A stretch of 32,948 nt of DNA, from the NCBI GenBank assembly GCA_016869175.1, contig VGEV01000025.1, positions 1 to 32,948 on the forward strand. The letters are read 5' to 3'. The notes under the pieces were generated by a model. It was not told where the DNA came from. It did no database searches and saw nothing but the letters and a program-made list of their open reading frames with translations. A program made the position numbers and the translations under genes. Shown one piece after another: positions 1 through 32,948 of the stretch (position 1 is its first letter; each line of letters opens with the position of its first letter). Source of the stretch: Alphaproteobacteria bacterium. Its GTDB lineage: Bacteria > Pseudomonadota > Alphaproteobacteria > GCA-2731375.

Positions 1-165
1 CACTGCATCGACACGCCACCGCAGACCAAATAGACCCCGCCACAGCACCCAATCCGCAGGCTGGGCCGCAGGCCATGCCCTCATCGGCGATGCTTCGTCG
101 TCAATGATGGGGTTCTTCGAGGTGTCCTAGTGTCGCCACCTTGAAGCCAAGGTGTGAAACCAGGG

Positions 166-447
166 ATGCGCCAAGTTATTTGCGTCGGCTTGTCGGTTCT
201 CGGCGCCAGCCTGTTCGCCCCGCTCGCCGCCCAGGCGCAGCGCTCGCCGGCCGATGAACTCGATGCGAATTGGGTCGCCTCCTGCGCCGGCGCGCTGACC
301 GGAACGGCTTTGCGCGACTTCTGCGACCAGCAGATCTTGGGCGGCTCGGGCGGCGGCAGCGCGGGCCGGCAGTCGAGTGCCGCGGCCGGCAGCAACCTGG
401 GGGGTGACGAGCGCGCAGGGCCGCAGCGCGCGGGGGTCCAGGCGTAG
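166..447 (+). pseudogene. Truncated N-terminus of a secreted, autotransporter-like protein
   Basis: The reading frame begins with a clear Sec signal peptide (Met-Arg, a hydrophobic stretch, then an Ala-rich AQA-like cleavage site around residue 25). It continues about 55 residues as a mature N-terminus with two Cys (SCAGAL and DFCDQQI) and a Gly/Ser-rich stretch ending in SSAAAGSNLG. That pattern resembles the front of alphaproteobacterial autotransporter or outer-membrane proteins; this is recognition from memory, not a search. After about position 400 the translation loses this character, becomes a shadow of a gene on the other strand, and stops at 447. No passenger or beta-barrel follows, so it is read as a broken gene. 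An in-frame GTG at 154 is an alternative start. Confidence 0.5.
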
Positions 448-702
448 CAACGCCAAGGCGACCGCCTGCCGCGGGGTGGGGTCGGCCATGGCGGCACGGC
501 CGGCGAACCAGGGCGTGCCATCGCCTTCCAGATAGAGGTGCAGCCGCCCGCCCTGCCCCGGCTTGGCGAATACCTGATGGTGGAAGCCGGTGCCTTCGAT
601 GCGCCGCGCCACCAGGCCTTGCGCGTTCCGGGCGTAGTCCGCGGCCGGCGCGGCACAGCCCGCCAGCAACGCCAGCGCCAGCCCGATCGGCGGTAATTTC
701 AT
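399..702 (-). pseudogene. Truncated alpha/beta-hydrolase-like lipoprotein
   Basis: On the minus strand an ATG at 702 opens a protein with a lipoprotein signal (hydrophobic core then LLAGC lipobox). It is followed by about 80 residues typical of a family of predicted lipoprotein alpha/beta hydrolases: a strand with LHLYLEGDGTPW and the block DPTPRQAVALALLRLDP. In complete members this leads to a nucleophile elbow and a full hydrolase fold of roughly 300 residues. Here the recognisable sequence ends near position 400, where it meets the tail-less signal-peptide gene coming from the other side. The open frame runs on to 127 only as antisense of that gene. Two convergent genes, both without C-termini, meet at one point. 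Confidence 0.5.
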
Positions 703-729
703 GCACGGCAGTGTAGACTTTCGCCGCGC

Positions 730-819
730 GGATGGGTGGCCGAGCGGTTGAAGGCACCGGTCTTGAAAACCGGCGGGCCCGCAAGGGCCTCGTGGGTTCG
801 AATCCCACCCCATCCGCCA
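730..819 (+). tRNA. tRNA-Ser (anticodon UGA)
   Basis: A 90-nt class II tRNA. The acceptor stem GGATGGG (730-736) pairs with CCCATCC, followed by discriminator G and an encoded CCA at 817-819. The anticodon stem CCGGT/ACCGG encloses the loop CTTGAAA with anticodon TGA at 764-766. A long variable arm (GGGCCC...GGGCC) follows, then a T arm GTGGG-TTCGAAT-CCCAC. The D arm has the class II pattern GGCCGAGCGGTTGAAGGC. It decodes UCA and, by wobble, other UCN codons. The gene is intact although its flanks carry only gene remnants. Confidence 0.97.
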
Positions 820-929
820 CTGGAATAGACGGCGCCGGGTGCGGCCCCGCCCAGGCCGCCGCCGACCCCCGGCAAGCAGCCAGCACTCGCCCGCCTCTCG
901 CGACCCAGCTGGCCAACCTGTCGCCCTGG

Positions 930-1039
930 GCACACCGCGCCGTGTCGGGCAGGTGCTCGCGGTTGTGCCATTCTGTATAGTCGGCGGTGAAATCCGGGCC
1001 GACTTCGCTCGCGACCAAGAGGCTGCCTGCCGCGGGCAT
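930..1039 (-). pseudogene. Remnant of an EthD/dimeric alpha-beta barrel-like protein
   Basis: From an ATG at 1039 on the minus strand, about 30 residues read as the start of a small ferredoxin-fold protein: a first beta strand (GSLLVASEV), an acidic linker and the helix motif EWHNREHLPD. That combination resembles the W-x(n)-EH-x-PE pattern opening EthD-like dimeric alpha/beta barrel domains. The expected next element (a Pro-Gly-Phe turn and second strand) is absent and the frame turns Arg/Gly-rich before running into the antisense of the tRNA. No complete gene fits, so this is a fragment if it is real. The identification rests on a short motif. Confidence 0.3.
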
Positions 1040-1096
1040 GCTGCCTTCTTGTGCCGGGGCGGGGAGTTCTGCCGATTGCGTGGCGGGAGGAAAGCG

Positions 1097-2080
1097 ATGC
1101 GCGCCTTGGTCTGCCGTGCCTGGGGCGAGATCGACAGCCTGGAACTGGCGGACGTGCCGGCGCCCAAGCCGGGCCCGGGCGAACTGCTGCTCGACATCGT
1201 GGCGACGTCGGCCAACTTCGCCGACAGCATCATGGTCAAGGGGCAGTACCAGACCAAGCCCGCCTTCCCGTTCAGCCCGGGCCTGGAGGGGGCGGGCCGC
1301 GTCGCGGCGGTCGGGCCGGAGGTGGACGGCTTCAAGGTCGGCGATCGGGTGATGGCGATCCTGGCGCATGGCGGCTTCGCCGAACAGGCGATCGCCAAGG
1401 CGGCCGAGACCTATCATCTCTTCCCCGGCATGAGCTTCGCGCATGCCGCCGTGTTCCCGGTCGCCTATATCTCGGCGCATGTCGCCATCCGCTGGCAGGG
1501 CCGGCTGGAGGCGGGCGAGACGCTGCTGGTGCTGGGCGCCGCCGGCGGCTCCGGCCTGGCGGCGGTGGAGATCGGCAAGGCCATGGCGGCGCGGGTGATC
1601 GCCGGCGCCAGCAGCGATGAGCGGTTGCAGGCGGTCAAGCGGCACGGCGCCGATGAAGTGGTCAACTATGCGCGCGACAACCTAACCGAGCAGGTCATGC
1701 GGCTCACCGCCGACAAGGGCTGCGACGTCTGCTTCGATCCGGTCGGCGGCAAGCTGTTCGACCAGGCCCTGTCGGCATTGGGCTGGGGCGGGCGCGTTGT
1801 GCTGTTCGGCTTCGTCGGCGGCGTGCCGCAGATCCCGGCCAACCGGCTGTTGGTCAAGCACCGCTCGGCCATGGGCTCGTCCTTGCGCTATTTCCGCTGG
1901 CACCGGCCCGATCTCTTGCGCCGCAGCATGGAAGAGCTGGCGGCGCATTACCGGGCCGGCAAGCTGAGGCCGCTGATCAGCCACCGCCTGCCCTTGGAGC
2001 AGGGCGTCGAGGCGCTGCGCCTGCTGACCCGGCGGCAAGCCTTCGGCAAGGTGGTGGTCGACGTGCGACCGGAGGCCTGA
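1097..2080 (+). CDS. NADPH:quinone oxidoreductase family protein (zinc-free MDR)
   Basis: A 327-residue medium-chain dehydrogenase/reductase of the quinone oxidoreductase group. The N-terminal GroES-like domain carries the family block around residues 55-85 (FPFSPGLEGAGRVAAVG, then VGDRV). The Rossmann domain carries the NADP loop LGAAGGSG at 146-153, and a later strand has VCFDPVGG. The Cys/His zinc ligands of alcohol dehydrogenases are missing, as in quinone oxidoreductases. The ATG at 1097 is preceded by GGGAGGAAAG at good spacing; the frame is open further upstream but reads as non-coding. An enoyl-CoA hydratase gene starts 2 bp after the stop, so the two are probably one operon. The substrate is unknown; reduction of a quinone or an enoyl substrate with NADPH is typical. 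Confidence 0.9.
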   Translation: MRALVCRAWGEIDSLELADVPAPKPGPGELLLDIVATSANFADSIMVKGQYQTKPAFPFSPGLEGAGRVAAVGPEVDGFKVGDRVMAILAHGGFAEQAIAKAAETYHLFPGMSFAHAAVFPVAYISAHVAIRWQGRLEAGETLLVLGAAGGSGLAAVEIGKAMAARVIAGASSDERLQAVKRHGADEVVNYARDNLTEQVMRLTADKGCDVCFDPVGGKLFDQALSALGWGGRVVLFGFVGGVPQIPANRLLVKHRSAMGSSLRYFRWHRPDLLRRSMEELAAHYRAGKLRPLISHRLPLEQGVEALRLLTRRQAFGKVVVDVRPEA

Positions 2081-2082
2081 AC

Positions 2083-2838
2083 ATGAGCCAGATCCAGGTC
2101 AGCGAGCACGGGCCGCACATCGCCATCGTCACGCTGGACAACCAGCCCCGGCGCAACGCCCTCAGCCGGGCCGCGTTGGCGGAACTCGGCGATGTCTGGG
2201 CCAGGCTGGAGGCGGCCCCCTATCGCTGCTTGATCGTCACCGGGGCTGGCGACAAGGCGTTCTGTTCCGGGGCCGATGTCTCGGGCGACCTCAGCGCAAA
2301 CGTGGAACTGTCCTGGAAGATCGCCCGCGGCTTGCAGAAATACGCGGTCTATCGCAAGCCGATCGTGGCCGCGGTCAACGGCGATTGCATCGCCGGCGGG
2401 GTCGAATTGCTGCTGGCCACCGACATCCGCGCCGCCGCGCCGCATGCCCGCTTCGGCCTGACGGAGGTGCGCTGGGGCATCTATCCGTTCGGCGGCGCCG
2501 CGCTCAAGCTGGTGCAACAGGTGGGCTATGTGCAGGCCATGGAACTGCTGCTGACGGCGCAGTTGATCGATGCGGCCGAAGCCGCGCGCATCGGCCTGGT
2601 CGGCCGCGTGCTGCCGGCCGGCGAGCTGATGCCCTGGGCCATCCGCACGGCGGAAACCATCGCCGCCAACAGCCCGATGGCGGTGCAGGCGGTCAAGGAG
2701 CAGATCAGCACGACCGACTACATGCGCAATATCGGCCGCGAGCCCTTGGAGCAGCAATTGGGCGACCGGGTGCGCGCCAGCCCGGACTTCTCCGAGGGCG
2801 TCGCCGCCTTCCTGGCCAAACGCAAGCCGAACTATTGA
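2083..2838 (+). CDS. Enoyl-CoA hydratase/isomerase family protein
   Basis: A 251-residue crotonase-fold protein, the usual family length. The oxyanion-hole segments are AFCSGADV (about 59-66) and the GG pair in CIAGGVELLLATD (102-114). Both acidic residues used by true enoyl-CoA hydratases are present, E108 in GGVEL and E128 in FGLTEVRWG, so hydration of a 2-enoyl-CoA is chemically plausible. The gene begins 2 bp after the quinone oxidoreductase stop and ends 7 bp from the convergent acyl-CoA synthetase. The three genes suggest activation and beta-oxidation-like processing of an acid, but they lie in two opposed transcription units. The exact substrate cannot be read from the sequence. Confidence 0.93.
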   Translation: MSQIQVSEHGPHIAIVTLDNQPRRNALSRAALAELGDVWARLEAAPYRCLIVTGAGDKAFCSGADVSGDLSANVELSWKIARGLQKYAVYRKPIVAAVNGDCIAGGVELLLATDIRAAAPHARFGLTEVRWGIYPFGGAALKLVQQVGYVQAMELLLTAQLIDAAEAARIGLVGRVLPAGELMPWAIRTAETIAANSPMAVQAVKEQISTTDYMRNIGREPLEQQLGDRVRASPDFSEGVAAFLAKRKPNY

Positions 2839-2845
2839 GCGGCCG

Positions 2846-4438
2846 TCAGCCCGCCTCGGCGGTCTGGAACAGGCCGGCCAGCCGGTTGCGCTGCAGCTTG
2901 CCGGTGCTGGTCAGCGGCAGGTCGCCGGCGCTGACGAAGACATAGCGCCGCGGCACCTTGTAGGCCGCCAGCGCATGTCGGCAATGCTCGCCCAGCGCGT
3001 TCGCCGTCACCGACCGACCGGCGCGCGCCACGATCACCGCCGACACCATCTCGTCCAGCCGCGGATCGGGCGTGCCGGTGACATAGGCCGCCTCGACCGC
3101 CGGGTGGGTCAGCAACACCTCCTCGATCTCGGCCGGCGAGACGTTGATGCCGCCCGACTTGATCAGTTCCTTCAAACGGCCGCGAAAGCGGATCCAGCCG
3201 TGCTCGTCGAGTACGCCCAGGTCGCCGGTCAGCAGGAAGCCGTCGGCGGTCATGCTGGCGGCGGTCTGCTTGGCATCGTCGAGATAGCCCGGCATCAGCC
3301 GGCCGCGCAGCGCGATCTGGCCGAGTTCGCCCCGCGGCAGCGCCGCCCCCGTGGCGATGTCTAGAATGCGCAGCTCCACGCCGGACAGCGGCTCCCCCGA
3401 TGCTTCCAGCCGTTGCGACAACGGCGCCTTGGCATCGCTGACCGCCGAATTGCCATAGGCCTCGGTCAGGCCATAGACGTTGCAGATCTCGTCGATGCCC
3501 AGATCGACCAGGCGTTGGATCTGTTCCGGCGTGCCGATGGTGGCGCCGGTGCGCAGGCTGGACAGATCCCGCCCCGCCCGCTCGGGATGCTGCGCCAGCA
3601 GCAAACCGACATTGGGCGTGCCATAAAATACCGTGCAGCGCTCGGTCTCGATCAGGCGCAACGCCTCGCCCGGCTCGAAACTGTGCTGCAACACCAGCGT
3701 GCCGGCATGCGTCATCAGCGTGAACAGCGCGTTGACGCAACCGAATGACCAGAACATCGACACCGCGCCCCACAGCCGGTCGGCCGGCGTCAGATGCATC
3801 CGCTGGCCGATCTCCCACATGTTGTCGATCAGGCCGCCATGCAGCAGCGGCACGCCCTTGGGCGCCGCCGTCGAACCCGACGTATAGAGAATGCAGGCGA
3901 CATCCGACGGCTGGGTCGCCGACTTGGCGGCGAGCCAGGAGGCGTCGCTCCCCGACCGGCCCATCGTCAGCACTTCGCCGTAGCTGAGCATGCCGGCCGG
4001 CGCCTGGGCAGCCACCAGGATCACCTGCCGCAGGTCGGGCAGGCCCTCCCCGTCCGCCCGCATCGTCGCCAGGTCGGCCAGGAAATCGCGCTCGCGGAAG
4101 CGCGGCTCCAGTACCAGCAGACTGACCTGGGCGTGGCGCAGCTGGTAGGCGAGTTCGCGCGGCGTCAGCCAGGTGTTGAGCGCAACCGCGCTGGCGCCCA
4201 AGCTCATGATGGCGAAATAGCTCGAAATCCACTCCGCGTTGTTGCCCATCAGGATGGCGACCCGCCCACCCCGCCCAACGCCCAGCCGCTGCATGCCCTT
4301 GGCCAGGTCGCGGGCTTCCTGGCGCAGGCGCCCGTAGCTCCAGCGACGGGCGCCGTCAACCACGGCTTCGTGCTCGGGGAACAAGGCAGCCAGTTCGTCC
4401 AGCAGGGCAGGCGTCGTGCGGCTCTTCGGCTTCTGCAT
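2846..4438 (-). CDS. Acyl-CoA synthetase (AMP-forming, class I adenylate-forming)
   Basis: A 530-residue ANL-superfamily ligase that activates a carboxylic acid with ATP and couples it to CoA. Signature blocks in order: phosphate loop YTSGSTAAPKG (185-195), YGLTEAYGN (322-330), TGDLGVLDEHGWIRFRGRLKELIKSGG (404-430) and the catalytic lysine K514 in LTSTGKLQRN near the C-terminus. Length is normal for fatty or aromatic acyl-CoA synthetases. Start chosen at the ATG at 4438; the upstream open frame runs into antisense of the kef gene. The gene lies 56 bp downstream of the kef RCK segment on the same strand and is convergent with the enoyl-CoA hydratase. Acyl specificity is not predictable here. 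Confidence 0.92.
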   Translation of the reverse strand: MQKPKSRTTPALLDELAALFPEHEAVVDGARRWSYGRLRQEARDLAKGMQRLGVGRGGRVAILMGNNAEWISSYFAIMSLGASAVALNTWLTPRELAYQLRHAQVSLLVLEPRFRERDFLADLATMRADGEGLPDLRQVILVAAQAPAGMLSYGEVLTMGRSGSDASWLAAKSATQPSDVACILYTSGSTAAPKGVPLLHGGLIDNMWEIGQRMHLTPADRLWGAVSMFWSFGCVNALFTLMTHAGTLVLQHSFEPGEALRLIETERCTVFYGTPNVGLLLAQHPERAGRDLSSLRTGATIGTPEQIQRLVDLGIDEICNVYGLTEAYGNSAVSDAKAPLSQRLEASGEPLSGVELRILDIATGAALPRGELGQIALRGRLMPGYLDDAKQTAASMTADGFLLTGDLGVLDEHGWIRFRGRLKELIKSGGINVSPAEIEEVLLTHPAVEAAYVTGTPDPRLDEMVSAVIVARAGRSVTANALGEHCRHALAAYKVPRRYVFVSAGDLPLTSTGKLQRNRLAGLFQTAEAG

Positions 4439-4494
4439 GCGCGTCGTCCCGGTCGGCGGCCGAGTTTCCCCTTCCCCGCCGCGCGAGACAAGCC

Positions 4495-4965
4495 TCAGGC
4501 TGGTTCCGTTGGCCGATCGTCGCGCATCAGCCGCAGCGCCAACTCGGTCAGTTCCCGGCTGGGTCCGTGCAGTTCGGTCACCGCCGCCGCCGCCCCCAAC
4601 GCGCGCAGCTCGCCGCCATGTCGCTCGTCGCGTGCGCGTACGGCGATGGCCAGGCCCGGATTGTGGCGACGCATGGCGGCGACGATCTGGCGGGCGGCTT
4701 CCGGCTGGTCGACGCAAACGATGCCGACTTTCGCCTCGCGCACGCCGAGCCGCTGCAAGACCTCGCCACGGGTGGCATCGCCAAAATGGACCGGCAGGCC
4801 CCAGCGGCGCCAGGTGCGGACCCAACCGGGGTTGTGGACGAGCGCCACATAGTCGCGGCCCTGGGCCGCCAACCCGCGCGCCACCTCCAAGCCCATGCGC
4901 CCGAAGCCGACGATCAGCGCCTCCGGTGCCATCGGCAGGCCAGGCGCCGCCAACTCGATCTCGGC
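4495..4965 (-). CDS. RCK/TrkA-N domain, separated C-terminal part of a Kef-type antiporter
   Basis: About 155 residues forming one NAD-binding RCK domain: ALIVGFGRMGLEVARGL at the dinucleotide loop, then FGDATR and AVRARDE, which match the regulatory domain of KefB/KefC. It lies in exactly the same reading frame as the upstream transporter domain, separated only by one TAG codon (4966-4968). The first codons after the stop read AEIELAAPGLP, a plausible linker. The only near start is a TTG at 4953, with no convincing ribosome binding site, so independent translation is doubtful. The fused product would be about 560 residues, near the family norm. It is therefore best read as the 3' part of a gene split by a nonsense codon. 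Confidence 0.8.
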   Translation of the reverse strand, partial: AEIELAAPGLPMAPEALIVGFGRMGLEVARGLAAQGRDYVALVHNPGWVRTWRRWGLPVHFGDATRGEVLQRLGVREAKVGIVCVDQPEAARQIVAAMRRHNPGLAIAVRARDERHGGELRALGAAAAVTELHGPSRELTELALRLMRDDRPTEPA

Positions 4966-6177
4966 CTACAGCCGTTCCAGGCGGCGGCCGAGCCAGGCGC
5001 CCAGGGCCGCCTGCCCCGGCGTCAGCAGCATCGACACGGCCGTCACCGCCAGCATGAACTGCGCCAGCGCCTGCTCCAGCAAGCCGGCTGCCTGCGCCGC
5101 CGCCACCGCGACAAAAGCGAACTCGCCGCCCTGGCCCAACAACACCCCGATGCGCACACTGACCGCGGCCGGCAAGGCGAAGACCCGTCCGAGCGCGACC
5201 AGGATGCCGGTCTTGATCACCGCGAGGCCGAGCGCGGCCGCCAGCACCACCGGCAGCTGCGAGCCCAGTCTCGCCGGCTCCAAGGTCATGCCCACGGCCA
5301 TGAAGAACAGGCCGATCAGCAATCCCTTGAAGGGCTTCAAATCGCTCTCGACCTGGTGGCGGAACTCGCTTTCCGCCAGCAGCATGCCGGCCAGGAAGGC
5401 ACCCAGCGCCATGGGCAGGCCAAAGAGATCGGCGACCGCGGCGGTGCCCAACACCACCAATAGGTTGAAGGCCACGAACAGCTCATCGCTGCGACTGGCG
5501 GCAATCCACTGGAAGGGCCAACGCAAGACGTAGCGCCCGAGCAGGACGATGAGCAGCAGGCCAAGCACGATCTTGGCAATCATGACGCCGAGGTCGACGG
5601 ACGTGGCGGAGTCCCATTGCCCCAGCAGCGCGACGCTGAACAGCAGCGGAATGGCGGCCAGGTCCTGGAACAGCAGCACACCGAAGGCACCGCGGCCGGC
5701 GCGGCTGGCCAGCTCGCCGCGCTCGACCAGGATCTGGATCACCGTCGCGGTCGAGGACAGCGCGAAGCAGCCGCCCAGCAGGTAGGCGATCGCCGGCTCG
5801 TTGCCCCACGCCCAGGCCACGGCGCCAATCGTCAGCGTGCTGAACAGCACCTGGGCGCCGCCCAAGCCAAACACCAGTCGTCGCATGGTGCGCAGCCGTT
5901 CGAACGGCAGTTCCAGGCCGATCAGGAACAGCAGCAGCACCACACCCAGCTCGGACAGCGCGTGGATCGCCGATACGTCGTCGATCAGGCCCAGCGCGCC
6001 CGGCCCCACCACGAGGCCCGCAATCAGGTGGCCCAGCACCGGGCTGACGCGCAAGCGGTTCAGCGCCGTGACGATGAGCACCGCCGCGGTCAACAACACC
6101 AAGGCATCGAAGAAGTAAGGCACCGGCGCGGCCGACGACGCCACGATCGGCGCGGCGATAATTCCCGAATCGGACAT
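4966..6177 (-). CDS. CPA2 cation:proton antiporter, membrane domain of KefB/KefC type
   Basis: A 403-residue, strongly hydrophobic protein with about 11-12 predicted membrane segments. CPA2 family blocks are present: RVSPVLGHLIAGLVVGP near residue 50, LGVVLLLFLIGLEL near 80-90, LSSTATVIQIL near 140-150 and MLLAESEFRHQVESDLKPFKGLLIGLFF near 270-290. Kef proteins are potassium/proton antiporters gated by a C-terminal RCK domain. Here translation stops at LGRRLERL followed by TAG, and the RCK domain continues in frame immediately after. A CAG (Gln) in place of TAG would restore one protein. No kefF/kefG-like accessory gene is adjacent. The start at 6177 is an ATG, 37 bp after the stop of the upstream secreted-protein gene. 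Confidence 0.88.
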   Translation of the reverse strand: MSDSGIIAAPIVASSAAPVPYFFDALVLLTAAVLIVTALNRLRVSPVLGHLIAGLVVGPGALGLIDDVSAIHALSELGVVLLLFLIGLELPFERLRTMRRLVFGLGGAQVLFSTLTIGAVAWAWGNEPAIAYLLGGCFALSSTATVIQILVERGELASRAGRGAFGVLLFQDLAAIPLLFSVALLGQWDSATSVDLGVMIAKIVLGLLLIVLLGRYVLRWPFQWIAASRSDELFVAFNLLVVLGTAAVADLFGLPMALGAFLAGMLLAESEFRHQVESDLKPFKGLLIGLFFMAVGMTLEPARLGSQLPVVLAAALGLAVIKTGILVALGRVFALPAAVSVRIGVLLGQGGEFAFVAVAAAQAAGLLEQALAQFMLAVTAVSMLLTPGQAALGAWLGRRLERL

Positions 6178-6214
6178 CGCCCAAACTATTGCACAAGCCC
6201 CGCCGCTTGGGCGG

Positions 6215-6787
6215 TCAGGAAACCGGCGGCGGGCTGGCGCAGAACTGCTGGACGCGGGGCTTGCCGCGATAGCCGTAGCCGTCGTGCATGGCCTGCAGCA
6301 ACAGCCGCGCCACCGCGCGGAAACGCTCCTTGCGGTCGAGCGTGATTTCCAGGTGATGGTTCGGACTGTCCTCGCCCGGCGGCTTGAAGCCCAGCGCCTG
6401 CAAGGCCCCGACCCGCGCCGGTGTCAGCAGCTTGGCGGCCGCCGGCGAGGAACCGGCCGAGACGGTTTCGCAGAACACGTTGGACTGGCCCGGCGCGGCC
6501 AGGCATTGCGCATAGAGCGAGGACTTGGCGCCGAACCGGAAGATGCAATAGCTGTTCTGGCCGGATTGCCGGCCGGCATACATGACTTCAAGGGTCTCCG
6601 CCATCGGCCCGACATAGCCGGCCGCCCAGGCCCGTTCGTCGGCGCTACTGGCCGCCTGCGCCCAGCCGCCGTCCAGGAGCAACAGAGAGATGCCTGCCGC
6701 CACGCCGCACCACACGGTCCGGCCGACAGGCCTCGGCCGATGGCTGACAGCGCTATCCCGATCGCCAGCGCACGATCTTTTGCCCAT
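6215..6787 (-). CDS. Secreted hypothetical protein
   Basis: About 190 residues with a long basic N-terminus followed by a hydrophobic stretch (AAGISLLLL) and an AQA-type signal peptidase site, so export is likely. The mature part has several cysteines (SYCIF, AQCLA, VFCET, QFCAS) and a C-terminal half beginning LTPARVGALQALGFKPPG with a conserved-looking helix LLLQAMHDGYGYRG. It weakly recalls YbjN/TY-Chap-like folds, but I do not recognise the family. Possible starts are the ATG at 6787, a GTG at 6796, and a GTG nearer the signal peptide. It precedes the kef gene by 37 bp and probably shares its transcript. Confidence 0.65.
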   Translation of the reverse strand: MGKRSCAGDRDSAVSHRPRPVGRTVWCGVAAGISLLLLDGGWAQAASSADERAWAAGYVGPMAETLEVMYAGRQSGQNSYCIFRFGAKSSLYAQCLAAPGQSNVFCETVSAGSSPAAAKLLTPARVGALQALGFKPPGEDSPNHHLEITLDRKERFRAVARLLLQAMHDGYGYRGKPRVQQFCASPPPVS

Positions 6788-7060
6788 GCGCGCCACAGTC
6801 TCGCACGTTGCTCCTGCAAGGCGTAGAGGCCCGGCGACGACAATGGCGCGCTGCCACGCAAAGGAATTTGCCAGGACCTGCCCCTGACCACGACAGGAAC
6901 CTGCAATTCATTGATACACATGGTATTCCCGAAACGGCTCTGGTCTTGCCTGGGATGATCCCACTCTGCTTGCAAGCCAGAGGAACGGGGTGCCGGCTTG
7001 CCGCGGTTCGGCCGGCGCAGCGCGGCCGCCCGTCGTTCAGGTCGGGCGATCCGATGCGCC

Positions 7061-8455
7061 TCAGGCGGCGCGGCCCAAGGCCGCCAGCCGTTCGCCCGCC
7101 TGGCGCTCGCCGGCGCTATCGCCACACAAGCGCGCGGCCCGCCTGGCAAGCTGCCAGTTGAACGGACTGGCCGGCTTCAAGTCGGTGCGTTCGGCCGCCA
7201 TGGCGCGCCCCAATGTGCCCTCGCCGGCCCGCAAGGCGGCCTCGATCAGTGTCAGGCTCAACACATCGCGCTGGGCGTGGCTGCCGCCGAACAGATGCGC
7301 GCGATGCTTGATCTCCAGCAACAGGTCGGCGGCCAGGCGATAGTCGCTCCGGCCGAAGGCAGCGATCGCACGGGCCAGCGGCAGGCCAACCTCGCGGCAC
7401 ATCATGGCGTTGCAATCGGCCATCGCCGCCCGGGTCTCCAGCGTCCGGATCAGGCGGCGCTGGTCCTCGCCGCGTCCGGTGGCGACGAAGCTCATCATGG
7501 CGTGCAGGTCATTGAAGGCGTAATAGCCGTCCTCCGCCATGCCGGCCCACTTGTCCGCCAACTCCCGCCAGCGCTGGCCGACATCGACCTGCCGCAGATG
7601 CAGGCGCCACAGCAGGGAACTGGCGTCCAGCATTTCCAGCGCGACCGCCGACGGCGACGGGCGGACCTTGCTGTCATAGAGCGCGAGCACCCGGTCGATA
7701 TCGCCGCGATCCAAGTGATAGAGCGCCAAATGCCACCAATTGTGGAAGGCGAACATGTTTTCGACGGACCAGTCGGCCGCGCGCGAGGTCAGCCAGGCAA
7801 TGCCATCGGCGGTGCGGCCCTGCATCTCCATCACATGGGCGACCGCGTGCACCGCCCAGGGGTCGCGCGGGTTGAGCGCCAGCGCCCGCCGGCCGGTCTC
7901 CTCCGCGCGCACGTAAAGCTGCGTTTCCTCCAGGCCGAAGGCATGCATTCCCAGCACATAGCCGAAGCCGGGAACCTGCTCGTCCCAGAACGGCAGGACG
8001 CGGGCAACCCGGTCACGCAGTAGGCTGGACTGGCCCAGATAGAAGTCGCCCAGATGGGCGGCCTGCAAGGCCAAGCTGTCGCGTGGACATTGCAGCAGGA
8101 TGCGACCCCACAAATCGACCGCGCGGTCGAACCGACCATTGAGCCAAGCGCGCAAAGCCGCGACATGGGCAAGCTCACGGTCGTTGGCCTTGGCCGACAG
8201 GCTCTCGGCCGCCTCCACCGCTTGGCGCAAGCCCGGCTCGACCGATTTCTCGGTCGCCACCGCCATCAACGTGCCCTTGAAGCAATGCCCCATGACGAAG
8301 TCGGGGTCGAGCGCTAGCGCCTTGTTGATCTCCGCCACGGGATCGAGGAAGTAGCTGTGCAGCAGATCGACCGCCCGGTCGTAGTGCGCCAGCGCCTGGC
8401 GCGTGGGCGTGGAGACCGCGTTGTCGCGGCAGTCGCGCAATGTCATCGGTGTCAT
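7061..8455 (-). CDS. Tetratricopeptide repeat protein, TTC38 family
   Basis: A 464-residue soluble protein, close to the length of human TTC38 (469). It resembles that family along its length: an N-terminal segment on a repeating activity unit (AVDLLHSYFLDPVAEINKA), then LALDPDFVMGHCFKG, the block RALALNPRDPWAVHAVAHVMEMQGR and FHNWWHLALYHLDRGD. Helix-turn-helix repeats run throughout and no signal peptide is seen. Family function is unknown; TPR proteins usually hold partners together. ATGs at 8455 and 8446 are both possible, with the purine-rich GCGGGATG upstream favouring one of these over a more distal ATG at 8515. It is transcribed away from the monooxygenase gene across a 243-bp gap. Confidence 0.85.
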   Translation of the reverse strand: MTPMTLRDCRDNAVSTPTRQALAHYDRAVDLLHSYFLDPVAEINKALALDPDFVMGHCFKGTLMAVATEKSVEPGLRQAVEAAESLSAKANDRELAHVAALRAWLNGRFDRAVDLWGRILLQCPRDSLALQAAHLGDFYLGQSSLLRDRVARVLPFWDEQVPGFGYVLGMHAFGLEETQLYVRAEETGRRALALNPRDPWAVHAVAHVMEMQGRTADGIAWLTSRAADWSVENMFAFHNWWHLALYHLDRGDIDRVLALYDSKVRPSPSAVALEMLDASSLLWRLHLRQVDVGQRWRELADKWAGMAEDGYYAFNDLHAMMSFVATGRGEDQRRLIRTLETRAAMADCNAMMCREVGLPLARAIAAFGRSDYRLAADLLLEIKHRAHLFGGSHAQRDVLSLTLIEAALRAGEGTLGRAMAAERTDLKPASPFNWQLARRAARLCGDSAGERQAGERLAALGRAA

Positions 8456-8640
8456 CCCGCTGTGCTGGATGTTGGGGGCGCCGAAGCATCCACCCGGCGC
8501 GCTGGTGTTAACCATAGCGCATCTGCGGTCTCTCTGGCGTGACGTCCGTCACGCCGGCCGCCGGCGTTTTGGCGAGACGACAGCGGCCCACTGGCCGACC
8601 CAGGCGCGGCCGTTGCCGGATTTGATGTGACAGGGGCGGC

Positions 8641-8667
8641 CGATTGTTGGAACATCGTCCGGCAACG
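8641..8667. promoter_or_regulatory. Imperfect inverted repeat upstream of the monooxygenase gene
   Basis: The segment CGATTGTTGGAACATCG is an imperfect palindrome 42 bp before the ATG at 8699. With its flank TCCGGC it closely matches the perfect palindrome over the start of the GcrA-like gene at 10040-10055 (one inserted T, one G/C change, then 13 identical bases). It may be a shared protein-binding site. This rests on two copies only. Confidence 0.3.
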
Positions 8668-8698
8668 GACGCTGGACGCGCTATCAGGGGGAAACGTC

Positions 8699-9802
8699 AT
8701 GGAAATCGGCCTCTTCACCATGCCCTCGCATCCGCCGGAGCGGAGCCTTTCCGATGGGCATGAATGGGACTTGCAGGTCTTGCGCTGGGCCGATGAACTG
8801 GGCTTCAAGGAAGCCTGGATCGGCGAGCACCACACGGCGCCCTGGGAGCCGCATCCCTCGCCCGATCTGCTGGTGGCGCAGGCGATCAAGGAGACCCGGA
8901 ACATCCGGTTGGGGCCGGGCGGCTTCCTGCTGCCCTACCACCATCCGGCGGAACTCGCCAACCGCGTGGCGATGCTGGACCACATGGCCAAGGGCCGCTT
9001 CAACTTCGGCGTCGCGGCCAGTGGACTGCCCAGCGACTGGGCGATGTTCAACGTGGATGGCATGGGTGGCGAGAACCGGTTGATGACGCGCGAGGCGCTC
9101 GACATCATCCTGAAGCTGTGGACCGACCCGCAGCCTTTCGACTACAAGGGCAAGTACTGGCAAGTGACCAAGACCGAAACGATGTTCGGCACGCTTCGTC
9201 CGCACATCGTGCCCTATCAGAAGCCGCATCCGCCGATCGGCGTCGCCGGCCTGTCGAAGAACTCCGACACCCTGAAACTGGCCGGCGAGCGGGGCTATAT
9301 CCCGATGAGCCTCAACCTCAACCCGGCCTATGTCGGCAGCCACTGGGACGCGGTCGAGGAAGGCGCGCGGCGTACCGGCCGCCGGCCCAACCGGGCCGAT
9401 TGGCGCATGGTGCGCGAGGTCTTCGTCGCCGAGACCGACGCCGAAGCCATGCGGCTTTCGGCCGGCGGCATGATGGGCCGCATGATGCGGGAATATTTCC
9501 TGCCGCTGCTCGGTGGTTTTGGCTTCCTGGAGTTCCTGAAACACGACCAGGCCGTGCCGGACAGCGAGGTGACGCCGGACTACTGCGCGCGGCACAATTG
9601 GCTGATCGGATCGCCGGCCACGGTCGCCCAGAAGATCGAGAAGGTCTACCACGAGGTGGACGGTTTCGGCTGCCTGTTGCTGTTCTGCTTCGACTACGCC
9701 GACAACCCGCAGGCCTGGAAGACCTCGATGGGTCTGCTGGCCAAGGAAGTGATGCCGAAAATCGCCCATCTGAAGCCGAAATTGGCGGCGGCGGCCGAAT
9801 AG
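8699..9802 (+). CDS. LLM-class flavin-dependent oxidoreductase
   Basis: A 367-residue luciferase-like monooxygenase with a TIM-barrel fold. Recognisable blocks: an N-terminal strand IGLFTMPSHPP, then LGFKEAWIGEHHTAPWE (about 35-50), IRLGPGGFLLPYHHP (about 68-82) and LDHMAKGRFNFGVAASGLPSD (about 93-113). These place it near the limonene-monooxygenase-like branch of FMN-dependent monooxygenases. Such enzymes use reduced FMN from a separate reductase and O2; no reductase gene is nearby. The start is the ATG at 8699 with GGGGGAAA upstream. A strong hairpin follows the stop. The substrate cannot be inferred. Confidence 0.9.
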   Translation: MEIGLFTMPSHPPERSLSDGHEWDLQVLRWADELGFKEAWIGEHHTAPWEPHPSPDLLVAQAIKETRNIRLGPGGFLLPYHHPAELANRVAMLDHMAKGRFNFGVAASGLPSDWAMFNVDGMGGENRLMTREALDIILKLWTDPQPFDYKGKYWQVTKTETMFGTLRPHIVPYQKPHPPIGVAGLSKNSDTLKLAGERGYIPMSLNLNPAYVGSHWDAVEEGARRTGRRPNRADWRMVREVFVAETDAEAMRLSAGGMMGRMMREYFLPLLGGFGFLEFLKHDQAVPDSEVTPDYCARHNWLIGSPATVAQKIEKVYHEVDGFGCLLLFCFDYADNPQAWKTSMGLLAKEVMPKIAHLKPKLAAAAE

Positions 9803-9812
9803 GCCAGGCCTT

Positions 9813-9843
9813 GAGCCCTGCCCGCGGACGTCGGGCGGGGCTC
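9813..9843 (+). terminator. Hairpin after the monooxygenase gene
   Basis: Twelve-base arms GAGCCCTGCCCG and CGGGCGGGGCTC pair with one G-U wobble around a 7-base loop, 11 bp after the stop codon. There is no long T tract, so termination may be weak or factor-assisted. It is still the clearest stem-loop in this gap. Confidence 0.5.
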
Positions 9844-9979
9844 TCTGCCGGGCGAAGGCGGCTGCAAAATCAATCGGTTGCCGCCATTGAAACGGATTGA
9901 GTCGGGCCCGTGGCCGGGGTGTGGGCCAAGCCGGCGGTGGCCATCTGCGAACTATGCATCGACTGCGACAAACTGACTG

Positions 9980-10008
9980 TTGACACCTATGCTGCGCTGC
10001 ACCATATC
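9980..10008 (+). promoter_or_regulatory. Predicted sigma-70-type promoter of the GcrA-like gene
   Basis: A perfect TTGACA (9980-9985), a 17-bp spacer and CATATC (10003-10008) as a weak -10. Initiation near 10015 would give a leader of about 27 nt to the ATG at 10042. This argues against the longer GTG start at 9910, which would place the promoter inside the gene. Confidence 0.45.
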
Positions 10009-10039
10009 AAGGCTCACGATTGCTGTTATGTGAGAACAC

Positions 10040-10055
10040 CGATGTTGCAACATCG
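10040..10055. promoter_or_regulatory. Perfect 16-bp palindrome spanning a start codon
   Basis: CGATGTTGCAACATCG is identical to its reverse complement and contains the ATG at 10042-10044. With no loop it is better suited to binding a dimeric protein than to forming an RNA hairpin. Its position about 25 bp past the predicted transcription start is typical of a repressor site. A near copy lies at 8641. Confidence 0.45.
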
Positions 10056-10233
10056 TCCGGCGCAACGCGGCTGCCTGTGGCCGATGTGGGCCCACGACGC
10101 TGAGCCGAACCACAAATACTGCGGCTGCGAACGCGTGCCGGGCAGCTCCTATTGCGCCAAACACCGCAAGCTGTCGATCCGCGACTTGCAACTGGAACCG
10201 CGACAGGTATTCGTGCCGCGCAAGGCGGCATAG
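10042..10233 (+). CDS. Small protein with GcrA-type C-terminal Cys/His motif
   Basis: A 63-residue basic protein built around C11-x-W13-P14, then KYC27GC, SSYC38 and H41. This order (CxWP, YCG, GS-YC-x-x-H) is the hallmark of the C-terminal part of GcrA, the alphaproteobacterial cell-cycle regulator that works with sigma-70 and CcrM methylation. The N-terminal helix-turn-helix of GcrA is absent. A longer frame opens at a GTG at 9910, but its extra residues do not resemble that domain and the predicted promoter lies inside it. If the C-terminal part still contacts sigma, the protein could compete with or modulate full GcrA. The gene stands alone, 72 bp from the convergent SDR gene. Confidence 0.6.
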   Translation: MLQHRPAQRGCLWPMWAHDAEPNHKYCGCERVPGSSYCAKHRKLSIRDLQLEPRQVFVPRKAA

Positions 10234-10305
10234 AGCGGTTTTCGTCGGCCGATCGGCAGTACGGGCCGCCGCGTGGCGGCCGGAACTGTTTGCAGCCGGC
10301 TCGCG

Positions 10306-11064
10306 TCACATCAGGCTTTGGCCATCGTCGACCGGGATGATCGCCCCGGTGATGAAGTCCGACGCGGCCGAGGCCAGCAGCAGGATCGTGCCATCCAGCA
10401 CCTCCGGCATGCCGACGCGCCGGCGCGGGAACTTGCGCATGAAGTTCCGCCCGGCCTCGGTCCGCCAATGCGGACGGTTCATCTCGGTCTCGATATAGCC
10501 CGGGCAGATCGCGTTGACCTGGATGTCGTGGCGCGCCCATTCCAAGGCCAACGCGCGGGTCATCTGCGTGACCGCGGCCTTGGACATGGCGTAGAGGACG
10601 AGCTGCGGTATCGGCCGCAATGCCAGCAGCGAGGCGATGTTGATGATCTTGCCGCCTTGCCCGCGCTGGATCATCCGCTTGCCCACGGCCTGGGCGCAGA
10701 ACCAGTAGCCGTCCAGATTGGTGCCCATCTGGTCGCGGTAGTCGGCGTCGGTGAAGTCCTGCGCCAGTTTCTGGATGGCAATGCCGGCGTTGTTCACCAG
10801 CACGTCGATCGGTCCCAGTTCGGTCTCCGCCACGCCGACGGCGGCGCGGATGCTGTCGGGATCGCGGGCATCCATCGTCACCGGCAGGGCGCGCCCGTCA
10901 AAGCCCTCGATCTCGCCTGCCAGTGCTTCCAGCCGCTCGCTGCGCCGGGCCGTAATCGCCACCCGGGCGCCAGCCCGCGCCAGCGTCAGCGCGATCTGCC
11001 AGCCCAATCCTGTGGAAGCGCCCGTCACGAACGCCACCTTGCCTTCCAGATTGCTTCCCGGCAT
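10306..11064 (-). CDS. SDR family NAD(P)-dependent oxidoreductase
   Basis: A 252-residue classical short-chain dehydrogenase/reductase. Cofactor loop TGASTGLG (14-21), NNAG (91-94), catalytic S145 and the Y158-x-x-x-K162 pair in YAMSK. The C-terminal segment ends in ITGAIIPVDDGQ, typical of the FabG-like group. Basic residues after the second strand (ARRSER) favour NADP(H). The start at 11064 (MPGSNLEGK) fits the family N-terminus better than an upstream in-frame start at 11079. The gene is divergent from the PleD-like gene with 79 bp between them, and convergent with the GcrA-like gene. The substrate is unknown. Confidence 0.92.
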   Translation of the reverse strand: MPGSNLEGKVAFVTGASTGLGWQIALTLARAGARVAITARRSERLEALAGEIEGFDGRALPVTMDARDPDSIRAAVGVAETELGPIDVLVNNAGIAIQKLAQDFTDADYRDQMGTNLDGYWFCAQAVGKRMIQRGQGGKIINIASLLALRPIPQLVLYAMSKAAVTQMTRALALEWARHDIQVNAICPGYIETEMNRPHWRTEAGRNFMRKFPRRRVGMPEVLDGTILLLASAASDFITGAIIPVDDGQSLM

Positions 11065-11143
11065 TGCCGACCGCCCCACGCTTCGCCTTAGCCTTCGTTA
11101 ACCGCGCGGCTCTAGTGTCGTCAACCGACGCCGGGGGCAATGG

Positions 11144-12439
11144 ATGGCGAGTCACGGGCGGGTTCTTGTGTTGGAGCAGGATGCGCAGCTGCGCGACAGC
11201 CTGTGCGGCTGGCCGGGCGATCGCGGCTTCGAAAGCCTGGCGGCGGGGAGCAAGCGCGAAGCGGTTGACCTGGCGTTGCGGCGCACGCCGGAAATGGCGG
11301 TTGTTGAATCGCCCGAAAGCGCCGCGGAACTGGCGGCCGACCTTGGCTTCGCGGTCAGCCTGCCGTTGCCGATGCTGGTGTTGGGCGGGCAGACCGGCGG
11401 CGCCGACTGGACCTGGACCGAGTCGGTGGCGCGTCCTCCGCGCCCGGCCGAACTGCTGGGCCGTGTCGAATCGCTGTCGCGGCTGATCGCCATGCAGCGC
11501 GAGCTAAGCCGGCGCGCGGCCACCGCCGAGAGCTTCGGCGCCATCGGCCGCTGGCAATTGCGCCCAGCCGCCGCGGCGGGGCCGATGCACCTGCTGCTGG
11601 TCTCGGCGCTGCCCGAGGATCGCGAGCTGTGCGCCGCGGCCGCGGCAACGCTGGAGGTGGCCGACGAGCCGGCACGGGCCCTGCCGCTGCTGGACAGCGG
11701 CAGCTTCGATGCCGTGCTGCTGGATCACGGCGCCGCGCCAGACGCCGCCCTGCTGCTGCTCTCCGACATGCGGCGCAACACCCGGCTCTACGGCATGCCG
11801 GTGCTGCTGCTGACCACGCGCGAGCGGACGCCGACGCCGGACGAGCTTTACGCACGGGGCGCATCGGACGTCGTCTGGCGCCCGGTCGCCACCGCCGATC
11901 TGGGCTTTCGCTTGCGCCATCAGGTGCGGCAGAACCGTTTCATCCTGGCGCTCAAGGCCAGCTTCCGCGAGCCGCAGCCGGCGCCCATCGTCGATGCCGC
12001 GACCGGCCTGTTCAACCACGGCTTCCTGCATGCCCATCTCGACCGGCTGATCGCCGATGCCCGCATTTTCGATCGGCCGCTCAGCGTCGCCAGCCTGGAC
12101 GTGACCGGCATGCGCCATGTCAATGAGCGCCACGGCTATGCCATCGGCGATCGCATCCTGCGCCAGGTTGGCGGGCTGCTTGGCAACCTGATCCGGGCCG
12201 AGGATCTGCCGGCCCGGCTGGCGGGTGCCGCCTTCACCGTGGCGCTGCCCAACACGCCTGTCGGCGCCGCCAGCAACGTGTTGCGCCGGCTAGCCGGGGT
12301 GATCAACTACACCGATTTCAGCATCGAAGGCGTGCCGCACCCGGTCAATGTCCGTCTGCGCTGCGGCTTGGCCAGCTTGCAGCCGGGCGACGACGCCGGG
12401 CGCCTGGTGGCGCGCGCCCTGGAGAACCTGGGGCAATAG
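11144..12439 (+). CDS. PleD-like protein with altered receiver and GGDEF domains
   Basis: A 431-residue protein laid out like PleD: a receiver-like domain (about 6-120), a second receiver-like domain (about 147-262) and a GGDEF-like domain (about 285-431) beginning DAATGLFNHGFL. The GGDEF signature is replaced by AGAAF (360-364, after ARL), so diguanylate cyclase activity is not expected, although DVTGMRHVNERHGYAIGD keeps the substrate-pocket layout. In receiver 1 the phospho-acceptor position is E55 (VVES), a phospho-mimicking residue. Receiver 2 keeps an Asp (D194 in VLLDHG) but lacks the acidic pair and has Arg for the conserved Lys (WRPV). GGGGG precedes the ATG. The likely role is a protein-interaction or c-di-GMP/GTP-sensing scaffold. 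Confidence 0.85.
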   Translation: MASHGRVLVLEQDAQLRDSLCGWPGDRGFESLAAGSKREAVDLALRRTPEMAVVESPESAAELAADLGFAVSLPLPMLVLGGQTGGADWTWTESVARPPRPAELLGRVESLSRLIAMQRELSRRAATAESFGAIGRWQLRPAAAAGPMHLLLVSALPEDRELCAAAAATLEVADEPARALPLLDSGSFDAVLLDHGAAPDAALLLLSDMRRNTRLYGMPVLLLTTRERTPTPDELYARGASDVVWRPVATADLGFRLRHQVRQNRFILALKASFREPQPAPIVDAATGLFNHGFLHAHLDRLIADARIFDRPLSVASLDVTGMRHVNERHGYAIGDRILRQVGGLLGNLIRAEDLPARLAGAAFTVALPNTPVGAASNVLRRLAGVINYTDFSIEGVPHPVNVRLRCGLASLQPGDDAGRLVARALENLGQ

Positions 12440-12449
12440 GGGTGGCCGC

Positions 12450-12478
12450 TTCAAACCCCGCCGGATCTGCCGTAAGCT
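12450..12478 (+). promoter_or_regulatory. Predicted promoter for the DsbA-like gene
   Basis: TTCAAA (12450-12455), a 17-bp spacer and TAAGCT (12473-12478). A start site 7 nt beyond the -10 box falls at or next to the ATG at 12486, so the message may be leaderless. No ribosome binding site at workable spacing is seen. Both boxes are only partial matches to consensus. Confidence 0.35.
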
Positions 12479-12485
12479 TCAGGCC

Positions 12486-13157
12486 ATGATCCAGATCGAC
12501 ATCGTGTCGGACACCGTCTGCCCGTGGTGTTACATCGGCAAGCGGCGGCTGGAACGGGCGCTCGCGCAACGGCCGGACATGGCGTTCCAGCTGGGTTGGC
12601 GGCCGTTCCAGCTCAATCCGGACATGCCGCGCGAAGGCATGGACCGCGAGCAATATCTCAACCTCAAATTCGGCGACAGCGACCGCGCGCGACGCATCTA
12701 CAACTCGGTCCGCCAAGCCGGCGTCGAAGAAGGCATTCCGTTCTCCTTCGACGCCATCCGCCGGCAGCCGAACACCGTCGACTCCCATCGCCTGATCCGC
12801 TGGGCCGCCAGCGAGGGCCTGCAGGACGCGGTGGTCGAAGGCCTGTTTCGCGCCTATTTCACCCAAGGCGGCGACATTGGCGACCGCGAGGTGCTGGCAC
12901 AGGTCGCCGCCCAGAGCGGGCTCGACGGCGCCGCGATCGCCCGCCGCCTGGCCGAGGACGAGGACGTCGAACTGGTGCAGCGCGAAGAGACCGTCGCGCG
13001 TCGGCTGGGCATCAACGGCGTGCCGTGCTTCATCGTCGACCGCAAGTATGCCGTCTCCGGCGCGCAAGACCCGAGCGTGCTGTTGCAGGTCTTCGACCTG
13101 GCGGCGCGCGGCGCCAACGAGGAACCTCAGGCGGCCGAGGAGTCGCTCTCGACTTGA
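12486..13157 (+). CDS. DsbA-family oxidoreductase, FrnE-like
   Basis: A 223-residue thioredoxin-fold protein with a CPWC redox motif (12-15), a long helical insertion and the cis-proline segment INGVPCF (P180) followed by SGAQ, as in the FrnE/2-hydroxychromene-2-carboxylate isomerase-like branch. It has no signal peptide and is therefore predicted to be cytoplasmic, unlike classical DsbA. FrnE-type proteins act as disulfide isomerases or oxidoreductases, some in stress tolerance; the partner here is unknown. Its last 31 bp overlap the 3' end of mfd on the opposite strand. The start ATG is the first in a frame that fits the family N-terminus. Confidence 0.9.
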   Translation: MIQIDIVSDTVCPWCYIGKRRLERALAQRPDMAFQLGWRPFQLNPDMPREGMDREQYLNLKFGDSDRARRIYNSVRQAGVEEGIPFSFDAIRRQPNTVDSHRLIRWAASEGLQDAVVEGLFRAYFTQGGDIGDREVLAQVAAQSGLDGAAIARRLAEDEDVELVQREETVARRLGINGVPCFIVDRKYAVSGAQDPSVLLQVFDLAARGANEEPQAAEESLST

Positions 13158-16100
13158 GCGAGCTTGGCCAGCTGGCCGACCAACGCCAGCGCGCCCTTCA
13201 GCCGGGCCTCTTCGTCCGGCCAATTGCGCAAGAAGACCAGCCGGTGATCGGGCCTTAGCTTGGCCGTGCCCGCCTGCTTGGAGATGAAACCGACCAGCCC
13301 GGCGGGATTGGGATAGCTGTTGCCATGAAAGGCCAGCGTCGCGCCGCGCGGGCCCGCTTCCAGCTTTTCCACATTGGCGGCAAGGCAGAGCCGCTTGATA
13401 TCGACCACTTCCAGAAGATGGCGCACCTCTTCCGGCAAGGGGCCGAACCGGTCCACCAATTCGGCCGCGAAACCGTCGATCTCGCGGCGGCTGGCGAGTT
13501 CCGCCAGCCGCCTGTAGAGCCCCAGCCGCACGTCCAAGTCGGCGACATAGGCTTCTGGAATCAGCACCGCGGTGCCGAGATTGATCTGTGGCGACCAGGC
13601 GTCGGCTTGCGCCACGCCGCCGCTGCGGGCGGTCGTGACCGCTTCCTCCAGCATCTGCTGGTAGAGTTCCAGCCCAACCTCGCGGATATGGCCTGACTGC
13701 TCCTCGCCCAACAGGTTGCCGGCGCCGCGGATGTCCAGGTCGTGACTGGCCAGGCTGAAGCCGGCGCCCAGTTGGTCGAGCGCCTGCAGCACCTTCAGCC
13801 GCTTCTCGGCGTTGGCGGTCGGCACCCGTTTCGGCGGCAAGGTGAAGTAGGCATAGGCGCGCAACTTGGAGCGGCCGATCCGGCCGCGCAACTGGTAGAG
13901 CTGGGCCAGGCCGAACATGTCGGCGCGATGCACGACCAGGGTATTGGCGGCGGGGATGTCGAGGCCCGATTCGACGATGTTGGTCGAGACCAGCACGTCG
14001 AACTGGCCCTCGTAGAAGGCGGCCATCACCGCTTCCAAGTCGGTCGCGGCCAGCCGGCCATGCGCCGACTGAAACTTCACCTCCGGCACGTGTTCCTTGA
14101 GAAAGGCCGCCGCTTCCGGCAGATCCTCGATGCGCGGGCAGACATAGAAGCTTTGGCCGCCGCGATAGCGCTCGCGCAGCAGCGCCTCGCGCACCACCAC
14201 CGGATCGAACGGCAGCACGAAGGTGCGCACGGCCAGCCGATCGACCGGCGGCGTCGCGATCAGACTGAGTTCCTTCACGCCCGCGAAGGCCATCTGCAGG
14301 GTGCGCGGTATCGGTGTCGCGGTCAGCGTCAGCACATGCACGTCGCTCTTGAGTTGCTTCAGCCGCTCCTTGTGCTTGACGCCGAAATGCTGCTCCTCGT
14401 CGACGATCAGCAGCGCCAGGTTGCGGAAGCGGACCTGCTTGCCGAGCAACGCGTGTGTGCCGACCACGATGTCGAGCTGGCCGCTGGCCAAGTCCTGGCG
14501 GACCTGGCCCGCCTCCTTGGCGGAGACCATGCGCGAAAGCTGACCGATGCGGACCGGCAGGCCGGCAAAGCGCTGGCTGAACGTGCGGTAGTGCTGACGT
14601 GCCAGCAAGGTGGTGGGTGCCACCACCGCCACCTGCCCGCCCGACAGAACCGACAGGAAGGCGCTGCGCAGCGCCACCTCGGTCTTGCCGAAGCCGACAT
14701 CGCCGCAGACCAGCCGATCCATCGGTCGGCCGGCCGCGAGATCGCCCAGCACGTCGGCGATGGCGGTTTTCTGGTCCTCCGTCTCCTCATAGGGAAACCG
14801 CGCGCAGAATTCCTCGTAGAGCCCTTCCGGCACCGCCACGACCTGGCCCGGCTTGACCGCCCGTTCGGCGGCGATGCGGATCAATTCGTCCGCCATCTCG
14901 CGGATGCGCTTCTTCAGGCGCGCCTTGCGCTGTTGCCAAGCGACCCCGCCCAGCTTGTCCAGCGCCACCGTGGCGTCTTCCGCGCCATAGCGCGACAGCA
15001 CCTCGATGTTCTCGACGGGGACATAGAGCTTGTCGTTGTCGGCGTAGAGCAGCAGCAGGCAATCGTGCGGCGCGCCGCCAACCTCGATGGTGGTCAGGCC
15101 CTGGTAGCGGCCAATGCCATGCTCGACATGCACCACATAGTCGCCCTGGCTCAGTTGCCGGGCCTCGGTCAGGAAATTCTCCGCCCGGCGCGAGCGACGG
15201 CGCGGCCCGACCAGCCGGTCGCCCAGGATGTCCTGCTCGCCGATGAGCGCCAGCGCGTCGGTCTCGAAACCATGCTCCAGCGGCAGCACCGCGACGCCGA
15301 CCGTGCTGCGGGCCAGCGCTTCGGCCGCCAGCCAGTCGGCGACCGCCTGCACCGCCGGCGCGCCGTGGTCGGCCAGCACCGTCATCAACCGATCGGCGGC
15401 GCCCGCGCTGTAGGCCGCCACCAGCACCCGCCGGCCGGCCTTCTGTCGCTCGGCGACATGCCGGATCAGCGCATCGAACACGTTGATCTCCGGCTGCGCA
15501 CGTTCCGCCGCGAAGTCGCGGCCAACCCGTCCGCCCGCGTCGATCGCCGCCTCGCCTGGCGGCACCTGGAAGGGATTGAGTTGCAGCACCGCGCGACTGT
15601 CGGGCAGTTGCGCGAACTCCGCGCGCTCGACATAGAGCAGGCTTGGCGGCAGCGGCTTATAGGGTGCCTGCTCGGCATAGGCGGCGGGCTTGGCTGCGGC
15701 GGCCACTCGGCGCGTTTCGTAGTGTTCGGCGATTTCCGTTAACCGGGCTTGCGCCACCTCCGCGACACGGTGGTCGAAGGCCAATGCCGCTCCCGGCAGA
15801 TAGTCCAGCAGGGTGTCCATGCGCTCGTGGAACAGCGGCAGCCAGTGTTCCATGCCGATATGCCGGCGGCCCTCCGACACCGCCTGGTAGAGCGGATCCT
15901 CGTCCAGCACGGCGCCGAACTGCTGGCGATAGCCGTTCCGGAAGCGTTCGATCGCCGGCTTGCTCAACGGTACCTCGGAGACCGGCGACAGTCGCAACTC
16001 CGGGGTCCGGTCGATGGTGCGCTGCGACAGCGCATCGAAGCGCCGAATGCTTTCCAGCTGGTTGCCGAACAAATCGAGTCGCGCCGGGGCCGCCGCGCCC

Positions 16101-16621
16101 GGCGGGTAGATGTCGACGATCCCTCCGCGCAGCGCGAACTCGCCGGCTTCCAGCACCGTGCCGGTGCGTTGGTAGCCGTTGCGCACGAGGTAGTCCTGCA
16201 TTGCCTTCAGATCGAGCTGCTGGCCGGCCGCCAGCCGAAGCACCGCGCCGGCCAGGCTTTCCCGCGGCGGCAGCCGTTGCAAAAAAGCGTTGACCGTGGT
16301 CAGCACGATGCCGCCGGGGCCGCCCTCGCCCTCGACCAACTGGGTCAGCGCCCGCATCCGTTGCGCCTCGATCTCGGCATTGGGCGAGGCCCGGTCATAG
16401 GGCACGCAATCCCAGGCGGGCAGTTCGATGATGCGCAAGTCGGGTGCGAAGAAGCCGATGCCGGCCCGCGTCGCCCGCAAGCGCGCGCCATCGCGCGCGA
16501 CATGCACCAAGCCCGCCGGCGCCGTTCGCGCCAGTTCGCCCAGCAGCTTCGCATCCCAGCCCTCGGGCGCCCCGGCCATGGCATGGACGCCCAGCCGCCC
16601 GGGAAAGCCGCCAGCCGCCAT
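13127..16621 (-). CDS. mfd: Transcription-repair coupling factor Mfd
   Basis: A 1164-residue protein, normal for Mfd. In order: a UvrB-like N-terminal region, the RNA-polymerase-interacting CarD-like domain (about 488-590, GDYVVHVEHGIGRYQG and LYVPVENIEVLSRYG), a superfamily 2 motor with Walker A GDVGFGKT (about 640-647) and Walker B DEEQHFG (about 741), helicase motifs through GRIGR, and the C-terminal D7 domain. Mfd removes stalled RNA polymerase from damaged DNA and recruits UvrA. The ATG at 16621-16619 shares one base with the sdhE stop (TGATG), which indicates translational coupling and sets the start; an in-frame start further upstream would overlap sdhE. The 3' end overlaps the convergent DsbA-like gene. 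Confidence 0.97.
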   Translation of the reverse strand: MAAGGFPGRLGVHAMAGAPEGWDAKLLGELARTAPAGLVHVARDGARLRATRAGIGFFAPDLRIIELPAWDCVPYDRASPNAEIEAQRMRALTQLVEGEGGPGGIVLTTVNAFLQRLPPRESLAGAVLRLAAGQQLDLKAMQDYLVRNGYQRTGTVLEAGEFALRGGIVDIYPPGAAAPARLDLFGNQLESIRRFDALSQRTIDRTPELRLSPVSEVPLSKPAIERFRNGYRQQFGAVLDEDPLYQAVSEGRRHIGMEHWLPLFHERMDTLLDYLPGAALAFDHRVAEVAQARLTEIAEHYETRRVAAAAKPAAYAEQAPYKPLPPSLLYVERAEFAQLPDSRAVLQLNPFQVPPGEAAIDAGGRVGRDFAAERAQPEINVFDALIRHVAERQKAGRRVLVAAYSAGAADRLMTVLADHGAPAVQAVADWLAAEALARSTVGVAVLPLEHGFETDALALIGEQDILGDRLVGPRRRSRRAENFLTEARQLSQGDYVVHVEHGIGRYQGLTTIEVGGAPHDCLLLLYADNDKLYVPVENIEVLSRYGAEDATVALDKLGGVAWQQRKARLKKRIREMADELIRIAAERAVKPGQVVAVPEGLYEEFCARFPYEETEDQKTAIADVLGDLAAGRPMDRLVCGDVGFGKTEVALRSAFLSVLSGGQVAVVAPTTLLARQHYRTFSQRFAGLPVRIGQLSRMVSAKEAGQVRQDLASGQLDIVVGTHALLGKQVRFRNLALLIVDEEQHFGVKHKERLKQLKSDVHVLTLTATPIPRTLQMAFAGVKELSLIATPPVDRLAVRTFVLPFDPVVVREALLRERYRGGQSFYVCPRIEDLPEAAAFLKEHVPEVKFQSAHGRLAATDLEAVMAAFYEGQFDVLVSTNIVESGLDIPAANTLVVHRADMFGLAQLYQLRGRIGRSKLRAYAYFTLPPKRVPTANAEKRLKVLQALDQLGAGFSLASHDLDIRGAGNLLGEEQSGHIREVGLELYQQMLEEAVTTARSGGVAQADAWSPQINLGTAVLIPEAYVADLDVRLGLYRRLAELASRREIDGFAAELVDRFGPLPEEVRHLLEVVDIKRLCLAANVEKLEAGPRGATLAFHGNSYPNPAGLVGFISKQAGTAKLRPDHRLVFLRNWPDEEARLKGALALVGQLAKLAQVESDSSAA

Positions 16622-16887
16622 CACCGCTGCCACGGCTTGAAGGCCAGTAGCTGGCGCATGACCGGACCGTCGATCTCCGGCGGCACCGCTTCGGCTCTCG
16701 TCAGCCACCGATAGAGCCGGTGCTCGTCGCTTTCGATGATCGCTTCGTAACAGGCCAGTTGCCCGGCATCGAAACCGTCGAGATGGCGCGCCGCGAAACC
16801 GCCCAGGATCAGGTCGAGTTCCTTGGTGCCGCGGTGCAAACTGCGGTAACGCAGGCGCTTGCGGCGCAGATTGGTGTCTTCTGGCAT
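16621..16887 (-). CDS. sdhE: FAD assembly factor SdhE (succinate dehydrogenase assembly factor 2)
   Basis: An 88-residue protein of the SdhE/SDH5 family, which assists covalent attachment of FAD to succinate dehydrogenase subunit A. The N-terminus has RRKRLRYRSLHRGTKELD, in which the R-G-x-x-E-x-D block is the conserved surface implicated in SdhA binding. It continues with LGGFA and ends LYRWLTRAE. The ATG at 16887 gives the family length. It is directly upstream of mfd with a one-base stop/start overlap, and 90 bp from the divergent recG. This recG/sdhE/mfd arrangement is familiar from other alphaproteobacteria. Confidence 0.93.
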   Translation of the reverse strand: MPEDTNLRRKRLRYRSLHRGTKELDLILGGFAARHLDGFDAGQLACYEAIIESDEHRLYRWLTRAEAVPPEIDGPVMRQLLAFKPWQR

Positions 16888-16977
16888 GACGGGATCGGAG
16901 TATTGCGCAAGGGTATAGCGGCTTGCGGCCCTGCTGTCAGCCGGCGGCGACCGGCCGGTCCGGGGTCCGACTGAGGC

Positions 16978-19059
16978 ATGCGGCCGGAAATCCTGTTTCC
17001 GTTGTTCCGCCCGGTCGACCGCCTGAAGGGCATCGGCGACCGGTTGGCCAAGCTGATTGCCCAGGCGGCCGGATCGCGCGTGATCGACCTGCTCTGGCAC
17101 TTGCCAGTGGGCTTGATCGACCGCGGCTTTCGGCCACGCATCGCCGAGGCGCCGCCGGGCCGCGTCGCCACCATCGCGCTCGAGGTCGAGCGACACCAGC
17201 CTCCCGGCAACCCGCGCCAGCCCTACCGGGTGCGTTGCCGCGACGAGACGGGCTTCCTGACCCTGGTCTTCTTCAAGGCGGAAGCCGCCTACCTGGAACG
17301 CCTGCTGCCGGTCGGCGCGCGGCGCATCGTCAGCGGCACGGTCGAGGACTATGGCGGCTTGCGGCAGATGGCGCATCCTGACCACATCCTGCTGCCCGAG
17401 GCGCTTGGACAACTTCCGGCGCTGGAGCCGGTCTATCCGCTGACCGCCGGCTTGAGCGGCAAGGTGGTGATGCGCGCCGTGGAACAGGTGCTGCGCAACC
17501 TGCCGGCGCTGCCCGAATGGCAGGAGCCCGCGCTGCTCGGCCAGCGCGGCTGGCCCACCTGGCCGGCGGCGATCCAGGAGGCGCACCGGCCGAGTTCGGC
17601 CGCCAGCCTCGACCCCGCCTCGCACGCCCGCGCGCGGCTGGCCTATGACGAACTGCTGGCCAACCAGCTCGCGCTTGCGCTGCTGCGCTTGCGCCAACGC
17701 CGGGCCAAGGGGCACAGCCTGAAGGGCGACGGCCGGCTGCGCCAGCAGGTGCTCGCCGCCCTGCCCTATGCGCCGACCGGAGCGCAGGCGCGTTGTCTCG
17801 GCGAAATCGAAGCGGACCTGGCCCAGCCCATCGCCATGCTGCGGCTGCTGCAGGGTGACGTCGGCAGCGGCAAGACGCTGGTAGCGCTGCTGGCCATGCT
17901 GATCGCCGTCGAGGCCGGCAAACAGGCGGTGCTGATGGCGCCGACCGAACTGCTGGCCCGGCAGCATTTCCACAACCTGCAGGCACTGGCCCAACCGATC
18001 GCCCTTCGCCTCGACCTGCTGACCGGACGCGAAAGCGGCAAGCCTCGGCAAGCCGTGCTGGCACGCCTGGCGGAGGGGGCGAGCAAGCTGGTGATCGGCA
18101 CGCACGCCCTCTTCCAGGAGGATGTCGCCTTCCGCGACCTGGGCCTGGTGGTGATCGACGAGCAGCATCGTTTCGGCGTGCACCAGCGGCTGACCCTGGC
18201 CGGCAAGGGCGAAGGCGTCGATGTGCTGGTGATGACGGCGACGCCCATTCCGCGCACCCTGGCGCTGAGCGCCTATGGCGACATGGAAGTCTCGCGCCTG
18301 GATCAGAAGCCGCCGGGGCGGGCGCCGGTCGATACGCGCACGGTGCCACTCGGCCGGCTGGCGGAGGTGATGGAGGCCGTAGGCCGCGCGTTGGCGGCGG
18401 GACAGCGCATCTACTGGGTCTGCCCATTGGTGGCGGTCTCCCAGGCGCTCGATCTGGCCGCTGCCGAAGAACGTCACACGGCCCTGAAGCAGCGCTTCGG
18501 CGAAACCGTCGGCTTGGTGCATGGCGCGTTGCCGGCCAGCACGCGCGACCGCGCGATGGCTGACTTCGCCCAGGGCCGCACCGGGCTGCTGGTGGCCACC
18601 ACGGTGGTCGAGGTGGGGGTCGATGTGCCGGAAGCCGCCGTGATGGTGATCGAGCATGCCGAACGCTTCGGCCTGACCCAGCTGCACCAGTTGCGCGGCC
18701 GCGTTGGCCGTGGCGGACGGCCGGGCACCTGTCTGCTGCTTTATGGCGAGGCCCTGGGCGAGGCCGCGCGGGCTCGGCTCGTCATCCTGCGCGAGACCGA
18801 CGACGGCTTTCGCATCGCCGAAGAGGACTTACGCCTGCGCGGACGGGGCGAACTGCTGGGCACCAGACAAAGCGGTCTGCCGGAATTCCGCCTGGTGGAG
18901 CCGGAATACCACGCCGACCTCATGCAGATGGCGCATGACGACGTGCGGGCGACGCTGGCGCGCGATCCCGAACTGGCCAGCCCGCGCGGCCAGGCGTTGC
19001 GTGTGCTGCTCTATCTGTTCGAGCGTGACGCCGCGGCGCGCTATCTGCGCTCCGGCTGA
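16978..19059 (+). CDS. recG: ATP-dependent DNA helicase RecG
   Basis: A 693-residue RecG, full length. The N-terminal wedge domain (about 60-150) binds branched DNA. The motor has Walker A GDVGSGKT (293-300), DEQH at 394-397 (DEQHRFGV), MTATPIPRTLAL, TTVVEVGVDVP and QLRGRVGRGG, followed by the RecG C-terminal block LRLRGRGELLGTRQSG. RecG regresses stalled replication forks and processes recombination intermediates. The ATG at 16978 gives MRPEILFPLFRPVDRLKGIG, the usual start. The last 19 bp overlap the convergent DUF502 gene. With mfd on the other side it forms a DNA-repair neighbourhood. Confidence 0.97.
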   Translation: MRPEILFPLFRPVDRLKGIGDRLAKLIAQAAGSRVIDLLWHLPVGLIDRGFRPRIAEAPPGRVATIALEVERHQPPGNPRQPYRVRCRDETGFLTLVFFKAEAAYLERLLPVGARRIVSGTVEDYGGLRQMAHPDHILLPEALGQLPALEPVYPLTAGLSGKVVMRAVEQVLRNLPALPEWQEPALLGQRGWPTWPAAIQEAHRPSSAASLDPASHARARLAYDELLANQLALALLRLRQRRAKGHSLKGDGRLRQQVLAALPYAPTGAQARCLGEIEADLAQPIAMLRLLQGDVGSGKTLVALLAMLIAVEAGKQAVLMAPTELLARQHFHNLQALAQPIALRLDLLTGRESGKPRQAVLARLAEGASKLVIGTHALFQEDVAFRDLGLVVIDEQHRFGVHQRLTLAGKGEGVDVLVMTATPIPRTLALSAYGDMEVSRLDQKPPGRAPVDTRTVPLGRLAEVMEAVGRALAAGQRIYWVCPLVAVSQALDLAAAEERHTALKQRFGETVGLVHGALPASTRDRAMADFAQGRTGLLVATTVVEVGVDVPEAAVMVIEHAERFGLTQLHQLRGRVGRGGRPGTCLLLYGEALGEAARARLVILRETDDGFRIAEEDLRLRGRGELLGTRQSGLPEFRLVEPEYHADLMQMAHDDVRATLARDPELASPRGQALRVLLYLFERDAAARYLRSG

Positions 19060-19805
19060 CCGTCGCCGCGCGGCGGCTCGCCGTTGCGCGCCGCAGCCGG
19101 CTTTTCCAGGTTCTTGCGGATCCGTTCGCCGGCCTCCACGACGCCGATGGAAATCACGAACTTGGCGGCTTCGTCCACCGCCATGTCGAGGAAGATCAAG
19201 TCGCGCCTGGGCACGAACAGAAGGAAGCCGGAGGTCGGATTGGGCGTGGTCGGCACATAGACGTTGACCAGATCCTCGCCGATCTCCCGGCGCACCTCGC
19301 CCTGCGTCTCGCCGGTGACAAAGCCGATCGTCCACAGGCCGGCGCGCGGATACTGCAGCAGAACCGCCTCGCGGAACGAGCGCGAGGACTGGCTGATCAC
19401 GGTCTCGAAAATCTGCTTCAGCGCGTTGTAGAGACCGCGCACCACCGGCATCCGGTTGACCACCCGCTCGCCCGCCCGGATCAGCGTCCGGCCGAACAGG
19501 TTGGCGGCGAGAAAACCGACCAGGGTGATCGACACCAGCATCACCACCACGCCCAGGCCCGGAAGGCTGAACGGCAGGTAGGTCTCCGGGTGGTAGCGCA
19601 ACGGGATGAGCGGCGTGACGTGCTCGTCCACCCAGTCGACGAAGGCCCAGGTGATGTAGGCGGTGATGGCGATCGGGGCGGTGACGATGATGCCGGTCAG
19701 GAAATAGGTGCGCAGCTTGGTGGCGAAGCTGACATGGAACGGCAGCTTGACCGCCGCCGCCTCCGGCGAGGTCTGGGGTTCCTGGGTCTGATCCTGGTTC
19801 GCCAT
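19041..19805 (-). CDS. DUF502 family membrane protein
   Basis: A 254-residue protein with two N-terminal membrane segments (about 33-55 and 81-104) and a soluble C-terminal region. Family features include LRTYFLTGIIVTAPIAIT, then RMPVVRGLYNALKQIFET and FVTGE. DUF502 proteins are widespread in bacteria and also known in plants (COV family); their biochemical role is unclear. The C-terminal tail is charged and Pro/Gly-rich, and its 3' end overlaps recG by 19 bp on the opposite strand. Its start is the ATG at 19805. Confidence 0.92.
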   Translation of the reverse strand: MANQDQTQEPQTSPEAAAVKLPFHVSFATKLRTYFLTGIIVTAPIAITAYITWAFVDWVDEHVTPLIPLRYHPETYLPFSLPGLGVVVMLVSITLVGFLAANLFGRTLIRAGERVVNRMPVVRGLYNALKQIFETVISQSSRSFREAVLLQYPRAGLWTIGFVTGETQGEVRREIGEDLVNVYVPTTPNPTSGFLLFVPRRDLIFLDMAVDEAAKFVISIGVVEAGERIRKNLEKPAAARNGEPPRGDGQPERR

Positions 19806-19852
19806 CGCGCGGGCTCACATAGGCGCCTTCGCAGCCGCCGTAAAGGGCCGGT

Positions 19853-20500
19853 TCAAAGGTCCGCCAGCAGCCTGGCCGCGAGCAGCCGTTCCACTCCCAG
19901 GCCGGCCAGCGCGCTCCAGGCCTGGGCGAGCGAGCCGTCCAGGTCGATGCCCCGGCAAGCGTCCTCGATCACCGCTACGGCGAAGCCCAGCCGGCGGGCA
20001 TCCTCGGCCGAGTAGCGCACGCAATAATCGGTGGCAAGCCCGCACAGGTAGAGCCGGGCGAAGCCCCGCTCGCGGCAATAGCCGGCGAGGCCGGTCGGGG
20101 TCTTGCGGTCGTTTTCGAAGAAGGCGGAATAACTGTCGATCGCCTTGCGAAAGCCTTTGCGCACAATGAACTCCGCGGCATCGCTGGCAAGCTGGCGATG
20201 AAAGGCCGCGCCCGGCGTCCCTTGCACGCAATGCGCCGGCCACAGCGTCTGCCGCCCATAGTAGAGCATGACCGTCTCGAACGGCTGGCGCCCGGGATGG
20301 GCGACGGCGAACGAGCGGTGATCGGCCGGGTGCCAGTCTTGCGTCAGCGCAACATGCGGGAAGACCGCGATCAGCCGATTGACGATCGGCACCACCGCAT
20401 CGCCCTCCGGCACCGCCAGCGCGCCGCCCGGGCAGAAATCGTTCTGCACGTCGACCGCCAGCAGCAGGTCGGTTTCGCCCGGCGCAAGGCGCGTCGCCAT
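19853..20500 (-). CDS. pncA: Nicotinamidase (isochorismatase fold)
   Basis: A 215-residue cysteine hydrolase of the nicotinamidase/pyrazinamidase group, converting nicotinamide to nicotinate for NAD salvage. The catalytic triad is visible: D17 (AVDVQNDF), K115 (IVRKGF) and C160 (LATDYCV). The metal ligands fit D55, H57 (QDWHP) and H90 (WPAHCVQGT). The start at 20500 (MATRLAPGETDLL) suits the family; an in-frame start at 20620 would lie inside the dehalogenase gene. It begins 2 bp after the dehalogenase stop and is therefore probably cotranscribed with it. Confidence 0.95.
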   Translation of the reverse strand: MATRLAPGETDLLLAVDVQNDFCPGGALAVPEGDAVVPIVNRLIAVFPHVALTQDWHPADHRSFAVAHPGRQPFETVMLYYGRQTLWPAHCVQGTPGAAFHRQLASDAAEFIVRKGFRKAIDSYSAFFENDRKTPTGLAGYCRERGFARLYLCGLATDYCVRYSAEDARRLGFAVAVIEDACRGIDLDGSLAQAWSALAGLGVERLLAARLLADL

Positions 20501-20502
20501 GC

Positions 20503-21378
20503 CTAGGCTCCGGCGAAGAAATCGAGCAATCCCGCCGCTGTTGCCGCCGCCGCCTCTTCGGCCAGGAAATGGCCGCATGGCAGGCCTCGGCCCCGTACGT
20601 CGCTCGCCCGTTCCCGCCAACAGGCCAGGACGTCGAACTGCCGGCCCGTGCCGGACTTCTCACCCCACAGCGCCAGCACCGGGATGGCGAGCTTGTCGGC
20701 CAAATCGGCCTCGTCATGGGTCAGATCGATGCCGGCGCCGGCGCGATAGTCCTCGCAGGTGGCGTGAATCGTGGCGGGATCGCGGAAGCAGCGGCGGTAT
20801 TCGGCCATGGCCTCCGGCGCGAACGCGGCCAGGTCGGCGCTCCAGCCGCCCAACAAGCGCTCGAGGTAATAGTCGGGGGCGCCGCCGATCAGCCGTTCCG
20901 GCAGGTCGAACCGCTGTGCCAGGAAGAACCAATGGTAGTAGCCAAGCGCCCTGGCCCGATCGAGCTGGGCGAACATGGCTCGGGTCGGCACGATGTCGAG
21001 CACCGCCAGGCGCTCGACCGCCGCGCGATGATCGAGCGCCAGCCGATGTGCCACGCGACCGCCGCGGTCATGCCCAACCAGCCCGAAGCGCCGATGGCCC
21101 AACGCCGCCATCAGTTCGACCTGATCCTGCGCCATGCGCCGCTTGGAATAGTTGCGGTGCTCGGCATCGCCGGCGGGCTTGTCGCTATCGCCGTAGCCGC
21201 GCAAGTCGGGCGCCACCACGGTGAACCGCGCGGCCAATGCCGGCGCCACCCGATGCCACATCGCATGCGTCTGCGGATAGCCGTGCAGCAGCAGCAGCGG
21301 CGGCCCGCTGCCGCCCAGCTCCAGGTTGATCGTCACATCGCTGGTCTTGATCCGCCGTTGCTGGAACCCCGGGAGCAT
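20503..21378 (-). CDS. Alpha/beta hydrolase, fluoroacetate/haloacetate dehalogenase type
   Basis: A 291-residue alpha/beta hydrolase that matches the active site of fluoroacetate dehalogenases point for point: nucleophile D104 followed by R105 and R108 in GHDRGGRVAHR, acid D128 in VLDIVPT, halide-pocket H149-W150 in YYHWFFLAQ and Y211 in CEDYRAGA, and general base H270 in CGHFLAEEA. In the studied Rhodopseudomonas enzyme these are D110, R111, R114, D134, H155, W156, Y219 and H280; the numbering offset is 6 residues, growing to 8 and 10 near the end. The expected reaction is release of halide from a 2-haloacid to give glycolate. The start at 21378 has GAAGG eight bases upstream; 21393 is an alternative. 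It is the first gene of an operon with pncA. Confidence 0.85.
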   Translation of the reverse strand: MLPGFQQRRIKTSDVTINLELGGSGPPLLLLHGYPQTHAMWHRVAPALAARFTVVAPDLRGYGDSDKPAGDAEHRNYSKRRMAQDQVELMAALGHRRFGLVGHDRGGRVAHRLALDHRAAVERLAVLDIVPTRAMFAQLDRARALGYYHWFFLAQRFDLPERLIGGAPDYYLERLLGGWSADLAAFAPEAMAEYRRCFRDPATIHATCEDYRAGAGIDLTHDEADLADKLAIPVLALWGEKSGTGRQFDVLACWRERASDVRGRGLPCGHFLAEEAAAATAAGLLDFFAGA

Positions 21379-21398
21379 GCGCCATGCCTTCATTGTGA

Positions 21399-21426
21399 TT
21401 GTCGCTCTCGCCTCGCAAGCCATAAT
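21399..21426 (+). promoter_or_regulatory. Predicted promoter of the type III PKS operon
   Basis: TTGTCG (21399-21404), a 16-bp spacer and CATAAT (21421-21426), a five-of-six match to the -10 consensus. Initiation near 21433 would leave only a few bases before the ATG at 21437. It lies in the 58-bp region between the divergent dehalogenase and PKS genes. Confidence 0.4.
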
Positions 21427-21436
21427 GCTATGCTTC

Positions 21437-22510
21437 ATGCAGCACCAGGTTACCAGCCAGGCGCCAGGCCTCGCTCCCGCACGCCTTCTTGGACTGGCGA
21501 CCGCCGTGCCGCCTTTCGTTCTGCGGCAAGACCAGGTGGCCGAAGCCGCCGCCCGGCTGTTTGCCGGCAGCGCCGAGGAACGCGAGCGTTTGCTCGGGAT
21601 CTACCGCAACACCGGCATTGAGACGCGGCACTCGGTGGTGCCGCTCGATTGGTACCTGGAGCCGCACGGCTTCGCCGAGCGCAATGCTCTTTTTCTGCGG
21701 CACGCCACGCAGTTGGCGGCCGAGGCGGCCAGCGCCGCCCTGGCCAAAGCCGGCCTCGAGGCGCGCGAGGTCGACGCGCTGGTCTCCGTCAGCAGCACCG
21801 GCATTGCCACGCCGGCGCTCGATGCCCGTCTGCTCGCCCGCCTGCCGTTGCGTGCCGACCTGCTGCGCGTGCCGGTCTTCGGGCTTGGCTGCGCCGGCGG
21901 CGTGCTGGGCCTGGCGCGCGCCGCCGACCTGGCCCTGGCGCGGCCGGGGCGCAAGGTCCTGCTGGTGGTGGTCGAACTCTGCGGCCTGACCTTCCGTCTC
22001 TCCGACCGCAGCCGGCGCAACGTGGTGGCTACCGCGCTGTTCGGCGACGGCGCCGCCGCCGCGCTGCTGTCGACGCAAGGTTCCGGCCCGGCTCTGATCG
22101 CCAGCGGCGAGCACACCTGGCCCAACAGCCTGGATATCATGGGCTGGGACGTCGGCGCCGACGGCCTGGGGGTGATCTTCACGCGCGCCATTCCGGGCTT
22201 CGTTCGCGCCCATTTCCGGCCGGTGCTCGACCGCTTCCTCGCCGCGAGCGGCTTGACGCTCGCCGATATCGACGCGCTGGCCTGCCATCCCGGCGGCGCC
22301 CGCGTGCTGGACGCTCTCGCCGACTGCCTGGGAGCGCCGGCGGCCGCACTCGACCCCAGCCGGCGGGTGCTGGCTCGCTTTGGCAACATGTCGGCGCCGA
22401 CCGCCTTGTTCGTGCTGGCCGAGCTGTTGGAGCGAGCCCCGTGCCGCTGCTTGCTGAGCGCGCTCGGGCCGGGCTTCTCGGCCGCCTTCGCGCTGCTGGA
22501 GCGTCAGTGA
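21437..22510 (+). CDS. Type III polyketide synthase
   Basis: A 357-residue chalcone-synthase-like enzyme. The Cys-His-Asn triad is in place: C152 in GLGCAGGVLGLARA, H284 in ACHPGGARVLDAL and N317 in FGNMSAPT. Type III synthases extend an acyl-CoA starter with malonyl-CoA and cyclise the product to a pyrone or resorcinol. The following ICMT-type methyltransferase gene overlaps it (GTGA), an arrangement also known for the srs and bps alkylresorcinol/alkylpyrone operons of Streptomyces and Bacillus. This suggests alkylpyrones or alkylresorcinols made from fatty acyl-CoAs. The start is probably the ATG at 21437; 21425 is in frame too, and neither has a clear ribosome binding site. Confidence 0.93.
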   Translation: MQHQVTSQAPGLAPARLLGLATAVPPFVLRQDQVAEAAARLFAGSAEERERLLGIYRNTGIETRHSVVPLDWYLEPHGFAERNALFLRHATQLAAEAASAALAKAGLEAREVDALVSVSSTGIATPALDARLLARLPLRADLLRVPVFGLGCAGGVLGLARAADLALARPGRKVLLVVVELCGLTFRLSDRSRRNVVATALFGDGAAAALLSTQGSGPALIASGEHTWPNSLDIMGWDVGADGLGVIFTRAIPGFVRAHFRPVLDRFLAASGLTLADIDALACHPGGARVLDALADCLGAPAAALDPSRRVLARFGNMSAPTALFVLAELLERAPCRCLLSALGPGFSAAFALLERQ

Positions 22511-23073
22511 CCCTGGTCCAGCCGGGCCTGGCCCACGCCCTCTTGCTGGCGGTGGCGACGCAGCGCCTGGCGGAACTTGCCTGGAGCCTGCGCAACGAGC
22601 GGCGCCTGGCCGCCTTGGGCGCGCACGAAGCCGCGCCCGAGCAGCATGCCTGGTTCGTCGCCCTGCATGTCGGCTGGCTTGCCGCCATGGCGGTTGCGAG
22701 CGACTGGCAGAGCGCCGTAAACGTTTATTGGCTAGCCGTCTATGCTGTCTTGCAAGCTTTCAGGATCTGGATTTTATGCAGTCTAGGCGATAGATGGACG
22801 ACCCGCATCCTGCACCTTCCCGGCGTGCCGCTCGTTCGCCGCGGCCCCTACCGCTACCTGGCACATCCCAACTACGTTCTGGTCGCCTGGGAGTTGGTGA
22901 CGCTGCCCCTCGCGCTCGGATTGTGGCCGATCGCTCTCGCTGCCGGCCTCGCCAATTTGCCGTTGACCTGTTGGCGCATTTCGGCCGAAGAACGGGCGCT
23001 CGGGCTGCGGCCGGGGACGCCGTCCCGCCCGGGCATGGAGAGCGCGGCATGCGGTTTGGCCGAACGGCATTGA
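22507..23073 (+). CDS. Isoprenylcysteine carboxyl methyltransferase (ICMT) family protein
   Basis: A 188-residue integral membrane protein with about five hydrophobic segments and the ICMT core near the C-terminus: LVRRGPYRYLAHPNYV, then WELVTLPLALG, and a terminal EERALG. It starts at a GTG overlapping the PKS stop (GTGA at 22507-22510), so its translation is coupled. Bacterial homologues next to type III PKS genes O-methylate the polyketide product, forming methyl ethers of pyrones or resorcinols, and this role is inferred here. Its 3' end overlaps the start of the Sel1-repeat gene by 25 bp. Confidence 0.88.
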   Translation: MTLVQPGLAHALLLAVATQRLAELAWSLRNERRLAALGAHEAAPEQHAWFVALHVGWLAAMAVASDWQSAVNVYWLAVYAVLQAFRIWILCSLGDRWTTRILHLPGVPLVRRGPYRYLAHPNYVLVAWELVTLPLALGLWPIALAAGLANLPLTCWRISAEERALGLRPGTPSRPGMESAACGLAERH

Positions 23074-23570
23074 CGGTTGTGCTGGCGGGCATCCTGTGGG
23101 CGACGCCGGCCGTGACGGCGCCGCGGCAGGACGCCTACGAGCGAGCCGTCCTGGCCTTCGACAATGGCCGCTACGCCGAGGCGCTGAAGGAGTTCCGCCA
23201 GTTGGCCGAACGCGGGCATGCGGGCGCGGAATTCATGCTGGGGGCCATGCATTTCCAGGGGCGAGGCGTCAAACGCGACGACAAGGCGGCGGCGATCTGG
23301 TTCCGCAAGGCGGCGGACAAGGGTGATACCAATGCCCAGTTGGCGTTCGGCTCGCTGCATATCCGCGGCCTAGGCGTGCCGCAGGACCTGGTCAAGGCCT
23401 ATGTCTGGTTGACGCTGGCCAGCGAGCGGGGCAGCGGCAACGTACCGGAGCGGGCCAAGGCCTTGCGCGAAGAGGCCGCCCGGCTGATGCGACCGGACGA
23501 GATCGAACAGGCACGCCGCACGGCGGCCGACTTCAAACCCGCGCGATCGAGCCTCAGGTATACGCCCTAG
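23049..23570 (+). CDS. Secreted Sel1-repeat protein
   Basis: A 173-residue protein with a signal peptide (MRFGRTALTVVLAGILW, cleavage near TPAVTA) followed by Sel1-like repeats. Two are clear: AGAEFMLGAMHFQGRGVKRDD...WFRKAADKG and NAQLAFGSLHIRGLGVPQD...WLTLASERG. An initial half-repeat (AVLAFDNGRYAEALKEFRQLAERGH) precedes them. Sel1 repeats mediate protein contacts, often in the periplasm or envelope. Its start overlaps the methyltransferase gene, so it may be the third gene of the PKS operon, although a functional link is not evident. Confidence 0.88.
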   Translation: MRFGRTALTVVLAGILWATPAVTAPRQDAYERAVLAFDNGRYAEALKEFRQLAERGHAGAEFMLGAMHFQGRGVKRDDKAAAIWFRKAADKGDTNAQLAFGSLHIRGLGVPQDLVKAYVWLTLASERGSGNVPERAKALREEAARLMRPDEIEQARRTAADFKPARSSLRYTP

Positions 23571-23721
23571 GACGCCCGGGCGGTTGGCCGCCGCCGCTTG
23601 GCGCCGGGCCATCGCTCGGGCCTGATCGCTGCCCGGCGGCTGCGGTGGCGCGACCGTCCGGATGCTTGGCTATTATCGGCTGGCGCCGCGCCGTGCGCGG
23701 GCGGCCGGACAGGGGGACAGC

Positions 23722-24480
23722 ATGCGACTTCAAGACAAGGTGGCGATCGTCACCGGTGGCGGCGCCGGCTTCGGCGAGGGCATCGCCCGGCGGTTCGCGG
23801 ACGAAGGCGCCCAGGTCGTGGTCAACGACATCGCCGAGAGCGACGGCGAACGGGTGGTCGGAGCCATCCGCCAGGCCGGCGGCACGGCCTTCTACTGCAA
23901 GGCCGACATCTCGCTTGGGCCCGATAGTCAGCGACTGATCGACACCACCCTCGCCCGCTGCGGCCGGGTCGACATCCTGGTCAACAATGCCGGCGTGCCC
24001 CAGCGCAACATGCCGTTGACCGAACTCGACGAAGCCAGCTTCGACCGCATCTACGCGGTCAACGTCAAGGCGCTCTACTGGGCCGCCAAGTACACGGTGC
24101 CGGTGATGCGCCGGCAGGGCGGCGGCGTGATCCTCAGCACCTCCTCCACCGCCGCCAACCGGCCGCGGCCGGGGGTCGTCTGGTACAACGGCAGCAAGGC
24201 CGCCGTCGACACCATCACCAAGGGCATGGCGGTCGAACTGGCGCCCGACCGGATCCGCGTCAACGCCATCAACCCGGTTGCCGGCGAGACCCAGATGCTG
24301 GCCGAGTTCATGGGCGGCCAGGTGACGGCCGCGATGCGCGAACGTTTCCTGGCGACGATCCCGCTCGGGCGGTTTTCGCAGCCGCTCGACATCGCCAATG
24401 CCGCGGTGTTCCTGGCCTCAGACGAGGCGGCCTTCATCACCGGCGTCTGCCTGCCGGTGGACGGCGGCCGAACCGTCTAG
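23722..24480 (+). CDS. SDR family oxidoreductase (FabG-like)
   Basis: A 252-residue short-chain dehydrogenase. Cofactor motif TGGGAGFG (11-18), NNAG (88-91), catalytic S142 and the Y155-x-x-x-K159 pair (WYNGSK), ending GVCLPVDGGR. An acidic residue at the end of strand 2 (VVVND) suggests a preference for NAD(H). The start at 23722 is supported by AGGGGGA seven bases upstream. It is preceded by a 151-bp gap and followed by 156 bp before the MerR-type gene, so it may be transcribed alone. The substrate is unknown. Confidence 0.92.
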   Translation: MRLQDKVAIVTGGGAGFGEGIARRFADEGAQVVVNDIAESDGERVVGAIRQAGGTAFYCKADISLGPDSQRLIDTTLARCGRVDILVNNAGVPQRNMPLTELDEASFDRIYAVNVKALYWAAKYTVPVMRRQGGGVILSTSSTAANRPRPGVVWYNGSKAAVDTITKGMAVELAPDRIRVNAINPVAGETQMLAEFMGGQVTAAMRERFLATIPLGRFSQPLDIANAAVFLASDEAAFITGVCLPVDGGRTV

Positions 24481-24636
24481 CTGTCCAGTCCGCTTGCCGC
24501 GTTCAACTGCTTAGCATATTGGCGATGGCCCGCGCTCAATGTCTTGACAACAGGCTTGGCGGACGCCAACCTGCCTTCCGGCGGCGACGCACCCGCTGCC
24601 AGCTAGGCTTACTCTTCATTAAATGGCTAGGCATCA

Positions 24637-26217
24637 ATGTCTAATCCGCTAGACATCAGAAACCGCGCCGTGGCCGCCATCCTCACCAGCAAGGACCTGT
24701 TGCAACTGACCGGCATCTCCCGGGCGACGCTCAACAACTACATCGCGCTCGGCATCCTGGCGCGGCCGCGCGTGGCGCGCGGTACCGCGCCCGGCGGGCC
24801 CACCCGAATCGGCTATTTCGCCGAGGAAGCGGTCGAGCGGATCCGCGAAGCACAACGCCTGAAGGCCAGCGGTCTGGCGATGAGCGACGTCGCGGCCCGG
24901 CTGCGGCCCCAGGCCGAGACCGCGGCAAGCCTCGCCGCTGGCGTTCCGCCCGGCGCCGCCGGTGCAGCGGCGGGCGAACGGGCACCGGCCGACCAGCCGA
25001 TCGCATCCCCCGTGGCGAGCCCGCTGCCTGGCCTGCGCCTGACGGTCGACGAATTGAGCTATCCCGCCTATCTCGTCAACGCCAACTTCCAGGTCGATTG
25101 GTGGAACGACGCCGCGGCCGAGCGCCTGTTCGGTCGAGCGCGCGGGCTCGCGGCCGAGATCGAGACCCGCAGCGTGTTCCAGCTGCTGCTGGAGGCGGCG
25201 TTCCTGCGGCGGTCCGGGGAATGGCGCGAGCTGCTGCTGTTCCATGCCGGACTGGCCAAGACGCGGCTGCCGCCGGAGACTGTGCCGCGATTATTCGGTC
25301 GCCCGGCGCCGGTCGACGCGGCGTTGCTGGACGAGCTTTATCAGGAGGCGGCCTCGGTCTGGTCCCGGCCGATCGCCGAACGCAGCCTTGCATTGGCCCG
25401 GCCGGACGGCCAAGTGGAGGAACTCAGGCTCTATGCGAGCTTCTTCCGCGAAGGCATCTTCTTCGTCTATGCGCCCAGTGAAGCCGATGCCCGCGGTCTG
25501 CTGGAACTGCTCGCCCAGCGCCAGCAGGTGATCCGCAGCCTGCTGCGCCGCCGGCTGCCCTATCTCACCCCGCTGGTCGTGCTGGCGCTGCAGCTGCAGG
25601 CGGCCGAACGGCTGGCGGCGGAATTGGCGCCGGAGGACTTTTTCCAGCTGGTCAACGATTGCTGGGGCGCGCTCGATCCCCTGGCCCGCCCGCATCACGC
25701 CGCGCAGGCCCGGCACTGGGGTTCGGGCATGGTCTATTTCTTCTTCCCGCAACCCGATCGCGACCACCATTTCAACGCCATCGCCTTTGCCATCGCGGTG
25801 CGTCAGGCGATCGCTAGGGTCAACCGCGCCTGGCAGGCACGCCGGCCCTGGCTGCCACCGCTGGCGGTCAATCAGGGCCTGGCCGATGGCCGGGAGTGGT
25901 TCGGCGCCTTCCAGACCGCGGGCAGCTTCGAGTTCGTGGCGCTGGGCGACGCCACGGCGCGGGCGGTGCGCCTGGCCACCTTCGCGCAAGGCGGCGCGGT
26001 GCTGGCGGCGAAGAGCGTACTGGCGGCGATGCCGGCGGCGCTGCAGGCGCAGGTGCGGTTCGGCACGCGCCGGGGCGATGCGGCAGGCCAGGTCACCGTG
26101 CCCGGCGCCTTCGCCGCCCTGGCCAACCTGGCCGGAATGGCCGAGCCGCTGAACGCGGAAGACGCCACCCTCGCCGTCACCGAGGTCTTCGACCTGAACG
26201 AACAGGCGGCGCCCTAG
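24637..26217 (+). CDS. MerR-type HTH protein with PAS-like and degenerate class III cyclase domains
   Basis: A 526-residue protein with three parts. Residues 15-92 form a MerR-like DNA-binding head (LTSKDLLQLTGISRATLNNYIALGIL, then GYFAEEAVERIREAQRLKASGLAMSDVAARL). After an Ala/Pro-rich linker, residues 134-290 resemble a PAS or MmyB-like sensor (YPAYLVNANFQVDWWNDAAAERLFG). Residues 308-465 follow the course of a class III nucleotide cyclase, but the catalytic residues are replaced: the first metal-Asp motif reads VVLALQL, the second (normally GDG) reads HWGSGMVYFF, and the GD-x-x-N-x-x-x-R motif reads GDATARAVRL with no Asn. Cyclase activity is unlikely and the domain may bind a nucleotide or a partner. 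A small PAS-like gene follows. Confidence 0.8.
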   Translation: MSNPLDIRNRAVAAILTSKDLLQLTGISRATLNNYIALGILARPRVARGTAPGGPTRIGYFAEEAVERIREAQRLKASGLAMSDVAARLRPQAETAASLAAGVPPGAAGAAAGERAPADQPIASPVASPLPGLRLTVDELSYPAYLVNANFQVDWWNDAAAERLFGRARGLAAEIETRSVFQLLLEAAFLRRSGEWRELLLFHAGLAKTRLPPETVPRLFGRPAPVDAALLDELYQEAASVWSRPIAERSLALARPDGQVEELRLYASFFREGIFFVYAPSEADARGLLELLAQRQQVIRSLLRRRLPYLTPLVVLALQLQAAERLAAELAPEDFFQLVNDCWGALDPLARPHHAAQARHWGSGMVYFFFPQPDRDHHFNAIAFAIAVRQAIARVNRAWQARRPWLPPLAVNQGLADGREWFGAFQTAGSFEFVALGDATARAVRLATFAQGGAVLAAKSVLAAMPAALQAQVRFGTRRGDAAGQVTVPGAFAALANLAGMAEPLNAEDATLAVTEVFDLNEQAAP

Positions 26218-26320
26218 CCGCCGACGGGAAACCAGTCGCGATGCAGCAACCAACAACCAGTCAGCAACAGTCACCGGCGGCCCGCGCCGCCAGGTTGACC
26301 CGGAGTTCGGGGAGATGACC

Positions 26321-26825
26321 ATGCACGGATGCTTTGGCACGGGCTGGCTGAACGAGACGCAGCCGGCGCGCGCGCCCTTGCCGCCATTGGCCGGCGAGCG
26401 GCGGGCGGGTGCGCTGTTGCTGCGGTGTTGGCATGCGGCCCGGCGCGAGCGCCACATACCCAGCCTGGTCGACCTGGAGTTGGGACGCCACGACGCCATC
26501 TTCGAGAGCTGCTTCTTGCTGCGCGAGGATGTCGATCCGGTCAGTTCGGTCTTCATTCTGTGCGGCGAACGGGCCCGCCCCTTCTATGCCGGTCGGCCGG
26601 GCGCTGGTCGACATGCTGCCGCCGGCGGTCCATCGGACGATCGGCGAGAGCTGCAAGGCGGCCCTGACCAGCCAGCAGCCAAGCCTGGCCGAAGGGCGCT
26701 ATCGCGCCGCCGATGGCGACGAGCGGCTCTATCGTGGCGTGTTCGCGCCCGTGCTGTCGGACAGTCCCGGTTATGCCCGCTGCGGCTTCCTGCTGGGCGC
26801 CTTCGGTGAGCGCCTGGCGCACTGA
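26321..26825 (+). pseudogene. PAS-like protein gene broken by a one-base frameshift
   Basis: An ATG at 26321 (six bases after GGGGAG) opens a frame coding for LPPLAGERRAGALLLRCWHAARRE, then LVDLELGRHDAIFESCFLL and VSSVFILCGERARPFYAG. Near 26588-26594 the protein-like sequence moves to the +1 frame and continues VGRALVDMLPPAVHRTIGE, then GRYRAADGDERLYRGVFAPVL and GFLLGAFGERLAH, to a stop at 26825. Removing one base there gives a single product of about 167 residues resembling small PAS_5-type sensor proteins found in Rhodospirillales. The lesion lies in GCCGGTCGGCCGG, where a miscounted G is easily imagined. It sits 103 bp downstream of the MerR/pseudocyclase gene and may have worked with it. 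Confidence 0.65.
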
Positions 26826-26836
26826 GCGCGGCGCGG

Positions 26837-26865
26837 TTGGCGCCCGCCGGCAAATCCCCTAGGCT
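26837..26865 (+). promoter_or_regulatory. Predicted promoter of the RidA-rhodanese-thioesterase operon
   Basis: TTGGCG (26837-26842), an exact 17-bp spacer and TAGGCT (26860-26865). A start near 26872 gives a leader of about 30 nt to the GTG at 26902. It lies just past the stop of the frameshifted PAS-like gene. Confidence 0.45.
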
Positions 26866-26886
26866 GCCCCTCCCGCAATGCCTGGC

Positions 26887-26893
26887 AAGGAGG
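26887..26893 (+). promoter_or_regulatory. Ribosome binding site fixing a GTG start
   Basis: AAGGAGG, a full Shine-Dalgarno match, lies 8 bases before GTG 26902. It points to that codon rather than the in-frame ATG at 26878, which has no ribosome binding site of its own. Confidence 0.7.
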
Positions 26894-26901
26894 CGCCGCC
26901 C

Positions 26902-27288
26902 GTGCACAAGCTTCGCAACCCCGCCAACATCACCCCGCCGCTTGGCAAGTACAGCCACGGCGTCGAGACCGCCGCCAATTTGCGCTGGCTCTACATCTCC
27001 GGCCAGGTGGGCGTGAACAAGGACGGCAAGACCGAAAGCGGCATCGAGGCGCAAGCCCGCACCGCCTTTGCCAGCATCTCGGCCATCCTGGCCGACGCCG
27101 GCATGGCGGTGGCCGACGTGGTCAAGCTGAACGTCTTCATCACTGATCCGCGCTTCGTCACGGAATACCGCAAGACGCGCGACGAGTGGTCGGGCGATGT
27201 GCGGGTCGCCTCGACCCTGTTGGTGGTGGCGGGGCTGGCGCATCAGGATTGGCTGATCGAGATCGAGGCGGTGGCCGCCAAGGCCTAG
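26902..27288 (+). CDS. RidA family protein (YjgF/YER057c/UK114)
   Basis: A 128-residue RidA-family protein. It shows the family course: an N-terminal KYSHGVE, LYISGQVGVNKDG, then the segment AFASISAILADAGMAVADVVKLNVFITD, and RVASTLLVVAGL followed by LIEIEAVAA at the C-terminus. The arginine in RVAST corresponds to the residue that binds the carboxylate of enamine/imine substrates. RidA hydrolyses reactive 2-aminoacrylate-type intermediates, although other subfamilies have different roles. The GTG start is chosen on the strength of the AAGGAGG site. Rhodanese and thioesterase genes follow at 13 and 17 bp. Confidence 0.9.
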   Translation: MHKLRNPANITPPLGKYSHGVETAANLRWLYISGQVGVNKDGKTESGIEAQARTAFASISAILADAGMAVADVVKLNVFITDPRFVTEYRKTRDEWSGDVRVASTLLVVAGLAHQDWLIEIEAVAAKA

Positions 27289-27301
27289 CCGGGAGCGGGG
27301 C

Positions 27302-27709
27302 ATGCTGAAGCTGAAGAAGGGTGTGAAGCAGCTCTGCGCCGAGGCGGAGGCGGAGATCGAGACCTGGTCGGTCGAGCAGGCGCATGCCGCGGTGAAGGAT
27401 CCCAACGTGCAGATCGTCGATATCCGCGACGTGCGCGAAGTGTGGCGCGACGGCACGGTGCCGGGCGCGCTGCACGCGCCGCGCGGCATGCTGGAATTCT
27501 GGGTCGATCCGGAAAGCCCCTATGCCCGCGAGGTGTTCCAGTCCGGCAAGCGCTTCGTCTTCTTCTGCGCCGGCGGTCTGCGTTCGGCGCTGGCGGCCAA
27601 GTCGGTGCAGGACATGGGCTTGTCGCCGGTCGCGCATATTCGTGGCGGCTTCGAGGCCTGGAAACAGGCGGGCTACGAGATCGAGAAGCGCGAGCAGAAG
27701 AAGGGCTGA
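27302..27709 (+). CDS. Rhodanese-like domain protein
   Basis: A 135-residue single-domain rhodanese. The fold is marked by IVDIRDVREVWRDGTVPGALHAPRG, and the active-site loop is C89-A-G-G-L-R-S (FFCAGGLRS), with the catalytic cysteine and the C-x-x-G-x-R-S form typical of sulfurtransferases. HIRGGFEAWKQAGY closes the domain. It has no signal peptide and is predicted cytoplasmic. It sits 13 bp after the RidA gene with GGGAGCGGGG before its ATG, so the two are probably cotranscribed. The sulfur donor and acceptor are unknown. Confidence 0.93.
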   Translation: MLKLKKGVKQLCAEAEAEIETWSVEQAHAAVKDPNVQIVDIRDVREVWRDGTVPGALHAPRGMLEFWVDPESPYAREVFQSGKRFVFFCAGGLRSALAAKSVQDMGLSPVAHIRGGFEAWKQAGYEIEKREQKKG

Positions 27710-27726
27710 CCGGAAGGAACCACGGG

Positions 27727-28227
27727 TTGAGCCAACGTCAGCGGACCCTGCACTGGTCCGATCCGCAGGCCACGGCCGCGGCAGCGGCGGGGCTGTCCGG
27801 CCTCGACTTCCTGCGCGCCATGCTGGCGGGCGAGGTGCCGCCGGCCAGCATCCAGCAGACGATGAATTTCTTCCTGCACGAGGTCGATGAAGGCAGGGTG
27901 GTGATGCGCGGCCGGGCGGGCGAGGAGCTATGCAATCCGCTGGGCCAGGTGCATGGCGGCTTCTATGGCGCCATCCTGGACAGCGCCATGGGCTGCGCCA
28001 TCCACGCAACGCTGCCCCTCAAATGGTCCTACACCACGCTGGAATACCGCGTGAACATGGTGCGCGCCATCCGCCCGGACACCGGCGATGTGTTCGCCGA
28101 AGGCAAGGTGCTGCACCGCGGCCGACAGATCGCCACCGCCGACGGCCGGCTGATCGACCGGGATGGACGGCTCTATGCGCATGGCTTGACCACCTGCTTG
28201 TTGTTTTCTCCGAAGGAGCACCGCTGA
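27727..28227 (+). CDS. PaaI family thioesterase (hotdog fold)
   Basis: A 166-residue hotdog-fold protein of the PaaI/4HBT group, which hydrolyses acyl-CoA thioesters. The core motif NPLGQVHGGFYGAILDSAMGCA corresponds to the HGG-x(5-6)-D helix start that carries the catalytic Asp. TLEYRVNMVRAIRPDTGDVFAEGKVLHRGRQIATADGRLID forms the following strands. No ATG lies near the expected N-terminus; the TTG at 27727, eight bases after GGAAGGA, is the best start. It is the third gene of the RidA operon, 17 bp after the rhodanese. The substrate is not predictable. Confidence 0.88.
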   Translation: MSQRQRTLHWSDPQATAAAAAGLSGLDFLRAMLAGEVPPASIQQTMNFFLHEVDEGRVVMRGRAGEELCNPLGQVHGGFYGAILDSAMGCAIHATLPLKWSYTTLEYRVNMVRAIRPDTGDVFAEGKVLHRGRQIATADGRLIDRDGRLYAHGLTTCLLFSPKEHR

Positions 28228-28328
28228 GCGCGGGCAACACACAGGTCAGGATTGAGCCGGCCCGGCTACGCGGCGGCGCCGGCCGTGGCTAAGCTGCGCG
28301 GCAGCCGCACCAGCCCCGGAGGCATGCC

Positions 28329-29231
28329 ATGACCAGCAACAAGACGACCTACCTGTTCGACATCAACCCTCAGACCCCGGCGATCATGAGCATCGAGCCC
28401 GGTGCCGAGGTGCGGCTGGAGGTGCGCGGGGCGTTCGATGACATCGAGGATATCGCCGCCGTACCGGTGCCGTTCACGCCGGCCTGCGATGGCCACCCGC
28501 TGGCACCGATCACCGGGCCGATCCGGGTGGTGGGGGCGGAAGTAGGCGACAGCGTCGCCATCGAGGTGCTGGAGATCACCGCCTTTGGCGAGGGCCGCAA
28601 CGCCATCGTGCGCGACTTCGGCATGCTGGCCAAGGAATTCCCTGAACCCAAGATCATCCAGTGCCCGATCCGCGACGGCAAGGCCTGGTTCGGCAATCGT
28701 GTGCCGATCGACCTGGAGCCGAACCTGGGCACCATTTCCACCATGCCGCCCGCCGGCTACAAGCCGTCCTACGCCGGCGCCTATGGCGGCGATTTCGATC
28801 AGAAGAGCGCCGGCCAGGCCGGTAGCCGCCTGCACCTGCCGGTGCTGGTGCCGGGCGCGCTGGTGTTTTTCGGCGATCCCCATGCCGTGATCTCCGATGG
28901 CATCATCAGCGGCACCGGTGTCGAATGCTCGGTCGCCTTGCGCGCGCGCATCGCGCTGAACAAGCGCAAGCGGGTCGAGCGGCCGATCATCGAGACCAAG
29001 GACACGGTGGAGATCGTCGGCTGGGGCCCGAGCGTGGAAGCCGCCAGCGAGGATTGCGCGCGCGGCGCGGTCGACTACGTTGCCGCCAACACGACGCTCA
29101 GCCGCGAGGAGGCCTACATGCTGCTCGGCATCATCGGCGAGCTCAGGGTCGGCACCTCGCCCCGGCCCACAATGGCGGCCCGCCTGGTGGTGCCGCGGGC
29201 ACCGTTGCGCGCGGCGGGCTACGACGGATAG
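28329..29231 (+). CDS. Acetamidase/formamidase family protein
   Basis: A 300-residue member of the FmdA/AmdA family, which hydrolyses short amides such as formamide or acetamide to the acid and ammonia. Family segments include PITGPIRVVGAEVGDSVAIEVLEI near residue 60-80, GNRVPIDLEPNLGTISTMPP, YAGAYGGDFDQK, and LVPGALVFFGDPHAVISDGIISGTGVE near 180-200. The C-terminus reads AYMLLGIIGELRVGTSPRP, as in family members. The ATG at 28329 is preceded by CCGGAGG at good spacing. An MFS transporter gene follows 57 bp later and may carry the substrate or product, but that link is inference. Confidence 0.92.
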   Translation: MTSNKTTYLFDINPQTPAIMSIEPGAEVRLEVRGAFDDIEDIAAVPVPFTPACDGHPLAPITGPIRVVGAEVGDSVAIEVLEITAFGEGRNAIVRDFGMLAKEFPEPKIIQCPIRDGKAWFGNRVPIDLEPNLGTISTMPPAGYKPSYAGAYGGDFDQKSAGQAGSRLHLPVLVPGALVFFGDPHAVISDGIISGTGVECSVALRARIALNKRKRVERPIIETKDTVEIVGWGPSVEAASEDCARGAVDYVAANTTLSREEAYMLLGIIGELRVGTSPRPTMAARLVVPRAPLRAAGYDG

Positions 29232-29288
29232 CCGGCGGCGGCGACCGGCGTCTGGTCTGGGGGCTCGGCCATCGCCGACACCATCACC

Positions 29289-30770
29289 TTGCGGCATTGG
29301 CTGATCCTGCTGACCGTGCAGGTCACCACGGTGCTGTTCGGCATCACCATCACCAGCACCGCCGTGATCCTGCCGCAGATGCGCGGTGCCTTGTCGGCGA
29401 CCCAGGATCAGATCGCCTGGATTCTCACATTCAACCTGGTGGCCACGGCCATCGCCACGCCTTTGACCGGCTGGCTGTCCGAGCGGCTGGGCTGGCGCCG
29501 GCTGATGACCGGCTCGGTGGTCATCTTCACTGCCGCCTCGTTCGGCTGCGGCTTCGTGCAAAGCCTGGACGCGCTTCTGCTGCTGCGCGTGGTGCAGGGC
29601 GCCGCCGGGGCGCCGATCTTCCCGCTGGGGCAGACCATCCTGCTGGCCAGCTTCCCCCGCTCGCACCAAGCCTGGGCGCTGACCATGTGGGGGGTCGGCG
29701 GCGTCTTGGGACCGATCCTGGGGCCTACGCTCGGCGGCATCATCGGCGAGTGGCTGAGCTGGCGGTGGATCTTCTTCCTCATGCTGCCGGTCGGGCTGGC
29801 CGCCGGCACCCTTGCCTCCCTGGTGCTGAGCGACGCGCGGCAAGGCCAGCTGCGGCGTTTCGACTTCCTGGGCTTCCTGTTCATCGCCGTGGCGGTTGGC
29901 TCGGCGCAGCTCATGGCCGACCGCGGCCAGCGGCTGGACTGGCTGGAATCGACCGAGATCGTCATCGAACTCTCGCTGGCAACCGTCTTTTTCTACCTCT
30001 TCGTCGTGCACATCACGACCACGCGCCAAGCCCTGTTCGACCCCGCCATCTTCGCCGACCGCAACTTCTGCCTGGGCGTCGTCGTGGTGATGATTATGGG
30101 CATGCTGCAATACACGCCAACCGTGCTGTTCCCGCCGCTGCTGCAAGACCTGCGCGGCTACCCCGACAGCATGATCGGCTACCTGATCGCCGCCCGTGGC
30201 CTGGGCAATTTCACCGCCTTTTTCGTCGTCGCGCAGCTGACCCGCCGCAGTCCGAAACTCTGCCTGTTCGCCGGCCTCACGGTGCAGGCGCTGGGCGGGT
30301 TATGGATGGCCTCGCTCGACATCAACATGACGACGGCCGACGTGTTCGGCAGCAACCTGCTGCACGGCATCGGCTTCGGCCTGTCCTATACGCCGATGAC
30401 CGTGCTCTGCTTCTGGACCCTGCCGGCGCATCTGCTGACCCAGGCTAATGCCGTGTTCAGCCTGTTGCGCATGATCGGCAGCAGTCTGTTCATCTCCTTG
30501 ACGCTGGTATTGTTCGTGCAGGCCACCGCCATGGCCGATGTCGCGCTCAGCAGCCTGATCAATCCGTTCGAGCAGGGGCTGCTGCTGCCCTGGACGCAGG
30601 CCCTGGGAGAGGAGCTGGGCCCGCGCCTGCAAGAGCAGCTCGGCCGGGAGGTCCGCCGCCAGGCCAGCATGCTGGGCTATGTCACGGCGTTCCAGTTCCT
30701 GACCCTGGTGGCCCTGTTCGCCGCGCCGCTCGCCTTCCTGTTCGTCACCCGGCCACGCGCCGCGCACTGA
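29289..30770 (+). CDS. MFS transporter, DHA2 (EmrB/QacA-like) family
   Basis: A 493-residue membrane protein with about 14 hydrophobic segments. Signature blocks: TSTAVILPQMRGALSATQDQIAWILTFN near the N-terminus, GWLSERLGWRRL (motif A loop), LLLRVVQGAAGAPIFPL, and GVGGVLGPILGPTLGG (motif C of drug:proton antiporters). The 14-segment DHA2 family exports drugs and other hydrophobic molecules by proton antiport. The frame is closed by a stop at 29229, and the first usual initiation codon after it is TTG 29289, which lacks a ribosome binding site, so the true start is uncertain. The gene ends 3 bp from the convergent proline racemase-family gene. Confidence 0.9.
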   Translation: MRHWLILLTVQVTTVLFGITITSTAVILPQMRGALSATQDQIAWILTFNLVATAIATPLTGWLSERLGWRRLMTGSVVIFTAASFGCGFVQSLDALLLLRVVQGAAGAPIFPLGQTILLASFPRSHQAWALTMWGVGGVLGPILGPTLGGIIGEWLSWRWIFFLMLPVGLAAGTLASLVLSDARQGQLRRFDFLGFLFIAVAVGSAQLMADRGQRLDWLESTEIVIELSLATVFFYLFVVHITTTRQALFDPAIFADRNFCLGVVVVMIMGMLQYTPTVLFPPLLQDLRGYPDSMIGYLIAARGLGNFTAFFVVAQLTRRSPKLCLFAGLTVQALGGLWMASLDINMTTADVFGSNLLHGIGFGLSYTPMTVLCFWTLPAHLLTQANAVFSLLRMIGSSLFISLTLVLFVQATAMADVALSSLINPFEQGLLLPWTQALGEELGPRLQEQLGREVRRQASMLGYVTAFQFLTLVALFAAPLAFLFVTRPRAAH

Positions 30771-30773
30771 CCG

Positions 30774-31832
30774 TCAGCGGGTCTTCTGCAGCCCCTCGAC
30801 CGCCTGCATCCAGGTGTCCGACAGCGTATAGCCCTCGGGCAGCGGATCGTCGGGATCGAGCCCGTACTGGCCGATCGAGGTGATGTAGCCGCGGCCGGCG
30901 ATGGTCGGCACGACCGCCGGCTTGTTGCCGACCTTCGTGACGGCGACGATCTGCCCGAAGAAATGCGTACCGATGATGGACGTGTGGTCGAGCACTTCGC
31001 CGGGCTTGATCTGCCCGCGGGCATGCAGCACCGCCAAGCGGGCCGACGTGCCGGTGCCGCAGGGGCTCCGGTCCAGTCGGCCCGGCGAGACCACCACGGT
31101 GTTGCGCGCCGTCAGGCCCTTGCGGGTGCGTCGCAGCGGCCCCGTGAACTCCGTGATGGTGACATGGCGGATGCCCTTGTTGAGGGGATGCACGATTGGC
31201 GGCAACTGCTCCTGGCAGGCGGCACGGATCTTCTCGCCGAGAACGCAGATGTCGCGCGCCTCGTCGGGTCTGAGGGCGAAGCCCAGCGCCGCCGCATCCA
31301 TCAGCGCGTAGTGCATGCCGCCGAAGGCGACGTCCAGTGCGACGCTGCCGACCCCCGCTACTTCCACCCGCGCGTCCAGCGCCTGTACGAAGGACGGCAC
31401 GTTGCGGAACTTGACCTGGGTGACCTTGCCGTCGCGGCAGGCGCAGTCGAGTTCGATCAGGCCGGCCGGCGTTTCCAGCGTCAGCTTGGTCGACGGTTCG
31501 CGCATCGGCAGGATGCCGGTTTCCAGCAGCGCGGTGGCGGTGCAGATGGTGTTGGAGCCGGACATCGGCGGGTACTCGGTCGACTCCATGATGACAAAGC
31601 CGGCATCCGCCTTGGGATTGCTGGATGGCAGCACGATGTTGCAGGAATGCACGGCGGCGCCGCGCGGCTCGAACAGGCAGAACCGCCGCAGGCCGTCGTC
31701 CTTCTCGCGCAGATACACCATCTTGTCGTAGAGCGTGCGGCCGGGCACATCCACGATGCCGCCGGTGACGACCTTGCCGTATTCGCCCTCGGCATGCACA
31801 CCGACAACGGTCAACGCCCGCTTCCAGCGCAT
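30774..31832 (-). CDS. Proline racemase superfamily protein, Ser/Cys type
   Basis: A 352-residue protein of the proline racemase superfamily. The first catalytic position, Cys in true racemases (MCGHG), is Ser here: S91 in MSGSNTICTATALLETG. The second is the usual Cys, C258 in DRSPCGTGTSARLA. Cys/Cys enzymes racemise proline or epimerise 4-hydroxyproline. Ser/Cys members have been linked to trans-3-hydroxy-L-proline dehydratase and 4-hydroxyproline epimerase activity, so one of these is more likely than proline racemisation. The ATG at 31832 lies 8 bp after the stop of the thiamine-diphosphate enzyme gene, suggesting one operon. It is convergent with the MFS gene at a 3-bp gap. Confidence 0.9.
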   Translation of the reverse strand: MRWKRALTVVGVHAEGEYGKVVTGGIVDVPGRTLYDKMVYLREKDDGLRRFCLFEPRGAAVHSCNIVLPSSNPKADAGFVIMESTEYPPMSGSNTICTATALLETGILPMREPSTKLTLETPAGLIELDCACRDGKVTQVKFRNVPSFVQALDARVEVAGVGSVALDVAFGGMHYALMDAAALGFALRPDEARDICVLGEKIRAACQEQLPPIVHPLNKGIRHVTITEFTGPLRRTRKGLTARNTVVVSPGRLDRSPCGTGTSARLAVLHARGQIKPGEVLDHTSIIGTHFFGQIVAVTKVGNKPAVVPTIAGRGYITSIGQYGLDPDDPLPEGYTLSDTWMQAVEGLQKTR

Positions 31833-31840
31833 GGCCCGGC

Positions 31841-32948
31841 CTAGTGTTGCTTGCTCTCGAACTCGTGGAACTCGCTCATGAAGGCGGCCGCCACGGCGGC
31901 GTTCAGCTTGCAGTCGAGGAACAGCGGCCCCTCGGGCTTGGCCAACAGCGGCGCCACCTTCTGCAGGTCGTCCAGCGTGCGGATGGTGGCGGCCTGGAAG
32001 CCGAAGGCCTCCGCGATGGGTGCGAAATCGACGTCCGGAAACACCGACTTCTCCACCGGCAGGCTGCGCATCTTGAGGAAATGCAGCTCCGCCCCATAGG
32101 CGCAGTCGTTCATCAGCACGATGACGAGCGGCAGGTCCTCGCGCACCACGGTCTCCAGTTCGCCCATGGTCATGAGGAAGCCGCCGTCGCCAATCACCAG
32201 CACCGTGGTCTCGCCCGTCCGGCCCTTGGCGACACCCAGGGCGGTGCCGAAGCCCATGCCGATCGAGGCGAACTCGCTGGTCATCTTCAGCCGCCCGGGA
32301 TCGGGCACCGTGAGGTACGGCAGGATGCCCAGGAAGTTGCCGGCGTCGTAGACGAGGTTGCGCCTGGCCGGCAGCAGCCTGTCGAGCGCCACGCCGAGCG
32401 AACGCATGTCGACGGTGCGGGGCGTGTTGGCCGGCTGGAAATCCTTGGCGAGATCGAAGTCCGCCAGGAACTTGCGGGTTTCGTCCGAACGGAACGGCCG
32501 CTCGGCATTGGCACCGGGCGGGATCGCCGCCAGCATGGCTTCCGCCGCTAGGCGCGCATCGCCCACCACCGCCACGTCGGCGGTGTGCCAGCGGCCGATA
32601 TGCGCGCGCATGGCATCCACGTGGATCAGCGGCACCTTGGGAAGCGAGTGGCCGAAGCTCATGGTGAAGAAATTGAGGCCGGCGCCGAACACCGCCACGC
32701 AATCGGCCTGGTCGATCATCCGGCGCGCGGCGGAATGCGAGAACGAGCCGACGATGCCAAGATTGAAGGGGTGCCCCTTGAACAGATCCTTGCCGCGCGC
32801 CGAAGTGGCGAGCAGCGCGCCGGTGCGCTCGGCCAGTTGCTCAAGGGCTTGCTTGGCGCCCGAGAGGTAGGCGCCACGGCCGGCCAGGATCAGCGGCTTG
32901 CGCGCCTGCCGCAGCAGGGCCGCCGCCGCCTCGATCGACTGCGGCCGC
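31841..32948 (-). CDS. Thiamine-diphosphate-dependent enzyme (acetolactate synthase-like), 5' end outside the window
   Basis: About 369 residues of a TPP enzyme are visible; the gene runs off the right edge, so its N-terminal pyrimidine-binding domain is missing from view. The central domain is seen as KPLILAGRGAYLSGA, then LLATSARGKDLFKGHPFNLGIVG and VAVFGAGLN. The C-terminal domain carries the cofactor motif GDGG ... LMND (about 32105-32191), which binds Mg and diphosphate. An internal ATG at 32719 is not the start, because coherent domain sequence continues upstream. The substrate may be a 2-oxo acid or an acyl donor. The gene is followed 8 bp later by the proline racemase-family gene. Confidence 0.88.
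   Translation of the reverse strand, partial: RPQSIEAAAALLRQARKPLILAGRGAYLSGAKQALEQLAERTGALLATSARGKDLFKGHPFNLGIVGSFSHSAARRMIDQADCVAVFGAGLNFFTMSFGHSLPKVPLIHVDAMRAHIGRWHTADVAVVGDARLAAEAMLAAIPPGANAERPFRSDETRKFLADFDLAKDFQPANTPRTVDMRSLGVALDRLLPARRNLVYDAGNFLGILPYLTVPDPGRLKMTSEFASIGMGFGTALGVAKGRTGETTVLVIGDGGFLMTMGELETVVREDLPLVIVLMNDCAYGAELHFLKMRSLPVEKSVFPDVDFAPIAEAFGFQAATIRTLDDLQKVAPLLAKPEGPLFLDCKLNAAVAAAFMSEFHEFESKQH

Follow-up and report, generated by a model that had tools for sequence, protein, structure and literature searches.

The gene at 24637-26217 of the window, the 32,948-nucleotide stretch of alphaproteobacterial DNA analysed here, probably encodes an autoregulatory PAS sensor-repressor that descends from a family of MerR-PAS-cyclase proteins and in which the cyclase fold would now serve for dimerisation or signal transmission. 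The features of the gene are as follows.

24637-26217, + strand: open reading frame of 526 residues; the MerR HTH comes first, then a PAS-like region and a signalling helix, and last a class III cyclase fold that is degenerate (reading frame, domain searches and alignment)
24638-24655, no strand assigned: everted repeat TGTCTA-N6-TAGACA (TGTCTA-ATCCGC-TAGACA), candidate operator (half-sites derived from relatives)
24670-24672, + strand: GTG, codon 12, possible alternative start fitting the N-terminus of the relatives (alignment)
24685-24900, + strand: MerR-type winged HTH, residues 17-88, carrying the ISRATLNNYIALGIL motif common to the HTH-bearing members (Pfam and alignment)
25036-25491, + strand: PAS-like region with a helical insert, residues 134-285 (secondary structure, weak Foldseek matches, invariants 11/11)
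25492-25569, + strand: signalling-helix linker, residues 286-311 (predicted structure and conserved invariants)
25570-26046, + strand: class III cyclase fold lacking the catalytic set, residues 312-470 (homology searches and alignment)
25591-25593, + strand: Q319, replacing the first metal-binding Asp (homology and alignment)
25711-25713, + strand: R359, replacing the substrate-specifying Lys (alignment)
25723-25725, + strand: S363, replacing the second metal-binding Asp, so that GDG has become GSG (homology and alignment)
25957-25959, + strand: A441, replacing the transition-state Asn (alignment)
25969-25971, + strand: R445, the transition-state Arg, retained (alignment)

The 526-codon frame is open throughout. 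The true translation start may be the GTG at 24670 rather than the ATG at 24637, because the relatives begin at [M/V]LTSK; a clear ribosome-binding site is found at neither position. The initial annotation had described a MerR head joined to PAS-like and catalytically empty cyclase domains. The HTH and the cyclase fold are borne out, while no Pfam PAS match was obtained for any family member. The HTH matches Pfam MerR_1 (PF13411) over residues 17-88 with E 3.3e-4, which lies 0.5 bits below the curated cut-off, and the same model is matched by 6 of 12 family members (best E 2.4e-6). Taken alone, the window protein gives weak matches to the cyclase fold (PF00211, E 0.065; phmmer to 2w01, E 5e-5). 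In whole-genome protein searches, many bacterial cyclases aligned over residues 310-470, with a best E outside the family of 2e-10. At the level of the family the fold is firm, PF00211 being matched by all 12 of 12 members (best E 2e-12) and the family profile matching CyaB (3r5g) with E 4e-17. The PAS domain is the least secure of the domain claims. The predicted order of elements in the middle region, strand-strand-helix, a helical insert, three strands and a helix, is PAS-like, and Foldseek with a PAS-only model (pTM 0.60) returned mostly PAS domains, among them Ec DOS and the FixL PAS, with a non-significant best E of 0.096. Full-length structure modelling of two sequences (the window protein and the L009 member) gave a pLDDT of 42, too poor to judge the cyclase fold.

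The 15-member alignment shows D319Q, K359R, D363S and N441A in the window protein, leaving R445 as the sole survivor of the D-K-D-N-R set. It had been noted from the sequence of the gene that both metal Asp motifs and the catalytic Asn were gone and that the Arg was kept; the alignment agrees on each of these and adds the loss of the substrate Lys. The residue set of an active class III cyclase is thus absent from the window protein and complete in 12 of the 14 relatives, where the second substrate position is mostly Thr. The idea that a cyclase fold has been reused to control transcription accordingly stands in part. The window protein does combine a dead cyclase fold with a DNA-binding head, and transcription is very likely its route of action, but such reuse is not a property of the architecture itself, given the intact relatives.

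A search for conserved MerR-PAS-cyclase architecture and its operators, recommended at the outset, located these 14 relatives in Pseudomonadota, together with a palindrome in the own promoter of all eight HTH-bearing, catalytically intact members. Homology is full-length, from the HTH to the C-terminus, at 34-43% identity to the window protein. No further relatives were found in viral contigs or in plasmids, and the occurrence of the family is patchy (5 of 15 genomes of the window's order). As judged from sequence, the architecture is probably that of a family of active DNA-binding adenylate cyclases. Since 12 of the 14 relatives are intact, the predicted loss of catalysis in the window lineage is secondary, a derived state. 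The relative in G201, a genome from the same taxonomic family as the window, retains the Lys and both Asp residues and has A441 and A445; the relative in G240 has lost all five catalytic residues and has no PAS region. The window and G201 proteins form one clade with support of 97/97. Because A441 is common to both, the Asn was by parsimony probably lost first, with later losses differing between the two. Broken frames occur in 2 of the 12 relatives with the full set, as an in-frame TAA in G059 and a frameshift in G197.

Some members depart from this pattern in other ways. A subclade of two lacks the HTH and has the complete catalytic set, L009 4354-5715 (a Rhodocyclaceae MAG) and L069 5973-7307 (G638). 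Of the MerR domain these proteins have only the last helix, with which they begin, and neither an HTH remnant in the upstream frames nor the operator palindrome was seen. At L065 (G240), the degenerate PAS-less member and a second copy of the family gene, cut off by the end of the contig, are arranged head to head. Loci L066 and L071 (G503) hold a second, near-identical gene copy with the same neighbours, truncated at the contig end, which may be a strain variant or an assembly duplication.

The palindrome in the promoters of the eight HTH-bearing intact members is the 11-bp TAGACWGTCTA. With up to two mismatches allowed, it occurs in 2-4 copies per 330 bp upstream in 8/8 cases, where 0.04-0.15 are expected. 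A scan of the eight complete loci, about 87 kb, gave 11 copies with one mismatch or less, every one of them in the gene's own promoter. In every one of the eight, one copy sits at the -10 position, 16-17 nt after a TTGACA-like hexamer (one mismatch or less). The motif was first spotted by eye in these same regions, so that shuffles describe it rather than test it independently; independent checks are provided by the HTH-less members, of which 0 of 3 have the palindrome, by the remainder of the loci and by the spacing to the -35. The stricter form TTAGACWGTCYA is found genome-wide only in the gene's own promoter in G194, G197 and G571, and in G067 at the family gene and at one site 20 kb off on the same contig. 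Apart from that extra G067 site, the genome-wide search for TTAGACWGTCYA showed no regulon past the own promoter. Because the palindrome covers the -10 behind a TTGACA-like -35, this layout suggests autorepression by the HTH-bearing members. In classical MerR systems the operator lies in a promoter spacer of 19-20 nt and activation occurs by DNA distortion. By contrast, the spacer of the relatives is 16-17 nt and the palindrome lies on the -10 in 8/8 cases, an arrangement typical of plain repression. The window protein shares with MerR one-component regulators an N-terminal winged HTH, putative C-terminal sensor parts and probable autoregulation through an inverted repeat, and differs in that its effector part is PAS-like plus cyclase. 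MerR proteins dimerise through an antiparallel helix; modelling of the window protein (pLDDT 42) gave no dependable dimer in which to look for one. On these sequence features it is a protein with a MerR-type HTH and not a classical MerR activator.

The window's own promoter differs from this pattern. The canonical TAGACWGTCTA has no match in the window at two mismatches or less, no palindrome lies on a -10, and a promoter scan of the window, including an extended scan, gave nothing above chance. The everted repeat at 24638-24655 is a candidate operator. The everted pattern, with a spacer of 0-12, has a single occurrence in the 3.97-Mb window genome, just inside the annotated start, and the chance of a lone site falling within about 360 bp around that start is about 1e-4. 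If translation begins at GTG 24670, the repeat may lie wholly upstream of the coding region. In G059, TGTCTA-N11-TAGACA likewise occurs once per genome, at the gene's own promoter. On its own the everted repeat is unspecific in three genomes, G194, G067 and G197, whose single sites are found in other places; the window repeat counts because of its position and because its half-sites are known from the relatives.

The genes next to the relatives point to an output. A gene of a c-di-GMP phosphodiesterase family lies directly downstream in five of them (G194, G067, G197, G201 and G323). In G194, G067 and G197 it encodes a cNMP-binding domain with EAL (Pfam for G067 and G194; 75% identity for G197), and in G201 and G323 an HD-GYP protein, to which a GAF domain is added in G323. 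The G201 protein has the HDxGK and HHExxNGxGYP motifs. EAL and HD-GYP are both c-di-GMP phosphodiesterase families, and their position suggests a circuit from cAMP to c-di-GMP in these relatives. The neighbours are unrelated in G059, in G389, in the gammaproteobacterial-type G503, G593 and G571, and in the HTH-less pair. The palindrome was not found near the CNB-EAL homologues of G200, G192 and G201. No c-di-GMP phosphodiesterase gene adjoins the window gene, and its genome has no CNB-EAL orthologue, CNB and EAL proteins being present only separately. The gene directly downstream in the window (26315-26825, + strand) has an apparent frameshift near 26620, its first half being in frame from 26219 and its second half in frame from 26220 to the end at 26825; neither half has a Pfam match, and by eye the product resembles PAS-like proteins of Alphaproteobacteria. 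Elsewhere in the window, a gene at 21326-22510 (+ strand) is chalcone/stilbene synthase-like (type III polyketide synthase), and its start is overlapped by an alpha/beta hydrolase gene on the opposite strand.

What has been kept in the window protein was examined with invariants, defined as residues unchanged in 11 full-set relatives. The HTH, PAS-like region and helix together keep 24 of 26, compared with 33 of 54 for the cyclase fold (Fisher P 0.004); the PAS-like region keeps 11/11 and the signalling helix 6/6. The window's branch for the cyclase domain, measured on a fixed tree, is 0.93, compared with 0.31 or less in intact lineages, and its PAS branch is 0.73, the others being 0.57-0.77. 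No relative is close enough to the window protein for a direct measurement of selection. The GC content of the cyclase part by codon position (0.77, 0.50 and 0.87) is normal for genes of this genome. From this and the residue pattern, it appears that the domain is held as coding sequence, presumably also as a fold, and not as an enzyme. Because the PAS and helix invariants are complete and those of the cyclase are not, a role of the domain in dimerisation or transmission fits better than nucleotide sensing, which favours one of the two functions that the initial annotation had offered for it.

The chief rival is decay, in which catalysis, the partner gene and the canonical operator were lost and the frame is a leftover with no selected role. 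It holds this place because the promoters of the three degenerate members depart from the family type as well and lack its palindrome, which is as compatible with decay of the circuit as a whole as with rewiring. The window branch on the family tree is long (1.27), and the patchy distribution within the order points the same way. So does G201, the nearest relative, which has lost other catalytic residues and has two transposases directly upstream. These are identical tandem genes (DDE_Tnp_1 with DDE_Tnp_1_assoc) next to the family gene at L045 7926-10348. The nearer one stops about 170 bp short of the start of the family gene, and the pair probably cuts that gene off from its old promoter. Against decay, the frame stays open over 526 codons with a strong codon-position bias in every domain, every PAS and helix invariant is retained, and the single everted operator-like repeat of the genome lies at the start of the gene. 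We consider decay unlikely.

The second alternative makes the dead cyclase domain a sensor of nucleotides: it would bind ATP, GTP or a cyclic nucleotide, not turn it over, and signal its occupancy to the HTH. R445 and the fold are retained, and the same idea has been published for Mclx2/3 (PMC4452763). Cyclic nucleotides are probably present, since the genome (G000) encodes many other cyclases and cNMP-binding proteins; about 17 other class III cyclase domains exceed the Pfam cut-off (18 matches, two being adjacent parts of one gene), and with ten cNMP-binding domains they make up a rich cAMP-type signalling set. Nevertheless, the substrate Lys, both metal Asp residues and the transition-state Asn are lost and R445 alone is left, and it is the cyclase domain that departs most from the family, although a retained ligand pocket should be conserved. 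This function, the other one offered by the initial annotation, is in our judgement quite improbable. Class III cyclase active sites form at dimer interfaces, and with R445 kept and so many other cyclase domains encoded, the window protein could be one half of a heterodimer that gives only R445 to a composite site; this is very improbable, as the genome has no intact paralogue of the family, the Asn acting on the side of R445 is lost, and pairing of cyclases so diverged would be unusual.

We thus prefer the sensor-repressor, and its proposed mechanism starts from the family. A dimeric protein would cover the -10 with its HTH and repress its own promoter. A signal sensed by the PAS would reach the cyclase dimer by way of the signalling helix and lead to cAMP and, where the next gene is CNB-EAL or GAF/HD-GYP, the cAMP would adjust c-di-GMP. 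In the window lineage, which has no phosphodiesterase partner, catalysis would have been lost and the protein would persist as a PAS-sensing one-component autoregulator whose dead cyclase fold holds the dimer or transmits the signal.

The nearest precedent is found in Mycobacterium tuberculosis, where Mclx2 (Rv1358), Mclx3 (Rv2488c) and the active Mclx1 (Rv0386) combine a cyclase homology domain with a LuxR HTH (PMC4452763). That family has an active member and members without the metal, Asn or substrate residues, which were proposed to be regulators (PMC4452763). As in the Mclx proteins, a class III cyclase and a DNA-binding HTH are here in one chain, and both families have active and degraded members. 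However, the Mclx cyclase is N-terminal and the LuxR HTH C-terminal, with an AAA/NB-ARC-like middle, whereas in the window protein the MerR HTH is N-terminal and the middle is PAS-like. By analogy with Mclx2/3, the window protein may work alike, and it is not an Mclx member. With the class III (IIIb-like) enzymes CyaB (3r5g) and CyaC (1wc0) it shares the fold and alignment over about 150 residues, but lacks their D, K, D and N. HTH-cyclase fusions, including catalytically degraded ones, are thus already known from Mclx1-3, and the MerR-type fusion is what differs; no paper on such a fusion was found in the open full texts searched, subscription papers aside.

We know of no DNA targets for the mycobacterial cyclase-HTH fusions, which makes it difficult to find out there which of the two, cyclase or DNA binding, governs the other. 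In the present family that question becomes directly testable: both an operator and an output gene are predicted, some members are catalytically intact and others dead, and members that lack the HTH can serve as natural controls. More tentatively, we suggest that this may be an undescribed Pseudomonadota family in which adenylate cyclases sit on the promoter of their own operon, repress it at the -10 and, on a PAS signal, make the cAMP that drives a c-di-GMP phosphodiesterase encoded in the same transcript. In that case the window protein would be a natural catalysis-loss form, a transcription factor only, in which evolution has split the two outputs. If this is true, cAMP and c-di-GMP signalling would be linked within one small operon.
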